Assembly (NCBI GenBank): GCA_021774625.1
Contig: JAJFIV010000027.1
Span: 336,566-400,565 of the forward strand
Direction: 5' to 3'
Source: Alphaproteobacteria bacterium
Lineage (GTDB): Bacteria > Pseudomonadota > Alphaproteobacteria > Sphingomonadales > JAKSBY01
DNA: 64,000 nucleotides
The translations under genes and the position numbers were made by a program. The notes below the pieces were generated by a model, which saw only the letters and a program-made list of their open reading frames with translations, ran no database searches and was not told the origin of the DNA. Shown in pieces: positions 1 through 64,000 of this stretch; within the stretch, counting starts at the first letter, position 1; each line of letters begins with the position of its first letter.

Positions 1-1037
1 AGGATGTGGATTATGCGACCCTGTCGTCAGGTGCTGATATTATGCTGGAAGCTGAAAAACAGCCGGGCCTGCACATTCTGAGCCTTAAAGAAGCCGTCGC
101 GCATCAGCCGGACCGTATCCAGACCCTGTTCGAACAAAAGATCGAAGGCGACGCCCTGTTCCATCTGAACCGCGCCATGGCGTCCGACGGGCTGGTGATC
201 CGGGTGGAAAAGGGCTGCCGGATCGAAAAACCCGTCACCATTCGCCACAGCGCCACCGGCCAGACCGCCAGCCATATTCATCACCTGATCCTGCTGGAAG
301 AACGCAGCGCACTGACCGTCATTGAGGAATTTACAGGCGAAACCGGGACCAACTGGACCAATCCCGCGGTGATGGTTGAAATCGCCGAAGGAGCCACGCT
401 CCAGCATTATAAGCACCAGAATGCCGGGCCGGACGCCGTTCATACCGCCCAGACCGCCGTGCGCATTGCCGCCAAGGGCCGCTATGACCGTTTTGCCTAT
501 TTCACCGGGGCGGCCACCGCCCGCGATGACGTCCGGGTCACGCTGGAAGGCAAAGATGCCTATCTGTCGCTGAAAGGCCTATCGCTGTGCAAAAAAGGCC
601 AGAGCCATGATCTGATCACCTGTACCGATCACGCGGTAGCCGATACTGCCAGCGATCAGGCGTTCCGCGGTGTGCTGGGGGCCGGAGCCAAAGCCGCCTT
701 TCAGGGCAAGGTGATCGTCCGCCAGGATGCGCAAAAGACCGATGCCAATCAGTCTTTCAAAAATCTGCTGCTGGACCGCTCCGCCGAAGTGAATACCAAG
801 CCGGAGCTGGAAATTTACGCCGATGATGTCAAATGCGCCCATGGCGCCACTGTCGGCGAACTGGATAAACACGCGCTTTTCTATCTGAAATCCCGTGGAA
901 TTGCACCTGATGAAGCCCGCGCCCTGTTGATCGAAGCCTTTATCACGGATCAGTTTGAAGCGATCATGAATAAAAGTGTGCGAGACAACTTTATGGCCCA
1001 TGCGAAAGCCTGGATGGCCGGGAGGGTTAACCTGTGA
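1..1037 (+). CDS. sufD: Fe-S cluster assembly protein SufD (5' end cut off by the window)
   Basis: C-terminal ~344 residues of SufD, which pairs with SufB in the cytosolic SufBC2D scaffold that builds Fe-S clusters. The frame is open from the window edge and complete SufD proteins are about 420-450 residues, so the GTG at position 6 is not the real start. The C-terminal block has DDVKCAHGATVGELD, whose His matches the residue implicated in cluster assembly at the SufB-SufD interface, followed by SRGIAPDEARALL. The stop overlaps the sufS start by 4 bp (GTGA), suggesting translational coupling. sufB and sufC presumably lie upstream, outside the window. Confidence 0.93.
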   Translation, partial: DVDYATLSSGADIMLEAEKQPGLHILSLKEAVAHQPDRIQTLFEQKIEGDALFHLNRAMASDGLVIRVEKGCRIEKPVTIRHSATGQTASHIHHLILLEERSALTVIEEFTGETGTNWTNPAVMVEIAEGATLQHYKHQNAGPDAVHTAQTAVRIAAKGRYDRFAYFTGAATARDDVRVTLEGKDAYLSLKGLSLCKKGQSHDLITCTDHAVADTASDQAFRGVLGAGAKAAFQGKVIVRQDAQKTDANQSFKNLLLDRSAEVNTKPELEIYADDVKCAHGATVGELDKHALFYLKSRGIAPDEARALLIEAFITDQFEAIMNKSVRDNFMAHAKAWMAGRVNL

Positions 1038-2290
1038 TCGCTCTTCCCGCTGAAAAAGCCGGCGCCGTGACGTCACTGGATACGGAAAAAATCCGCCGGG
1101 ATTTCCCGATCCTGACGCAAACCATCCATGGCAAGCCGCTGACTTTCCTCGATTCCGCCGCCAGCGCGCAAAAACCCCGATGCGTGATTGATGCCATCAG
1201 CCGTCTGTACGAGACCGGTTACGCCAATATTCATCGCGGCATCTATAAATTGAGCCAGGATGCGACGGAAGCCTATGAGCAGACGCGGGAAAAAGTGCGG
1301 GCCCTGATCAATGCCCGACACAGCGCGGAATGCCTGTTTGTCCGGGGCGCCACCGAAGGCATCAACCTGGTTGCCCAGAGTTATGGCCGGGCGTTCCTGA
1401 AGGAAGGTGACGAGATTATTCTGTCGGAAATGGAGCATCATTCCAACATCGTTCCGTGGCAGATGCTGCGGGACGAAAAGGGGCTGGCACTTAAAATCGC
1501 GCCGGTGCTGGATGACGGTTCGCTGGATATGGATGCCTATAAAGGCCTACTGTCGGAACGCACCAAATTTGTCGCCATGCTTCATATTTCCAACGCCATC
1601 GGCACTCAGGTTCCGATCAAGGATGTGATCCGGCTGGCCCATGAAGCGGGAGCCAGAGTGCTGGTCGACGGCTGTCAGGCGGTGCCGCACATGGCGGTGG
1701 ATGTGCAGGATCTGGATGCGGATTTCTATACCTTTTCCGGTCACAAAATGTATGGCCCGTCGGGCATTGGGGTGCTTTATGGCAAAGCGGGCCTGTTGGA
1801 TGCCATGCCGCCCTGGCAGGGCGGCGGTGATATGATCGAAACCGTGACCTTTGAAAAAACCACCTACAATAAAGCGCCTCATAAATTTGAGGCCGGCACG
1901 CCGCATATTGCGGGCGGCATCGCGCTGGGGGCCGCCATCGATTATATCAACACTCTTGGTTATGATGCCATCCATGCCCACGGTCAGGACCTTTTGGCCT
2001 ATGCGACCAAGAAACTGACGGCCATCAACAGCCTTCGCATCATCGGCACGGCGCCACAAAAAGGCGCGGTGATTTCCTTTGTCATGAAAGGCACGCACCC
2101 GCATGATATCGGCACTATTCTGGACCGGGAAGGCATCGCCGTCCGCACCGGACATCATTGCGCCCAGCCGATTATGGAGCGGTTTGGAATCCCGGCCACG
2201 GCGCGCGCCAGCTTCGGCCTCTATAATAGCCGCGAAGATGTCGACCGGCTGGTCGCCGGCCTTCGCAAAGTAACGGAAATTTTCGGATGA
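1034..2290 (+). CDS. sufS: Cysteine desulfurase SufS
   Basis: PLP enzyme that removes sulfur from L-cysteine as an enzyme-bound persulfide and supplies it to the SUF scaffold. The 418 residues match the family length. The PLP lysine is in FSGHKMYGPSGIG (K238), and the persulfide cysteine is in RTGHHCAQPIMERFG (C376), with the neighbouring sequence of group II (SufS-type) rather than IscS-type enzymes. The start is the GTG overlapping the sufD stop; a GTG at 1067 is an alternative. The stop overlaps the next gene by 4 bp (ATGA). No SufE-like gene is seen here, so the sulfur acceptor protein must be encoded elsewhere. Confidence 0.95.
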   Translation: MIALPAEKAGAVTSLDTEKIRRDFPILTQTIHGKPLTFLDSAASAQKPRCVIDAISRLYETGYANIHRGIYKLSQDATEAYEQTREKVRALINARHSAECLFVRGATEGINLVAQSYGRAFLKEGDEIILSEMEHHSNIVPWQMLRDEKGLALKIAPVLDDGSLDMDAYKGLLSERTKFVAMLHISNAIGTQVPIKDVIRLAHEAGARVLVDGCQAVPHMAVDVQDLDADFYTFSGHKMYGPSGIGVLYGKAGLLDAMPPWQGGGDMIETVTFEKTTYNKAPHKFEAGTPHIAGGIALGAAIDYINTLGYDAIHAHGQDLLAYATKKLTAINSLRIIGTAPQKGAVISFVMKGTHPHDIGTILDREGIAVRTGHHCAQPIMERFGIPATARASFGLYNSREDVDRLVAGLRKVTEIFG

Positions 2291-2691
2291 GTGACGAAAT
2301 CAAAAACCAGCACGACGGCGCGCGGCCCTTCCTCGATGATTTCCTGAAAGAGGACGAGCCGGCCGCCGCCGCCGCACCCGCCGGTACGCCCGACCCGCTG
2401 GAAGCGGACGCCATCGAAATGCTGCGCACCATTTATGATCCGGAAATCCCGGTGAATATTTATGACCTCGGCCTGATTTATAATGTGGAGAATGATGAGG
2501 GGCATGTGCTGGTTGCCATGACCCTGACTTCTCCCCATTGTCCGGTGGCGGAAACCATGCCCGGCGAAGTAGAGATGCGCATCGGTTCCGTGCCCGGTGT
2601 GCGCGAAGTCACCGTCAATCTGGTTTGGGATCCGCCCTGGACGCCGGAAAATATGTCCGAAGCCGCCAAACTGGAACTTGGATTTTTATAG
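2287..2691 (+). CDS. sufT: SUF-associated DUF59/MIP18-family protein (SufT type)
   Basis: 134-residue protein of the DUF59 (MIP18) family found in suf operons and implicated in maturation or delivery of Fe-S clusters. The domain covers about residues 38-134, with DPEIPVNIYDLGLIYNVE and the conserved Cys-containing LTSPHCPVAETMPGEVE. The preceding ~35 residues are acidic and Ala/Pro-rich and look like a flexible tail. The ATGA overlap with sufS and the 10-bp gap to the next gene place it firmly in the operon. The family and context are clear; the biochemical role is inferred from homologues such as staphylococcal SufT. Confidence 0.9.
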   Translation: MSDEIKNQHDGARPFLDDFLKEDEPAAAAAPAGTPDPLEADAIEMLRTIYDPEIPVNIYDLGLIYNVENDEGHVLVAMTLTSPHCPVAETMPGEVEMRIGSVPGVREVTVNLVWDPPWTPENMSEAAKLELGFL

Positions 2692-2701
2692 GAGACCCGC
2701 C

Positions 2702-3031
2702 ATGGCTATATTGACATTGACCGATGCCGCTGCGGAGAGGATTAAATATCTTATGGAAAAGCGCGGCAAGGCGTCCGCCGGCATGCGGTTAGGGACCGCG
2801 ACCCGCGGCTGTTCCGGGCTCGCCTATGCGGTCGATTATGTGGATGACCCCGACCCCGGGGATGAGGTCGTGCAGGATAAGGGGGTCAGACTTTACGTGG
2901 ATCCGGCATCGCTGATGTTCCTGATCGGCTCGGAAATGGATTATCGTGAAGACACCTTTACGTCCGGCTTTACCTTTTCCAATCCCAATGAAAAAGGCCG
3001 TTGCGGCTGCGGTGAAAGTTTCCATGTCTGA
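2702..3031 (+). CDS. sufA: A-type iron-sulfur carrier protein (SufA/ErpA family)
   Basis: 109-residue A-type carrier that accepts clusters from the SUF scaffold and passes them to target apoproteins. The three conserved cysteines are present: C37 in TRGCSGLAY and C101/C103 in GRCGCGESF near the C-terminus. The start is the ATG at 2702, preceded by GGAGACC just after the sufT stop. The frame stays open upstream into sufT, but homologues begin at this Met. It could be called SufA, ErpA or IscA on sequence; suf-operon membership favours SufA. Its last 8 bp also encode the start of the HMG-CoA lyase gene. Confidence 0.92.
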   Translation: MAILTLTDAAAERIKYLMEKRGKASAGMRLGTATRGCSGLAYAVDYVDDPDPGDEVVQDKGVRLYVDPASLMFLIGSEMDYREDTFTSGFTFSNPNEKGRCGCGESFHV

Positions 3032-3941
3032 GACGGTGGAAATTATCGAGGTCGGGGCCCGCGACGGGCTGCAGAACGAACCGGATATTTTTTCCACCGG
3101 CAATAAACTGACCCTGATTGAAAAATCGATGGCGGCCGGAGCCAGGCGCATCGAGGTCGCCAGTTTCGTCCATCCCAAACTGGTGCCGCAAATGGCCGAT
3201 GCGGAAGCGGTGGTCGCAGCCCTGCCTGATCGGAAAGACGCCACCTATATCGGCCTTGTGCTCAATAAACGTGGTTACCTGCGTGCCCTTGAAGCCCGCG
3301 AAGGCAACAAGCGCGGGGTCGATGAAGTGGGCTGTGTCGCTGTCGCCGCCAATGGCTTTGGCGAGAAAAACCAGGGCCAGAGCCGCGACGAAAGCATCCG
3401 CGTCTCCAATGAAATCATCCGGCTCGCCAAACGGGATGGCCTTTCCGCCCAGGTCACAATCTCCGTGTCCTTCGGTTGTCCCTTCGATGGCGAAGTCGCC
3501 CCCGAAACGGTGATCGAGACTGCCAGACGTCTGGCGGAGTCCGGTCCCCGGGAAATCGCCATCGCCGATACCATCGGCGTGGCCACGCCCGACCGGGTCG
3601 AGGATTTATTTGCCCGGCTGAAGGACGCCATCCCCCACATCCCGCTGCGCGCCCATTTTCACAACACCCGAAACACCGGCATCGCCAATGCCTGGGCGGC
3701 TTATCGGCAGGGCTGCCATATTCTTGATTCCAGCCTCGGCGGACTGGGCGGCTGTCCTTTCGCCCCTAAGGCGACCGGCAATATCGCCACCGAAGACCTG
3801 ATTTATATGCTGGAGCGTTCCGGTATAGAAACCGGCCTGTCGCTGGATCATCTGATTGAAGCGGTGGACTGGCTCCAGCAGACGCTGGGCCGTAAAACAC
3901 CCGGCATGGTCAGCCAGGCTGGCGGCTTTCCGCGGCCCTGA
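3024..3941 (+). CDS. mvaB: Hydroxymethylglutaryl-CoA lyase
   Basis: 305-residue TIM-barrel lyase that splits HMG-CoA into acetyl-CoA and acetoacetate, the last step of leucine breakdown. Diagnostic features are GARDGLQNE at the N-terminus (R13, D14: catalytic Arg and metal-binding Asp) and GGLGGCPFAPKATGN with the catalytic Cys at 244. The ATG at 3024 was chosen because homologues start with a short residue run before the VEIIEVGARDG motif. A longer frame back to 2946 would merely re-read sufA. The gene overlaps sufA by 8 bp. The other leucine-catabolic genes are not in the window, so its attachment to the suf operon is notable. Confidence 0.9.
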   Translation: MSETVEIIEVGARDGLQNEPDIFSTGNKLTLIEKSMAAGARRIEVASFVHPKLVPQMADAEAVVAALPDRKDATYIGLVLNKRGYLRALEAREGNKRGVDEVGCVAVAANGFGEKNQGQSRDESIRVSNEIIRLAKRDGLSAQVTISVSFGCPFDGEVAPETVIETARRLAESGPREIAIADTIGVATPDRVEDLFARLKDAIPHIPLRAHFHNTRNTGIANAWAAYRQGCHILDSSLGGLGGCPFAPKATGNIATEDLIYMLERSGIETGLSLDHLIEAVDWLQQTLGRKTPGMVSQAGGFPRP

Positions 3942-4025
3942 CCTTTCCTCAACGCTTGGGGCGGGCCTGTCGAAGGACGGCGCCGGTCGAACGGACATTG
4001 AAATGGGGGCGGCGAAAACAGCCAA

Positions 4026-4712
4026 TCAGATCATAATGGTGCCGAGGCCGCGGTCACGTTGCGGCCGTTCATTCTCTTTGCCTTCTTCGGGCATGGTCAC
4101 CGACATCACCCGCGTGTAAGATTCGCGGTCGCCGCTTTTGGTGTGACTTTTCAACGACATTCCCAGTTTGTCGGAATACCAGACCCGCTTCTGGTAACGG
4201 ACATGCTTGCCCGCCACTTCCAAATCCGTCGTGATATCAATAACGAAAACATCAAAAAGTTTTTTTTGTATGTAAATCTCGGCTTCGCCCGCCACTTCCA
4301 GGGTCACCCAATAGGTTTGCTCTTCGCCCCGCCCGTCCCGGTACGATTCCTCGAAAGAAACCTCTTTGCTGACGGACAGCGGGAAAAGGCTCTCCACATG
4401 CTTCACATCAAATTCAAAAGAATAATCGACGCCGTCCTCATAGCCTGTGAAAGGATAAAAACCGCGGTAAAGCTTATGTTTACCGACTATTTTATCGCCC
4501 CAGCGGGAGACAAATGTGGAAATCATCCCTTCAACCTGCGTGACCTCAAGATCGAACAGATAACCGTCCGCCTTGACTGTCGCCTGAAGCCCCTCGGGAA
4601 CCGCCCCCGAAAAGCCGGTTTCACTCGCAGGCCTGCAGCCGGCCAGCGCAACGGCAAGGCTGACAACAAACAGATAGGGAGTGGCTGATTTTACCCTCAC
4701 ACTGTTCCTCAC
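4026..4712 (-). CDS. Putative lipoprotein of unknown function
   Basis: 228-residue protein with an N-terminal hydrophobic segment ending in a lipobox (VALAGC, Cys about residue 26), so it is predicted to be lipidated and anchored in the envelope. The remainder is beta-rich with alternating aromatic and charged residues and resembles a beta-sheet lipid-binding or DUF3108-like fold, but I do not recognise a family with confidence. The start is GTG at 4712; a second GTG at 4700 would leave a more typical signal peptide. It lies 79 bp downstream of the SixA-like gene. The gap contains an AT-rich hairpin (TTATGC-AAAG-GCATAA, 4728-4743), so separate transcription is possible. Confidence 0.7.
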   Translation of the reverse strand: MRNSVRVKSATPYLFVVSLAVALAGCRPASETGFSGAVPEGLQATVKADGYLFDLEVTQVEGMISTFVSRWGDKIVGKHKLYRGFYPFTGYEDGVDYSFEFDVKHVESLFPLSVSKEVSFEESYRDGRGEEQTYWVTLEVAGEAEIYIQKKLFDVFVIDITTDLEVAGKHVRYQKRVWYSDKLGMSLKSHTKSGDRESYTRVMSVTMPEEGKENERPQRDRGLGTIMI

Positions 4713-4791
4713 ATAGAAAGGGATATATTATGCAAAGGCATAACAATGACAGGTTATAACACAATCAGCATTAATCGGCAGCTAAAACTTC

Positions 4792-5304
4792 TTATAACGC
4801 TTTTGGAAGGATAAAGGCCTGCAGCCGGGCATGGACTCCTGGCAGTTCGGACCAGTGCGTGATATCCAACTGAAAGACGGCCAGGGAAGCAGTCGGAAAT
4901 TTTAGGAAGAGCGGCGCATTCTTTTCGTCAGACACATTGCCGGCCAGCGCCATGGCCAGATCCTGCGTTCCCGGATTATGGCCGATCATCAGGAGACTCC
5001 TGCAGTTTTCAGATGCCTTGGCGATAATATGGAACAGACGCTCCCGGCTTGCGCCATACAGGCCGTCCATATAGAGCGTTTCAGCGCTAAAACCGGATGC
5101 AGTCTTCAGCATTTCCAGGGTCTCTCTTGTACGGACGGTAGATGAACAATAAATCTGATCGGGAATCAGACCCTCCGCTTTCATATAACGGCCCATTTTT
5201 ATCGCCGCCTCCCGGCCCCGCTCATTGAGCGGCCGGTCGAAATCCCGCAGTGTCTCCTGCGCCCAGCTGGATTTGGCGTGCCGCATCAAAAAAAGCTGCC
5301 GCAT
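4792..5304 (-). CDS. SixA-like histidine phosphatase
   Basis: 170-residue histidine phosphatase (phosphoglycerate mutase-like) superfamily protein. The catalytic RHA motif is at the extreme N-terminus (MRQLFLMRHAKSSW, phosphohistidine H9), followed by DRPLNERGREAA and later LMIGHNPGTQDLA, whose His is the second catalytic one. This is the layout of small SixA phosphatases, which act on phosphohistidine in phosphorelays, but the substrate here is unknown. The ATG at 5304 has a good GGAGAGG Shine-Dalgarno. It is divergent from the ABC importer genes across a 117-bp gap. Confidence 0.85.
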   Translation of the reverse strand: MRQLFLMRHAKSSWAQETLRDFDRPLNERGREAAIKMGRYMKAEGLIPDQIYCSSTVRTRETLEMLKTASGFSAETLYMDGLYGASRERLFHIIAKASENCRSLLMIGHNPGTQDLAMALAGNVSDEKNAPLFLKFPTASLAVFQLDITHWSELPGVHARLQAFILPKAL

Positions 5305-5325
5305 GATTTTTCACCTCTCCTTTGC

Positions 5326-5339
5326 ATCCCGGCCGGGAT
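5326..5339. promoter_or_regulatory. Perfect 14-bp palindrome in a divergent gap
   Basis: ATCCCGGCCGGGAT is an uninterrupted palindrome between the start of the SixA-like gene (5304, minus) and the ABC ATPase start (5422, plus). Position and symmetry fit a regulator-binding site, but no cognate regulator can be named and the GC-rich core may be fortuitous. Confidence 0.25.
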
Positions 5340-5421
5340 CAGCTTAGCATAGCCGTTATTCACAAAATTCAAATGGCCCATTTTCGTCAGGCGCAGATAC
5401 CGGAAAGGCTTATATTTTCTG

Positions 5422-6168
5422 ATGTTTCATCTTTCAAGTGTCGAAAAGTCCTTTGGCGGCGTCCGCGCCCTGAAACCCTTTTCACTCAGCATTCCCGCGG
5501 GAGAAACCCTCGCCATTCTCGGCCCCAGCGGCTCGGGAAAATCGACGCTTTTAAAGCTGCTGATAGGGATTCTGGCCCCCGATGCGGGGCATATATCCTT
5601 CCGGGGTAAAGAGATTGGCGAAGGTGGGCTTGCAGAATATCGCCGGCATATTGGCCTGGTGATCCAGGAGGGCGGGCTTTTCCCCCACCTGACGGCCCAT
5701 GCCAATATCGCGATTATGGCCCGCCACCTTAAATGGCCGCAGGCGAAAATCGAGGCCCGCATTGCGGAACTTTGCACGCTCGTGCATCTGCCGCAAGATC
5801 GTCTTTCCCATTATCTGAAGGAACTTTCCGGCGGCGAACGGCAGCGGATTGCCCTGATGCGGGCCCTGATGCTGGACCCTGACGTGCTGCTGCTGGATGA
5901 GCCGTTGGGCGCTCTTGATCCGATGATCCGCTATGACCTGCAGCAGGATCTGAAGTCTATCTTCGCCACCCTCAAAAAAACCGTCATTCTCATTACCCAC
6001 GATCTGGCGGAAGCGCATTATCTGGCCAGCGCCATCATTCTGATGCGAGATGGCGGTATTGAACAATCCGGTTCCTATCAGGATTTGGCATCCAATCCGG
6101 CGACGCCGTTTGTCCGCCGGTTTTTACAGGCACAACGCGGACTTGCTTTGGGCAGGGCCGGCGCATGA
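5422..6168 (+). CDS. Osmoprotectant-type ABC transporter ATP-binding protein
   Basis: 248-residue ABC ATPase powering uptake by the fused permease/binding protein encoded next. Walker A GPSGSGKST is at residues 34-42, the signature is ELSGGERQR, and Walker B LLLDEPLGALDP is followed by the switch His in LITHD. It is most similar to ProV/OpuCA/OsmV-type quaternary-amine importers but ends soon after the nucleotide-binding domain and lacks the C-terminal CBS pair that senses ionic strength in OpuA/OpuC proteins. That argues for substrate supply or another signal instead of osmotic gating. The stop overlaps the next start by 4 bp (ATGA), so the two are co-translated. Confidence 0.88.
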   Translation: MFHLSSVEKSFGGVRALKPFSLSIPAGETLAILGPSGSGKSTLLKLLIGILAPDAGHISFRGKEIGEGGLAEYRRHIGLVIQEGGLFPHLTAHANIAIMARHLKWPQAKIEARIAELCTLVHLPQDRLSHYLKELSGGERQRIALMRALMLDPDVLLLDEPLGALDPMIRYDLQQDLKSIFATLKKTVILITHDLAEAHYLASAIILMRDGGIEQSGSYQDLASNPATPFVRRFLQAQRGLALGRAGA

Positions 6169-7646
6169 AAAAGCTGTTATTCTTCCTGCTCACGCTTGCT
6201 TTACCCTGCGGTATCGCCAGCGCCGAAGAGCCGATCAGGGTCGGCTCAAAAGCGTTCACGGAATCGGTGATTCTCGGCGAAGTCGCCCGGCATCTCGCTG
6301 CCCTGGACGGGTTTGCAGTGACCCATAGCCGCGCGCTGGGAGGATCGCGCCTTGTCTGGAATGCGCTGCTGGCCGGTGAGGTCGATCTCTATCCCGATTA
6401 TAGCGGCACCCTGATTCAGGAAACGCTCCAGGGGGAGAAAATTGAAAGCCTTGCGGATTTAAAGGCCGCGCTCAAACAACACGGCGTTGAAATGACCGGG
6501 CCGCTCGGTTTCAACAATACCTACGCGCTCGGTATGATGGAGGAAAAAGCGCAAACACTTGGCATTAAAACTATCACGGAACTTGCCGCCCACCCTGCTC
6601 TCCGTTTCGGCTTTTCCAATGAATTCATGAACCGGGCCGACGGTTGGCCCGGTCTTCGCCGCACGTACCGCCTGCCGCAGCAGAATGTCCGCGGCATTGA
6701 CCATGACCTTGCCTATCAGGGGATCGAAGCGGGGCGTCTTGACGTCATTGACATTTACCGGACCGACGCGGAAATCGCCTATTACGGGCTTCGTATCCTG
6801 ACCGATGACCGGGATCATTTTCCGGCCTATGAAGCGGTTTATCTCTATCGTACGGATCTGGCGGAACGGGCGCCGGCGCTGGTTTCCCGGCTGAACGCCC
6901 TTGCCGGCGCCCTCACCGAGGCCCGCATGAGCCGCATGAATGCGGCAGTTAAAATCAACGGTCAGCCGGAAGCGGAGGTTGCCGCGGACTTCGTTGCGGA
7001 GACCACAGGCGGGGTCGTCGCCGTCCAAACGCGGGGGTTTTGGCAGCGGCTCTACGACCGCACCCTGGAGCATCTGGCCCTTGTCGGCATTTCACTTTTC
7101 GCGGCCATCCTGGTGGCCATTCCTCTTGGTATTTTGGCCGTCAGAAAAAAACATCTGGGACGACTTATTTTATCGATAACCGGTATTTTGCAGACCGTCC
7201 CGTCCCTGGCGCTGCTGGTTTTTATGATTCCGCTGCTCGGCATCGGCGGACCGCCCGCCATTGCCGCCCTTTTTCTCTACAGCCTGCTGCCGATCGTCAG
7301 AAACACCCATGCCGGTTTGAGTGATATATCCCCGGCCATTCAGGAATCCGCCATCGCCCTCGGCCTGCCGTCGGTGGCGCGCTTGCGGCTGATAGAGCTT
7401 CCCATCGCCCTGCCGCTGATCCTTGCCGGCATCAAAACCGCCGCCGTGATCAATGTGGGAACCGCCACATTGGGGGCATTGATCGGCGCCGGCGGCTATG
7501 GCCAGCCGATCCTGACCGGAATCCGGCTTGATGACATGACATTGATTCTGGAAGGGGCGGTCCCTGCCGCCCTGCTGGCGCTTTTGGTCACGGCTGTTTT
7601 TGATGCCGCCGAGCGGCTTTTTGTCTCACGGGGCCTCAGGGCTTAA
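6165..7646 (+). CDS. Fused substrate-binding protein and permease of an osmoprotectant-type ABC importer
   Basis: 493-residue protein with a signal peptide (residues 1-20), an OpuAC/OsmF-type periplasmic binding domain (about 22-285; starts RVGSKAFTESVILGE, includes DLYPDYSGTLIQETL), and a C-terminal permease (about 300-490) with 5-6 membrane segments and the EAA-like loop ALGLPSVARLRLIELPIALP. Fusion of binding and membrane domains occurs in this family, but in Gram-positive EgtU-type proteins the permease comes first. Here the order is reversed, so the binding domain would hang in the periplasm ahead of the first membrane helix. The ligand is probably a quaternary amine such as glycine betaine, choline or ergothioneine; sequence alone does not decide. 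The last 21 bp overlap the convergent GNAT gene. Confidence 0.87.
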   Translation: MKKLLFFLLTLALPCGIASAEEPIRVGSKAFTESVILGEVARHLAALDGFAVTHSRALGGSRLVWNALLAGEVDLYPDYSGTLIQETLQGEKIESLADLKAALKQHGVEMTGPLGFNNTYALGMMEEKAQTLGIKTITELAAHPALRFGFSNEFMNRADGWPGLRRTYRLPQQNVRGIDHDLAYQGIEAGRLDVIDIYRTDAEIAYYGLRILTDDRDHFPAYEAVYLYRTDLAERAPALVSRLNALAGALTEARMSRMNAAVKINGQPEAEVAADFVAETTGGVVAVQTRGFWQRLYDRTLEHLALVGISLFAAILVAIPLGILAVRKKHLGRLILSITGILQTVPSLALLVFMIPLLGIGGPPAIAALFLYSLLPIVRNTHAGLSDISPAIQESAIALGLPSVARLRLIELPIALPLILAGIKTAAVINVGTATLGALIGAGGYGQPILTGIRLDDMTLILEGAVPAALLALLVTAVFDAAERLFVSRGLRA

Positions 7647-8144
7647 GGCCAGCTGCATAAAGGAAATGCCGACGGCGCGGCCTTTTTTGAGACCGATGCC
7701 GTCAAACCGGCCGATCAGTATAAATCCCAGTTTTTCATGAAAAGGAACGGACTGTTTCGCCCCGTCGTCGGAAATCCCGGCAATCATATAGCGATAGCCT
7801 TTGTCCCTGCAGGCAGCAATCAGCGCGCCCATCAAAGCAATCCCAATTCCTTGTCCCTGACAGCCGGGCGCCAGATAAATGGAATTTTCAACCGTCCGCT
7901 CATAGGCGGGCCGCGCCCGGAACGGCCCGGCATAGGCAAAGCCTGCAAGCTTACCGCCGCTTTCCGCCACCAGATAGGGAAAGCCGCTGGTTTTCAAATC
8001 ATGCCAGCGCCGCGCCATTTCTTCCGCGGACGGCGCGTCGAATTCAAAGGAAACCGCGGTATTTTCCACATAGGGGCCGTAAAGGGCCGAAATGGCCGGA
8101 ATATCCCCGGCGTTGGCCGGGCGTATGGTGATGTCCGGCGGCAA
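7626..8144 (-). CDS. GNAT-family N-acetyltransferase (phosphinothricin acetyltransferase-like)
   Basis: 172-residue GNAT protein of the Pat/YwnH type. Visible features are the N-terminal ITIRPANAGDIPAISALYGPYV, NTAVSFEFDAPSAEEM, and the acetyl-CoA loop PGCQGQGIGIALM, then the C-terminal HEKLGFILIGRFDGIG. Relatives acetylate the amino group of phosphinothricin, methionine sulfone/sulfoximine or related amino acids; the natural substrate here is unknown. The gene is 2 bp downstream of the TerB-like gene and probably co-transcribed with it. Its end overlaps the ABC permease gene by 21 bp on the opposite strand. Confidence 0.87.
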   Translation of the reverse strand: MPPDITIRPANAGDIPAISALYGPYVENTAVSFEFDAPSAEEMARRWHDLKTSGFPYLVAESGGKLAGFAYAGPFRARPAYERTVENSIYLAPGCQGQGIGIALMGALIAACRDKGYRYMIAGISDDGAKQSVPFHEKLGFILIGRFDGIGLKKGRAVGISFMQLALSPEAP

Positions 8145-8146
8145 TG

Positions 8147-8563
8147 TTAAAGCCGTCTGCGCCTTGCCGCAGAGGCCCGCTCGATGGCCGCGGCCGTCAG
8201 CCGGTCAATATTCATCTTATGGCGGATGATTTCCAGCATCCGCAATTCTTCCTGAGACAAATGCGCATCCACCACCGCAATATCACAGGCCACCGTGTAT
8301 GCGATATCCACATGGCTTTGCGGGAGGGCTTCCTGGACAAGGCCGAGCACCGCATCCAGGCCATCCTCATTATCGAGAATTTCCGCACAGGTTTCCGCAT
8401 CGCTGACCAGTTTGTCGGGATTATAGCCGTTAAAAATCGGCAGGGTTGCTATGATCTCTCCCATGCGTTTCAATTCGCTGTCGGTCATGTCCCGGTCCGA
8501 TGCCGAAACGATCACCATCAGATACACCAGCGCCGTCTGCGCCGAAATGGTTGACTGTGTCAT
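8147..8563 (-). CDS. TerB-like (tellurite resistance TerB family) protein
   Basis: 138-residue all-helical protein that fits the TerB-like fold: two homologous four-helix halves, each with an acidic DxxxxxxE pattern (ASDRDMTDSELKRMGEI near the N-terminus; VVDAHLSQEELRMLEII near residues 98-114) that suggests metal binding. No other ter genes are nearby, so this is the widespread stand-alone form with no demonstrated link to tellurite. It lies between the DinG-type helicase and the GNAT gene on the same strand. The function is unknown. Confidence 0.82.
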   Translation of the reverse strand: MTQSTISAQTALVYLMVIVSASDRDMTDSELKRMGEIIATLPIFNGYNPDKLVSDAETCAEILDNEDGLDAVLGLVQEALPQSHVDIAYTVACDIAVVDAHLSQEELRMLEIIRHKMNIDRLTAAAIERASAARRRRL

Positions 8564-8632
8564 AAGCTGTTATCGCCCCAATTCTTGTTTCAACGTGATT
8601 TTCATATGGGCGAAGCGGGCGGCAAAGGCAAG

Positions 8633-11347
8633 TCATGATCCGGGGTCGCTCTGCTTTTTGCGCAAAAACTCCGCCGTCCCGGTGATCACTCCGGCAAGGG
8701 TGGTCCGCTCCACCGCGACGCCTTCGGGAAAGGCGGTCAACAGCCGGCTTGGGCAGGCCCGGTCCAAAAGCACAAAGACGCCCTTGTCATCCGCCCGGCG
8801 AATCAGCCGGCCATAGGCCTGTTTCAGTCTGAGCCGGGTCAAAAGATCGTCATATGCCTGACCGCCAAAAGCGCCGCGCCGCGCCTTGTGCAGAATATTC
8901 GGACGCGGCCAGGGCACCCGGTCGAAAACAATCAGGCGCAGGGAATCGCCCGGAATATCGACGCCGTCACGCACCGCATCGGTGCCCAAAAGGCAGGCCT
9001 TCTTTTCGGCCCGCGCCATATCGATCAGCGTTCCCACGTCCATCGGGTCCACATGCTGCGCATAAAGCGGAATATCCGCCGCAGCCATGGGTTTTTGCAG
9101 CCGGGCGTAAACAGCGCGCAGCCGGGCAATGGCAGTGAAAATACCGAGCGCGCCGCCGCTTGACGCCAGAAACAGTTCACGATAGGCGGCGGCAATCTGA
9201 TCGGCATTGTTTTTTGCAATATCGGTGACGATAAAAATCCGTGTCTGGTCGGCATAATCAAACGGGGATTCGATGCTGATCCGCTTCGGCGGCAGGACCA
9301 GATGATGCGCCCCGGTGCGGACATCCGCCGCCTGCCAGTCATTTTTATCCTGCGCCGCAGCGGAGCGGTCCCGCAGTGTCGCCGATGTGATCAGCACACC
9401 ATCCGTATTTTCCATCAGGGTTTCGGCAAAAGGCCTGGTCGGGTCAATCCAGTGCCGGTGCATCCCGCTATCGATTTCCCGGCCGTCGATCCGGTCAATG
9501 GCGAACCAGTCAACAAACCCTTCCGGCGTCTGCCCGCCGATCGCCGCCAGCATGCTTCGCCAGGCCGTCACACTCTCGGCCCGCAGCAATATGGAGCGCG
9601 CAATGGCCTCATAGCGGCCCCGGTCCTGCTCCTCAACCGCATCCGAATTTTCCGCCAGCAGCCGGTGAAGCTGATGGCCAAGGTCGCCAAGGGCCAGCAG
9701 CAATCGATCAAAGGCGCGGGAAAGGGTCGTGGCCGCCTCGATCAAGCCGGCAATGGGTTCGGCGAGGTTTGTCTCAATGCCATGGCCACTCATTGGCGCC
9801 TGAGATCTTGCAAAAACATGGGCGCGGACAAGGCTGAGATAATCCTCCATTACGCCTTGGGGATTGTTGATGCCAATCCGGCTCAGCCAGCCGGCCCGCG
9901 ACAGGCAGGATGCCGCCGCCATCCCTTCCTGCAGGGCTGCCGCAAGCCTGTCGTCTCTTTCTGCGGGACCGCCGATGCGGTAAGCCAACCCCCGTGCCCG
10001 GCCCCGCTTCGCCGCCTCCCGGCCCAGGATCCAGCGTCTGAGTTCCGCCCCCTCCCGCCCGGTCAGATGGAGGGAAAAGGCGGAATCCGCCGCGTCAAAC
10101 AGGTGGTGGCCCTCATCAAACACATAACGGGCCGGGGCATTCTCCCGCTCTTTTCCGTGCACTGCCTGGGCCATGACCAAAGCGTGGTTGGCAATGACAA
10201 TATCAGCCTTGCGGGCTTTGCGGATCGCTTTTTCGATAAAGCATTTCCGGTAGTGAGCACAGCCGGAATAAAGGCATTCCCCGCGTCGGTCGGTGAGGCT
10301 GGCGATGCGGTTTGCGCCAAAAAAAGGCGCCAGCCAACTTGGAAAATCTCCGCCCATCAGATCGCCATCCCTGGTATGGCGGACCCAGCGCGACATAAGA
10401 CCGATCAAAATCCGGTCCTGATCCCGACCGGTCATGCCGATCAGCGCGTGATAGCTTTCCTCCAGATTGAGAAGGCAGAGATAATTCTCCCGGCCTTTGC
10501 GGATGGCCACATGGCGGCGCTTTTTTTGCGGGTCGGGATAAAGCCGGTCAAGTTCCTGATCGACCTGGCGCTGCAGGTTTTTGGTATAGGTGGAAAGCCA
10601 GACCGGGGTGCGGGCCTTTTCCGCCCACACACTGGCCGGCGAAACATAGCCGAGGGTTTTGCCAATGCCGGTGCCCGCTTCGGCCAGGGTCACGTTAGGC
10701 GCTTCTGCCTGTTCGCGCAGCGTAAAACTGTGACCGGCGGAAACGGCATAGGCGACCTGTCCTTCGCGCCTTTCCGCTCCGCTTCCCAAAAGAAGGCTGA
10801 GACGACTTTTAATCTCATCCGCATCCACCGAAACGTCATCAAACGGGTTTCGCTGAGGCCCCTCTTCCCATTCGGCAAGCGCCGACCAGGCGGGGCGGGA
10901 CCGGGGAAGTTTCGGATCACGCGGCCCCAGCGCCGCCAGAACCATCGGCGCCCACAACCATCGGCCCTGGGCCATAAAGGATGCCTCTTCCCGCGCTCCG
11001 GTCAGGGATTGCGGATCGGTTTCCTGCAATTCCGAAATGAGCTTTGCCGCCGCAAGCCGCAGACGATCCGCTGGCTCACCCTGCATAATGCCAAGATGAC
11101 CGGCTACACCGTCAAGGGTTGGCAGCACGAATGTTGCGGGACGCACGAAAGCGAATAATTCCAGAAGATCATAGGCGGCCAAATCCGCCAGACCAAGCCG
11201 GCGTGCCACCATTGCCCGGTTGCAGACGAGATGCGGGATGGCGCTGACGTCATGCCGTCCCGCTCCCGGCACAAAGGCCGGCAGCGCCGCCACAGCTTCC
11301 AGGGGATCGCCGAAGGTTTCGGTAAAGAGGGTCATGGCCGGGACCAT
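8633..11347 (-). CDS. DinG-family ATP-dependent DNA helicase
   Basis: 904-residue superfamily 2 helicase of the XPD/DinG group. The order is: an N-terminal extension (about 1-200), Walker A in EAGTGIGKTLGY, a likely Fe-S cysteine cluster (ENYLCLL, then CLYSGCAHYRKC, near residues 285-370), the DEAH-type box as VFDEGHHLFD, and a C-terminal motif V-VI region ending KQAYGRLIRRADDKG. Relatives unwind 5'-3' and act on D-loops, R-loops or damaged DNA. Long versions with an N-terminal extension are usual in Alphaproteobacteria. The start is GTG or ATG near 11347; an ATG at 11335 (MTLFTETFG) is equally plausible. It is divergent from lysS. Confidence 0.9.
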   Translation of the reverse strand: MVPAMTLFTETFGDPLEAVAALPAFVPGAGRHDVSAIPHLVCNRAMVARRLGLADLAAYDLLELFAFVRPATFVLPTLDGVAGHLGIMQGEPADRLRLAAAKLISELQETDPQSLTGAREEASFMAQGRWLWAPMVLAALGPRDPKLPRSRPAWSALAEWEEGPQRNPFDDVSVDADEIKSRLSLLLGSGAERREGQVAYAVSAGHSFTLREQAEAPNVTLAEAGTGIGKTLGYVSPASVWAEKARTPVWLSTYTKNLQRQVDQELDRLYPDPQKKRRHVAIRKGRENYLCLLNLEESYHALIGMTGRDQDRILIGLMSRWVRHTRDGDLMGGDFPSWLAPFFGANRIASLTDRRGECLYSGCAHYRKCFIEKAIRKARKADIVIANHALVMAQAVHGKERENAPARYVFDEGHHLFDAADSAFSLHLTGREGAELRRWILGREAAKRGRARGLAYRIGGPAERDDRLAAALQEGMAAASCLSRAGWLSRIGINNPQGVMEDYLSLVRAHVFARSQAPMSGHGIETNLAEPIAGLIEAATTLSRAFDRLLLALGDLGHQLHRLLAENSDAVEEQDRGRYEAIARSILLRAESVTAWRSMLAAIGGQTPEGFVDWFAIDRIDGREIDSGMHRHWIDPTRPFAETLMENTDGVLITSATLRDRSAAAQDKNDWQAADVRTGAHHLVLPPKRISIESPFDYADQTRIFIVTDIAKNNADQIAAAYRELFLASSGGALGIFTAIARLRAVYARLQKPMAAADIPLYAQHVDPMDVGTLIDMARAEKKACLLGTDAVRDGVDIPGDSLRLIVFDRVPWPRPNILHKARRGAFGGQAYDDLLTRLRLKQAYGRLIRRADDKGVFVLLDRACPSRLLTAFPEGVAVERTTLAGVITGTAEFLRKKQSDPGS

Positions 11348-11405
11348 ATCGGAAAAATCGCCGGGAAAATACGGTATGTTTATAATATTATGACCGCCGT
11401 CCCTG

Positions 11406-11434
11406 TTGACCGGGGTGCTTGATCAGCTTAGGGT
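11406..11434 (+). promoter_or_regulatory. Candidate sigma-70 promoter for lysS
   Basis: TTGACC (11406-11411), a 17-bp spacer, then TAGGGT (11429-11434). The predicted start near 11441 leaves a ~22-nt leader before the lysS ATG at 11463. The -35 box is good and the -10 box weak. A TATAAT at 11381-11386 has no matching -35 box. Confidence 0.3.
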
Positions 11435-11462
11435 CCGCCGGTTTTCCGCAAGGATGAAGAAT

Positions 11463-13046
11463 ATGGACAAAATAGCAGAAGCTGCACTGGAAAGCCGGGC
11501 CTGGCCGGTGCAGGAGGCCGAGAAAATCGCCAAGCGATTTCGGAACGGTCCGCCGGAAAAAGGTTATGTGCTTTTCCAGACCGGCTATGGCGCGTCCGGT
11601 CTGCCGCATATCGGCACATTTTCCGAAGTGGCGCGGACCGCCATGGTGCGCCATGCTTTTTCCCTGCTGTCCGATCTGCCCTCGAAGCTGATCTGCTTTT
11701 CCGATGATATGGACGGTCTGCGAAAAGTGCCGGATAATCTGCCGCAGCAGGCCATGCTCACACAGCATCTCGGCAAGCCATTGACCCGCATACCCGATCC
11801 TTTCGGCACCCATGAGAGTTTCGGGGCGCACAATAATGCCCGGCTGCGCGCCTTTCTCGACCGTTTCGATTTCGATTATGAATTCTATTCGGCCACCGAA
11901 TGCTATCAGTCGGGACGCTTCGATACGACACTGTTGAAAATCCTGCGAAATTATGACCGGGTGATCGATGTCATTCTGCCGACGCTGGGGGAAGAACGGC
12001 GCAAAACCTATTCGCCTTTCCTTCCCATCTGCCCGAAATCCGGCCAGGTGCTTCAGGTGCCGGTCCTTGACCGCGATCCCGCCGCCGGCACCATTGCATT
12101 CGAAGATTCGGAAGGCGAAAGACAGACTGCCCCGGTTACCGGCGGCCATGTCAAATGCCAGTGGAAAGTGGATTGGGCCATGCGCTGGGATGCCCTGGAT
12201 GTGGATTATGAAATGTCCGGCAAGGATCTTTCCGAATCGGTCCGGCTTTCCGGCATGATTCGCCGCATCCTGGGGGGACGTCCGCCGGAAGGCTTTACCT
12301 ACGAGATGTTCCTGGATGAGCAGGGCGAGAAAATATCCAAATCCAAAGGCAACGGCCTGACCATTGATGAATGGCTGCGCTACGCATCGCCGGAAAGCCT
12401 GGCCTATTATCTTTATCAGTCGCCGAAAAAAGCGAAGCGGCTTTATTTTGACGTCATTCCCCGCGCGGTCGACGATTATTATGCGGCCGCGGCCCGCTAC
12501 CCGGAAGAAGATGCGGTTAAGCAATATGCCAATCCGGCCTATTATGTGCATAGCGCCCCGCCACCCGCAATGGATGTACCCATCAGTTTCAACATGCTGT
12601 TGAACCTGATCAATGCCGCCAACAGTGATGATCCCGCCGTGATCTGGGGCTTTGTATCGCGGTATGCGGAAGGAGCAGGGCCGGAAAGCCATCCGGAGCT
12701 TGACCGGATGATCGGTTATGCCGTCGCCTATTATGAGGATTTTGTCGCCCCGGCCAAAAAATACCGGCTGCCCACCGATCAGGAACGCCTGGCGATGGAG
12801 GATTTGATTGCCGCCCTTGAAAAGCTGCCTGAGAATGCGGATGCCGAGACCATTATGACGGAGGTCTACAGCGCCGGGAAAAACCGGGATTTTGAAAATC
12901 TGCGGGACTGGTTCAAGGCGCTCTATGAAATTCTGTTCGGCCAGTCACAGGGGCCGCGCATGGGGAGCTTTATTGCCCTTTACGGCCTCAGGGAAAGCAT
13001 TGGCTTATTAAAAGACGCTTTATCGGGCAAGCTCACAGAGAAATAA
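11463..13046 (+). CDS. lysS: Lysyl-tRNA synthetase, class I
   Basis: 527-residue class I (archaeal-type) LysRS that charges tRNA-Lys. The Rossmann catalytic domain carries the HIGH-like GASGLPHIGTF and the KMSKS-like EKISKSKGNG, which separates it from the class II enzyme of most bacteria. Class I LysRS is usual in many Alphaproteobacteria. The ATG at 11463 was chosen because AAGGA lies 8 nt upstream; the in-frame ATG at 11454 overlaps that ribosome-binding site. No class II lysS is seen in the window. The C-terminal half is helical and should form the anticodon-binding part. Confidence 0.94.
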   Translation: MDKIAEAALESRAWPVQEAEKIAKRFRNGPPEKGYVLFQTGYGASGLPHIGTFSEVARTAMVRHAFSLLSDLPSKLICFSDDMDGLRKVPDNLPQQAMLTQHLGKPLTRIPDPFGTHESFGAHNNARLRAFLDRFDFDYEFYSATECYQSGRFDTTLLKILRNYDRVIDVILPTLGEERRKTYSPFLPICPKSGQVLQVPVLDRDPAAGTIAFEDSEGERQTAPVTGGHVKCQWKVDWAMRWDALDVDYEMSGKDLSESVRLSGMIRRILGGRPPEGFTYEMFLDEQGEKISKSKGNGLTIDEWLRYASPESLAYYLYQSPKKAKRLYFDVIPRAVDDYYAAAARYPEEDAVKQYANPAYYVHSAPPPAMDVPISFNMLLNLINAANSDDPAVIWGFVSRYAEGAGPESHPELDRMIGYAVAYYEDFVAPAKKYRLPTDQERLAMEDLIAALEKLPENADAETIMTEVYSAGKNRDFENLRDWFKALYEILFGQSQGPRMGSFIALYGLRESIGLLKDALSGKLTEK

Positions 13047-13082
13047 ACTGACCTTGTTACCGGCTTTGGAATAGGATGGGTC

Positions 13083-13874
13083 ATGGTCAGAATATATGTC
13101 TGTTTTCTATTGATTTTCATGTTGGGCCATGATGCTTTTGCTCAGACCGGCGCTGATTACGAAAAAGCTGAAAACCTATATCTTCTGGGAGATTACCGGG
13201 GGGCGATCGCTGCGGCCCGGTCGATTGAAACCGCCGATGCCGCCGCTCTCGCCGCCCGCGGCGGTCTGGTTCTTGCAGCCTATTGCAGCAATGACGAATC
13301 CGAGACCCTGGCCCTTTTGCAGGACGCCCTTTTGGAGGCGGAACGGGGATTGGCCCTCGATCCCGACCATGCGGAAGCACATTTACAGGCGGCGATCGCG
13401 CTCGGTTACCGCGGTCAGATCGAACGGTCTGCAGCTGATGCCAAAGCAGCAAAAACGCAAATTGAACGGGCGCTGGAAATAGCGCCGGACGACCCTTGGG
13501 CACTAGCCGTAATGGGCGGCTGGCATGGCTATGTTCGGCTTGAGGCCGGCCCGGTTGTTGGCAGGTTGTTTTTCGGCACAGGCCGCGGGGAGGCCATCGA
13601 TTATTTCGAACGGGCGCTGGTCCTTGATCCGGACAATATGGCCATCCGCGTCGGTTATGCCGATCTGCTGCTGCTTTTTAACAAACCGCGTTATGATGAA
13701 AAGGCACGCACGATCTTGAGCGAGGCGCCACCCGCCCCCTATCCCGCGGCCTTTGACGTTATGATGGCTGAACATGGCGCTCAACTGCTGGAAGCGCTGG
13801 AAAAGAGCGATTCCGAACGTCTTGCCCTGCTGCTGAACGATTTTGTTCCCTTTATCCAGAATGCCCGCCGCTGA
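13083..13874 (+). CDS. Exported tetratricopeptide-repeat protein
   Basis: 263-residue protein with a clear signal peptide (cleavage expected after HDAFA, residue ~20) followed by TPR-like helical repeats: YEKAENLYLLGDYRGAIAAA, an EAERGLALDPDHAEAHLQAA unit, and IDYFERALVLDPDNMAIRVG. It should be a periplasmic scaffold or binding protein, but the partner is unknown. It follows lysS by 36 bp in the same direction and could share its transcript. An exactly similar family was not recognised. Confidence 0.75.
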   Translation: MVRIYVCFLLIFMLGHDAFAQTGADYEKAENLYLLGDYRGAIAAARSIETADAAALAARGGLVLAAYCSNDESETLALLQDALLEAERGLALDPDHAEAHLQAAIALGYRGQIERSAADAKAAKTQIERALEIAPDDPWALAVMGGWHGYVRLEAGPVVGRLFFGTGRGEAIDYFERALVLDPDNMAIRVGYADLLLLFNKPRYDEKARTILSEAPPAPYPAAFDVMMAEHGAQLLEALEKSDSERLALLLNDFVPFIQNARR

Positions 13875-13952
13875 TCCTGTTTACCGAATATCTTGCGTCG
13901 GGGACGGAACTGTGTTTTCAATTTACAGGACTTTTACAGGGGTGGCGTATCG

Positions 13953-14201
13953 ATGAATGCCCGGACCGTCGTCAAACTGATTTTTCTCAGCCTTATGGTT
14001 GGCCTGGTCATGAGTTTTTTTGGCTATGGCCCCGGCGATGTCTGGGAAAGTGTGATAGGCCTTGGCAAGCGGAGTTTTGACGCCGCCATTTCCTTCTTTG
14101 ACTGGGCGCTTCTCTATATCATGATCGGCGCCGCTGTGGTGGTCCCGGTATTCATCCTCAGTCGCCTTTTGAGAAAGCGGCCCAAATCAGGTGAAAACTG
14201 A
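13953..14201 (+). CDS. Small inner-membrane protein, DUF6460-like
   Basis: 82-residue protein with two membrane segments (about residues 8-27 and 50-70) separated by GYGPGDVWESVIGLGKRSFD and ending in a basic tail (LRKRPKSGEN). Length and layout match the small alphaproteobacterial family DUF6460, whose function is unknown. The ATG at 13953 (MNARTVVKLIF) was chosen because the frame upstream to 13893 encodes a polar stretch out of keeping with the family. The end abuts the DUF938 methyltransferase, separated from its ATG by one base. Confidence 0.68.
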   Translation: MNARTVVKLIFLSLMVGLVMSFFGYGPGDVWESVIGLGKRSFDAAISFFDWALLYIMIGAAVVVPVFILSRLLRKRPKSGEN

Positions 14202-14202
14202 C

Positions 14203-14844
14203 ATGACGGAACCGGACAGTTTACCGCAGGATGGGCGTCAGTTCGCCCCGGCCACAGCGCGGAACCGCGATCCTATTCTGGCAATTCTTAAGCGGGTGCT
14301 GCCGCCTGAAGGGACGGTGCTGGAGATTGCCAGCGGCACCGGCGAACATGCGGTTTATTTTGCCCAAAATCTTGAACCCCGCTACTGGCTGCCGAGCGAT
14401 CCGGCGCCCGATCAGCGGGTTTCCGTGAATGCCTGGGCGGCGAAAGAGCCGTGTGATCGTCTGCAGCCGCCGCTGAATATCGATGTGACGCAGAAAAGCT
14501 GGCCGGTTGAACGCATCCTGCCCTCACCTCCCATCACCGCTATTGTCGCCATCAACATGATCCATATTGCGCCCTGGCAGGCCTGTCTTGGTCTGATGGC
14601 CGGCGCAGGACGTATTTTACGGCCAGGCCATGTGCTTTACCTATACGGGCCCTTTATGCGCGGCGGTGTGCACACCGCCCCCTCTAACGCCTCCTTTGAT
14701 GAAATGCTGCAGTCGCAGGACCCGCGCTGGGGCGTGCGGGATATGGAGGATGTGGTTGATGCAGCCCGGGCCCAGGGGTTGGACCTGACGGAAATTATCG
14801 AAATGCCGGTGAACAATCTGTCACTTGCTTTCAAACGCCTATAG
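14203..14844 (+). CDS. DUF938 SAM-dependent methyltransferase-like protein
   Basis: 213-residue Rossmann-fold protein of the DUF938 family (related to human METTL26). Motif I is VLEIASGTGEHAVYFA, preceded by the family hallmark FAPATARNRDPIL. Later blocks IVAINMIHIAPWQA, LYLYGPFMRGG and FDEMLQSQDPRWGVRDME are also typical. The substrate is unknown. The ATG at 14203 has AGGTGA 8 nt upstream; a GTG at 14191 would overlap the DUF6460-like gene. The last 6 bp overlap the convergent oxygenase gene. Confidence 0.86.
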   Translation: MTEPDSLPQDGRQFAPATARNRDPILAILKRVLPPEGTVLEIASGTGEHAVYFAQNLEPRYWLPSDPAPDQRVSVNAWAAKEPCDRLQPPLNIDVTQKSWPVERILPSPPITAIVAINMIHIAPWQACLGLMAGAGRILRPGHVLYLYGPFMRGGVHTAPSNASFDEMLQSQDPRWGVRDMEDVVDAARAQGLDLTEIIEMPVNNLSLAFKRL

Positions 14845-16674
14845 ATCCGCGCCTGAAGGACGTTCGCGGGGAATCACATCGAAAGCAACGGTCATACGCG
14901 GTTTTGTTGAACGGATCGGCACAGTGCCGTGGTACATATAAGAAGGAAACAAGACCAGCCGGCCCACCTCTGGCCTGACCATCTTGCCAATCTCCTCCCG
15001 CTCCCCCAGTTCCAGATTGCTTTCGCCGAATTTGATCCAGCCTTCCTTTTCAGACTCATCCAGATCATCCGGCAGTTCCACATAATAGGCCGAGCTGATC
15101 CAACCCGACGAGTGGGTGTGGTTGAAATGATACCCGTTTGCCCCCAGCCGCACCGACCAGGACCCGGCAATGGCGAAATCCCCGCTTCTGCGCCCAAGGA
15201 ACGGATGGCCCGGATCGTCGGGAAGCTCACGAATATACTGATCGACCGCTTCCTTTATGAGCGCCAGGAGCTGCTGGATCAGAATATTGGGAGACTCGAA
15301 TAAAAGACCGTGGGTCTGGGTGCCAAAACGCAGGGTCTGATCAAAGGGGTGAGTTTCCGTCTTGTGCAGGCTGTGGAGATATTCCGCCAGCGCCCGGTTA
15401 AAGGCCGCCATGTCAGTAAAGCCCACCGGACAGCGCAGGTCGAAGATGCGGACAAAGCGGTCATAGTCATAAAGGCTTTTCGCCTGCGGCTTATTCAGCA
15501 GCCTGAGACAGAGCCACTCATAGGCAATGGTTTCCTGGTCAGAGGGCGCCATCTGGCGCGCCTTTGCAATGAGATCATACGCCTTATCGCACTTTTCGCG
15601 GATAATGAGGACCCGTCCGTAATCCTGGTAGGCGGCAACCCGCTCCGGATCTTTGTCGATGCTTCTTTCAAACCAGGAAAAGGCCTCATCCCAGTTTTCC
15701 TGCCACGCTTCCAGGCGGGCTAACGCATGGGCAATCCCCGCCGAAACCCCTATTCGTTCCCTGGCCTTGAGGAGAATAGCGGACGCCTCTTCCCGTCGTC
15801 CTATATGCAGCAGCTTATTGGCGCAGGCGATATAAAGGCCTTCCGCCCCAGGCGCCCGCTCTATGGCGTCCCGGTAGCTCTGCAAAAACAGATCATGCCG
15901 TTTATGTTCCCAATAGAGATTATTGAGAATTTCATGGGCCGCCAGAAAATCAGGTTTCAGGTGAACGGCCTGCCGATAAGCGTGAAGCGCCTCCTCGATA
16001 TGCCCGAGATCATAAAGCGCATGGCCGAAATCATAGTAAAGTTCCGCCGACACGGGGTTTAATTTCAACGCCGCCATATAACGTTCGGCGGCCTGCTCCG
16101 GCAGCCCCACATAGCGCAGAACCCGGCCAAGATGGTGTTGCGCGGCAAAATAATCGGGTTTCAGTTTCACCGCCTGAACAAGCGCCTCGCAGGCGTTTTC
16201 AAAATCCTGCACTGCCTCCAGGGCGCGGCCCCGCAGACAGTGGCCCCTTGCGTCCTCCCGATCAAGGCTGACCAGTGTCCCGGCTTTCTCCTGCGCTTCT
16301 TCCGGGCGGTCTGTCTCAAGCAGCAACAGAGCAAGACCGGCAAGGGCATCGGTATGGTCGGGGACCATATTCAATGTGACGCGATACGCCGTTTCGGCGG
16401 CTGTCACATCCCCGGCTTCGCTATAAAGATTGCCGAGATTGTTCCAGACATGCGGTTGATCATGTTTGACCTTCAGTGACTGGCGAAGGTAGTTTTCCGC
16501 GCTTTCCCGCTCGCCTTTCTTCTTCAGAATAAGCCCCATAAGCTGCAAGGCATCGGGATGGTCCGGATGATCGGCAAGAATACTCCGGCAACGGCTTTCC
16601 GCGGCTGCAGCATCGCCGTTATTTGCCGCAGCAATAACAGCCTGCAAATTCTCTGCAAGATATTCCAAATTCAT
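14839..16674 (-). CDS. TPR repeat protein fused to a 2-oxoglutarate/Fe(II) oxygenase-like domain
   Basis: 611-residue cytosolic protein (no signal peptide). About residues 5-400 are tandem tetratricopeptide repeats, with consensus units such as ALVQAVKLKPDYFAAQHHLG and EALHAYRQAVHLKPDFLAAH. The C-terminal ~200 residues are a jelly-roll 2OG-Fe(II) oxygenase domain of the PF13759 type: the metal motif is in YHFNHTHSSGWISSAYYVEL, the distal His in FPSYMYHGT, and the 2OG-binding Arg in KPRMTVAFD. Such fusions may hydroxylate a protein partner held by the repeats; the substrate is unknown. The start ATG has AGGAAGA immediately upstream. It lies directly beyond the tRNA-Thr fragment that bounds the M28 gene. 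Confidence 0.85.
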   Translation of the reverse strand: MNLEYLAENLQAVIAAANNGDAAAAESRCRSILADHPDHPDALQLMGLILKKKGERESAENYLRQSLKVKHDQPHVWNNLGNLYSEAGDVTAAETAYRVTLNMVPDHTDALAGLALLLLETDRPEEAQEKAGTLVSLDREDARGHCLRGRALEAVQDFENACEALVQAVKLKPDYFAAQHHLGRVLRYVGLPEQAAERYMAALKLNPVSAELYYDFGHALYDLGHIEEALHAYRQAVHLKPDFLAAHEILNNLYWEHKRHDLFLQSYRDAIERAPGAEGLYIACANKLLHIGRREEASAILLKARERIGVSAGIAHALARLEAWQENWDEAFSWFERSIDKDPERVAAYQDYGRVLIIREKCDKAYDLIAKARQMAPSDQETIAYEWLCLRLLNKPQAKSLYDYDRFVRIFDLRCPVGFTDMAAFNRALAEYLHSLHKTETHPFDQTLRFGTQTHGLLFESPNILIQQLLALIKEAVDQYIRELPDDPGHPFLGRRSGDFAIAGSWSVRLGANGYHFNHTHSSGWISSAYYVELPDDLDESEKEGWIKFGESNLELGEREEIGKMVRPEVGRLVLFPSYMYHGTVPIRSTKPRMTVAFDVIPRERPSGADL

Positions 16675-16756
16675 TCTTCTTCCTGCCTGTCGATATTCTT
16701 CCGTTGTTCGCCGGATTTGGCAAAGGAATTTTTAGAAAAGCGGGAGAATATATAGC

Positions 16757-16791
16757 GCCGCCTGCACAACTCGAACACGCGGTCCGGGCAT
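16757..16791 (-). pseudogene. Decayed fragment of tRNA-Thr (T arm plus 3' acceptor strand)
   Basis: A 35-nt stretch matches the 3' part of the complete tRNA-Thr gene (19203-19237) at 28 of 35 positions in the same orientation. The acceptor-strand complement gccgcct and T-loop block actcgaacacgcg are identical. Five of the seven differences are transitions, and a T-stem could still form with three G-U pairs. No D arm or anticodon arm is present, and the trinucleotide at the CCA position reads CTA, so it is not a functional tRNA. It lies 34 bp beyond the M28 peptidase stop. Confidence 0.7.
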
Positions 16792-16824
16792 GACAGGGAA
16801 CAATCCATAGAGACCGGTCTGATA

Positions 16825-19089
16825 TTAATCAGAAAGATCTTCCGCCAAAGTGGTCATTTGATCCATATGAGTGGCAATATCTGTCAGAATATTCGCCAGT
16901 ATATCAATCTGCTGGTTTGCTTCTTGCCAGTTGCGCTGTTCGATCGCCTCACGCACGCCCGGCAGGGTTTTGACGCCATAACCGGTATAAAATCCCGGCG
17001 CGTAGATATGGTGCACAAACCAGGGCCGGCGCGGCAGCCCCTCGGCCCGGATCATTTTTCTCTCCATCCTGTAAAGAAGCCGGTTCAGTTCGGCCTGCTG
17101 TCTTTTTGAGATATTCGCACCGCCCTCCGCGAGATTCTTCGCGGCTTCATCAAATGCCGCTGAACTTACCCGTAATTTTGCCAGGGCGTTTTCAAGCGCG
17201 GCAAAAGCAAGATGGGGGACCGGATCTTTCTCGATCCGCGGAACATACGCCTCGGAAGGATCGGCAACGGCCGCATAAATGCCGTCCCTTACCCGTTCAT
17301 TATGCTCCGCCGTTTCCTTGCGCATATTGTCCGCCAGGCCGGTCACCTGATCCAGATAGACCGCAACCGTCCGGGTAAAGGCTTCCGTGTCGAATGGCAG
17401 GATATCCGCATTGGCCAGCCGCAAGGTGGCGCGGCCTGCAACCTTGGCCAGCGCGGCCCCATACAGAAATCCGGGATCACCGAAACGGACATAATGGTCA
17501 TAACTATCATAGGCCGAATGATACTGACTGCCGCCCCCTTCGCCGCCAAACCCGATATTGAGCGACGCGATGCCCAGATGCTGCAAAAATCCGGAATAGT
17601 CCGAGCCGGACCCCAGAGCCGACAACGGATAGGCAATGCCGGCATCAAGGGCCTTTTTCTGTTCCTCACTGCCGATAAGACGTAACAGCTTGCGTCTGCG
17701 TTCGCCGACCGTGATTCCCTTATGCGGGTCCATCACGGCGTTAGCGATCTGGCCGAAAAAAGGTTCCAGCGTGTGGGATCCGCCGGCATTCAGAAACCCG
17801 CGCGACGTGCCGTCCGTGTTGATATAGGCAACAAGTTTGGCATCGAGTTCCCGGGCATGCTGCTCCACCCACTCAACAGAGCCGATCAGTCCGGGCTCTT
17901 CCGCGTCCCACCCGGCATAAAGGATGGTGCGGGCCGGACGATTGCCGGCTCTGGCAAGCTCGCCCACGATGCGGGCTTCCTCCATCAGGGCCACCATGCC
18001 GGAGACCGGATCGGCCGCCCCCGATACCCAGGCATCATGATGATTGCCGCGCATCACCCATTCGTCCGGATAGGTCTCCCCTTCCAGTTTGGCAATCACG
18101 TTATATGCCGGCGTTAATGTCCAGTCGAAGGCAAGTTTCAGGCGCACCCGCGCAGGGCCCGGCCCCACATGATAGGTGATGGGCAATGCGCCGCGCCAGC
18201 TGTCCGGCGCCACGGCCCCATCCAGTGCTTTCAAAAAGGGCAGGGCATCGTTATAGGAAATCGGCAGCACCGGAATCTTCAACAGACTTTCCGAGTCTTC
18301 GCGGCTGATCCGTTTGGCATTTTCGGTCGCGCCAACGCCCGGGGTGACCGGATCGCCGGGGCGCAGCGGAAGATCAATCACGGAGCCTCGCTGCACACTG
18401 TCCTGATTGCGATGACCGCCCTTCGGATAGGCGTCGCCCTGCGCATAACCGTCATCGGCAGGATCGGAATAGAGAATGACGCCCAGTGCGCCATGTTCCT
18501 GCGCCAGTTTCGGTTTGATGCCGCGCCAGGACCCGCCATAGCGGGCGATGACAATCTTGCCTTTAACATCAAGCCCGAGGCGTTCCAGTTCCTCATAATC
18601 CGCCGGAATGCCCTGGTTGACGTAAATCAGTTCCCCCGTGACATCGCCATCGGCGGAATAGGCATTGTACGGCGGCAGAGACCGGTCCGCCTGCTCCGAT
18701 GTCCGGTCTCCCTCAATGGCCGGCTCTACGAGCGCGGCGGTATAGGGTTCGGGCGAGAGCAATTGCAAAACGCGTTCCTTCGGCGTCGGGAACAGGATAT
18801 GAAAGGTCTCGATTTCCGCTTCATATCCCCAGGACCGAAAAGCTTCGGCCATGGCCTCGGCCGCTGTCTTTGTGCCGGGTGCGCCCAGGTGATGCGGCTC
18901 CGCCGTCAGGCGCTGCATCCACATATCGAGATTATCCGGATTAACCCGGCGGTCAAACTCCGCCTCAAGCGCCAGTTGATCCGCGCCCTCCTGTTCTGAA
19001 AAACCCAGCGGCGCCGGGCTGTCCCCCGCCGCTAGCGCGACCCCGCCGCACATAACGGCAATCGTAATAATTCCGGTGATTTTCTTCAT
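16825..19089 (-). CDS. Exported M28-family metallopeptidase (glutamate carboxypeptidase II-like)
   Basis: 754-residue protein with a signal peptide (cleavage near residue 20, after ALA) and the three-domain plan of the PSMA/NAALADase group: a split peptidase domain, an inserted PA domain (about 120-290, GVILYSDPADDGYAQGDAYP), and a C-terminal transferrin-receptor-like dimerisation domain (about 590-750). Co-catalytic zinc ligands are visible in NHHDAWVSGAADPVSG (His, Asp), WDAEEPGLIGS (catalytic Glu and ligand Glu), INTDGTS (Asp) and YHSAYDSYDHY (His). It should trim acidic or other peptides in the periplasm or outside. GGAGG precedes the ATG. It is the only gene between tRNA-Thr and the tRNA fragment. 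Confidence 0.92.
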   Translation of the reverse strand: MKKITGIITIAVMCGGVALAAGDSPAPLGFSEQEGADQLALEAEFDRRVNPDNLDMWMQRLTAEPHHLGAPGTKTAAEAMAEAFRSWGYEAEIETFHILFPTPKERVLQLLSPEPYTAALVEPAIEGDRTSEQADRSLPPYNAYSADGDVTGELIYVNQGIPADYEELERLGLDVKGKIVIARYGGSWRGIKPKLAQEHGALGVILYSDPADDGYAQGDAYPKGGHRNQDSVQRGSVIDLPLRPGDPVTPGVGATENAKRISREDSESLLKIPVLPISYNDALPFLKALDGAVAPDSWRGALPITYHVGPGPARVRLKLAFDWTLTPAYNVIAKLEGETYPDEWVMRGNHHDAWVSGAADPVSGMVALMEEARIVGELARAGNRPARTILYAGWDAEEPGLIGSVEWVEQHARELDAKLVAYINTDGTSRGFLNAGGSHTLEPFFGQIANAVMDPHKGITVGERRRKLLRLIGSEEQKKALDAGIAYPLSALGSGSDYSGFLQHLGIASLNIGFGGEGGGSQYHSAYDSYDHYVRFGDPGFLYGAALAKVAGRATLRLANADILPFDTEAFTRTVAVYLDQVTGLADNMRKETAEHNERVRDGIYAAVADPSEAYVPRIEKDPVPHLAFAALENALAKLRVSSAAFDEAAKNLAEGGANISKRQQAELNRLLYRMERKMIRAEGLPRRPWFVHHIYAPGFYTGYGVKTLPGVREAIEQRNWQEANQQIDILANILTDIATHMDQMTTLAEDLSD

Positions 19090-19198
19090 TTACACTGCCT
19101 CCAACAGCCTTATGCACAATTATCCTTATTGTTAACACCAATTGCCTCAAAAGAGGGAGCGTAAAATAGGCAAGCATGATCGGGATGGTGGAAGGGGC

Positions 19199-19274
19199 TG
19201 GTGCCGCCTGCGTGACTCGAACACGCGACCCCCGCATTACGAATGCGATGCTCTACCAGCTGAGCTAAGGCGGC
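19199..19274 (-). tRNA. tRNA-Thr (anticodon CGT)
   Basis: 76-nt gene transcribed leftward, with acceptor GCCGCCT pairing with AGGCGGC, discriminator A and encoded CCA at 19199-19201. The anticodon loop is TTCGTAA, giving CGT, which reads ACG threonine codons. The T arm is GCGTG-TTCGAGT-CACGC. The 3' end is the side facing the M28 peptidase gene, and a decayed copy of that 3' end is at 16757-16791. Confidence 0.96.
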
Positions 19275-19291
19275 CCTTTAAAAACGCGCGC

Positions 19292-19320
19292 ACCATACGC
19301 CCGAAGACGTTATTCCGCAA
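19292..19320 (-). promoter_or_regulatory. Candidate promoter of tRNA-Thr
   Basis: Reading the minus strand: TTGCGG (19315-19320), a 17-bp spacer, then TATGGT (19292-19297), about 17 nt upstream of the tRNA 5' end. It is followed by a GC-rich stretch resembling a stringent discriminator (GCGCGCG). It lies in the 57-bp gap after the hemY stop. Confidence 0.45.
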
Positions 19321-19331
19321 GAGGGGAATGG

Positions 19332-20726
19332 TCAGGTTTTGCCGCCCGCGTCATTCCTTACAGCCAGTGGGCCGGGCAGCAGAACAAGCGGGTCAGACGG
19401 CTTCAGAGCGGCAGTTTCCCGCTTCATGGCCACCGTATAAGGTGCTCCCCACTCAATGCGGTTAAAGTTTTGACAGGTTGGACAGATGGCCCGCCAGCCG
19501 TCATGCGGCGTGCCGCAATTTCCACATCGCCAGCCGGGCGGCGGCGGCGCTGTCTTTTCCGCCGTTCCCCAAGTCTCGGCCCTGGTCTCAGCTTCTTCGC
19601 CGCCCGCTGCCCGCTCCAGCCGGACGAGCAGGGCGTAAACCCGTTTATCCGGATGTCCCGCGGCCAATCTATCGAGGGCGTCGCGTGCCTCTTCATAATG
19701 CTCCGCTCTCAAAGCGGCCTCGGACAGGGTGATCAGGCTTTCCTCATGACCGGGGGCGCTTTCGATCAGCGCCTTGATCCGGCGAAGCTGCTCGGTCGGG
19801 GTTTCCATGGCGTCCAAAGCGGAATACGCGGCCGCCAGATCGGGATGCGGGCTTTTCTGCCAGGCTGTTTTGATAATTTTGGACGCTTTTCGCCGGTCGC
19901 CCCCGGCTTTTTGGAATTTCGCCGCCAGTAAGACCGCCGGGACAAAATCCGGCTGTTCTTTCAGCGCCTTCGCCACCAGTGAGGACGCCTCATCGCCCGC
20001 CCCGGATAGATCCGCCTCTAGGGCCTGCGAAAAATAAAGCGCCGCCCGGTCGCGGCTTGCCTGTTTTTTATCAAAGTTTCCGCTTTTTTCCAGTTTTGCC
20101 AGCCTTGTCAGGGCACCGGACCAGTCCTTATGCCGGATTTTGAGGCGGTAAAGACTTTCCAGCACCCACCGGCTGTCCGGCGCCAGCGTTTCCGCTTTTT
20201 CCGCCAATGCCAAAGCCTCCCGGAAGTCGCCCTGACTTTCCGCCTGATGAAAAAGACCCTTCACACCCAGCAGCGCGGCGTCGGGATCGGCCATCAGAGC
20301 GCGAAAATGGCCTTCGGCTGATGCTTTATCCCCGGCCTCGGTCGCCACCTGTGCGGCGATCACATGGGTAAAAGCCTGCGGCGGTAAAAGCCGGAGCGCC
20401 TGGCTGGTCAGTTTTTGCGCCTTCGCCTTGTCGCCTGCGGCCAGCGCCACGACCGCTTTGTTGAGAAAGGAGAAACCCTGGCGCTGGCGGCGCAGTTCCC
20501 TTTGCGGGCCCCAAAAGGGAACGCCGCGGACCAGCCAGTTCCACAGCATGTGCAAGATATAGCCGGCCACGCCCAACAGCCCGGTCAGGACGGCCAAAGC
20601 GAAGAACGAAGTATCGATCCGGTAATCGAGCCAGCGGATGGTGACCGCGCCCGCATGATCGGCAAACCAGGCGATGCCGAGGGCCGCGGCAAGCAGCAGT
20701 CCGAAAATGACAAAAAGCCGGATCAT
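19332..20726 (-). CDS. hemY: HemY-family TPR membrane protein
   Basis: 464-residue inner-membrane protein. Two N-terminal membrane segments (about 3-20 and 40-62, around WLDYRIDTSFF) match the HemY N-terminal domain. A periplasmic or cytosolic TPR region follows (QKLTSQALRLLPPQAF, LAEKAETLAPDSRWVLESLY). Near the C-terminus a four-cysteine zinc-ribbon/rubredoxin-like motif, CGNCGTPHDGW then CPTC, is present. HemY of this type is encoded with haem genes, but its function is not settled and it is not the protoporphyrinogen oxidase called HemY in Bacillus. The start overlaps the alpha-Mic60 stop by 4 bp. Confidence 0.9.
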   Translation of the reverse strand: MIRLFVIFGLLLAAALGIAWFADHAGAVTIRWLDYRIDTSFFALAVLTGLLGVAGYILHMLWNWLVRGVPFWGPQRELRRQRQGFSFLNKAVVALAAGDKAKAQKLTSQALRLLPPQAFTHVIAAQVATEAGDKASAEGHFRALMADPDAALLGVKGLFHQAESQGDFREALALAEKAETLAPDSRWVLESLYRLKIRHKDWSGALTRLAKLEKSGNFDKKQASRDRAALYFSQALEADLSGAGDEASSLVAKALKEQPDFVPAVLLAAKFQKAGGDRRKASKIIKTAWQKSPHPDLAAAYSALDAMETPTEQLRRIKALIESAPGHEESLITLSEAALRAEHYEEARDALDRLAAGHPDKRVYALLVRLERAAGGEEAETRAETWGTAEKTAPPPPGWRCGNCGTPHDGWRAICPTCQNFNRIEWGAPYTVAMKRETAALKPSDPLVLLPGPLAVRNDAGGKT

Positions 20727-21799
20727 TCCTGCACTGCGCCCTTTTCAACCTGCCGCCATAATGCAGCGAGCGCCTGTTCCGCCTGCAGGCGCATCCCGGC
20801 ATCTTCCAGCCATTGCCGCATGGCCGCTTTGTTTTTTTCCGGTAAAGCAGCGAGTTCCGTCAGCGCCGCGGCGAGATCACCTTTCTGAAGGTGGATTTCC
20901 GCCCGTGACAAAATGGCTTCCGGGTCTCCGCCTTCGATGTCGCCCACCCGGCGGACGGTCACCACACCCTTAAGCCGGGAAAAGGTGCGGGAAAGCCAGC
21001 CAGTGTCTGAATTATTTTCCGCGATCAGTGCGGAGCGGGCGGCCGCCGGATATCGGTCCAGCAGCGTGTCTATCGCCGGAACCCCCGTTGGCGCATGATT
21101 TTCCAGGATGGAGAAATCAGTCCTGTCCGTTTCGCCGAATGTGCGGATCGTATTCAGTTCGGCCGAAAACGGCTCGCCCTTTTCCAGCCGCCGTTCAAGG
21201 GCCGACAGGGCAAGCGCAAACTGGCCCTGTTGCCAATCGCTTCTTCGCGACGCCTCGATCAGGGCGAGCCGGGCTTCAAGCCGGCCGATGATTTCCGAAT
21301 CCGGCCCGGCCACCGGCGCCGATTCGGCGGAAGCGATTGCGGCGATCCGCTGGTCAAATTCCGCCAGTTTCGCGTCAACTGCCGTCAGATCCGCTGGCCC
21401 GGAAGGGGCGGGTGTGGTTTCCAGGGCGTCAAGACGTGCGGCGATCCCTGCAATATCAGCTGAGACGTCTTGCGCGCCGGATGCTGACCCAATAACGTCA
21501 AGAGTCTGCTCAATTTGAACCAGCCTCTGTTCCAGCCGGTCAATGCGGCCGGTATCGATGGCGGGCGCCGCCGGCTCCTTTTCCTGTTTCGGGAATAGAC
21601 CGGGGGCGATCCTGTAAAGGCCGGTTTCAGCCCATGGCGCGGTAAAAATCCCGGCGACGAAAATCAACAGAATTCCAGCCACGACCCAGGGCAGGCGGGT
21701 CGCGGTTTTGGCCCCCGCACTCTCCGCGCCGGCGGTTTCCTGGCGGCGCTCGGTAAACTCCCCCTCAATAATATCCGGTTCGTTATTTTTGTCGCTCAC
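20723..21799 (-). CDS. Mitofilin/Mic60-family inner-membrane protein (COG4223)
   Basis: 358-residue protein with a cytosolic N-terminal tail (1-36), one membrane helix (about 37-56, VVAGILLIFVAGIFTAPWA), an extended coiled coil (about 80-150) and a conserved C-terminal helical region (about 215-350) corresponding to the mitofilin signature. Alphaproteobacterial homologues are the bacterial counterparts of mitochondrial Mic60, which shapes cristae junctions, and they are known to cluster with hem genes. Here it sits between hemD and hemY. It is expected to sit in the inner membrane with its bulk in the periplasm, possibly contacting outer-membrane BamA-type proteins. The role in this organism is inferred. 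Confidence 0.85.
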   Translation of the reverse strand: MSDKNNEPDIIEGEFTERRQETAGAESAGAKTATRLPWVVAGILLIFVAGIFTAPWAETGLYRIAPGLFPKQEKEPAAPAIDTGRIDRLEQRLVQIEQTLDVIGSASGAQDVSADIAGIAARLDALETTPAPSGPADLTAVDAKLAEFDQRIAAIASAESAPVAGPDSEIIGRLEARLALIEASRRSDWQQGQFALALSALERRLEKGEPFSAELNTIRTFGETDRTDFSILENHAPTGVPAIDTLLDRYPAAARSALIAENNSDTGWLSRTFSRLKGVVTVRRVGDIEGGDPEAILSRAEIHLQKGDLAAALTELAALPEKNKAAMRQWLEDAGMRLQAEQALAALWRQVEKGAVQE

Positions 21800-21810
21800 G
21801 TCTGGATCCT

Positions 21811-22530
21811 TTATAGCGCCGGGGTCAGTTTTTTCATCGCCTGTAAAAGGTGGCGCTCTGTGGGTAACTTTGCAAGCACTATCCGCCGCCAGGAAAGGCG
21901 CGACGCTTCCTTCTTAACGGCTTCGCTGAGACAAACTGCAAAGACCCCGGCCATATGCGCACTCAGCCCCTCCGCTTCCGCCAGTTCAGCAAAAATTTTT
22001 GCCGTGCGCGGTGAATAAAAAAGGACGGCGTCATATTCTCCCTGTTTTATTCTGTCTGCGATGGTGGAGGGAAAGGCGGCGACCCGTTCCGCTTCATAGG
22101 CGGTGACGCGTTCGACCCGGTAGCCATCCGCAGCCAGTCTTTCCGCCAAATTGCCAGCGATATGGCGGCCCGCAAAGTGCACCAGGGTTGCGCCTGCAGG
22201 TGGCGGCCGATTACGGATTAATTCATAGAGGCGGTCTGCATTCCCCCCCGCAATCCTGACATCAGAAAAGCCGGCGGATTTGGCAGCGTCCGCTGTGGCA
22301 TCGCCAACGCAATAGGCCGGAAGCCCGCGGTCAATGGTCAGCTTTTCCGCAGCTTTCACCCCGTTCGCGCTGGTAAATATCAGACCCTGCCACCTGCCGC
22401 CCTGAAAATCCCGCAGCGGCAGAAAGCGGATCTCCATCATGGGCGCCACATCCGTATAATGGCCGTTTCGCACCAGTTTTTCGCGGGTAGCCGCGGCTTG
22501 CGGCTGAGGACGGGTGATAAGGATCCTCAT
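21811..22530 (-). CDS. hemD: Uroporphyrinogen-III synthase
   Basis: 239-residue HemD that cyclises hydroxymethylbilane to uroporphyrinogen III in the cytosol. The family is poorly conserved, but the N-terminal MRILITRPQPQAAATREKL, FTSANGVKAAEKL and the later DAVLFYSPRTAKIFAELAE blocks fit well, as does the two-lobe length. It follows hemC by 3 bp and precedes alpha-Mic60 by 11 bp, so hemC-hemD-mic60-hemY form one operon. Confidence 0.92.
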   Translation of the reverse strand: MRILITRPQPQAAATREKLVRNGHYTDVAPMMEIRFLPLRDFQGGRWQGLIFTSANGVKAAEKLTIDRGLPAYCVGDATADAAKSAGFSDVRIAGGNADRLYELIRNRPPPAGATLVHFAGRHIAGNLAERLAADGYRVERVTAYEAERVAAFPSTIADRIKQGEYDAVLFYSPRTAKIFAELAEAEGLSAHMAGVFAVCLSEAVKKEASRLSWRRIVLAKLPTERHLLQAMKKLTPAL

Positions 22531-22533
22531 GAT

Positions 22534-23475
22534 CTATCCAAAATAGGCCTCTAGTTCTTTGAAAAAAGTCGGGCCGGCCAATTCCCGTAATTTTTCACCC
22601 AGTTCTGTTCCCAGCGCCGCCGCCTGCCCGGCAGAACCCGTCTTTTCGCCCCTGTAACATTGCTGTCCGTCCGGGCTGAAAATCGCCGCGCGCATGGAAA
22701 GTCTGCCGCTCTCCAGCTCGGCCAGTGCCGCGATAGGCGTGCGGCAGGAACCATCCAGGGCTGCCAGCAGCGCCCGTTCCGCCATAACACACTGCCGGGT
22801 GTCGGGATGATCAAGGAGCGCCAGCAATCGGGCGAGCGCCTCATCCTCCTCCCTGATTTCAATACAGATGGCCCCCTGAGCCGGCGCGGGCAGCATTTCA
22901 TCCGTCGAAAGCACATGAAAATTCCCGATGTCCTTTTCAAGGCGCTTCAGACCCGCCAGGGCCAGAAGGGTGGCGTCACACACACCGTCACGAATCTTGC
23001 CGAGCCGGGTATCCACATTGCCGCGAAAGTCAATCACGGCAAGGTCCGGCCGGTTGCTCAATATCTGCGCTTTCCGCCGCAGGGACGAGGTGCCGATAAC
23101 CGCGCCTTCTGAAAGCTGATCAAGAGAAGCGCCGTTATTGGATATCAGCACGTCTCTAGGGTCTTCCCGTTCCGGAAAAGCCGTGAGCGCCAGACCCGGC
23201 GGCAGGGCGGTCGGCATATCTTTCGCCGAATGAACGGCAAGATCAATTTCGCCGGCCAGCAGCGCCTCCTCAATCTCCTTGGTGAACAGCCCCTTGCCGC
23301 CCGCTTCCATCAGAGGCCGGTCCTGAATGCGATCCCCCGAGGTTTTAAAAGTTACGATTTCGACCCGGTCCGCTTCCAGATGGCCGTCAGCCGCCAGAAG
23401 CCGGGCTTTTACCTCCCGGGCCTGAACCATAGCGAGAGGGCTGCCGCGGGTGCCGATTTTGAGGATTTCTTGCAC
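22534..23475 (-). CDS. hemC: Hydroxymethylbilane synthase (porphobilinogen deaminase)
   Basis: 313-residue enzyme that links four porphobilinogens into hydroxymethylbilane. Visible motifs are KIGTRGSPLAMVQA at the N-terminus, TSSLRRKAQILSNRPDL and DFRGNVDTRLGKI, and the dipyrromethane-anchoring Cys in LDGSCRTPIAALAE. The GTG at 23475 is preferred because it gives the family's usual length. The frame is open to 23634 but would then overlap the divergent tsaD gene and add ~53 atypical residues. The divergent gap to tsaD is only 62 bp and must hold both promoters. Confidence 0.93.
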   Translation of the reverse strand: MQEILKIGTRGSPLAMVQAREVKARLLAADGHLEADRVEIVTFKTSGDRIQDRPLMEAGGKGLFTKEIEEALLAGEIDLAVHSAKDMPTALPPGLALTAFPEREDPRDVLISNNGASLDQLSEGAVIGTSSLRRKAQILSNRPDLAVIDFRGNVDTRLGKIRDGVCDATLLALAGLKRLEKDIGNFHVLSTDEMLPAPAQGAICIEIREEDEALARLLALLDHPDTRQCVMAERALLAALDGSCRTPIAALAELESGRLSMRAAIFSPDGQQCYRGEKTGSAGQAAALGTELGEKLRELAGPTFFKELEAYFG

Positions 23476-23537
23476 TAGCCGTTTCCAAATGTCACGGGTC
23501 TGTTTATAGAGACGATTACGGATCTGCCCAATGAAAA

Positions 23538-24638
23538 ATGATCGCCATGTCCCATAAGAAGGAAAATTATAAACGCCCCCTGGTTCTGGGGGTCGAGACC
23601 AGCTGCGATGAAACGGCGGCCGCCATTGTCGCATCCGACAAGACTATTCTGGCCAATCGGGTGCTGAGCCAGATTGAAGAGCACAGACCTTACGGCGGTG
23701 TGGTGCCGGAAATCGCCGCCCGCAGCCATATCGATCACCTGCCCCGCCTGATTGAAGAAGCCCTGCAGGATGCCGGCCTTGCGATAGAGGATATTGACGC
23801 CATCGCCGCAACCACCGGACCGGGTTTGATCGGCGGCCTGCTGGTGGGGGTCACCATGGCGAAGGCCATGGCGTTCGCCGCAGAAAAACCGTTCCTGGCC
23901 ATCAATCATCTGGAAGGGCATGCCCTGTCGGCGCGCCTGACCGATGATCTGGATTTTCCCTATCTGCTGCTGCTGGTGTCCGGCGGACATTGCCAGTTAT
24001 TGGCGGTCTCAAAGCCGGGCCGGTATAAACGGCTCGGCACCACCATCGATGACGCCATTGGGGAAGCCTTTGACAAGGCGGCAAAATTACTGGGGCTCGG
24101 CTATCCCGGCGGGCCGGCCATTGAAAAGGCGGCGAAGGAAGGCGAGGCAGCCCGGTTCCCGCTGCCGCGCCCGCTTTTGGGAACAGCTCATTGTAATTTC
24201 AGCTTTTCCGGCCTTAAAACGGCCCTGATGCGGTCTTTTGAAAAAACCGGGCCGGACGACATTCCGCACCTTGCCGCCGCCTTTCAGGCCGCCATTGGCG
24301 ACTGTCTGGTAGACCGCACGGAGCGGGCGATGACGGCCTATGAGGCTTCCAAGGAGGATATGGCGACCCACAGAACCCTTGTGGTCGCCGGCGGGGTTGC
24401 CGCCAATGAATATTTAAGAAGTCGGCTAAGAGAACTTTGTGAAGAAAAAGAATATACCCTTTCCGTCCCCCCCGGATGGCTCTGCGCCGACAATGCGGCG
24501 ATGATTGCCTGGGCCGGGGTTGAGCGCCTGCGGACGGGCTTCCCGTCTGATCCCGATAGCGCCCCCCGCGCCCGCTGGCCGCTGGATGAAAGTTCCAGGC
24601 CGGTTTATGGATCGGGCCGCAAAGGGGCCAAAGCCTAA
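23538..24638 (+). CDS. tsaD: tRNA N6-adenosine threonylcarbamoyltransferase TsaD
   Basis: 366-residue ASKHA-fold enzyme that transfers threonylcarbamoyl to A37 of ANN-decoding tRNAs. Metal-binding [11 protein letters not shown] and the nucleotide-binding [26 protein letters not shown] and [15 protein letters not shown] are all present. The ATG at 23538 is used; an ATG at 23547 (MSHKKENYK) is just as likely. The frame is slightly long at the C-terminus, which is usual in Alphaproteobacteria. It is divergent from hemC and followed by gpsA, a common arrangement in the class. Confidence 0.95.
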
Positions 24639-24699
24639 TTGGGAGTTGCATCCTATAGACGAAACCGTAAACTCCCGGGATAAGTAGCGGAGCATAGAT

Positions 24700-25692
24700 G
24701 TGAAATCAGTGGGCGTGATCGGCGGCGGCGCATGGGGAACGGCCCTGGCAATAGTTGCCGTGCGGGCCGGGCTCGATACTTTACTGTGGGCGCACGAAGC
24801 CGAAACCATCGCCGCGATAAATGAGCACCACGAAAACAGGGGCTTTCTTCCCGGCGTCCCCCTCGATTCGGCTCTTCGGGCGACAGATGATTTCGCCATG
24901 CTGGCGGATCTGGACTTTTTGCTGCTGGTTTGTCCGGCGCAGCATTTAAGGGCCACTTCCCGCGCTTTGAGCGATTATATTCCGACCGACCGGCCGGTTG
25001 TTATTTGCGCCAAGGGAATCGAGCAGGAAAGTGGCTCGCTGATGTCGGATGTGCTGGCGGAAACCATGCCGGTCAATCCAATCGCAATTTTGTCCGGACC
25101 AACTTTTGCCATTGAGGTCGCCCGGGGGGCGCCATCCGCCGTCACTCTGGCCTGTGAAAGCGATGTGATTGGCGAACAGATTGTCCGCGCCATCGGGCAG
25201 GCGACCTTCCGCCCTTACTGGTCCGACGATATTATCGGCGCCCAGATTGGCGGCGCGGTTAAAAATGTGCTCGCCATCGCGTCCGGGATTGTGGCCGGCA
25301 AAAAACTTGGCCGGAACGCGCGGGCCGCCCTGATCACCCGCGGCATGGCGGAGATGATCCGTTTCGGACTGGCCAAAGGCGCCGAGAAGGAAACCCTGAT
25401 GGGCCTTTCGGGCCTGGGCGATCTGATCCTGACCTGTTCCAGCACGACATCGCGCAATATGTCGCTGGGCAAGGCCATCGGCGAGGGAGCGCCGCTGCAC
25501 GAGATTCTGGGCAGCCGCAACAGTGTGTCCGAGGGCGTTTACACGGCCAGTGTTGTTCATAAGATTGCCACCGATCTCGGGATTGATCTGCCAATTTCCT
25601 CTGCGGTTCATCATATTCTCAATGAAGGCGCCGATGTCGGCAATGTCATTGAAATCCTTTTGAACCGCCCCTTCACCAAGGAGACGCTGTGA
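24700..25692 (+). CDS. gpsA: Glycerol-3-phosphate dehydrogenase [NAD(P)+]
   Basis: 330-residue GpsA making sn-glycerol 3-phosphate from dihydroxyacetone phosphate for phospholipid synthesis. The N-terminal dinucleotide motif is VGVIGGGAWGTALA, the catalytic lysine is in IGGAVKNVLAIASGI, and LMGLSGLGDLILTCSS is the family signature. The start is GTG at 24700, where the upstream ATG in another frame meets an immediate stop. The TGA shares its last base with the yciI-like ATG, so the genes are coupled. Confidence 0.95.
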   Translation: MKSVGVIGGGAWGTALAIVAVRAGLDTLLWAHEAETIAAINEHHENRGFLPGVPLDSALRATDDFAMLADLDFLLLVCPAQHLRATSRALSDYIPTDRPVVICAKGIEQESGSLMSDVLAETMPVNPIAILSGPTFAIEVARGAPSAVTLACESDVIGEQIVRAIGQATFRPYWSDDIIGAQIGGAVKNVLAIASGIVAGKKLGRNARAALITRGMAEMIRFGLAKGAEKETLMGLSGLGDLILTCSSTTSRNMSLGKAIGEGAPLHEILGSRNSVSEGVYTASVVHKIATDLGIDLPISSAVHHILNEGADVGNVIEILLNRPFTKETL

Positions 25693-26003
25693 TGTTGTAT
25701 GCGATCAATTGCACGGACCGCGCCGATGGCAAGACCCTCCGCGCCGTCACCCGCGCGGCCCATCTCGATTATGTAAAAAGCGCCGGGCAGCGGCTGATTT
25801 TTGCCGGTCCTTATCTGTCGGATGCGGAAAAGCCGGAGCCGGTGGGAAGCCTGATCGTGATCAAGGCGGAAAGTCTGGCGGCGGCCCGGCTTTTCGCGCA
25901 AAATGACCCCTATGCCCGGGCTGGCCTGTTTGACGCGGTGGATGTCAAACCCCTCAAGCCGGTGCTTGGCCCGTGGGCGGACGCAATTTCAGAGGAACAG
26001 TAA
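25692..26003 (+). CDS. YciI-family protein
   Basis: 103-residue ferredoxin-like fold protein of the YciI family, with the expected MLYAINCTDRADG start, the His/Asp pair in TRAAHLDYVKSAG and the RLIFAGPYLSD strand. YciI proteins are small putative enzymes, some dehalogenase-like; the activity here is unknown. The ATG at 25692 shares one base with the gpsA stop; a GTG at 25689 is also in frame. Position between gpsA and the EVE gene is conserved in the class. Confidence 0.88.
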   Translation: MLYAINCTDRADGKTLRAVTRAAHLDYVKSAGQRLIFAGPYLSDAEKPEPVGSLIVIKAESLAAARLFAQNDPYARAGLFDAVDVKPLKPVLGPWADAISEEQ

Positions 26004-26007
26004 GAAC

Positions 26008-26415
26008 ATGGCATACTGGCTGATCAAGACGGAACCCGGCGCCTGGTCGTGGGAGGATCAGAAGCGGGACAGGCGCACCCACTGGGACGGCGTGCGCAAT
26101 TATCAGGCCGCCAACAATCTAAAAGCCATGAAAAAGGGCGATCTCTGCTTTTTCTATCATTCGGTGAATGAGAAACAGATTGTCGGCAGCGTGAGGGTGG
26201 TGAAGGAATATTATCCCGACCCGTCCGATCCCAAAGGCCGGTTCGGCATGGTCGATGTGGAAGTTGGCAAAGCGTTCAAATCACCGGTGACTTTGGCCGA
26301 TGTCAAGGCAACGCCGGAATTGTCCGAACTGGCGCTTGTCCGGCACTCCCGGCTCTCGGTGATGCCGATCGATGACAAATCCTGGAAACTGATTTCAAAA
26401 ATGGGCGGCCTGTAG
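26008..26415 (+). CDS. EVE domain-containing protein
   Basis: 135-residue single EVE (PUA-like) domain protein, related to human THYN1. Diagnostic stretches are [52 protein letters not shown] and the final [17 protein letters not shown] domains bind modified bases in DNA or RNA; the ligand here is not known. The ATG at 26008 matches the family start; the frame extends upstream to 25903 but only re-reads the yciI-like gene. acs begins one base after the stop. Confidence 0.92.
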
Positions 26416-26416
26416 C

Positions 26417-28354
26417 ATGAGTGAAAAGATTGTCATTCCGGTCCGCGACAGCGCCAAAGCCCATACCCATTGCGGCAATGACGCCTATCTTGAAATGTAC
26501 CGGGCCTCTATCGAAGACCCGGAATCCTTCTGGGCGGAACATGGCAAGCGGATTGACTGGATTAAACCCTACGGCAAAATCAAGGACGTGGATTATGAAG
26601 GCGATGTCCGCATCCGCTGGTTTGAAGACGGCACATTGAATGCTTGCGTCAATTGTATTGACCGCCATCTGCCGGAAAAAGCCGGCGATATCGCCATTAT
26701 CTGGGAAGGCGATGATCCGGAAGATGATAAAAAAGTCACCTACGGCGAACTTTACGAGGAAGTCTGCCGCTTCGCCAATGTGCTGAAGGCGCAAGGCGTC
26801 AAAAAGGGCGATCGGGTCACCATCTATATGCCGATGATTGTCGAGACCGCCTATGCCATGCTGGCGTGCGCGCGGATCGGCGCCGTTCACTCGGTGGTGT
26901 TTGGCGGCTTTTCCGCGGATTCCATCGCGGGACGCATTCAGGACTGTGCGTCCGAATATATCATTACCGCCGATGAAGGCGCGCGCGGCGGCAAGACCAT
27001 TCCCCTGAAGGCCAATGTGGACAAGGCATTGCAAAGCTGTCCTGACGTCAAATCGGTGATTGTCGTGCGCCATACCGGCAATGAAGTCGGCTGGGACGAC
27101 AAAACCGACCTCTGGTATCATGAATTGGCGCAAAGCGTCGCCATCGATTGCCCGCCGGAGGAAATGGCGGCGGAAGACCCGCTGTTCATCCTTTATACAT
27201 CCGGCTCCACCGGCAAGCCCAAGGGGGTTTTACACACCACCGGCGGCTATCTTGTCTGGGCCGCTATGACCCATCATTATGTGTTCGATTATCATCCCGG
27301 CGAGATTTACTGGTGCACCGCCGATGTCGGCTGGATCACCGGCCACAGCTATATTGTCTATGGCCCGCTTGCCAATGGCGCGACAACGCTGATGTTTGAA
27401 GGGGTGCCGAATTACCCCGACGCCAGCCGTTTCTGGCAGGTGGTCGACAAGCACCGGGTGAATATCTTCTACACCGCCCCCACCGCCATTCGGGCCCTGA
27501 TGCGGGAAGGCGAAGGACCGGTGAAGGGTACCTCCCGCCAATCGATCCGCCTTTTGGGCACCGTTGGCGAGCCGATCAATCCCGAAGCCTGGCTGTGGTA
27601 CGACCGCGTGGTCGGCGAAGAGCGCTGCGCCATTGTCGATACCTGGTGGCAGACGGAAACCGGCGGCATCATGATCACTCCGCTGCCGGGCGCAACGGAG
27701 CTGAAGCCCGGTTCCGCCACCCGGCCCTTTTTCGGGGTTCAGCCGGCGCTGGTCAACAGCAGGGGGGAAATCAAGGAGGGCGCCACATCCGGCAATCTGG
27801 TGATCCTCGATTCCTGGCCCGGTCAGGCGCGCACCCTTTATGGCGATCATGACCGGTTCCGCCAGACCTATTTTTCCACATATCCCGGGAAATATTTCAC
27901 CGGTGACGGCTGCCGCCGCGATGAGGATGGCTATTACTGGATCACCGGCCGGGTTGATGACGTCATAAATGTCTCCGGCCACCGGCTCGGCACCGCGGAA
28001 ATTGAAAGCGCCCTGGTTGCGCACTCCAAAGTTTCGGAAGCCGCTGTGGTCGGCTATCCGCATGATATCAAGGGCCAGGGAATCTATGCCTATGTCACCC
28101 TGAATGCCGGGGAGACGGCGTCCGATGATCTGAAAGGCGAATTATCCGGCTGGGTGCGAAAGGAAATCGGGCCCATCGCAACACCTGACCTGATTCAGTT
28201 TACACCGGGCCTACCAAAGACCCGTTCCGGCAAGATCATGCGCCGCATCCTGCGCAAGATTGCGGAAAATGCGCACGGCCAGCTGGGCGACACCTCGACC
28301 CTGGCTGACCCCGGCGTGGTCGATCACCTGGTGGAAAACCGGCTGAACAGATAG
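26417..28354 (+). CDS. acs: Acetyl-CoA synthetase
   Basis: 645-residue AMP-forming ligase activating acetate to acetyl-CoA. The ATP-binding loop is [36 protein letters not shown] is the adenylate-binding block, [20 protein letters not shown] is the hinge region, and [17 protein letters not shown] holds the catalytic lysine that is regulated by acetylation in relatives. Full family length. It starts 1 bp after the EVE stop and ends 3 bp from the stop of a convergent gene, with no terminator between. Confidence 0.96.
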
Positions 28355-28357
28355 AAC

Positions 28358-28975
28358 TTATTCCGGCACGTCTTCCCGCTGGTCGCTGACAAACAGGCCG
28401 AACAGGGTCAGCTGATCCGGCAGACCGGTGGTTAATATATCGTGATCTTTCTGATAGGCGAGAAAGGCTTTTTTTGTCTGTTCTCCCAAAACACCGTCGG
28501 CAGCACCCTTCAGATAGCCCTGTCTGATCAGTTCCTGCTGCGCCTGTCGTAAAATTTCCTTATAAACAAAAAAAGTCTGATCCGCGCCGCTCACTGCAAA
28601 TTCCACCCGGTCCGACTGCTCAATCAGCCGTTTTTCGCTCAGACCTTTCGCCAATATATCAACCGCACGAAAGAAGGGCATTTCCCTGCTTTTCTCGCAC
28701 AGCCGGGCAACGCTCAATTGCAGCAAATCCGTCCTTTGCCAGGGAACCAGATCAAATGTGGCCGGAAGATACTGATTAAGAGCCGAAAGATAGCCGTCGA
28801 TCCAGCCGGCATATTCCCTGAAAGCATCCGGACTGTTTTCACGGATAGCCAGATATTGCTGGCAGGTCAGTTTCCCTACTCCCTCAACGGCAAAATTGCC
28901 TTTACTGTCTGTGGCATTGACCTGGAGTGACAATAAGAAGCCGAGGAAGGATAACGGCAAAAAGAGAAAGCGCAT
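28358..28975 (-). CDS. Exported peptidoglycan-binding-domain protein
   Basis: 205-residue protein with a signal peptide (cleavage near residue 21, VNA). The middle (about 35-110) has two cysteines (KLTCQQYLA and VARLCEKS) in a helical segment with GWIDGYLSALNQY, reminiscent of small disulfide-bonded Rap1a/HdeA-type periplasmic domains. The C-terminus (about 145-195) is a PG_binding_1-like repeat: AQQELIRQGYLKGAADGVLG then TKKAFLAYQKDHDILTTGLP. Likely a periplasmic cell-wall-associated protein of unknown role. It is divergent from the PEP-CTERM metalloprotease across 267 bp. Confidence 0.78.
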   Translation of the reverse strand: MRFLFLPLSFLGFLLSLQVNATDSKGNFAVEGVGKLTCQQYLAIRENSPDAFREYAGWIDGYLSALNQYLPATFDLVPWQRTDLLQLSVARLCEKSREMPFFRAVDILAKGLSEKRLIEQSDRVEFAVSGADQTFFVYKEILRQAQQELIRQGYLKGAADGVLGEQTKKAFLAYQKDHDILTTGLPDQLTLFGLFVSDQREDVPE

Positions 28976-29064
28976 TTCAAGGGCCTTAAAAAATTCATGT
29001 AAGCCGCCTCACGCTGGCTGCGATGGCCTCTCTTGTCAAGCCGCGCTTGTAAAATGACAGGATC

Positions 29065-29089
29065 AAAGTGTCGGGATAATTTACACTTT
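29065..29089. promoter_or_regulatory. Dyad upstream of the sigma-54 promoter (candidate enhancer site)
   Basis: AAAGTGT (29065-29071) and ACACTTT (29083-29089) form a perfect 7-bp inverted repeat with an 11-nt spacer. It is about 60 bp upstream of the -24 element and roughly 85-110 bp before the predicted transcription start, where bacterial enhancer-binding proteins usually bind. A weaker TGTCA/TGACA pair lies at 29034-29059. The sites could instead serve the divergent gene. Confidence 0.45.
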
Positions 29090-29148
29090 TGTTTGAGTTT
29101 TCCAAGCCGCAAATCCTAACCGCTTGAAAAAGCTAACCTTATTTTAAC

Positions 29149-29165
29149 TGGCACAAAATTTGCTT
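29149..29165 (+). promoter_or_regulatory. Sigma-54 (RpoN) -24/-12 promoter
   Basis: TGGCAC-AAAAT-TTGCTT matches the sigma-54 consensus TGGCAC-N5-TTGC at every conserved position, with correct GG-to-GC spacing. Transcription should start near 29175, leaving a ~68-nt leader before the metalloprotease ATG. PEP-CTERM protein genes in exosortase-bearing bacteria are often sigma-54 dependent under PrsK/PrsR control, which fits this gene. Confidence 0.8.
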
Positions 29166-29242
29166 CTCCGGTTGTGTGTCGGTGTATATATGCGCGGACA
29201 GGACATATCCGGGGAATAAAATATAACCAAAGGGTGGAGTAT

Positions 29243-30544
29243 ATGAAGATCAGAAAATCATTGTTAACGGGTGCAGCGCTTTGCGGAATTATTTTTGGTT
29301 CCTCGGCGGCCCATGCTGTTAAAATAAATTTCGATTTTGATTTTGACGGCGTCGATCCCCTGCTTGCCGCTAATGCACAGGCCGGTTTTGAAGCGGCGGC
29401 GGCGCAATGGGAAAATCTGTTAAAAGATAAAATCACTGTCAATATTTCAGCCGGATTTGCCGATTTAGGTAGCCCGAATGTGATTGCGCAGGCCGGCAGC
29501 AACGCGGTTTCCATTTCATATGCCGCGATCAGAAACGCCCTGCAGATAGATGCGAAAGGCGATAATGACGCGGTCGCCGTGGCAAATTTGTTCCCGGGCG
29601 ACGCTTTGCCTTTCTTCACGAACACACTTGGAACGCTGGATGGCGGACCAGACATCAATGATGACACGAACCCGGCAGATAATTTGTTCGTCGGGGATAA
29701 TCTTTTCATGGCAATCAACACGGCAAACGCCAAGGCCCTTGGCTTTAACGTTGGCGATGTTGAGGATGCAGCAATTACTTTTAATACCATCTTTCCCTTC
29801 GATTTTGACCGGACGGACGGCATTGAGGGGGGACAAATCGATTTTGTCGGCGTGGCCATGCATGAAATCGGTCATGCCCTGGGGTTTGTCAGCGGCGTTG
29901 ATACGGCCGATTTCTTTTCCGGAGTTGGTCCGGGAGCAGAGGGTCTGCGGGACATCATTGAGGCGGCCGGACTGGATCGCGATGCCTTTGCCGACTTAAG
30001 CTGGCTGGATGTCGCAGCCTTGGCGTTTGGCATCCCGGATAGTGCCGGTCTCGCCATATATTCCCCGCTGGATCTTTTTCGTTATTCCGATCTTTCCTTC
30101 GATGAAAACGGAAATTTTCTCGGGTTTGATTTCACGACCGGTCTCGGTCGGGAGGGGCCTTTGGTAAATGCGGATCTGTTCAACCTTCCGGATAATTCAA
30201 ATCCCTTTTTCTCGATTGATGGCGGATTAACCAATATTGCGCCTTTCTCAACCGGTTCTTTCAATGGAATCCCGTTTGAGTTGTTATTTGGGGGCAATAC
30301 CGACCCAACCGTTTTATCCAACTTCCAGGCCAGTCATTTTCTGGAAACCTTCGGCGCCCAGAATCCGGCGATCGGCATTATGGAGGCGGCCTTTGGCCGG
30401 GGTGAGTTTGGATTAATCTCGGCAGCTGATATTCTCGCCTTTGACGCGATTGGCTATGATCTTATCCCTGAGCCCGCTGCGATTGCTCTTTTTGGATTTG
30501 GTCTGCTCGGGTTTGGCGCCCTGCGCCGGCGCAGACGCGCTTAA
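29243..30544 (+). CDS. PEP-CTERM-anchored metalloprotease (NF038122-like)
   Basis: 433-residue secreted protein: signal peptide (about 1-24, ending AAHA), a zinc-protease domain with HEIGHALGFVSGVD (H207, E208, H211), and a C-terminal PEP-CTERM sorting signal (IPEPAAIALFGFGLLGFGAL followed by an Arg-rich tail). The HExxHxxG core is metzincin-like, but the position of the usual third ligand is Ser217, with Asp220 three residues on. The protein should be processed by an exosortase, which is not encoded in the window. The ATG at 29243 follows GGTGGAG; the frame extends upstream to 29174 but would start at the transcription start. A strong terminator follows. Confidence 0.88.
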   Translation: MKIRKSLLTGAALCGIIFGSSAAHAVKINFDFDFDGVDPLLAANAQAGFEAAAAQWENLLKDKITVNISAGFADLGSPNVIAQAGSNAVSISYAAIRNALQIDAKGDNDAVAVANLFPGDALPFFTNTLGTLDGGPDINDDTNPADNLFVGDNLFMAINTANAKALGFNVGDVEDAAITFNTIFPFDFDRTDGIEGGQIDFVGVAMHEIGHALGFVSGVDTADFFSGVGPGAEGLRDIIEAAGLDRDAFADLSWLDVAALAFGIPDSAGLAIYSPLDLFRYSDLSFDENGNFLGFDFTTGLGREGPLVNADLFNLPDNSNPFFSIDGGLTNIAPFSTGSFNGIPFELLFGGNTDPTVLSNFQASHFLETFGAQNPAIGIMEAAFGRGEFGLISAADILAFDAIGYDLIPEPAAIALFGFGLLGFGALRRRRRA

Positions 30545-30572
30545 GCGCTGAAACAATAAAACATTCATTGAA

Positions 30573-30597
30573 CGGCGGCCTCAGGGCCGCCGTTTTT
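30573..30597 (+). terminator. Rho-independent terminator after the metalloprotease gene
   Basis: CGGCGGCC (30573-30580), a 4-nt loop TCAG and GGCCGCCG (30585-30592) form a perfect 8-bp GC stem followed by TTTTT (30593-30597). It ends the PEP-CTERM gene 29 bp after its stop and just before the convergent SDHAF4 gene. Confidence 0.9.
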
Positions 30598-30606
30598 CTC
30601 TGAATT

Positions 30607-30789
30607 TTAAAAATCACTGACAATGCCTTTGCGCTCCCAGTCGCCATAACGGGTCGGCTCGGGACCTTTGGGACCGCCAGTCTCCGCCGGCTTTTCCTTC
30701 TCTGCATTATGCCCTGATTCAGCTGAAGGCGGGCTTTCATCAGGAAAGGCCGGTTTTTTCGATCCTTTTTTCTGATTGGTCTTGCTCAT
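30607..30789 (-). CDS. DUF1674 protein (succinate dehydrogenase assembly factor 4 homologue)
   Basis: 60-residue protein whose C-terminal GPEPTRYGDWERKGIVSDF is the unmistakable signature of the DUF1674/SDHAF4 family. In mitochondria SDHAF4 binds flavinylated SdhA and protects it during complex II assembly; the bacterial role is inferred. The N-terminal ~35 residues are Lys/Glu/Pro-rich and likely disordered. The start overlaps the CehA/McbA-like gene stop by 4 bp, although the two have no evident functional link. Confidence 0.9.
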   Translation of the reverse strand: MSKTNQKKGSKKPAFPDESPPSAESGHNAEKEKPAETGGPKGPEPTRYGDWERKGIVSDF

Positions 30790-33230
30790 TGCAGAGACTC
30801 CAGTTTTTTACGCGCAGCGGCAAACCGTTCTTCCAGGGCCGTGATATCCCGGCCTTCATAAGTCTCATGCGCCCGGCGCTCGGCGTCAGCGAGCGCCGCC
30901 AGAAGATCCGTGGCCGCTGCGGTTTGGGCTTTCGGATCTGTGCTGCCGGGGGTGCCGATCCAAAGGGGCGCTGTGTGCGCGAAAGGATAGCTGTCCATGG
31001 ACGGCCATTGCGTTTCGCCGCCCAGGGCGCGGGCGGCGATCCAGCCGCCGGTCGGCAATTGAATATTTCCCGAGAAGGCCCTGTTCCCCGCTTTTTCCAG
31101 ACCGTTTTCGGACCAGACAACCTGTCCGTTTACCAGAATCTCGACCCGGTCAACCGGCACGGCCGAATAAAGGTCAAGGGCGAAGGTGGCGTTACCGGGG
31201 GAAACGGTACCGCCGGGGCGTTTTTCATTTGTTTCAAACATCAGAATGGGGCCATTGGTGACGAAATTCCTGGCCGCACGTAAATTTGCCAGATACCGCT
31301 CCCAATTCAGCCCGCGCCCGCCCTGATCGACAAAAGCAAGCGCGGAGCCAATCGCCGGCGAGCGGTAAAAATCGGCAAACGCGTCGGTTCCTGCCATCGG
31401 AACCACCGGCATGCCGATATTCAGAAGACGGTACCAGATTTCAGCGGTCCCAACCTCATCACTCCAGACGCAGACGATCTCAAGCCCGTCCATATCGCCA
31501 AGCACGCCATCCGCGATCAGCTCGATCGGAATCTCGCCAGGGTTTTCTTCGGCAAACGGGGCGTCACTCAAGGTCGGATGAACGTAAGTCGCAAAACCAT
31601 CCTGCTTTTTCGTGAAGATTTGCACAGCCTTGTTGCTGCGGACCGGCGCCCCGTAATCCGGATAACCGGACCCCCAGAACCACGGCCAATATAGAGTATC
31701 CGCCCCTATCAAACCGGTATGGCCGTGGAAATGCGGCCGTACCTCCTGGCCGAATTTAAGAATGCGCGTCCGCGTGCTTTTTTCATACTGCGCGGATACG
31801 CGGTCCTGCAGCCGCTCGTGCAGGTTGGCGATCAGCGGCGTACCGACATCGACATTTTCCGCCGCCAGGATGGGTAAAAGATCATCCGGTACTAAGTCGT
31901 ATGGGCCGTCATAGTTAAGGTGAAAATGATGGTCGCCGGAAGCAAAGCCATTCTCTTTTGCCTTCCACACTTCTGTCAGGCGCAGCCCGGCATGGACCGT
32001 CCCGCCCTCACCAACCTTGAATGTTTTGGTAACGACGGGCGTCGTCAGCCCATGAACCGCGGTGACATGATATGTGCCTGCCGGCAGCGTAAGGTCGATC
32101 CGGCCCGGCGAATAAAAATATGTCATCCCGTTTTGAGAGTCAAAATGCGTTGGGCCTATGGGTGAGGCAACCGGGTGCCCCTGGTCGTCCCGCACAAAAA
32201 GACGGGCTGCAGCCCTGTCCCGGCCGCCCTCTAGCGATGTTTCAATCGACAGCGTGCCGGTGGCGGCCCCCCAGTCCCGCGATGCGATTTCAATGTCATC
32301 CACCTGTCCGCCACCGGCGTTCACAGTTCTTAACGTAAAATTCCGGCCATTAACCGTTTCGGAAAAATAGATTTTCCCGCCGTCGGCGCTCCAGGCCGGC
32401 ATCAGAGGCAGACCGCTCCCTTTTGTTACTTCAAAGGCCGGAACCGGGTCATCGAAACCGGCAACCAGGAGCCGCCAGTTTTGCTCTTCCGGCCATGTGT
32501 AAACAATTGAGCGGCCAGACGGGTGCAGTGCGATATCCGCTTGCCCGGTGATTGAAGCGCGGGCAAGCACCTTCTCCTCACCTGTCTCCAGATCGCGGAC
32601 ACGGATTTCATTATGGGCCATCGCCGTCGCCGTCCGATAAATAAGCAAGTCCGTTTCGGTAACGACCGGGCTTCGCGCCATCGTACCGCCATCAACCACC
32701 AGTTCTGGTTCGCCACCGGTCAGATTCACGCGCCAGATATCGAAATTGCCGTTGATGGCGGATGCGTAATAGAGCGAGCGGCTATCCGGCGCGAAAAAAG
32801 GGTCCAGATCAATGGCGGGGGTATCAATGACGACCGTTTCCGTACCCGTACCAAGGTCCAGCAGGACAATTCCCGTATCCCGGCCATTGTCGCGAACAAA
32901 GGCGAGCCGCTCTCCATCCGGCGACCAGGCGGGGCGCGAATCAACCCCGGCTGAGGATGTTACCCGCCTCGCCGCAAGCGTTTCCAGATTAAGGACCCAA
33001 ATCCAGCCGCGGTCCGCATAGGCCATCTCGCGGCCATTTGGCGCTGGCGCCGGGTCCGTCGGACCAAAGGCCAGAATTGGCAGTTCGTATCCTTCCAGGT
33101 AAACCCCATGGCCATAACCCTCAACCTGGGCATAGCGATGACGCCATTCCGCTTCCGCAGGTCCGGCCATAACAGAGAAAAGCGCGCAACAGACAACGGC
33201 TTTGGCCGCTCCCGGTATCAGATTTTTCAT
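30786..33230 (-). CDS. CehA/McbA-type metallohydrolase with N-terminal TolB-like propeller
   Basis: 814-residue exported protein: signal peptide (about 1-28), TolB/WD40-like beta-propeller (about 60-320) with repeats such as RPAWSPDGERLAFVRD, DPFFAPDSRSLYYAS and MPAWSADGGKIYFSE, a short beta-sandwich (about 340-425), then a PHP-like metal-dependent hydrolase domain (about 430-730) opening with SGDHHFHLNYDGPYDL and containing RPHFHGHTGLIG. CehA/McbA relatives hydrolyse carbamates, but the true substrate of the propeller-bearing type is unknown; a periplasmic ester, amide or phosphoester is possible. It is divergent from htpX. Confidence 0.83.
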   Translation of the reverse strand: MKNLIPGAAKAVVCCALFSVMAGPAEAEWRHRYAQVEGYGHGVYLEGYELPILAFGPTDPAPAPNGREMAYADRGWIWVLNLETLAARRVTSSAGVDSRPAWSPDGERLAFVRDNGRDTGIVLLDLGTGTETVVIDTPAIDLDPFFAPDSRSLYYASAINGNFDIWRVNLTGGEPELVVDGGTMARSPVVTETDLLIYRTATAMAHNEIRVRDLETGEEKVLARASITGQADIALHPSGRSIVYTWPEEQNWRLLVAGFDDPVPAFEVTKGSGLPLMPAWSADGGKIYFSETVNGRNFTLRTVNAGGGQVDDIEIASRDWGAATGTLSIETSLEGGRDRAAARLFVRDDQGHPVASPIGPTHFDSQNGMTYFYSPGRIDLTLPAGTYHVTAVHGLTTPVVTKTFKVGEGGTVHAGLRLTEVWKAKENGFASGDHHFHLNYDGPYDLVPDDLLPILAAENVDVGTPLIANLHERLQDRVSAQYEKSTRTRILKFGQEVRPHFHGHTGLIGADTLYWPWFWGSGYPDYGAPVRSNKAVQIFTKKQDGFATYVHPTLSDAPFAEENPGEIPIELIADGVLGDMDGLEIVCVWSDEVGTAEIWYRLLNIGMPVVPMAGTDAFADFYRSPAIGSALAFVDQGGRGLNWERYLANLRAARNFVTNGPILMFETNEKRPGGTVSPGNATFALDLYSAVPVDRVEILVNGQVVWSENGLEKAGNRAFSGNIQLPTGGWIAARALGGETQWPSMDSYPFAHTAPLWIGTPGSTDPKAQTAAATDLLAALADAERRAHETYEGRDITALEERFAAARKKLESLQ

Positions 33231-33251
33231 ATGCCGTTCCTTTGTGTCGCT

Positions 33252-33273
33252 TGAATGGACAGGTTACCATTCA
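33252..33273. promoter_or_regulatory. Inverted repeat between divergent cehA-like gene and htpX
   Basis: TGAATGG (33252-33258) and CCATTCA (33267-33273) form a perfect 7-bp dyad with an 8-bp spacer in the 83-bp divergent gap. It is placed to control either htpX (start 33314) or the metallohydrolase gene (start 33230). No regulator can be assigned. Confidence 0.35.
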
Positions 33274-33313
33274 CATATTTACAAGGAAACAGGTTGTGGA
33301 GTGAACAGATAAG

Positions 33314-34201
33314 ATGAATTTTTTCCGCACTGCGCTGTTGCTGGCGGCCATGACCGGTCTGTTTTTGGCGGTCGGGTATCTGATCGGCGGGCTGGGCGGG
33401 ATGCTGGTCGCGTTTATTTTCGCCGCCGGCATGAATGCATTCGCCTACTGGAATTCGGATAAAATTGTGCTGCGGATACAAAATGCGCAGGAAGTGGACC
33501 GCAGTGCGGTGCCGGAACTGTTTTCCATTGTCGAGGATTTGAGCCGCCGGGCCGGCCTTCCCATGCCGCGCGTCTATCTGATTAATGAAGATCAGCCCAA
33601 TGCCTTCGCCACCGGGCGTAACCCGGAAAATGCCGCCGTTGCCGCCACCACCGGCCTGTTGCGCATTTTGAACCGGGATGAGATTGCGGGTGTGATGGCG
33701 CACGAACTGGCCCATGTGAAAAACCGCGACACACTGACTATGACCATTACCGCGACCATCGCAGGCGCCATTTCCATGCTGGCGAATTTTGCGCTGTTTT
33801 TCGGCGGCAACCGCAACAATCCGCTGGGTCTGATCGGCGCCATCGCGCTGGTTATTCTGGCGCCCGTTGCCGCCATGCTGGTACAGATGGCGATCAGCCG
33901 CACCCGGGAATATTCCGCCGATAAAATGGGCGCGGAAATTTCCGGCAAGCCGCTGGGGCTGGCGAGTGCGCTGGCCAAATTGCAGGCGGGCGCGGCCCGT
34001 ATCGACAATGAACGGGCGGAGGCCAATCCGGCCACGGCGCATCTTTTTATCGTCAATCCGCTGCATGCCCGCAATATCGGTAAACTGTTCTCCACCCATC
34101 CCGATACGGACAGCCGGATCGCCCGGCTGGAGGAAATGGCGGGACGCGGGCTTTATACCGATCAAAAGCGGTATGAGCCCCGCCGCGGACCCTGGGGATA
34201 G
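33314..34201 (+). CDS. htpX: Membrane protease HtpX
   Basis: 295-residue inner-membrane M48 zinc metalloprotease that degrades misfolded membrane proteins. Two N-terminal membrane segments (about 5-25 and 30-48), the active site [10 protein letters not shown] (H130, E131, H134), two further membrane segments (about 145-200) and the third zinc ligand Glu in [14 protein letters not shown] are all visible. It is followed by rsmB in the same direction, a usual pairing in the class. Confidence 0.95.
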
Positions 34202-34240
34202 GACGGATTTTCGATTAAAGCTGGCGCCCAGGCGGCAAAT

Positions 34241-35572
34241 ATGATCAAGTCCCGCGCCATGACATCACCGGATCCTCATTTTTCCCGCAAGCTGGCGGCC
34301 GAGGCCATAGCCAGACTTTTGCGCAAACAGACCCCGCTTGACGCCAGCCTTGCCGCAGCCGCAAAGCCGGGCGTGGCCTGGCAGGAAATTGCCTTTGCCC
34401 GCCGGCTCGCCGAAACCGCGCTCCGACGTCTCGGCTCCATCGATTGGGTGATAGACCACTGCCTAAAACACAAGCTGCCGCCCAAGACGGAGGCCGTCAG
34501 GGATTTTTTGCGGATCGGTCTGGCGCAGATTTTTTTCATGGAAACGGCCGACCATGCCGCGGTGCACACAACCGTCGAACTTATCGCCAATTCCAGGCGG
34601 CGGGAAGCGCAGGGTCTGAAAAATCTTGCCAACGCCCTTCTCAGGCGCTGTGTGCGCGAACGGGAAGCCTTTTTAAACCAGGTGAACAAACAGGCAAATC
34701 TGGATACGCCGCCCTGGCTTTGGCAGCGCTGGACCGCGGCTTATGGCGAAACGGCGGCGGGCCGGATTGCCGCCGCCCATCGGCTTGAGCCGCCCCTTGA
34801 TCTTGTTTTTCACACGAAAGCCGGTCGCGATAATTTTGTAAAGCAAGCGGGGGGCAGCCCTCTGCCGACCGGGGCGCTTCGCCTCGACCGGCAGGGGAAA
34901 GTCAGCACGCTGCCGGGATTTTCCGAAGGCCGGTTCTGGGTGCAGGATATGGCGGCGGGCCTCGCCGTCCCGCTGTTCGGCTCCGTGGCGGATAAAAAGG
35001 TGGCTGATCTTTGTGCGGCCCCCGGTGGCAAGACGTTGCAACTGGCCGCCGGCGGCGGTCATGTCACAGCGGTTGATATTTCCACGGCCAAATGCGCCTT
35101 GCTGCGGGAAAATCTGCAGCGAACCGGGCTTTCCGCCGATATCGTGACGTCAAATATCATGAAATGGCGGCCCCGGGAATTGTTTGATTGTGTGCTGTTG
35201 GACGCCCCCTGTTCCGCCACCGGCACCATCCGCCGCCACCCCGACCTGCCTTATCTCAAACGGCCGTCGGATATCGAAAAGCTGAGGGACATTCAGGCCG
35301 GTATGCTAACGCGCGCTTTCTCCTTTCTTCAGCCGGGCGGCACGCTGATTTATTGCGTCTGCTCCCTGGAACCGGAAGAGGGCGAGCAGCAGGTCGCGGC
35401 TTTTTTAGATGGCGGACCTGGCGCAAAAAGACAGCCGGTCGAGGCCAGTGAGGCTGGCGGGCTGAAAGAAGCCATAACCGCCGATGGCGATGTCCGGACC
35501 TTGCCCTGCCATCTGGAAGAAGCCGGTGGAATGGACGGATTTTTTATCAGCCGTTTGATGAAAGCCGGATAG
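34241..35572 (+). CDS. rsmB: 16S rRNA (cytosine-C5) methyltransferase, RsmB family
   Basis: 443-residue RsmB/Sun-type enzyme that methylates C967 of 16S rRNA. The N-terminal ~150 residues form a NusB-like RNA-binding domain (RDFLRIGLAQIFFMETADHA, LANALLRRCVREREAF). The C-terminal SAM domain has DLCAAPGGKTLQLAAGGG, DAPCSATGTIRRHPDL and the second catalytic Cys in IYCVCSLEPEEGE. Start ATG 34241; an ATG at 34259 is also possible. rpe follows after 51 bp. Confidence 0.92.
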   Translation: MIKSRAMTSPDPHFSRKLAAEAIARLLRKQTPLDASLAAAAKPGVAWQEIAFARRLAETALRRLGSIDWVIDHCLKHKLPPKTEAVRDFLRIGLAQIFFMETADHAAVHTTVELIANSRRREAQGLKNLANALLRRCVREREAFLNQVNKQANLDTPPWLWQRWTAAYGETAAGRIAAAHRLEPPLDLVFHTKAGRDNFVKQAGGSPLPTGALRLDRQGKVSTLPGFSEGRFWVQDMAAGLAVPLFGSVADKKVADLCAAPGGKTLQLAAGGGHVTAVDISTAKCALLRENLQRTGLSADIVTSNIMKWRPRELFDCVLLDAPCSATGTIRRHPDLPYLKRPSDIEKLRDIQAGMLTRAFSFLQPGGTLIYCVCSLEPEEGEQQVAAFLDGGPGAKRQPVEASEAGGLKEAITADGDVRTLPCHLEEAGGMDGFFISRLMKAG

Positions 35573-35623
35573 AACACGTTCAGCGCTGTTGCAGGGGCTT
35601 TTGCAAACTGCTAATCAGCAATC

Positions 35624-36280
35624 ATGCAAAAACCAACCCGTATTTCGCCGTCCATTCTGTCTGCCGACTTTGCCCGGCTTGGTGAAGAGGTCCGCGCCAT
35701 TGATGAAGCGGGGGCCGATTATATCCATATTGATGTGATGGATGGCCACTTTGTGCCCAACCTGACCATCGGCCCCGATGTCGTGACGGCGCTCCGCCCC
35801 TATTCCGAAAAGCCGTTCGATGTGCATCTGATGATTTCGCCGGTTGATCCCTTTCTTGAAGCCTTCGCCGCGGCCGGCGCTGATATCATCACGATCCATC
35901 CGGAAGCAGGCCCCCATCTTCACCGCACCCTGCAGACGATCCGGCAGCTTGGAAAAAAAGCCGGGGTCGCGCTTAATCCGGCAACCCCTGTCGAAGCCGT
36001 TGATTATATCATGGATGATATTGATCTTATTCTGGTCATGACGGTCAATCCGGGTTTTGGCGGTCAGTCCTTTATTGAAAGCCAGCTCGGTAAAATCGCG
36101 GCCTTGCGGAAAAAGATCGATATTTCGGGCCGTGATATCGACCTTGAAGTGGATGGCGGCATTGTGCCGGCAACGGCAAAAAAGGCGATTGCGGCCGGGG
36201 CCGATGTGCTGGTTGCCGGAACCGCCAGTTTTAAAGACGGGCCGGACAATTATGCGGCAAATATCGCAAATTTAAGGTGA
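35624..36280 (+). CDS. rpe: Ribulose-phosphate 3-epimerase
   Basis: 218-residue TIM-barrel epimerase interconverting ribulose 5-phosphate and xylulose 5-phosphate in the pentose phosphate pathway. The metal and catalytic residues are in [54 protein letters not shown] and LEVDGGIVP. It lies between rsmB and the heparinase-like gene in a conserved run. Confidence 0.96.
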
Positions 36281-36333
36281 CATCGATTGCAGAAAACAAT
36301 AGCAGCCCGCTTTGATATGAACGGTCTTCTTCC

Positions 36334-38055
36334 ATGACTGATCGGCTGGAACGCCCCAAAAATGATGCTTTGATTGCCGTTGCCGCCCGGCGAACGCTTT
36401 ATTTCCTGAGATCACTTGGCTACCGGATGCCGCTTTACCGCCTGCGCCTGAAAGGCAGACACCCCTTGAAGCTATTGGCGAGCCCGGCCGATCTCTGGCC
36501 GGGGAACGCCGAAAAAGGGGCCGCGCTTCTTGCCGGCACGTTCACCCATGCCGGTAAAAGCCATACACTGGATAAAGGCGACATCTGGCTGAAGGCTGAG
36601 CGGGAACAAGAGGCCTATGCCCGCTGGCTGCAAAGTTTTTGCTGGCTCCGCCATCTCGCGGCGGCTCCTGACGGGAAAGCAGCGCAGCGTCAGGCGGAAC
36701 ATCTCGTCAAAAAATGGCTGGAGCATTATCATGAATGGCATCCGCTTGCCTGGCGACCGGAAATCATCGGGGAGCGGCTCGGCATCTGGCTGTTTTATGC
36801 GCCCCTGATCCTGTCTTCGCCGGACATGGTCTATCGCAGCGCGGTCCTGAACGCCATGGCGCGCCAGGCCCGGCATCTGACCCGGACGGTTATGGACATA
36901 CCGGATGGGCCGGCGCGGATCGCCTCACTGGTTGGCCTCGCACTTACCGGCCTCCTGCTGCCCAATGCCGAGGGGCGGTTGTCAAAAGCGCTGAAAAGGC
37001 TCGAAAAAGCCCTGACATCCTACATTCTGCCGGATGGCGGGCCGGCCAGCCGCAACCCGGCGCACGGGCTTGCCGTTCTGAAAAACCTGCTGATGCTGCG
37101 CCGCGCCTTTGAAGAGCGGAAAAGCGAAGAGCCGCCCTGGCTGCAGACTTTTATGGACAGGATCGTTCCCTTTCTCAAAGCTTTGACCCATCCCGATGGC
37201 GGTTTCGCGGCTTTTAACGGAGCCTTTCCGGACGACGCAAAAATGCTGGCCGCGGCCATCGCAAAGTCCGGGGCGACCGGCCGCGCCATCGAAAATGCGT
37301 CCTATTGCGGTTACCGGCGGTTTGAACGGAACGGGGCGGTGCTGATCCTTGATGCCGGGCCGCCGCCGAAAAAGGAATTAAGCGAGGGAGCTCACGCCAG
37401 CGCCCTGTCCTTTGAATTCAGCAAAGACGGCCAGCGCATGATCGTCAATGTGGGCGGTTCCGATCCCGATGCCGCGCCCGGCCGGAACGACCTGTCCTTC
37501 CTTAATCGCACTTCGGCGGCCCATTCAACGCTGATCCTGGCCAGCACAAACAGCGCCGAGGTGCTGGCCGATGGCACTCTGGGCCATGGTCCCACGGTCA
37601 CAATCTGCGAACGAAATGAAAATGACGGCGGGGCATGGATTGAGGCAGAACATGACGGATATGCGGGTAAATTCGGTCTGCGCCATCAGCGGCGGCTGTT
37701 CCTGTCGTCTGACGGCTGTGACTTCCGCGGTGAAGACCGCCTGATCCCCGGCGGCAAAAAACCCTTCTCGCTTTTCGGGCGGCAAAAAACCCGGGCCGTG
37801 CATATCCGGTTTCACATTCACCCGGATGTCGCCTGTTCCGCGACTCAGGACGGCAGCGGCATCATCCTGAAACTTGCCAGCAAACAGGGCTGGCTGTTCC
37901 GCGCCAAAGGCGGTGAGATCGGGCTTGAAGACAGCCTTTATCTCAGCGCGGCGGGGCAGGTGCGGAAAAGCAGCCAGATCATCATCGCCGCCGCGGTGCA
38001 GCACGAGGAAACACTCATCAACTGGTCGTTCCGCCATATGGAAAGAAAAAGTTAA
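36334..38055 (+). CDS. Heparinase II/III family protein
   Basis: 573-residue protein with an N-terminal alpha/alpha barrel (about 60-330; WHPLAWRPEIIGERLGIWLF, DGGPASRNPAHGLAVLKNLL) and a C-terminal beta-sandwich heparinase II/III domain (about 345-560; LSFEFSKDGQRMIVNVGGSD, then NRTSAAHSTLILASTNSAEV). Relatives are polysaccharide lyases, but this alphaproteobacterial branch lacks a signal peptide and is tied to rpe-purH, which suggests a housekeeping role with unidentified substrate. Two His likely to act in catalysis occur in the NPAHG and SAAHSTL segments. Confidence 0.87.
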   Translation: MTDRLERPKNDALIAVAARRTLYFLRSLGYRMPLYRLRLKGRHPLKLLASPADLWPGNAEKGAALLAGTFTHAGKSHTLDKGDIWLKAEREQEAYARWLQSFCWLRHLAAAPDGKAAQRQAEHLVKKWLEHYHEWHPLAWRPEIIGERLGIWLFYAPLILSSPDMVYRSAVLNAMARQARHLTRTVMDIPDGPARIASLVGLALTGLLLPNAEGRLSKALKRLEKALTSYILPDGGPASRNPAHGLAVLKNLLMLRRAFEERKSEEPPWLQTFMDRIVPFLKALTHPDGGFAAFNGAFPDDAKMLAAAIAKSGATGRAIENASYCGYRRFERNGAVLILDAGPPPKKELSEGAHASALSFEFSKDGQRMIVNVGGSDPDAAPGRNDLSFLNRTSAAHSTLILASTNSAEVLADGTLGHGPTVTICERNENDGGAWIEAEHDGYAGKFGLRHQRRLFLSSDGCDFRGEDRLIPGGKKPFSLFGRQKTRAVHIRFHIHPDVACSATQDGSGIILKLASKQGWLFRAKGGEIGLEDSLYLSAAGQVRKSSQIIIAAAVQHEETLINWSFRHMERKS

Positions 38056-38127
38056 AGCGTCTTGCAGACACCGCAGGCTTCCGCTACCTAGTCGGCTTCT
38101 GAAATCGAAAATATCTGGCCTTTTTTT

Positions 38128-39717
38128 ATGAACGAACCCATTTCCATTTCCCGCGCTCTTTTATCCGTATCCGATAAAACCGGCCTGATTGAACTCGCGA
38201 CCCTTCTGGCTGGGTTTGGCGTCGAAATTTTATCCACTGGCGGCAGCGCCAAAGCCCTCAGGGAAGCCGGGATCACTGTCCGGGATGTGGCCGATTATAC
38301 CGGCTTTCCGGAAATGATGGATGGCCGGGTCAAAACCCTGCATCCCAAAATTCATGGCGGGCTTCTGGCGCGCAGGCACAATGCGGCCCATCAACAGGCG
38401 ATGACGGATTTCGGGATCGGCGCCATTGATCTTGTCGCCATCAATCTTTATCCCTTTGAGGAAACCGTTGAAACGGGCGCGGACTTCGCCACGACAATCG
38501 AGAATATCGATATCGGCGGTCCCGCCATGATCCGCTCGGCGGCTAAAAACCATGCCTTTGTCACGGTTTTAACGGACCCGGCAGATTATGAAAGCGTGAT
38601 GGCGGAACTCCGTGAAAACAAGGGCGCAACCCGCCATGACCTCCGGAAAGAACTTGCCGCCAAGGCCTATGCCCGAACCGGCGCGTATGACGCCGCCATC
38701 GCGGGCTGGTTTCAGCGGCAACTGGGCGATGATTATCCCGAACGGCTGGTATTGGCCGCAAAGCGCAAACAGAACCTGCGTTACGGCGAAAACCCCCATC
38801 AGTCGGCAGCGCTTTATACAAGACGCGGCAACAACCGGGCCGGGGTCGCGAGCGCCACGCAACTCCAGGGCAAAGAGCTTAGCTACAACAATCTCAACGA
38901 TACCGACGCCGCCTTTGAACTGGTGAGCGAGTTTGACAGGACCAAGCCGGGGGTCGCCATTATCAAGCATGCCAATCCCTGCGGAGCGGCTTATGGGTCC
39001 AGTTTAAAAGAGGCTTATCTGAAAGCGCTGGCCTGTGATCCGGTCAGCGCCTTTGGTGGCATCATTGCGCTCAATCAGCCGCTGGATGCGGCAACGGCAG
39101 AGGAAATCGCCAAAATCTTTACCGAGGTTATCATTGCCCCGGCCATAGAGGACGGGGCCCGGGAAATACTGGCCGCCAAAAAGAATCTGCGGCTTTTGAT
39201 AACGAACGGCCTCGCCGATCCCCGGGAAGCCGGCCATATCGTCAAATCCATCGCCGGCGGCTATCTGGTTCAGGATCGCGACAATGGACAGATTACGCGG
39301 GACGATTTGAAAATCGTCACCAAACGCAAACCGAACGAGCGGGAGCTGGAAGATTTGTTGTTCGCCTTCACGCTCTGCAAACACGTCAAATCCAATGCCA
39401 TCATTTATGTGAAGGACGGCGCAGCGGTTGGCATTGGCGCCGGCCAGATGAGCCGGGTGGATTCGGCCAAGATCGCCGCCGCCAAAGCGCAGGATGCGGC
39501 GGACGCCATTGGCGCCGCGCAACCCGAAACCCGGGGTTCCGTCGTTGCCTCGGACGCCTTTTTCCCTTTTGCGGACGGCCTTCTGGCCGCAGCCAAAGCC
39601 GGGGCGACCGCCGTTATTCAGCCAGGCGGCTCGATGCGCGACGATGAAGTCATTGCGGCCGCAGATGAGCAGGGTCTGGCCATGGCGCTGACCGGCATGC
39701 GCCATTTCCGGCATTAG
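38128..39717 (+). CDS. purH: Bifunctional AICAR formyltransferase/IMP cyclohydrolase PurH
   Basis: 529-residue enzyme catalysing the last two steps of IMP synthesis. The N-terminal cyclohydrolase domain (about 1-200) starts [19 protein letters not shown]. The C-terminal formyltransferase domain carries the catalytic KH pair in [11 protein letters not shown] and [11 protein letters not shown], plus the final [17 protein letters not shown]. Full length, ending 9 bp from the convergent glutamate dehydrogenase gene. Confidence 0.97.
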
Positions 39718-39726
39718 AGTCTTTTC

Positions 39727-42700
39727 TTACACTTTCGCGAGAATGCTCCGGATATGGCGGGTGGCAAAGCTGAGCTTTGCGACCGAAACCGGACCGCTTG
39801 CGCGAATATCGGCAAGCAGTCCGTTGACCCGGCCAAGCGGCTCCTCCTGATCCTTCATCCACTGGCCGATCACCGTATCGCTGCTTTTGGCCCTGGAAGA
39901 CGCGAGGATGCTGCGGGTGACGTGCCTTTGCTGGTCTGCCAGGTCGTCGATTACCGCGCGGGCGGCAAGCCGGTCCCAGTGATCTTCGCTGGTCATCATA
40001 TCGGCCGCTTTTCTAAGCCAATCAAGACCGATCCGACAGCCTATTTCAAAATAGGCTTTGCCGACTTCCCGGACCGGACGCTTCAATGCGCCGGCAACCG
40101 CGACAATATCGCAGGCGGGACCCATTGATTCCAGCGCAGAGACTTTCCGCGCCAGGGTCTGCGGCACTTTCTGTTCTTCATACATTGCCCGCTTTTCATC
40201 AAATGACCCGCGCTCTAGCGGGCTGAGCACGCTGACCGGCGCATTCAGAAGATCGGCCAGGCCGGGCCGGTACTGTTCGACCAGGCGGGCTATATCAAGC
40301 GGCGCCGGGGCATTGTTCAAAAACCAGATAGCCTGACGTTTGACAAAGTCACAAATCTCCATATGCATCAGGCCCTGAATGGTCGCCGGCGCCTTATAAT
40401 CCAGCGCATCGATTGCCGGCCAGATATCGGTCAGGCTAAAGGCATCACGGACAATCAGGAAGGCCGAAACCACCTGTTCACGGGACAGTCCGGTTTCCTC
40501 GCGGACATCCCGGATATAGGTCAGACCCGCCCGGTTGATCACCTGATTGGCAAGGGTTGTGGCGACAATTCCGCGCCTCAGCTGATGACGGCCAAGCTCC
40601 TGGTCAAACCGCAATCTGAGGATTTTGGGAAACCCCCGGGAAAGCTCAGGGTAAAGATAGCTGCTCTCGATTAGCGATCCCGCGAGCAGTGAATCTTTCA
40701 GGGACATCTTGCTATAGGCGAGCAGGGTCGAAAGCTCGGGACGTGTCAGACCTTTCTGCTGGACCGCCATCTCGGCAAAGGCTTCATCATCGGGCAGACC
40801 TTCAATCGCCCGGTCCAGTTTGCCGTCCCGCTCCAGAGTCCGAATGAGACTGACATGGCTTTCGCGGGATTTGATCGCCTGCATTTCGGCGATGGAAATG
40901 GCCTGAGTCTGCAGATAATTATCCTCAAGGACAATCGCGGCAACTTCCTCGGTCATGGAAACAAGAAGCTGGTCCCGCTCAGCGCTTTTAATGGACCCGC
41001 CGGCCGCCGCATCAAGCAGCAGAATCTTGATATTAACTTCCTTGTCCGAACAATCCACCCCGGCCGAATTATCAATAAAGTCCGTATTGAGCCGCCCGCC
41101 CGCGCGGGAGAATTCGATCCGCGCCTGTTGGGTAAGGCCAAGATTACCGCCCTCGCCAACCACCTTTACACCAAGCGCATTGGCATCCACACGCAAGGCA
41201 TCATTGGAGCGGTCGCCGGCCTCGCCATGGCTTTCGTAACTGGCTTTGACATAAGTGCCGATCCCGCCCACCCAGAGCAAATCCGCCTTGGCTTTTAAAA
41301 TCGCATGGATCAAATCCTGCGGACTGAGGGATTTTTGATCGGTCCCTAAAAAGACTTTGAGTTCATTGGTCAGCGGAATGGATTTGGCGGAGCGGTTAAA
41401 CACGCCGCCGCCCTTGGAAATCAGTTTTGAATTGTAATCGGCCCAGCTTGACCGAGGCAGCGCAAACAATCTTTTCCGCTCTTTATAGCTTTTTTCCGGA
41501 TCCGGGTCGGGATCAAAAAAGATATGCCGGTGATCGAAGGCCGCCTGCAGACGGATGGTTTTGGAGAGCAGCATGCCGTTGCCGAACACATCGCCCGACA
41601 TGTCGCCAATGCCGATCACCGTGATGGGGTCTTTCTGAACATCGATGCCCATTTCACGAAAGTGCCTTTGCACCGAAACCCAGGCGCCGCGGGCGGTAAT
41701 CGCCATTTTTTTATGATCATAGCCCTTGGAGCCGCCGGACGCGAAGGCATCATCCAGCCAGAAATTGCGCGACTGCGCAATCCCGTTGGCTATATCGGAG
41801 AAACTTGCCGTGCCCTTGTCGGCGGCCACCACCAGATAGGGGTCCTTGCCATCGTAGCGGACCGTCTTTTTCGGCGGGACGGCTTTACCGGCAATGAGAT
41901 TATCAGTGACGGAAAGCAGGCTGCGGATGAATATTTTGTAACAGGCCGTCCCTTCGGTCAGAACGCCCTCCCGGTCGCTGGCGTGAGGCAGGTGCTTGGG
42001 GATGAAGCCGCCCTTCGCGCCAACCGGAACAATCACCACATTCTTGACCTGTTGCGCCTTGACCAGGCCGAGCACTTCCGTGCGGAAATCCTCCCGCCGG
42101 TCGGACCATCTGAGACCGCCGCGGGCCACCGGCCCAAACCGCAGATGAATGCCCTCAAGCCGTGGCGAATAGACAAAAATTTCCGCATACGGCTTGGGCT
42201 TGGGCATTTCCCGGACCTTGGCCGAACGGATTTTGAGCGCCAGCCCAAGCTGCGGCGACGGCCCGGATTCCGAAGAGATATATTCATCCTGATAGAAATT
42301 GGTGCGGATCGTGGCCATGATCACATTCAGATAGCTTCTGAGAATCCGGTCCTGATCAAGGCTGTTCACCATGGTGAATTTACGGCGGATTTCCTGGGCA
42401 AACGCCTTGGCCTCTTCCTCGCGCGCTTTCGCTGACGGACCTTTGGGTTCGAATTTCAGCTTGAACAGTTTCAGGAAAAGAGCGGCGATGGCAGAATATT
42501 CAACCAGACAGTCTTCGACATAATCCTGACTGAAAGCGAGGCCGATCTGGCGCAGATATTTCGCATAGGCCCGCAGGATAACGCCGTCCTGCCAGGTAAA
42601 ATAAGCCATCGTCGTCAGGGCGTTAAAGCCGTCATCCTCAACCAGGCCATGCCAGACCTGATTGAGAAGGTCTTCGATCAGAGGTTTAAGAACGGCGCCG

Positions 42701-44589
42701 TCCAGCCGTTCGCCGAACCGGCTGGTCAGATAAAAATCATGCACACAGCCGCCGCTTTCGCGTTCAAGTTCATAGGCATGTTCGCCGATAACCTTAAGGC
42801 CGAGATGCTCAAGCATGGGCAGGCATTCCGAGAGCGGAACCACCCGCCGGCCGTGATTAATTTTCAGCCGGACCGCATTTTCAGGGTCGGTGCGGCGGCG
42901 ATAAAGATCGAAACGCACATCATCGGCGCCGCCGACCTCTTCCAGTTTCTCGATATCGATAATGGCCTGCCGCGGCGCAAATTCTTCGCGATATGCAATG
43001 GAAAAAACATCCCGGTAGGCGTCAAATAGCTGATTTCCGCGCTCTTCGCCGAGCCGCTCAACCAGTTCATCATGCAAATGCTCCGCCCAGCCCTTGGCTA
43101 CTTCCTGAACATTCCGATTCAACCGTTCGACATCGGGATGGCGCACGCTGCCCGGCTTGGTGCGGACAATAAACTGCCAGCGCGCCATCACATCGTTGGA
43201 AAGCTGGGCGTAATAGACGGAAATTTCGCCATTGAACGCCTTACAGAGAAGCTTTTCTATGGCGCCCCGGAGATCGGAATGATATTTTTCCCGCGGCACA
43301 TAAACCAGGACGGAGGCAAAGCGTTCAAACTTGTCCTGGCGCACAAAGACCTTGGTTTGCGGCCGTTCCATGAGATGAAGAACGCCGAGACTAATTTCCA
43401 GAAGCTGATCTTCATTGATCTGGAACAGCTCGTCCCTCGGGAACGTTTCCAGAATATGAGCCAGCGCCTTGCCGGCATGGCTTTTTTTATGAAAGACCGC
43501 GCGGCGCTGAACATTGACGACCTTGCGCCTGAGCAATGGTATATCCTTGGCGTTGCGGCTGTAGGCAAGCGATGTGAAAAGGCCGACAAAGCGGTGTTCG
43601 CCAACCACCTTTCCGGAGGAATCAAACATTTTGACGCCCACATAGTCCATATGAACCGGGCGGTGGACCGTTGATTTCACATTGGCCTTGGTAATGATAA
43701 CCGGGTCATCCTGCAGAAGAAAATGCCGGATTTCCTGGGATATCGGCGTCAGCCCCTCCGCGCCGCGCAGAACAAAGCGCTTGGGATCCCGCAAAATACC
43801 GAGCCCCGATCCGCCAATCGAATCGAAACGCGCCGTCTTTGGGTTGCCGTCAAAGCGGTATTCCCGGTAGCCAAGAAAAGTAAAATGATCGGCTGCCAAC
43901 CAGCGCAGCAGAGCAATCGCCTCATCATTCAGCGAAAAGTCTGCCGCTGAAGGGCGCGCCGTTAACGCGGCAACCGTTTCATCAATTTTTGCCATCATGC
44001 CGCGCCAATCAACCACCGCCATCCGGACATCGCTGAGAATGCCGATCACGATTTTTTCGATGGATTTGAGTTTTTTCGGATCGGACTGGGCGTCTATTTC
44101 AATATAAAGGCTGGATTCCGGTGGCGAATCCGGTGAACTGCCTTCATCGAAATCCACCGTGCCGACTGTCGACAGACGTTTGCCTGCCGCATTACGCTCA
44201 ACCACAAAAACCGGATGATGCACCACATGGATGCCCAGATGGTGAGTGGCGCTGAGCCCGCCGGTAATGGAATCCACAATGAACGGCATATCGTCATTGA
44301 CGATCTGGATCACCGTGTGGGGGGTTTGCCAGCCATCCTTTTTCAGATCCGGGTTAAAAACCCTGAAATTGACGGCGCCGGGTTTCCTGACCGCCGCCAG
44401 ATCCCACATGGATTTCGCCAGGTGATACAGCGTCGGAATTTCGACATTCAGGACATCTTCCGGTGCGGACGGCCCGAAAAAGACATCAATAAAACGGCAC
44501 AGATCCTGCGCCTGTTTTTCCTTCATCCGGGTTTTTGCGTATTTTTTTACTTCAGCAGTGACGGCGTCTTTTTGAGCCCAGGTATTCAC
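39727..44589 (-). CDS. gdhZ: NAD-specific glutamate dehydrogenase, 180-kDa type
   Basis: 1620-residue large glutamate dehydrogenase (GdhZ/GDH2-like family), converting glutamate to 2-oxoglutarate for catabolism. The N-terminal ~700 residues hold ACT-like regulatory regions. The catalytic core, around residues 740-1230, includes RLEGIHLRFGPVARGGLRWSD, VKNVVIVPVGAKGGFIPK, GIGDMSGDVFGNGML and KVVGEGGNLGLTQQARIEF. The C-terminal part is helical. This size class is typical of Alphaproteobacteria and Pseudomonas. The enzyme links amino-acid breakdown to the TCA cycle and in Caulobacter to cell division control. Confidence 0.95.
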   Translation of the reverse strand: MNTWAQKDAVTAEVKKYAKTRMKEKQAQDLCRFIDVFFGPSAPEDVLNVEIPTLYHLAKSMWDLAAVRKPGAVNFRVFNPDLKKDGWQTPHTVIQIVNDDMPFIVDSITGGLSATHHLGIHVVHHPVFVVERNAAGKRLSTVGTVDFDEGSSPDSPPESSLYIEIDAQSDPKKLKSIEKIVIGILSDVRMAVVDWRGMMAKIDETVAALTARPSAADFSLNDEAIALLRWLAADHFTFLGYREYRFDGNPKTARFDSIGGSGLGILRDPKRFVLRGAEGLTPISQEIRHFLLQDDPVIITKANVKSTVHRPVHMDYVGVKMFDSSGKVVGEHRFVGLFTSLAYSRNAKDIPLLRRKVVNVQRRAVFHKKSHAGKALAHILETFPRDELFQINEDQLLEISLGVLHLMERPQTKVFVRQDKFERFASVLVYVPREKYHSDLRGAIEKLLCKAFNGEISVYYAQLSNDVMARWQFIVRTKPGSVRHPDVERLNRNVQEVAKGWAEHLHDELVERLGEERGNQLFDAYRDVFSIAYREEFAPRQAIIDIEKLEEVGGADDVRFDLYRRRTDPENAVRLKINHGRRVVPLSECLPMLEHLGLKVIGEHAYELERESGGCVHDFYLTSRFGERLDGAVLKPLIEDLLNQVWHGLVEDDGFNALTTMAYFTWQDGVILRAYAKYLRQIGLAFSQDYVEDCLVEYSAIAALFLKLFKLKFEPKGPSAKAREEEAKAFAQEIRRKFTMVNSLDQDRILRSYLNVIMATIRTNFYQDEYISSESGPSPQLGLALKIRSAKVREMPKPKPYAEIFVYSPRLEGIHLRFGPVARGGLRWSDRREDFRTEVLGLVKAQQVKNVVIVPVGAKGGFIPKHLPHASDREGVLTEGTACYKIFIRSLLSVTDNLIAGKAVPPKKTVRYDGKDPYLVVAADKGTASFSDIANGIAQSRNFWLDDAFASGGSKGYDHKKMAITARGAWVSVQRHFREMGIDVQKDPITVIGIGDMSGDVFGNGMLLSKTIRLQAAFDHRHIFFDPDPDPEKSYKERKRLFALPRSSWADYNSKLISKGGGVFNRSAKSIPLTNELKVFLGTDQKSLSPQDLIHAILKAKADLLWVGGIGTYVKASYESHGEAGDRSNDALRVDANALGVKVVGEGGNLGLTQQARIEFSRAGGRLNTDFIDNSAGVDCSDKEVNIKILLLDAAAGGSIKSAERDQLLVSMTEEVAAIVLEDNYLQTQAISIAEMQAIKSRESHVSLIRTLERDGKLDRAIEGLPDDEAFAEMAVQQKGLTRPELSTLLAYSKMSLKDSLLAGSLIESSYLYPELSRGFPKILRLRFDQELGRHQLRRGIVATTLANQVINRAGLTYIRDVREETGLSREQVVSAFLIVRDAFSLTDIWPAIDALDYKAPATIQGLMHMEICDFVKRQAIWFLNNAPAPLDIARLVEQYRPGLADLLNAPVSVLSPLERGSFDEKRAMYEEQKVPQTLARKVSALESMGPACDIVAVAGALKRPVREVGKAYFEIGCRIGLDWLRKAADMMTSEDHWDRLAARAVIDDLADQQRHVTRSILASSRAKSSDTVIGQWMKDQEEPLGRVNGLLADIRASGPVSVAKLSFATRHIRSILAKV

Positions 44590-44662
44590 GTCCGATATCC
44601 TTTCAAACAGTCCTTCATTTCAGCTGCCCCCTGTTTCTTTGGAAATTATTCATCCGGCCAAA

Positions 44663-45844
44663 TCATTTCTGCGCGGCGCGTTTCAGGATTGACTCTAAAA
44701 CGGCTTCTTTTTCATCCAGTATTTTTATGACTTCCAGCCTGCCGGTTTCCCTGCTGCGCCGGGTCAGCGCCAGAGCAAATTCATTCTCGCCGGCCACCCA
44801 GTCGGCCTGAGCAGCGGCCAGGGGCGCGAGAGCCCGCATTCTTTCCTTTGCCGTTTCCAGCCGGTCCACCGTCCTGTTGCCCTTGGCGGCGCGGCGGGCC
44901 TTGCGCTCCGCCTTCACACAGCCCTTGATGCCGCCTTCGTGTGAGGCGATGAAGCTTTTGACATTGTCCGACGTCCGGCCTTCCCGCTTTACATAACACA
45001 GCGCCGTCGCATATTCGGTGATGCGGGTTTTGTCATAATCGGCGCCGAACACCAGTTTGATCACTGGCGTAAAAGGCGCCCGGACCTGCTGTTTGATCCC
45101 GGCACCCTTCAGGATCTCCTGATAGGCGTCGGGCTCGGCCGCGGCCGCATCAAAAAAAGCAAAGGCTTTGGCTAGAGCTTCGTAGAGCGCGTTGCGGGTT
45201 CTCGAATCCACATGGACCAGGTCGCCGGCCACCGTGCGGCATTCCGCCAGCAGATCATAAAGCGTGCCGGCCGTCTCCTCAATCGCGGGATCAGGCGGTT
45301 CAAGCGCCGGTTTTTTCGACACCGCCGGCGGGGCGGATGCTGTCTCAGCCGTTCTTTCTTTCCAGCTGATCGCACCGAGGATAAAATGGATGCTTTCATT
45401 ATCATCGCTCAGCGGCAGCAGGATGCCGCGATAGAGGATTTCGCGATCCCTGTCGGGCTGAAATTCCGCCTCGAACCCAATGGGGGCCTTGTTGGCAAGC
45501 ACCTCCATATAATGGGGAGCCAGGCGGCTTAACACGCAATTTGCCGGAACATCGGTCGCAACTCTGTCACGCAGGCTCTCGCCGCCACAGGTCTCGGTGA
45601 TGGCGGCGCCCACATAGCGCAGAACGGGTTCGCCATAGCCCTTCGGGAAATCGATTAAAAAACTGTTTTCGCGGAAACTGTCCAGGTCTTCGCTTTTCAG
45701 GTCGGCGACGGAGGGGAAATCGCGGCCATCCAGCAGCGATGCCCAGTAATCATACGCCCTGAGATGAAGGCGCCGTTCGCGAATATCCTGCGGGATATCA
45801 TCGTCCAGATGGAACGAACCGTCCTCTTTATCGTGATCGCTCAC
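44663..45844 (-). CDS. PAS_5-like domain protein with helical C-terminal region
   Basis: 393-residue cytosolic protein. The N-terminal part (about 15-165) is a PAS domain of the alphaproteobacterial PAS_5 type (YDYWASLLDGRDFPSVADLK, FLIDFPKGYGEPVLRYVGAA, ILLPLSDDNESIHFILGAIS). The rest (about 190-393) is low-similarity helical sequence with many Arg/Glu residues and no recognisable output domain. No kinase, GGDEF or HTH motif is seen, so it may sense a ligand and act through protein contacts. It is encoded between the glutamate dehydrogenase gene and tRNA-Gly. Confidence 0.72.
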   Translation of the reverse strand: MSDHDKEDGSFHLDDDIPQDIRERRLHLRAYDYWASLLDGRDFPSVADLKSEDLDSFRENSFLIDFPKGYGEPVLRYVGAAITETCGGESLRDRVATDVPANCVLSRLAPHYMEVLANKAPIGFEAEFQPDRDREILYRGILLPLSDDNESIHFILGAISWKERTAETASAPPAVSKKPALEPPDPAIEETAGTLYDLLAECRTVAGDLVHVDSRTRNALYEALAKAFAFFDAAAAEPDAYQEILKGAGIKQQVRAPFTPVIKLVFGADYDKTRITEYATALCYVKREGRTSDNVKSFIASHEGGIKGCVKAERKARRAAKGNRTVDRLETAKERMRALAPLAAAQADWVAGENEFALALTRRSRETGRLEVIKILDEKEAVLESILKRAAQK

Positions 45845-45923
45845 AGCTTTATCCGCATCATGGCTGTTGACAGGCCCAGACCCTAAAGGGTCAAACTTAA
45901 AGAGCCGTTAACCATTCTCAAAT

Positions 45924-45991
45924 GGCACAACTTTTTTGGCAATGCAAGGAGTTGTCTTTATCGGGACAACTATTCGGCACAATTTTTTTTG
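45924..45991. repeat. Pair of direct repeats and a small dyad upstream of the PAS gene
   Basis: GGCACAACTTTTTTGG (45924-45939) recurs as GGCACAATTTTTTTTG (45976-45991), 14 of 16 positions alike. Between them lies the dyad AGTTGTC-8 nt-GACAACT (45950-45971). The region separates the PAS gene start from the 3' end of tRNA-Gly; it could be an operator or part of transcription ends. Confidence 0.35.
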
Positions 45992-45996
45992 AAAAT

Positions 45997-46071
45997 TGGA
46001 GCGGGCGATGAGATTCGAACTCACGACCCCAACCTTGGCAAGGTTGTGCTCTACCCCTGAGCTACGCCCGC
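45997..46071 (-). tRNA. tRNA-Gly (anticodon GCC)
   Basis: 75-nt gene with acceptor GCGGGCG pairing with CGCCCGC, discriminator T, encoded CCA, anticodon stem CAACC/GGTTG and loop TTGCCAA (anticodon GCC, reading GGC/GGU). The T arm is GTGAG-TTCGAAT-CTCAT with one G-U pair. No decayed copy of this tRNA was seen elsewhere in the window. Confidence 0.96.
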
Positions 46072-46110
46072 ATCCTTGGGTACCGGCCACCGGCCGCATC
46101 TTGGGCGGCG

Positions 46111-46138
46111 ATAATACGGAAAGCGCGGGCCATTGCAA
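46111..46138 (-). promoter_or_regulatory. Candidate promoter of tRNA-Gly
   Basis: On the minus strand: TTGCAA (46133-46138), a 16-bp spacer, then TATTAT (46111-46116). Transcription would begin near 46104, about 33 nt before the mature tRNA. Both boxes are close to the sigma-70 consensus. Confidence 0.5.
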
Positions 46139-46246
46139 CAGGATTCTCCTAAAATATCCCGCTCAATTACGGAAAAAGCCACTGAGCTGCTGGACCTTTG
46201 GCGGGGAAATCCTTATGTGTACAAAAATTCACTTTCGAGGATTGCC

Positions 46247-47161
46247 ATGGAACCCCTGATCAACCCGCCGCCCGCCGCCGATCTTATCAAGGACGGCACC
46301 AGCGAAAGCTTTATGAACGATGTCATTGCCGCTTCGCAGTCGGTGCCGGTTCTGGTGGATTTCTGGGCGTCCTGGTGCGGCCCCTGCAAACAGCTGACCC
46401 CCCTTCTGGAGCGCCTTGTCACGGCGGCCAGAGGCGCGGTGAAGCTGGTAAAAATCGACGTCGATAAAAACCAGGCCATTTCCGCCCAGCTGCGCATCCA
46501 GTCCCTGCCCACCGTCATGGCCTTTGTTGACGGACGGCCCGTCGATGGGTTTACCGGGGCGCTGCCGGAAAGCGAACTGAAAGCCTTTATCGGCAAAATC
46601 CTTGCCGGCGGGCCGGAGAGCGGGCCATCTCCGGTTGAGCAGGCCATCGGATTTGGTCAGGAAGCGCTTGCCCAGGGTGAATTTATGCGCGCCGCCCAGG
46701 CCTTCGGACAGGCGGTTCAGGCCGAGCCGGAGAATATCGACGCCCTGACCGGGCTGGCCCGGACCCAGATGCAGATGGGGGATTCGGAAGCCGCCAAACG
46801 AACCCTTGCAATGGTCCCCGAAAACAAACGCGAAGAGGCTGCGGTGAAAAGCATCCGGTCGGCGCTGGAGCTGGCGGAGGAAATGGGTGAGAACGGGATA
46901 CAGGACATCAGCGCGCTGAAAGCCGCCCTTGAGGCCAATCAGGACGATCATCAGGTACGCTATGATCTGGCCCTGGCCTATCTTGCCGCCGATGACCGCG
47001 AAGCGTGCGCCGAAGCCTTGCTCCATATCATCCGCCGGCAGCGGGACTGGCAGGAAGGAGCGGCCAGGGAGCGGCTTTTGAAACTGTTTGAAGCTTATGG
47101 GCCGACGGATCCTTTCACCATTGCCGCAAGGCGCAAATTATCCGCGATCCTGTTCGCTTAA
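46247..47161 (+). CDS. ybbN: Thioredoxin-domain TPR protein, YbbN/CnoX-like
   Basis: 304-residue protein: N-terminal thioredoxin domain (about 18-120) with an intact [11 protein letters not shown] active site (C44, C47), then a TPR region (about 130-290, [20 protein letters not shown]). E. coli YbbN (CnoX) is a chaperedoxin that protects and delivers proteins to GroEL and lacks the CGPC cysteine pair, whereas this protein keeps it, as in Caulobacter CnoX. The ATG at 46247 is chosen because the frame upstream to 46133 overlaps the tRNA-Gly promoter and is unlike the family. Confidence 0.88.
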
Positions 47162-47175
47162 AGGAAGAAAGACCA

Positions 47176-47355
47176 ATGGCGGATATCGACCCGAAACTTC
47201 TGGAAATTCTGGTCTGCCCTTTAACCAAGGGGCCCCTGGAATATGACCGGAAGGCGCAAGAACTGATCAGCCGCAATGCGGGCCTTGCCTACCCGATAAG
47301 GGATGGCATCCCTGTCATGCTGACGGAAGAAGCGCGAAAGCTGGAAGACGGGTAA
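47176..47355 (+). CDS. Trm112-like small protein (UPF0434/YcaR family)
   Basis: 59-residue protein, [19 protein letters not shown] at the N-terminus and [18 protein letters not shown] near the C-terminus, the two signatures of the bacterial YcaR/Trm112-like family. Only one of the zinc cysteines of eukaryotic Trm112 is present (C14), so zinc binding is unlikely. It begins 14 bp after ybbN with GGAAG upstream. Its stop is directly adjacent to the stop of the convergent UbiH-like gene, with no spacer. Confidence 0.9.
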
Positions 47356-48582
47356 TTATACGGGCCGTCCCGTCAACAGCTTCGGCAGCCTGCCGACGGT
47401 GCCGCGGGCATGCTGTATGAAGAATTTTTTCAGGGGCGGCAGCCGGTGAACCGCCGCAAGGCCGATATCGCGGGCGACCCGCACCGGCGTCAGGTCATTG
47501 GAAAAAAGCCGGTTGAGCCCGTCGGTGACGGCCGCCAGCAACAGATTATCCGTCCGCCGCCATTTTTCATAACGTTCGAGACAGGTTTTATCGCCGATAT
47601 CCAGACCAAGCCTTGCGGCATCGGCCAGAATTTCGATCAGCGCCGCACAATCCCGAAAGCCCATATTGAGGCCCTGCCCGGCAATGGGATGAATGCCGTG
47701 GGCGGCATCGCCGATCAGGGCAAGCCTCTGTCCCACATAATGTTCGGCGAAATGCAAACCCAGCGGGTGGCTGAATCGGGGCCCCGCAAGCGCGACATCG
47801 CCGAGAAAATTACCCATGCGTCGCTGCACTTCCCCTAGAAAAGCACGATCTGAAAGCGCCATAATATGCGGCGCCAGATCGGCATCCGCTGTCCATACCA
47901 GGGAAGAGCGGTTTTCAGACAGCGGCAGGATGGCAAAGGGGCCGGGCGGCAAAAAACGTTCATGGGCGATATCATGATGCGGCAGGGTATGAGAAACGGT
48001 GGCGACAATTCCGGTCTGGTCATAGCGCCATTGCGAGGTGCGGATCCCGGCAAGCCGGCGGACGAAGCTGCCCCGGCCATCGGCGCCGATCAGCAGCGGC
48101 GCCCGCAATGACAGACCGCTCGCCAGTTTTGCCGTCGCCGCATAAGGCGTCCGGTCCATGGATTCCAGTCTGTCGGGCGCGATCAGCTTGACCGTGCCGC
48201 ACTCTTCCAGACGTCGGAACAGACCTTTGCGGATATGACGGTTTTCGACCATAAATCCCAGCGGCTCATCACCAACTGCGGCATGATCGAAATGCAAAAA
48301 CAACTTTGAATCGCCATCGGACACCCGGATTTCACGAATCGGTTCGGCCTCGTCCGCCATATATTGCCAAACCCCGATGGCATCCAGCATCCGATAGGAC
48401 GCGTAGGCAATGGCGGAGGAACGGCCGTCAAAACCGCTATCCGTCGCCGCATCCGGGCTCAGCGCATCGACAACGGTGATCTCCAGGCCCTCCTGCCCGG
48501 CAAGGCCGCAGGCAAGCGTGAGACCGATCATGCCGCCGCCGATAATAATAATATCCGAAACCATATCCTGATTCTTTGCCAT
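47356..48582 (-). CDS. UbiH/UbiF/VisC/COQ6-family FAD-dependent hydroxylase
   Basis: 408-residue flavin monooxygenase that hydroxylates the ring of ubiquinone precursors at the inner membrane. The N-terminal FAD motif is IIIIGGGMIGLTLACGLAG, the middle DG motif is ALIGDAAHGIHPIAGQGLNM, and SFVRRLAGI/WRYDQTGIVATVSH are family blocks. Which position on the ring it acts on cannot be told from sequence. It is divergent from ftsK and abuts the Trm112-like gene. Confidence 0.91.
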   Translation of the reverse strand: MAKNQDMVSDIIIIGGGMIGLTLACGLAGQEGLEITVVDALSPDAATDSGFDGRSSAIAYASYRMLDAIGVWQYMADEAEPIREIRVSDGDSKLFLHFDHAAVGDEPLGFMVENRHIRKGLFRRLEECGTVKLIAPDRLESMDRTPYAATAKLASGLSLRAPLLIGADGRGSFVRRLAGIRTSQWRYDQTGIVATVSHTLPHHDIAHERFLPPGPFAILPLSENRSSLVWTADADLAPHIMALSDRAFLGEVQRRMGNFLGDVALAGPRFSHPLGLHFAEHYVGQRLALIGDAAHGIHPIAGQGLNMGFRDCAALIEILADAARLGLDIGDKTCLERYEKWRRTDNLLLAAVTDGLNRLFSNDLTPVRVARDIGLAAVHRLPPLKKFFIQHARGTVGRLPKLLTGRPV

Positions 48583-48746
48583 CGGGCGAAGTTAGACCGC
48601 CGCAGCGGGACTGTCCAGCGCAACCCTTTTACCGGGGTCAGGATCCTAAGGCCGAATGTTCTCCTTGTGTCTTTTTCCCATGGCCGGTAAATTTGCTTCG
48701 CACTCTGTTTTCATCCTGTCCGGAAAGGGCCGACACCATCGCAAGC

Positions 48747-51068
48747 GTGCGTAAAAAAAACCGCCACAAGCAAGCCGCCCCCCTCCTTCCTGAAGGGGTG
48801 AAACGCTTAACAAAGCGCTCTCTGACTGTTTTGCTGGGCCTTTCGCTCATGGCGTTCTTTGTTTTTCTGGCAATGGCGCTGATCAGCTTTGACGCCGCCG
48901 ACCCCACGTTCAACAATGCGACCGAGGCGGCCGCCGCCAACTGGCTGGGCCCTGCCGGCTCCTATCTGGCGGATATTTTCCTGCAGGCGCTTGGCCTGGC
49001 CGCTGTTTTTCTGATCCTGCCTTTCCTGACATGGGGCTGGCGGCTGGTTGCCGGCAAGGGCCTGCCCTATCTGCCGCTGCATCTTGCCGTGCTGCCGCTG
49101 GGCGCCGTTGCCTGGGCGGTTTTTGCCAGCCTGGTTCCAAAGAGCGCATCCTGGCCCATCGAAACCGGCTATGGCGGATTCCTCGGCGGCCGGATCGCCG
49201 CGCTGCTCAGCGATGGCTATCTGGCCATACTCAACAGCGCCCCTCCGGCCATGCTGTTCTATATCCTGTTTTTCACGTTGGGGGTTTTGGGTACATATTT
49301 CACCCTGGGCATATCGAGAACGGACTGGCTGGCGGCGGCGGGGTCTATCCGCAAAGCCCTCCTGCTGCCATTCCGGCGACAGGGGCAGGCTTCACCGGCA
49401 AAACCCGCCAGCCGACAAGCAACGGCGGCCGGCAGGCGGCGGGACCCGGTTCTGACGCCTGCCGGGAAAAAGCGCCGGGTGACCAATCCCTTCCGGGCAA
49501 AGCGCGGAGAGCGCGCCATCAAGGAAAGCCAGACAAGCCTTGATTTCGGCGATCGGGGCGCCTTCTCTCTGCCGACGCTCGATCTGCTGAGCAAAGCCAA
49601 GGGCCCGGCTCGCGCCGCCGCCATCAACGAGGAGGCGCTGGAACAGAATGCCCGGCTTCTGGAAAGTGTGCTGGACGACTTTGGCATCAAGGGCGATATT
49701 CTGAAGGTCCGGCCCGGACCGGTGGTTACGTTATATGAACTGGAGCCGGCGCCAGGCACAAAGTCGTCGCGAATCATCGGTCTGGCTGATGATATTGCCC
49801 GCTCCATGAGCGCCATTTCCGCCAGAGTCGCGGTTATTCCCGGACGCAACGTTATCGGCATCGAGCTTCCCAACCGCCATCGGGAAGTTGTCTATTTGCG
49901 CGAAATTCTGTCCTCCGCCGCCTTTGAAAATTCCCCGGCACCGCTGGCGCTGGCGCTCGGCAAGGATATCGGCGGCAGTCCGGTGATTGCCGATCTCGCG
50001 ACCATGCCGCATCTTCTGGTCGCCGGCACCACCGGATCCGGCAAATCAGTGGGGATCAATGCGATGATCCTGTCGCTACTGTACCGCCTGCCGCCCAATA
50101 AATGCAAACTGATCCTGGTCGACCCCAAAATGCTGGAACTGTCCGTCTATGAAGGCATTCCGCATTTGCTGACCCCGGTGGTAACTGAGCCTAAAAAGGC
50201 CGTTGTTGCGCTGAAATGGGCGGTCCGGGAAATGGAAGAGCGCTACCGGGCCATGTCAAAGCTCGGGGTGCGCAATATCAATGCCTATAATAAACAGGTG
50301 GAGGAAGCGCGCCTTGCCGGAAAATCCATCACCCGCAAGGTTCAGACCGGGTTTGACAAGGAAACCGGTCAGCCGGTTTATGAACAGCTGGATTTCGACC
50401 TTGCCCCGCTGCCACAGATTGTCATTGTCATTGACGAAATGGCCGATCTGATGCTGGTTGCGGGCAAGGATGTGGAGGCCATGGTGCAGCGGCTGTCCCA
50501 AATGGCGCGCGCCGCCGGACTTCATCTGATTACCGCAACCCAGCGTCCGTCGGTTGATGTCATTACCGGCACCATCAAGGCCAATTTCCCGACCCGGATC
50601 AGCTTTCAGGTCACTTCAAAAATCGACAGCCGCACAATCTTGGGAGAACAGGGGGCGGAACAGCTTCTCGGCCAGGGCGATATGCTTTACATGGCTGCGG
50701 GGGGGCGCATCACCCGGGTGCACGGGCCCTTTGTCAGCGATCAGGAAGTGGAAAAAGTGGTCGCCATGCTGAAACGGCAGGGTGCGCCGGATTATCTGGA
50801 GGACATCACAGAAGAGCCGGAAGACGGATTTGATTCCGCCTTTATTCCGGGGCCCAACAAGGACGATGGCGATCTTTACAATCAAGCGGTCGGGATTGTT
50901 CAGCGCGACCGCAAAGCCTCCACCAGCTATATTCAGCGGCGCCTGAAAATCGGTTACAACCGGGCGGCGTCGCTGATTGAGGAAATGGAGGCAAGCGGGG
51001 TCATCAGCGCCGCCAATCATGCCGGCAAGCGGGAGGTTCTGCTACCCGATCCTGACGAGCAATATTAA
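48747..51068 (+). CDS. ftsK: DNA translocase FtsK
   Basis: 773-residue translocase that pumps chromosomal DNA at the septum and helps resolve dimers. Four N-terminal membrane segments (about 25-190), a short linker, an alpha/beta motor with Walker A VAGTTGSGKSVGIN (around residue 430) and Walker B VIVIDEMADLMLVAG, and a C-terminal winged-helix gamma domain (SYIQRRLKIGYNRAASLIEE) that reads KOPS sequences. The start is uncertain: the frame is open from 48576, overlapping the divergent UbiH-like start. GTG 48747 gives a basic MRKKNRHKQ-like N-terminus and room for a weak promoter (TTGTGT-17-TAAATT, 48665-48693). Confidence 0.93.
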   Translation: MRKKNRHKQAAPLLPEGVKRLTKRSLTVLLGLSLMAFFVFLAMALISFDAADPTFNNATEAAAANWLGPAGSYLADIFLQALGLAAVFLILPFLTWGWRLVAGKGLPYLPLHLAVLPLGAVAWAVFASLVPKSASWPIETGYGGFLGGRIAALLSDGYLAILNSAPPAMLFYILFFTLGVLGTYFTLGISRTDWLAAAGSIRKALLLPFRRQGQASPAKPASRQATAAGRRRDPVLTPAGKKRRVTNPFRAKRGERAIKESQTSLDFGDRGAFSLPTLDLLSKAKGPARAAAINEEALEQNARLLESVLDDFGIKGDILKVRPGPVVTLYELEPAPGTKSSRIIGLADDIARSMSAISARVAVIPGRNVIGIELPNRHREVVYLREILSSAAFENSPAPLALALGKDIGGSPVIADLATMPHLLVAGTTGSGKSVGINAMILSLLYRLPPNKCKLILVDPKMLELSVYEGIPHLLTPVVTEPKKAVVALKWAVREMEERYRAMSKLGVRNINAYNKQVEEARLAGKSITRKVQTGFDKETGQPVYEQLDFDLAPLPQIVIVIDEMADLMLVAGKDVEAMVQRLSQMARAAGLHLITATQRPSVDVITGTIKANFPTRISFQVTSKIDSRTILGEQGAEQLLGQGDMLYMAAGGRITRVHGPFVSDQEVEKVVAMLKRQGAPDYLEDITEEPEDGFDSAFIPGPNKDDGDLYNQAVGIVQRDRKASTSYIQRRLKIGYNRAASLIEEMEASGVISAANHAGKREVLLPDPDEQY

Positions 51069-51188
51069 ATGACGGTAATCCCTTATAATAGCCTTAAACA
51101 AAGCTTAACGGCCGTTCATGCCGGGTTCATGTCGGATCTGCGACACTGGTTCTCCTATGAGGTTCAATATCGTCAGGGGATAAGAGAA

Positions 51189-51929
51189 ATGGACCGGCTT
51201 TTCAGGTCTCTGCGCATTGTTGGTTTTCTGTTGTTTTGGACTCTGGCCGGTCTGATTATGGGCGGCCTTTTGGCCCATACGGTTCTGGCCCAGGAAAGCG
51301 CCGCCGCCGATGATCTTGAAACCATTGAAGTCAATACGCCGGTTGATATCCACCAGAGACAATTGAACGATATCGAGGATTATCTGAATGGGATATCCTC
51401 GCTGCGCGCCCGTTTTATCCAGCAAAGCCCCGATGGCTCGCTGTCCCGCGGTGTCTTTCACCTGCAGCGGCCCGGCCGGGTGCGTTTCGAATATGAGGAT
51501 GATTCCCCGCTGCTGATTGTCAGTGACGGCGATATTCTGAGTTTTATCGACTATGATGTCGGCCAGGTCAGCCGCTGGCCGATCAAGGACACGCCATTGC
51601 ATCTGCTGGTCGACGACACGGTTTCGCTTGATGAAAACATCACCATGGTTGCCCTCGGCCCGGGGGAACTTGCCAACATGCTTTCGGTAACGGCGAAAGA
51701 TCCGGATAATCCCGAACAGGGGGCCATGACCCTTATATTTGCCTATGAACCGGTCGCCGGAACCGAGGATACGGCGCTCAATCTCCGCGCCTGGGAAGTG
51801 ATTGATGCGCAGGGCACGATCACCACGGTCACTCTGATCGAGCCTGAATTCAACCTGGCGCTCGAACGGTCACTCTGGGATTTTGAGGACCCCAGGGGGA
51901 AATCCTTCAACCGCCGCCGCCGCCGTTAA
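51189..51929 (+). CDS. lolA: Outer-membrane lipoprotein carrier protein LolA family
   Basis: 246-residue periplasmic chaperone carrying lipoproteins from the inner to the outer membrane. A signal segment (about 5-33, ending HTVLA) precedes the LolA core: ISSLRARFIQQSPDGSLSRG, FHLQRPGRVRFEYEDDSPLLIVSDG and WPIKDTPLHLLV. The ATG at 51189 with AGGGGA upstream is chosen; the frame is open from 51069 at the ftsK stop but that adds 40 residues before the signal. The order ftsK-lolA-xthA is conserved in the class. Confidence 0.9.
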   Translation: MDRLFRSLRIVGFLLFWTLAGLIMGGLLAHTVLAQESAAADDLETIEVNTPVDIHQRQLNDIEDYLNGISSLRARFIQQSPDGSLSRGVFHLQRPGRVRFEYEDDSPLLIVSDGDILSFIDYDVGQVSRWPIKDTPLHLLVDDTVSLDENITMVALGPGELANMLSVTAKDPDNPEQGAMTLIFAYEPVAGTEDTALNLRAWEVIDAQGTITTVTLIEPEFNLALERSLWDFEDPRGKSFNRRRRR

Positions 51930-51979
51930 AACCATCTTATTGTTGCGGGCCCCGCGCTGAACCGCTACAGCCATATTCA

Positions 51980-52546
51980 GTGGACGATCCTTTTGAAACA
52001 TATCCCGGCCTTGCCGCCGTTTCCCGCTTTACGCGCCTTGTTCCCAAAATGCCCTGGTTTCGCGCCATCGGCGACCCGCTGGATCAGGGCCTGCTGGACG
52101 ATGCCCGACAATATCTCGATTCCCTGGGCTTTCCCGAAGCGGAACCGGCGCTGATCCCCAACTGGGAGGACGCCGCCTTTGCCGCCGAGTCCGCCGACTG
52201 GAACAGCGCGGCCTGGGAGGCGGAAGAGCAGCTTCGCGCCCATCTGATCGATATGGTGCATGAAGAAATCGACGCCGTCACCGTCGAAGTGGCGCTGACC
52301 TATGTCAGCGGTATCGCATCCGATGCGGCCATGGGCGGCATCCGGGAAGCCGCGGACTTTCTGCAAATAGCGGACGAGGCTTTCGCGCAGGCCGCCGTGG
52401 GCGCCGCCGTTCAGGCCTGCCATCTGGCAGCATTGGTGCTTGCTGCCGGCGGCACGGCGGACCATCCTTTTTCGTTGAAATTTCAGCTTTTCGAATCCGG
52501 CCGCTGGCCCATCGGCATCGCCGGCAACAGCTTTAATATTTTCTGA
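51980..52546 (+). CDS. Conserved protein of unknown function
   Basis: 188-residue acidic, helix-rich soluble protein with no signal peptide or membrane segment. Repeated Ala/Glu-rich helices (LLDDARQYLDSLGF, EEQLRAHLIDMVHEEIDAVT, AAVGAAVQACHLAALVLAAG) and a central GGIREAADFLQ. I do not recognise a family. The start is GTG at 51980. It lies 50 bp after lolA and 7 bp before xthA in the same direction, so it is likely co-transcribed with them. Confidence 0.7.
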   Translation: MDDPFETYPGLAAVSRFTRLVPKMPWFRAIGDPLDQGLLDDARQYLDSLGFPEAEPALIPNWEDAAFAAESADWNSAAWEAEEQLRAHLIDMVHEEIDAVTVEVALTYVSGIASDAAMGGIREAADFLQIADEAFAQAAVGAAVQACHLAALVLAAGGTADHPFSLKFQLFESGRWPIGIAGNSFNIF

Positions 52547-52553
52547 GGTCTTT

Positions 52554-53357
52554 ATGAGCAAAATCCCGTCAACCGCGCGGCTTGTCACCTGGAATATCAA
52601 CTCGGTCCGTTTCCGGCTCGATCTGGTGGACCGGTTTATCCGGGGTTTTCAGCCGGACATCCTCTGCCTCCAGGAAACCAAGGCCCAGGACGATCAGTTT
52701 CCCCTCAAATGGTTTGAAGAACGGGGCTTTAAATACACCGCCCTGCATGGACAGAAAAGCTATCATGGGGTGGCCATTCTTTCAAAACTGCCTTTTTCCG
52801 GTCCTTCGATTGTTGATTGGTGTTCGATGGGGGATGCCCGGCATGTCCAGGTGACGCTGCCGGGCGGCGCGGTTTTGCATAATGTTTATGCCCCGGCAGG
52901 CGGCGATGAACCAAACCCCAAAACCAATCCCAAATTTGACCATAAGCTGCGATTCTTTGATGAAATGATCGCCTGGTCGGCAAAACTTCAAGCCCCCTCC
53001 ATCCTGGTCGGTGACCTCAATATTGCCCCGTACGAGAATGACGTGTGGTCCCACAAACAGCTTTTAAAAGTGGTCAGCCATACCCCGGTTGAAACCGAGC
53101 GCATGATGGCGCTGCTTGAAAGCCATGACTGGATTGACGTCATGCGCGATTTTGTGCCGAAGGAAGAGAAGCTTTTCACCTGGTGGTCTTACCGGGCGCG
53201 GGACTGGCTCGCCAGCAACAAGGGCCGCAGGCTTGACCATATCTGGCTCAGCCCTTCGCTTAAGGGAACGGTTCAATCGCTGCGTGTCGGACTGGATGCC
53301 CGGGGCTGGGAAAAGCCGTCGGACCATGCGCCGGTGATTGCGGATATCCTGCTGTAA
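52554..53357 (+). CDS. xthA: Exodeoxyribonuclease III (AP endonuclease)
   Basis: 267-residue ExoIII/APE1-type nuclease that cleaves at abasic sites during base-excision repair. Conserved blocks include TWNINSVRFRLDLV, DILCLQETKAQDD, YHGVAILSK, LVGDLNIAPYENDVW, GRRLDHIWLSPSLKG and the catalytic His in KPSDHAPVIADI. It ends the run ybbN to xthA. Confidence 0.96.
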   Translation: MSKIPSTARLVTWNINSVRFRLDLVDRFIRGFQPDILCLQETKAQDDQFPLKWFEERGFKYTALHGQKSYHGVAILSKLPFSGPSIVDWCSMGDARHVQVTLPGGAVLHNVYAPAGGDEPNPKTNPKFDHKLRFFDEMIAWSAKLQAPSILVGDLNIAPYENDVWSHKQLLKVVSHTPVETERMMALLESHDWIDVMRDFVPKEEKLFTWWSYRARDWLASNKGRRLDHIWLSPSLKGTVQSLRVGLDARGWEKPSDHAPVIADILL

Positions 53358-53365
53358 GAAGCTGC

Positions 53366-53389
53366 CGGGCTGGGCCCCCCCGTTTTTTT
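53366..53389 (+). terminator. Possible weak terminator after xthA
   Basis: CGGG (53366-53369) can pair with CCCG (53379-53382) just before seven Ts (53383-53389), 8 bp after the xthA stop. The stem is only 4 bp, so its strength is doubtful. Confidence 0.4.
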
Positions 53390-53402
53390 GAAAGAATCAC
53401 CA

Positions 53403-53500
53403 CCGTTCGTACTGAGTAGCCTGAAAGGCGTATCGAAGTACGGTGCCAATCTCCCTCCTTCGATACACCACCGCTTCGCGGTGGCACTCAGGATGAACGG
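53403..53500. repeat. Cloverleaf-like palindromic intergenic repeat
   Basis: A 98-bp imperfect palindrome. Outer arms CCGTTCGTACTGAGT (53403-53417) and ACTCAGGATGAACGG (53486-53500) pair with few mismatches; inner arms GTATCGAAG (53430-53438) and CTTCGATAC (53458-53466) are perfect complements. Each side carries a sub-hairpin: GCCT-GAA-AGGC (53419-53429) and CCACCGC-TTC-GCGGTGG (53468-53484). This outline resembles mobile palindromic elements that occur in many copies in alphaproteobacterial genomes. Only one copy is in this window. Confidence 0.72.
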
Positions 53501-53530
53501 GGATGCTCCCGTCAAAAATGAAAGGCTTCT

Positions 53531-54235
53531 TTATGGCGCGGACTGGCCGGCCTGCAACCGGTAGCCGCCGGGTTCGGTAATCAGGATCTGAGCACTGGAC
53601 GGATCATCCTCGATCTTCTGGCGCAGCCGGTAAACATGGGTTTCCAGCGTATGGGTGGTCACTCCCGTATTATAGCCCCAGACCTCGTTTAAAAGTTCGT
53701 CCCGGCCCACCGCCTTGTCGCCCGCCCGGTAGAGATATTTCAGGATCGAGGTCTCTTTTTCCGTCAGCCGTACCTTCTGACCGCTGGCGTCACGAACCAG
53801 AAGCTTGCCAGCCGGCTTGAAAGTGTAGGGACCAACAGCGAAAACCGCGTCTTCGCTTTGTTCATGCTGGCGCAAATGCGCCCTGACGCGGGCCAGCAGA
53901 ACACCAAAACGGAATGGCTTGATTACATAATCATTGGCGCCGGACTCAAGGCCGAGAATGGTGTCGGCGTCGCTGTCGGCCCCGGTCAGCATAATGACGG
54001 GTACTTTTACCCCGGCCCGCCGCGCCATGCGGCAGACCTCCCGGCCATCAAGGTCCGGCAGGCCGACATCTAGGATAATGGCGTCAAAGCTCTGTTTTTT
54101 AAGAATGTCCAGCGCCTCCGCCCCGGTTGTGGCTTCGGCGGTTTCAAATTCTTCATGCAGCGCAAGCTGGTCAACCAGCGCCCCGCGCAAATTATTGTCA
54201 TCATCCACCAAAAGAATTTTTTTCGTCGCGCTCAT
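53531..54235 (-). CDS. OmpR-family DNA-binding response regulator
   Basis: 234-residue two-component regulator: receiver domain (about 5-118) with phospho-acceptor D56 in DAIILDVGLPDLDG, acidic pocket D11-D13 and the conserved Lys in NDYVIKPFRFG, followed by a winged-helix domain (about 135-228; KVRLTEKETSILKYLYRAGD, THTLETHVYRLRQKI). It belongs to a conserved alphaproteobacterial subgroup containing RLTEKE and VWGYNTGVTTHTLETH. No sensor kinase is adjacent. It is divergent from ribA across a gap containing a strong dyad. Confidence 0.92.
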   Translation of the reverse strand: MSATKKILLVDDDNNLRGALVDQLALHEEFETAEATTGAEALDILKKQSFDAIILDVGLPDLDGREVCRMARRAGVKVPVIMLTGADSDADTILGLESGANDYVIKPFRFGVLLARVRAHLRQHEQSEDAVFAVGPYTFKPAGKLLVRDASGQKVRLTEKETSILKYLYRAGDKAVGRDELLNEVWGYNTGVTTHTLETHVYRLRQKIEDDPSSAQILITEPGGYRLQAGQSAP

Positions 54236-54265
54236 AAGACTGTCTATACTTATTAGATTATTCTG

Positions 54266-54294
54266 CAGGTGAAGCTGTATATAGCCATCACCTG
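54266..54294. promoter_or_regulatory. 29-bp dyad between the response regulator gene and ribA
   Basis: CAGGTGA (54266-54272) and TCACCTG (54288-54294) are perfect 7-bp arms, with a second nested pair GCT/AGC around an AT-rich TATAT centre. It is placed 31 bp upstream of the response-regulator start and 40 bp upstream of ribA, suiting an operator, perhaps for the regulator itself. Confidence 0.4.
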
Positions 54295-54333
54295 ATTATT
54301 ATACTAGGCTATAAAATACCGGATCAGCAAGAC

Positions 54334-55449
54334 ATGAACTCGAATATGCCTGCAACACCCCCCGCCTTCATCGCTGTCGACCGGGCGGCGGACGATCTCC
54401 GCCGGGGTCTTCCGGTGATCGTTCGGGGGGAGAAGGCTCTTTTGATCGTCGCCACCGAGCGGGCGAGCCGCGCCGTTCTTGCTCTGCTACAATCCGCAGC
54501 CGCGAAAGAGCCTTATTTGCTGCTGACCGCCAACCGGTCGGATGCGTTGAAGATTCATGGCCGGGGACGGTCTGTGGTGCCCGTCAGACTGCCGGCCTCT
54601 TTAAAAATAGAAGACCTGCAGGCCATCGCCGACCCCACACGTGACCTCGCGAATCCTCTGAAAGGCCCTTTTGAGACAATCCCGCGGGCGGAACGGGAAT
54701 CGGAAACGGCCGCGTTGAAATTATGCCGCATCGCCAAACTGCTGCCTGCCGCCCTGGTTTGCGAAGTTTCAGACGAGGACAGCATCAACGCGCTTTGCGA
54801 AATACATGGTCTGCTTTCCGTTTCCCCGGCAGCCGTTTTGACTTATGAAAAAGAAAACGCCGGGGCGCTGGAAGAAATTGCCCGGGCGCAGGTTCCGCTG
54901 GAAGGCGCGGAAAACACAACGCTTATTTCCTATCGGCCGGTTTCAGGCGGACCGGAACATATGGCAATTGTGATCGGCGAGCCGGGCGGCGAAAAATCTG
55001 CACTGGTCCGCATCCATTCCGAATGTTTTACCGGTGATCTTCTGGCCTCCCTTAAATGCGATTGCGGCAAACAGCTAAAGGGCGCCATTGCCGCCATGGC
55101 CGCTGAGCAGGGCGGCATTGTGCTTTATCTTGCCCATGAGGGACGCGGCGTCGGTCTCGCCGGAAAACTGAAAGCCTATGCCCTGCAGGATCAGGGCTTC
55201 GATACGGTGGACGCCAACCTGAAACTGGGTTTTGATGTTGATGAGCGGGATTTTCAGCCCGCAGCAGAAATTTTGCGGCGCCTTGGCCATAAAACCGTCC
55301 GTCTGCTGACCAACAATCCGGAGAAGGTGGCGGCGCTGGAACGGTTCGGAATCAAGGTTGCGCAGCGCCTTCCTCATGTTTTTCCCGCCACCAAACATAA
55401 TGCCGGTTATCTGGCGACAAAAAAGGCCCGCAGCGGCCATCTTTTGTGA
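54334..55449 (+). CDS. ribA: GTP cyclohydrolase II with degenerate DHBP-synthase-like N-terminal region
   Basis: 371-residue RibA that opens the GTP ring at the first committed step of riboflavin synthesis. The C-terminal half (about 180-371) has the zinc cysteines in RIHSECFTGDLLASLKCDCG, the catalytic LAHEGRGVGLAGKLKAYALQ and the LLTNNPEKVAALERFGI block. The N-terminal ~170 residues are in the place of the RibB domain of bifunctional RibBA but lack the acidic DDExREnE-type metal site, so DHBP synthase activity is unlikely. No other rib gene or FMN riboswitch is near. Confidence 0.92.
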   Translation: MNSNMPATPPAFIAVDRAADDLRRGLPVIVRGEKALLIVATERASRAVLALLQSAAAKEPYLLLTANRSDALKIHGRGRSVVPVRLPASLKIEDLQAIADPTRDLANPLKGPFETIPRAERESETAALKLCRIAKLLPAALVCEVSDEDSINALCEIHGLLSVSPAAVLTYEKENAGALEEIARAQVPLEGAENTTLISYRPVSGGPEHMAIVIGEPGGEKSALVRIHSECFTGDLLASLKCDCGKQLKGAIAAMAAEQGGIVLYLAHEGRGVGLAGKLKAYALQDQGFDTVDANLKLGFDVDERDFQPAAEILRRLGHKTVRLLTNNPEKVAALERFGIKVAQRLPHVFPATKHNAGYLATKKARSGHLL

Positions 55450-55462
55450 TGGAGCGCGCGCC

Positions 55463-56020
55463 ATGAGCGCATCCGCGCTGAAAATCCTTGCGGATCAGAA
55501 CAAGCCTTCGAAAGGCGACGCTCATTGGCAGAACCGGTCCTTTCCCTGCGCGCTCGGCCGGGCGGGTGTTGTTGCGGAACGTGAAAAACGGGAGGGCGAC
55601 GGCAAAACCCCCCTTGGCCGGTTTGTCATGCGCCGTCTGCTCTACCGGGCGGACCGTCTGCAGCGGCCGGAAACACACTTGCCTGCGACGGCTATCCGGG
55701 AGACCGATGGCTGGTGCGATGCGCCATCCGACCCCCTTTATAACCGGCCTGTCCCCTTGCCCTATCCGGCCAGCGCGGAAAGATTATGGCGGGAGGACCA
55801 AATCTACGACCTCATTGTCATTCTGGGCCACAATGATGATCCCCCGGCGGCAAATCTCGGCAGCGCCATTTTCCTCCATGTTGCGCGGGACAACTTTATG
55901 GCCACGGAAGGCTGTGTGGCGCTTCTGCGGAATGACCTGCTCGCCGTTCTGAAGGATTGCGAGGCCGGGACTTACCTTGATATCCGCGCGCCGAAAATTG
56001 CGGTGCCGACCCGGACATAA
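55463..56020 (+). CDS. L,D-transpeptidase-family protein with TEGCVAL active-site motif
   Basis: 185-residue YkuD-type L,D-transpeptidase domain without an evident signal peptide. The active-site region reads HNDD..., then FLHVARDNFMATEGCVALL, where the catalytic Cys stands in a TEGCVAL context instead of the common SHGC(I/V)R(M/L). This variant is usual in one alphaproteobacterial family whose cross-linking activity is not well established. ATG 55463 follows ribA by 13 bp. Its 3' end overlaps the convergent yggS gene by 49 bp. Confidence 0.85.
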   Translation: MSASALKILADQNKPSKGDAHWQNRSFPCALGRAGVVAEREKREGDGKTPLGRFVMRRLLYRADRLQRPETHLPATAIRETDGWCDAPSDPLYNRPVPLPYPASAERLWREDQIYDLIVILGHNDDPPAANLGSAIFLHVARDNFMATEGCVALLRNDLLAVLKDCEAGTYLDIRAPKIAVPTRT

Positions 56021-56661
56021 TGGGCGCCCATTTCCGCCGCCAGTTCAAAATCACCGCTCATGCCCATGCTGAGTTTTTCAAGTCCAAACCGGCCGGCCAG
56101 TTTTTTAAGGAGCGCAAAATGCAGCGCCGGCTCCTCATCCAGCGGCGGAATACACATCAGGCCCTCGATGGCCAAATCCAGTTCATCGCGGCAGCAGCGA
56201 AGCAGCGCCGGTAGTTCTGAGGACGGGATACCACCCTTTTGCGGCTCCTCCCCGGTATTGACCTGAATGAAAAGACGGACGGTTTTACCGCTTTTATCCA
56301 TTTCTTTCTTAAGGGCGCGGGCAAGTTTTTCCCGATCAACCGTTTGAATGACATCAAACAGGGCAACGGCGTCCTTTACCTTGTTTGTCTGCAGGCCGCC
56401 GATCAGATGAAGCTCGATATCAGGAAAATCCTGCCTGAGGTCCAGCCATTTTTCCGCCGCTTCCTGGATCCGGTTTTCGCCAAAAATCCTGTGCCCCGCC
56501 GCCAGAGCCTCGCGGATTCGCCCGGCAGGATGGGTTTTGGACATCGCGATCACGCGGCAGCCGTCCCCTTCACGCACGCCCCGCGCCGCCGCCTCAGACG
56601 TGCGCACCAAAATATCCGCAAGCCGGTCTTTGATATCGGCCATATCCGGGGTTTTCGGCAT
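55972..56661 (-). CDS. yggS: PLP homeostasis protein, YggS/PLPBP family
   Basis: 229-residue cytosolic PLP-binding protein, a single TIM barrel like the N-terminal domain of alanine racemase. The PLP lysine is in CRVIAMSKTHP, and IFGENRIQEAAEKW, LHLIGGLQTNKVKDA (with GG in place of the usual GPLQ-type segment), LSMGMSGDFELAAEMG and VRVGTAIFG are family hallmarks. It regulates PLP supply instead of catalysing a known reaction. The ATG at 56643 is an alternative start. Confidence 0.93.
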   Translation of the reverse strand: MPKTPDMADIKDRLADILVRTSEAAARGVREGDGCRVIAMSKTHPAGRIREALAAGHRIFGENRIQEAAEKWLDLRQDFPDIELHLIGGLQTNKVKDAVALFDVIQTVDREKLARALKKEMDKSGKTVRLFIQVNTGEEPQKGGIPSSELPALLRCCRDELDLAIEGLMCIPPLDEEPALHFALLKKLAGRFGLEKLSMGMSGDFELAAEMGAHYVRVGTAIFGARISR

Positions 56662-56726
56662 TGGCTTCCTTTCTCTTCTTCTCTATAGCCATGGCGGGGC
56701 CATACAACAACATGCTAGAAGGCGCC

Positions 56727-57347
56727 ATGAAACGGAAAATTGGCATTCCCCATCCCCCCCTCTTCCAGAAGCGGCATATAAAGCGGCCGCTTTTTTCCAA
56801 AAACGGCCGATTGATGCCGCGCATTTTTTTTCTGACCGACAGCAGTCGATTGCCCGATCCCCGGCCAGCAATCCGCGCTTTGCCCAAGGGCACGGGCGTG
56901 ATTTTTCGGGATTATGATGTGGCGGAACGAGCGCAGAAGGCCCGGCTCTGCGCCCGACTTTGCCGGCAAAGAGGGCTGGTTTTTCTGGTCGCGGGGGACC
57001 ATTATCTGGCGGACGCCATCGGGGCGGATGGCTTGCATTTACCGGACCGGCCCCCCTATCGCCGGCTTGTGCGCCCGCAGCGCCCGTTTCTGATCACCGC
57101 GTCAGCGCACGATGCTTATGGTCTGCGCCGCGCTGAAACGCTGGGAGCGGATCTAGTTTTTTTGTCGCCGGTTTTTCCAACACGGAGTCATCCCGGAGCC
57201 AGGGCCCTGGGGATCCATCGTTTTAGCCGACTCGCGTCCCTGTCAAATATACCGGTCTTTGCATTAGGCGGGATTGATCGGGAAACAACAAGACGCCTGC
57301 CGCCGATGACCGGGGGGGTTGCCGCGATATCCGCTTTTAAGAGGTGA
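56727..57347 (+). CDS. Thiamine-phosphate synthase-like (ThiE/TenI family) protein
   Basis: 206-residue TIM-barrel protein of the ThiE/TenI superfamily. Recognisable parts are PRIFFLTDSSRLPDPRPA, FLVAGDHYLADAIGADGLHL, TASAHDAYGLRRAETLGADL, LSPVFPTRSHPGARALG and IPVFALGGIDRETTRRL. True ThiE has HLGQxDxP and GPxxxTxTK motifs; here they read HLPDRPPY and SPVFPTRSHPG, so substrate or reaction may differ (thiazole tautomerase-type TenI is the obvious alternative). The ATG at 56727 is the best-placed start, but MPRIFFLTD further in (56814) is closer to the usual family start. Confidence 0.75.
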   Translation: MKRKIGIPHPPLFQKRHIKRPLFSKNGRLMPRIFFLTDSSRLPDPRPAIRALPKGTGVIFRDYDVAERAQKARLCARLCRQRGLVFLVAGDHYLADAIGADGLHLPDRPPYRRLVRPQRPFLITASAHDAYGLRRAETLGADLVFLSPVFPTRSHPGARALGIHRFSRLASLSNIPVFALGGIDRETTRRLPPMTGGVAAISAFKR

Positions 57348-57352
57348 CGGGG

Positions 57353-58291
57353 CTAAAAATTAAGATTGGTGCCAAGATAGAAAAGCTGCGAACGGCTGGC
57401 CAGATCCGGTGTCAGGCCAAAATTAGGCCCGTATTCGAAGAAACGCACCCCGCCGGAAAAGCGGAGAGCGGGCGATAGATAATAGGCCGCGCCAAACTGC
57501 AGCGCGTAAAAGTTCTCATCTAGACCCAGGGGTGATGTGATCAGGCCATTCAGCCTGCGGTTATATTCACCGATGCTGAGCGTGGTGGACCAGCTTGACC
57601 CCTGATAGGACAGGCCGACGTCAAGCCCTTCATAGCCGGGCGTGAGGCCACCGCTTTCCCTGACCAGAAAGGCGCCAAGATTGAAGCCCAGATAGCCGAC
57701 ATTCAGTCCCAGATTCATGGACTGCCGGTTAAAATTCTGACCCAGCAGATTCTGGTTGAAAAGCCCGGAAAGATTGACCGGCTGCACGGCGACAGTGGAG
57801 GAGAGCGAGATCTGAAAGCTTTGCCGTTTTTCCTGCTCGCCAGCGTCCGAACCAAGGTTAATCCCAATATTTACCGCCGCCTGCCGGGGCGTAAAACTGT
57901 TTAAAACACCCGTTTCATCCGGAAAAATGCTGTCCGCCGGCCGGCCCTGCGGCATGGTGACGCCGCGCGGCGTGAATGTCGTGATGTCTGACGACAGGGA
58001 GGGCAATTGTTCCGGCTCAATCCGTCCTGAATTTGTGCCGGCGTCCTCCCGAAAATATAAAAACCCGCGATTCGGCGAGTCGCTCTCGGCCGCTTCGGCC
58101 GGCGCCGCATCCTGGCCCTGATCCTGGCCGGCCGCGCCGGATGCAGCCTTGGCTGTGCCGGCAAACAGATTCAGCAAGGGAAGGGGGGCGGAATCGCCAG
58201 AACCCTTGCCAGCCGCCAAAACAGGTGCGGGAGTCAGCAGGATAACCGCCGCCGCCAATGTCTTTTTTATCGCGCTTTTCAAGGGGGTCAT
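57353..58291 (-). CDS. Exported probable outer-membrane beta-barrel protein
   Basis: 312-residue protein with a signal peptide (about 1-27, ending PVLAA), a Gly/Ala/Gln-rich low-complexity segment (about 40-75), and a C-terminal region (about 140-312) of alternating strands rich in aromatic and polar residues, e.g. MNLGLNVGYLGFNLGAFLV and LQFGAAYYLSPALRFSGGVR, ending in Phe (YLGTNLNF) as outer-membrane barrels do. No family name can be assigned. The ATG at 58291 is preferred over one at 58333 because it places the basic residues immediately before the signal core. Its stop is 5 bp from the thiE-like stop. Confidence 0.75.
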   Translation of the reverse strand: MTPLKSAIKKTLAAAVILLTPAPVLAAGKGSGDSAPLPLLNLFAGTAKAASGAAGQDQGQDAAPAEAAESDSPNRGFLYFREDAGTNSGRIEPEQLPSLSSDITTFTPRGVTMPQGRPADSIFPDETGVLNSFTPRQAAVNIGINLGSDAGEQEKRQSFQISLSSTVAVQPVNLSGLFNQNLLGQNFNRQSMNLGLNVGYLGFNLGAFLVRESGGLTPGYEGLDVGLSYQGSSWSTTLSIGEYNRRLNGLITSPLGLDENFYALQFGAAYYLSPALRFSGGVRFFEYGPNFGLTPDLASRSQLFYLGTNLNF

Positions 58292-58362
58292 GCGTTGCCC
58301 AAAATTATTCCTCAGAAACAAAAAACTCAACACATAGCGTTCTGACGATATTCTACAGGAAA

Positions 58363-58390
58363 ATTATACAATCGCGCAAGGCCGACACAA
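58363..58390 (-). promoter_or_regulatory. Candidate promoter for the beta-barrel protein gene
   Basis: On the minus strand, TTGTGT (58385-58390), a 16-bp spacer, and a perfect TATAAT (58363-58368), giving a predicted start near 58356 and a ~65-nt leader. The -35 box is weak. Confidence 0.4.
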
Positions 58391-58573
58391 ATATTTCACA
58401 GCCAAATCCCGCACTAAAATTTCAAGTGTGTCGCCGCCGCCACAGGCCTGACTGAATATGCAGGCTGGTTTTATCCTGTCGCCATGATTATAACACAGTG
58501 GCAATTCATATATTTGTTGCGTATTTTATTGAATAACGCCATGACGTCAGCGGCGCTTTGAAAATCGAACTGG

Positions 58574-59032
58574 ATGCATGAGTTAATGAAGTTTAAAAAT
58601 CTTTCTTTCGGATTTATACTGCCAATTATCTTCCCCGTATTTCTTGCGGCCTGCGGTTCCGACGATGACGGCTTTTCCGATTCCGTCATAAAGGATCGGA
58701 CCTCCGCCATCGGCGTGAACGGCTATCTGTGGCGGGGCGCGCTGGATACGCTTTCCTTCATGCCGATGGAGGATGTGGATTCTGCGGGCGGCGTGATTAT
58801 TACCGACTGGTACGTCAATCCTGATGTTTCTACGGAACGCTTGAAAGTCGCCGTCTATATTCTGGACCGCGCCCTCAGAGCGGACGGCCTCAAGGTTTCG
58901 GTTTTCCGGCAGGAGTTGGTAAACGGCACATGGTCCAATGCCAGTGTGCGGGCGGCGACGGCCATACAGATTGAAGACGCCATCCTTGCCAGGGCGCGCG
59001 AACTGCGTCTGAAATCTATCGATGACAAATAA
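58574..59032 (+). CDS. DUF3576-family lipoprotein
   Basis: 152-residue protein with a lipobox ([12 protein letters not shown], Cys ~27) and the DUF3576 core: [57 protein letters not shown]3576 proteins are alphaproteobacterial lipoproteins encoded next to leuS-lptE and are suspected envelope-assembly factors; the function is unproven. Start ATG 58574 or 58586. Confidence 0.92.
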
Positions 59033-59079
59033 ACAATAAGTCTGACAAGCCGTTGCTGTTAAAGGGATACCAAAAGACC

Positions 59080-61638
59080 ATGCGGCGCTATAACGCCAAA
59101 ATAACGGAAGCCAAATGGCAAAAAACCTGGACTGAGCGCAAGACATTCGAGGTCACCGAAGACCCCGCAAAGCCCAAAAACTACGTATTGGAAATGTTCC
59201 CGTATCCGTCCGGACGCATTCATATGGGTCATGTGCGCAACTACACGATCGGCGACGTGCTGGCCCGCCACCGCAAGGCCAAAGGGTATAACGTGCTCCA
59301 CCCCATGGGCTGGGACGCCTTTGGCATGCCGGCGGAAAATGCCGCCATGGAGCGCGGCGTCCACCCGGCGCGCTGGACCTATGACAATATTGCGGCCATG
59401 CGGGCGCAACTCAAAAGGCTGGGTCTTGCCATTGACTGGACCCGCGAATTCGCCACCTGCGATCCGGAATATTACAGCCAGCAGCAACGACTGTTCCTCG
59501 ATTTTTACGAAGCGGGACTGGTTTATAGAAAGGAATCCTGGGTCAATTGGGATCCGGTGGACAATACGGTTCTCGCCAATGAGCAGGTGATTGACGGCAA
59601 GGGCTGGCGCTCTGGCGCACCCGTCGAGCGCCGCCAGCTTTCCCAGTGGTTCTTTAAAATCACCGATTTTGCCGATGATCTGCTTGAAAGCCTGAAATCC
59701 CTCGAACGCTGGCCGGACAAGGTCCGCCTGATGCAGGAAAACTGGATCGGCCGCTCGGAGGGGCTGCGCTTTTCCTTTGATATCGATGGCCGGGACGAAA
59801 AAATCGATGTTTTTACCACCCGGCCTGACACGATTTTCGGCGCCAGCTTTTGCGCCATCGCCGCCGAACACGCATTGAGCCATCAGCTTGCCAAAGCGAG
59901 CCCGGAGATTGCCGCCTTTATTGAAGAATGCCGGGCCATGGGCACCAGAGCCGAAGATATCGAAACCGCGGAGAAAAAGGGCTTTGATACGGGTCTTCAG
60001 GTGCGCCATCCGTTCTTGGAAGAGGTGCGGCTGCCCGTCTATGTCGCCAATTTTGTATTGACGGAGTATGGCGCCGGCGCCGTATTCGGCTGCCCGGCCC
60101 ATGACCAGCGGGATCTGGACTTCGCCCGGAAATACGGCCTGCCGGTGCTTCCGGTCGTGGTGCCGGAAAAAGAGGCTGCCGCGGCCTTCGCTATCGAAGC
60201 CGAAGCCTATACCGGCCCCGGAAGGCTCGCCAATTCCCATTTCCTCGACGGCCTGACCATAGAAGAGGCGAAATCAGCGGTCATCGGCCGCGCCGAAGCT
60301 GGCGGTTTTGGCGAAGGCGCCATCACATACCGGTTGCGCGACTGGGGCATTTCCCGGCAGCGTTACTGGGGTTGCCCGATCCCGATGATCCATTGTAAAA
60401 GCTGCGGTATTCTGCCGGTTCCCAAAAGCCAGCTTCCGGTTATTCTGCCCGATGACGTCCGTTTCGACCGGCCCGGCAATCCGCTGGCCCGCCACCCGGA
60501 CTGGAAAAAAACTACCTGCCCCGAATGCGGCGAAGCGGCAGAGCGCGAGACCGATACCTGCGATACCTTCGTCGATTCCGCCTGGTATTTTGCCCGCTTC
60601 TGTTCGCCAAAGGCCGCCACTCCGCTGGACCGCGAAGCGGTGGATTACTGGCTGCCGGTCGATCAGTATACCGGCGGTGTGGAACATGCGATCCTGCATC
60701 TGCTTTATGCCCGCTTCTTCACCCGCTGCCTTGAAAAATGTGGCTACAGCTCGGTTAAGGAGCCTTTTGACGGACTGTTCACCCAGGGCATGGTAACCCA
60801 CGAAACCTACAAGGATGCAGACGGCAAATGGGTCTTCCCGGAGGACGTCGAAAAGGCCGCCGGTGACCGGCTGGTCAAAAACGGGACCAGCCTTTCCGTG
60901 ACCGTCGGGCGTATCGAGGCCATGAGCAAATCGAAAAAGAATGTGGTCGATCCCGATGCCATTATCGATCAGTTTGGCGCCGACACCGCCCGCTGGTTTA
61001 TCCTGTCCGACAGTCCGCCCGAACGCGACCTGCCCTGGACCCGGTCCGGCATTGAAGGGGCCTGGCGCTTTACCCAGCGTTTCTGGCGGCTGACCGGCGA
61101 TATACTCGACAAAATCCCGCAAAGACCGGAAAAGCCGGCAGGGTTTTCCGAAAGCGCCCGGCGCCTCCGCCAGTCGGCACACAAAGCGGTGGCCGGGGTC
61201 GGCGAGGACATCGATGCCCTGCATCTCAATAAAGCGGTGGCGCGGATACACGGTCTTGCCAATGATATTGCCGAAGGAGCGACGGGCGAGGGAAGCGACT
61301 GGGCTCAGTGGGAAGCGATTGAGCTTTTTGTCCGCATCAGCAATCCTATGATGCCCCATCTTACGGAGGAATTATGGTCTCTGATGGGGAACGAGGGTTT
61401 GCTGGCGGACGCCCCTTGGCCAGAACCGGAATCGGCGCTTCTTCAGGACAACCTGATCACCATCGGCGTACAGGTCGGCGGGAAGTTGCGCGCCACCCTT
61501 GAAATTGAACGGGACGCGGCGCAGGAAATGATTGAAAAACTCGCCCTTGGCTCCGAGAATGTAAAGCGCGCCATTGATGGCAGGACGATCCGCAAAGTAA
61601 TTGTGGTGCCGAACCGGATCGTGAATGTGGTGGTATAA
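59080..61638 (+). CDS. leuS: Leucyl-tRNA synthetase
   Basis: 852-residue class I synthetase. HIGH motif in [20 protein letters not shown] in [12 protein letters not shown], plus the editing (CP1) domain (about 220-420) with [12 protein letters not shown] and [16 protein letters not shown], which removes mischarged amino acids. The ATG at 59080 is chosen over a TTG at 59053. lptE follows 3 bp after the stop. Confidence 0.96.
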
Positions 61639-61641
61639 ACG

Positions 61642-62148
61642 ATGCGTATTTTTTTACTGTTCGCCTTTCTTTCATGTCCGCTTTTATCCGCCTGCGGTTT
61701 TGAGCCGCTTTACGGCGAAACTAGGGGATCTGTGGCTGTTAATGATGATCTGGCGGCCATAGAAATAGGCGAAATTCCTGACCGGCTTGGCCGTGTTGTC
61801 AGAAATGGTCTTCTCGACCGGCTGAACCCCTATGGCGAACCCGGCAGTCCGGCCTACCGGCTCGATGTGGCGGTTACCTCTTTCAAGGAAGGCTACGGTT
61901 TTCGCGCCGACGAAGCCATTACCCGTGAAAATTTGCAGCTTCAGGGACATTTTGTGCTGACCGATTTGTCCTCCGGTGAAATTGTGCTGGAAGATGATGT
62001 CCGCTCCAGCATGGCCTATGACATTGTGCAATCGGATTTCGCTACCTTCAGCGCCGAACGCGATGCAGAATTGCGCACCTCCGAAGCGGTGGTGAACGAT
62101 ATCTACCGCAAGCTCGGTTTCTTCTTCCGGACGGAAAAGACCGACTGA
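61642..62148 (+). CDS. lptE: LPS-assembly lipoprotein LptE
   Basis: 168-residue outer-membrane lipoprotein that plugs the LptD barrel during lipopolysaccharide export. Lipobox LLSACGFEPLYG at Cys18, followed by the poorly conserved LptE fold (RLDVAVTSFKEGYGFRADEA, RENLQLQGHFVLTDL). The position between leuS and holA is the conserved location of lptE in Proteobacteria. Confidence 0.9.
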   Translation: MRIFLLFAFLSCPLLSACGFEPLYGETRGSVAVNDDLAAIEIGEIPDRLGRVVRNGLLDRLNPYGEPGSPAYRLDVAVTSFKEGYGFRADEAITRENLQLQGHFVLTDLSSGEIVLEDDVRSSMAYDIVQSDFATFSAERDAELRTSEAVVNDIYRKLGFFFRTEKTD

Positions 62149-62179
62149 TTGCCTTTCACCATCCATCAGGGCTTGAATT

Positions 62180-63211
62180 ATGGTCAAAGCAAAGACAACG
62201 GATATTCCGGGCCTTTTACAAAAACTTCCGGCGCATTATCGCGGTGTTCTCGTTTACGGCCGCGATGAGGGAATGGTCCGGGAAAGGGCTCAGCAACTGG
62301 CGCGCCAGATTGTCGAAGATCTGTCCGATCCTTTTCAGGTGGCGCGGCCCGGTTTGCAGCAGATAAAGGAAACGCCTTCGCTTCTGGCCGATGAAATGGG
62401 CGCTCTTTCGATGATGGGGGGGCGCCGGGTGATTCTGGTTGATCAGGCCTCGGATGCCCATTTCGGACCGGCTTCCAATGCCCTGGCGATAACTGTGGGT
62501 GATAATCTTTTGATTCTCGCCGCCGGTGATCTTGCGCCGCGGTCGCGGCTGCGCCGCCTGTTTGAAGAAACGGCGGAAACCCTTGCGCTTCCCTGCTACG
62601 GTGACAGCCAAAGAGACCTGGATCTGCTGATCGACGACATCGTTCTGGCCAGAGGCTTTACCGTTGCCCGGGACGCGGCCGCCTATCTGAAATCCCAACT
62701 GGGTGTGGACCGTCAGATCAGCCGCAATGAACTGGAAAAACTGGTGCTTTATATGGGCTCCGAGCAAAGCGGCCAGCGCATCAGTCTTGCGGACGCAAAA
62801 GCCTGCGTCGGCGATCAGACCGCGCTGGCCCTCGGCCAGATTGCGGCCGCAGCCACGGGCGGCGACATTAAATCGCTGGATAGGCTTCTGGAACGCGCCA
62901 TTATGCAGGGAGAGACACCGGTTGCCGTGCTGCGGGTGGCGCAAAAGCGGCTGCAAAGGCTGCATCTCACCGCCGGTCTCCAACAGGCCGGCGCCAGCGC
63001 CGATGCGGCAATGGGAAAATTGCGGCCACCGGTCTTTTTCATGGAAAAGGAGGCCTTCCGGCAGGATCTGAAACGCTGGAATGTCGCCCGGCTTTCCTCG
63101 GCGCTGGCGATCCTTGCCGAAGCGGAAGCCGGCTGCAAATCAACCGGTTTTCCGGCAGAAGCCATCTGCGCCCGCGCCCTGACCCGGATCGCGCTCGCCG
63201 CCAAGGCATAA
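62180..63211 (+). CDS. holA: DNA polymerase III subunit delta
   Basis: 343-residue clamp-loader subunit that opens the beta clamp. Conserved stretches are YRGVLVYGRDEGMVRERAQQ, SLLADEMGALSMMGGRRVIL (beta-clamp-contacting region), DNLLILAAGDLAPRSRLRRL and LGVDRQISRNELEKLVLYMG. Followed after 37 bp by the convergent parB gene; no terminator hairpin was seen. Confidence 0.94.
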   Translation: MVKAKTTDIPGLLQKLPAHYRGVLVYGRDEGMVRERAQQLARQIVEDLSDPFQVARPGLQQIKETPSLLADEMGALSMMGGRRVILVDQASDAHFGPASNALAITVGDNLLILAAGDLAPRSRLRRLFEETAETLALPCYGDSQRDLDLLIDDIVLARGFTVARDAAAYLKSQLGVDRQISRNELEKLVLYMGSEQSGQRISLADAKACVGDQTALALGQIAAAATGGDIKSLDRLLERAIMQGETPVAVLRVAQKRLQRLHLTAGLQQAGASADAAMGKLRPPVFFMEKEAFRQDLKRWNVARLSSALAILAEAEAGCKSTGFPAEAICARALTRIALAAKA

Positions 63212-63248
63212 ACGCCATCAGAAATCAATTGCTTAACATTATTCCCGG

Positions 63249-64000
63249 CTATGGGCCGCAAAGCCGCTGGCAAAGATCATCCAGCTGCTCAAGGGTTTTA
63301 TAGGTAATGGCCACCTGGCCGCCCTGTTCCCCCGCATGACTGATGCTGACCTTCAGGCCGAGAGCCCGGGACAGGTCCCGTTCCAGCGCCAGCGTATCCG
63401 CATCCTTGGTGGGCGCAAGAAAAGATGGACGAGACGACTTTCCCTTCCTTCCGCGCGCCAGAGATTCTGTCTGCCGGACGCTTAAGCCGGATTCTTCGAC
63501 GCGCTTCGCCAGACTAACGGCATCGTCCGCCCCGATCAGCGCACGGGCATGGCCCATGGAAAGCCGGCCGGAATCAATCATCAGCTGAACCGGCTCCGGC
63601 AGGGTCAAAAGCCGCAGCAAATTTGCTATATGGCTGCGGCTCTTCCCAACCAGTTGAGAAACTTCTTCCTGCGTATGGTCGAAATCATCCATCAACTGGC
63701 GATAACCCTTGGCCTCTTCCACAGCGGATAGATCTTCGCGCTGCACATTCTCAATAATGGCGGCTTCCAGGGCTTCCTGATCAGTGAATTCGCGAATCAT
63801 CACGGGAATTTCATGAATGGCGGCCGCCTGCGCGGCGCGCCAGCGGCGTTCGCCGGCAATAATCTCATAGCGGCTCCGGTCTGCCGTCGGGCGCACCAGA
63901 ATCGGCTGTAAAATACCTTTTTCGCGGATTGATTCCACCAGTTCGGCGAGGGCTTCGGGATCAAAACTTCGTCGCGGCTGGAAAGGATTTGCGCTCAGCC
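63249..64000 (-). CDS. parB: Chromosome-partitioning protein ParB (5' end beyond the window)
   Basis: C-terminal ~250 residues of ParB, a CTP-dependent clamp that binds parS and segregates chromosomes with ParA. The frame is open to the right edge, where it encodes NPFQPRRSFDPEALAELVES. The CTP-binding IIAGERRWRAAQAA and EAAIIENVQREDLSAVEEA, the helix-turn-helix TQEEVSQLVGKSRSHIANLL and the C-terminal dimerisation segment are present. The Met at 63938 is internal. No parS-like site was noticed in the window. Confidence 0.95.
   Translation of the reverse strand, partial: LSANPFQPRRSFDPEALAELVESIREKGILQPILVRPTADRSRYEIIAGERRWRAAQAAAIHEIPVMIREFTDQEALEAAIIENVQREDLSAVEEAKGYRQLMDDFDHTQEEVSQLVGKSRSHIANLLRLLTLPEPVQLMIDSGRLSMGHARALIGADDAVSLAKRVEESGLSVRQTESLARGRKGKSSRPSFLAPTKDADTLALERDLSRALGLKVSISHAGEQGGQVAITYKTLEQLDDLCQRLCGP

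Follow-up and report, generated by a model that had tools for sequence, protein, structure and literature searches.

An M28 peptidase gene between tRNA-Thr(CGU) and a worn copy of the tRNA 3' end: a probable old insertion in an alphaproteobacterial genome

Integration at the 3' end of tRNA genes follows a described pattern, in which the core copy carried by the incoming element rebuilds the tRNA and the old end is moved to the far side of the inserted DNA (PMC9897764). Cassettes targeted to tRNA genes have also been described as part of additive flexible genomic islands in Alteromonas (PMC4119200), 'Ca. Actinomarinales' (PMC7771536), and 'Ca. Methylopumilus' (PMC10872708). Integration at a tRNA 3' end predicts a complete tRNA, cargo, and a same-orientation 3' fragment, which is exactly what is seen around a gene for an M28 peptidase in the window, the whole stretch of 64,000 nucleotides from an alphaproteobacterial contig that was analysed here. 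The locus runs in the order DUF938, TPR/2OG gene, scar, M28, tRNA-Thr, and hemY, with the following features:

14191 to 14844, plus strand: DUF938 gene, a conserved flank, directly adjacent to tRNA-Thr in genomes G015 and G003
14839 to 16674, minus strand: TPR and 2OG-Fe(II) oxygenase gene (Pfam), absent between DUF938 and the tRNA in G015 and G003
16753 to 16791, minus strand: direct repeat, now decayed, of the last part of tRNA-Thr (anticodon stem, 3' side, to CCA positions); putative attR-like scar
16825 to 19089, minus strand: intact ORF for a predicted M28B metallopeptidase (Pfam, PDB search, tree), the cargo between tRNA and scar
19199 to 19237, minus strand: 3'-terminal 39 nt of tRNA-Thr, the stretch that is repeated (30/39 ungapped match)
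19199 to 19274, minus strand: complete tRNA-Thr(CGU) with encoded CCA (ARAGORN), adjoining hemY in many relatives; putative integration target and reconstituted attL-like end
19332 to 20726, minus strand: HemY-like gene, the conserved flank at the 5' side of the tRNA

An earlier, sequence-only reading of this DNA had noted the complete tRNA-Thr, which ARAGORN placed at the same position and strand, and a same-orientation repeat at 16757-16791 with 28 of 35 positions identical. The count is exact, and this core lies inside a longer repeat that extends to the CCA (16753-16791), in which 30 of 39 positions are identical to the tRNA-Thr 3' end (77%; seven transitions and two transversions). The longer repeat spans the tRNA from the 3' strand of the anticodon stem to the CCA, the usual extent of an att core at a tRNA 3' end, and similarity continues on neither side. 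The worn copy is closest to its own tRNA-Thr (28/35, whereas none of the other tRNA loci compared exceeded 23), and a search for further copies of the scar in the source genome found none. By coordinates, 33 bp (16792-16824) separate the scar from the M28 stop, rather than the 34 bp first reported, and the tRNA lies ~110 bp upstream of the M28 ORF. The conserved pairing of the T arm in the fragment was set aside as a mark of function, since G-U pairs are the automatic outcome of transitions on that strand.

A likeness of this kind might be put down to chance, as the TTCGA core is common to T arms. Against this, 400 Markov-1 simulations with the same dinucleotide make-up and the same length (19.15 kb) produced best matches of 20-25/39, and the binomial expectation for 30 or more matches in 39 is ~1.5e-6 in a 19.15-kb stretch and ~5e-4 in the whole genome. 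When the same scan was applied to the 3' flanks (0.3 to 46 kb) of 43 tRNA genes of the source genome as an empirical control, nearly all gave 17-23/39, the exceptions being Leu-UAA (25), Arg-CCG (26), tRNA-Thr(CGU) itself (30), and tRNA-Val(GAC) (39). Apart from tRNA-Thr(CGU), only the tRNA-Val thus exceeded the range of 17-26 that held for all other tRNAs in the genome, and on these simulated and genomic controls chance similarity is refuted, its probability being negligible; the worry that such a match would be common at random, raised by the sequence-only reading against its own proposal, falls away.

The tRNA-Val(GAC) with its perfect 39-nt repeat served as a positive control and bounds a bona fide island of 14.8 kb (G000:C32:171697-186620, in the source genome), in which the gene adjacent to the tRNA is integrase-like (PHROG integrase, E 2e-22; no Pfam match) and the cargo, from translations inspected by eye, includes a type I restriction-modification-like gene set. 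Integrases matching PF00589 lie near two more tRNA genes of the source genome, ~130 bp from the 3' end of a tRNA-Ser (contig C33) and ~830 bp from that of a tRNA-Phe (contig C24). Elsewhere in this genome, a fragment at G000:C2:41601-41667, near a contig end, matches without a difference, for at least 20 nt, the 3' half of tRNA-Thr(GGU), the gene for which is on another contig (C24:20283), and is probably a second tRNA-Thr attachment scar.

Relatives from two other families of the same taxonomic order (G015 and G003) possess the empty site, with DUF938, a single tRNA-Thr, and hemY in succession and with both the M28 and the TPR/2OG genes missing. In G015, where the tRNA starts ~28 bp past the DUF938 match, the order is helicase-like, lysS, TPR, DUF938, tRNA-Thr, hemY, mitofilin-like, hemD, hemC, tsaD, and gpsA, which is the gene order of the window minus the M28 and TPR/2OG genes. 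An empty tRNA-Thr site had been anticipated by the sequence-only reading, which expected it to be joined to the TPR/2OG gene; the empty site exists, but it abuts DUF938, so that the TPR/2OG gene would itself be an insertion, probably a second and earlier one relative to the empty site. The convergent ORF ends of DUF938 and TPR/2OG overlap at 14839-14844, which marks the junction of that insertion, and no tRNA scar is visible at this junction. Since the empty site lacks both genes, two insertions distinguish the window from it, a TPR/2OG insertion without a scar and an M28 insertion bounded by one, and the repeat accounts for the M28 insertion alone. The alternative, that G015 and G003 lost these genes and the lineage of the window did not gain them, would also be possible, at the cost of more events.

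A scan for 3' repeats at 62 tRNA-Thr(CGU) loci of the order revealed other insertions at the same tRNA. In the sole same-family relative compared (G001), a 31/39 repeat of the genome's own tRNA-Thr, in which 24 consecutive nt covering the T arm are identical, occurs at +3.2 kb, an att-like pair of the sort that the sequence-only reading had proposed looking for in other genomes. The cargo here is different, consisting of a family-92 glycosyltransferase and a polysaccharide flippase with no integrase, and past the repeat is a carbon-nitrogen hydrolase with its stop codon inside the repeat; a scar on the DUF938 side was looked for in this genome and none was found. The larger island and the integrase at this tRNA that had also been named as possible support were both recovered, the former in G182, where a perfect 39-nt repeat at +14.3 kb (identity continuing for ~50 nt) closes a 14.3-kb island containing a resolvase, an integrase-like gene, a DNA methylase, and Vsr, the latter in G184 as a PF00589 integrase 47 bp from tRNA-Thr. 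A 26/39 match in G184 is nearer to a tRNA-Arg end than to tRNA-Thr and was not counted as a tRNA-Thr scar. The repeat in G162 (29/39, at +15.4 kb) resembles the 3' half of another tRNA-Thr allele, while in G036 a chimeric-looking tRNA-Thr(CGU) (C68, L202, 1931-2006), the acceptor stem of which no longer pairs fully and the 3' part of which seems to come from another allele, is followed by a sulfatase gene and then by an exact 39-nt tRNA 5' half (4013-4051). Given the insertions or integrases in these genomes (G001, G182, G184, G162, and G036), tRNA-Thr(CGU) is a recurrent integration site in the order.

A short ORF in G001 (G001:C534, L214, 9954-10367) ends in the tRNA-Thr 3' end, as though the insertion had truncated it; its start, judged by eye, resembles a secreted endonuclease/phosphatase and has no Pfam match. 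In G021 and G041 (L205 and L206), ~2 kb of genes stand between hemY and tRNA-Thr, on the opposite side from the usual insertions, and those in G021 look by eye like ECF-sigma-like, anti-sigma-like, and EF-hand-like genes.

The same comparisons bear on an origin without any mobile element, in which the scar is a decayed tandem duplicate of tRNA-Thr and the M28 gene arrived or moved between the copies by ordinary recombination. Fragments of tRNA genes can arise without integration, and G036 has more than one tRNA-Thr(CGU) (a second complete gene is on contig C40) in addition to its 5' half copy. The match in the window, however, consists of the 3' 39 nt only, with nothing 5' of the anticodon stem, the empty sites have one tRNA-Thr, and integrases occur at tRNA-Thr in the order, all of which make a duplication improbable as the source of the scar.

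The M28 gene is the only ORF in the 2.4 kb between tRNA and scar, as the sequence-only reading had it, and no integrase or excision gene is present there; on this contig, PF00589 is matched no closer than ~86 kb away. Pfam identified PA, M28, and TFR-dimerisation (transferrin-receptor dimerisation) domains, and in a PDB search most of the protein, including the zinc-ligand motifs, aligned with human glutamate carboxypeptidase II (GCPII). With the same three domains as the glutamate carboxypeptidase II/transferrin-receptor family (M28B) and zinc-ligand motifs that align with those of human GCPII, the product is predicted to be a GCPII-like peptidase M28B, though unlike the human enzyme it is a bacterial protein with an apparent signal peptide.

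In a tree of 90 rows, the M28 protein sits on a long branch among seven proteins from the same order (SH-aLRT 99), which gives no support to recent import from another phylum. With its closest relatives united in a single clade from that order, the gene need not come from afar and has probably circulated within or near the order, to judge by the tree. The relatives are patchy across the order, no tRNA lies beside them in the stretches examined, and M28 was not found downstream of the other tRNA-Thr loci among the 62 scanned, so that the case in which all relatives carry M28 at this site, named beforehand as adverse to insertion, does not apply. The patchiness and the absence of M28 from the vicinity of tRNA-Thr elsewhere in the genomes examined were counted in favour of insertion, as were the tRNA-Val island of the source genome and its integrases near tRNA-Ser and tRNA-Phe. 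Foreign GC or codon use, suggested as a further check, gave no signal, and the composition is typical (GC 0.589; GC3 0.651; a codon distance that is among the smallest for the 43 ORFs of the window). Foreign composition is common in the cargo of tRNA islands and no strict requirement, and typical composition is expected for old insertions; the insertion would therefore be old, or the DNA would have come from a similar genome. Counted against insertion were the missing integrase or excision gene, the typical composition, the same-order clade, the occurrence of the empty site in other families only, and the TPR/2OG insertion, for which the repeat does not account.

The lack of an integrase inside leaves two readings of the locus, a remnant that decayed around one gene and an integrase-less cassette inserted in trans. 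There is a substantial chance, if somewhat short of even, that a small piece of one or a few genes without an integrase was added as is by an integrase acting in trans, and the same rating attaches to its corollary that the locus was never a complete autonomous element. A single gene with both ends present, the integrase-less 3.2-kb insertion that carries different genes at tRNA-Thr in G001, and the published tRNA-targeted cassettes with partial tRNA end repeats (PMC7771536, PMC4119200, PMC10872708) all favour such a cassette; however, internal deletion of a larger element would lead to the same picture, and no very close genome pair shows a gain of this sort at tRNA-Thr. A broader proposal, that some integrase has repeatedly inserted cargo-only cassettes of one to three genes in trans into tRNA-Thr(CGU) across the order, with the M28 gene and the G001 glycosyltransferase and flippase as two such cassettes, is speculative and rather unlikely. 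Of the relic integrative element envisaged by the sequence-only reading, the insertion at the tRNA is borne out by the empty site and the other islands, while descent from a larger element goes beyond the observations, which a small cargo-only cassette fits equally well.

With good confidence, the best explanation of the locus is that DNA was inserted long ago at the 3' end of tRNA-Thr(CGU) and is now inactive. Ancestrally, the genes would have run lysS, TPR gene, DUF938, tRNA-Thr, and hemY, and in the lineage of the window the TPR/2OG-oxygenase gene would have come to sit between DUF938 and the tRNA. A segment carrying M28 would next have been inserted at the tRNA 3' end, most likely through recombination by a tyrosine integrase, possibly acting in trans, with the tRNA rebuilt by the incoming end and the old 3' end displaced 2.4 kb downstream. 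The arrival of M28 with that segment and the sequence of the two steps are presumed in this scheme. The displaced end, without selection, would then have decayed mainly by transitions, and the intact peptidase gene would be all that remains of the inserted segment.

If this is correct, the locus documents the survival of a single gene beyond the insertion by which it reached a tRNA, and a worn 3' repeat can reveal tRNA islets of great age and very small size where composition gives no hint. The tRNA-Thr(CGU) beside hemY is a recurrent insertion site across one alphaproteobacterial order. The principle is already known, and the insertion, while real, is ordinary. Compared with the archaeal tRNA-associated islands (~9-23 kb; PMC9897764), the locus is smaller (2.4 kb, one gene), lacks an integrase, and has a repeat that is only 77% identical, but it shares with them one complete and one partial tRNA copy, a 3'-end repeat, bounding acquired DNA. 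Set against additive flexible islands, there is one scar only at the M28 locus and the comparison here is across families and not strains; a conserved tRNA target, small cassettes, a partial tRNA repeat at the end, and differing cargo in relatives are common to both, and the differing cargo of G001, from the same family, is suggestive of the presence/absence pattern of such islands. An integrase inside and a foreign cargo composition, found in tRNA-targeted islands, are lacking; a complete tRNA with a same-orientation repeat, an empty site, and a tRNA used by complete islands elsewhere are all present, and the locus belongs to a known kind, the tRNA-anchored genomic islet.
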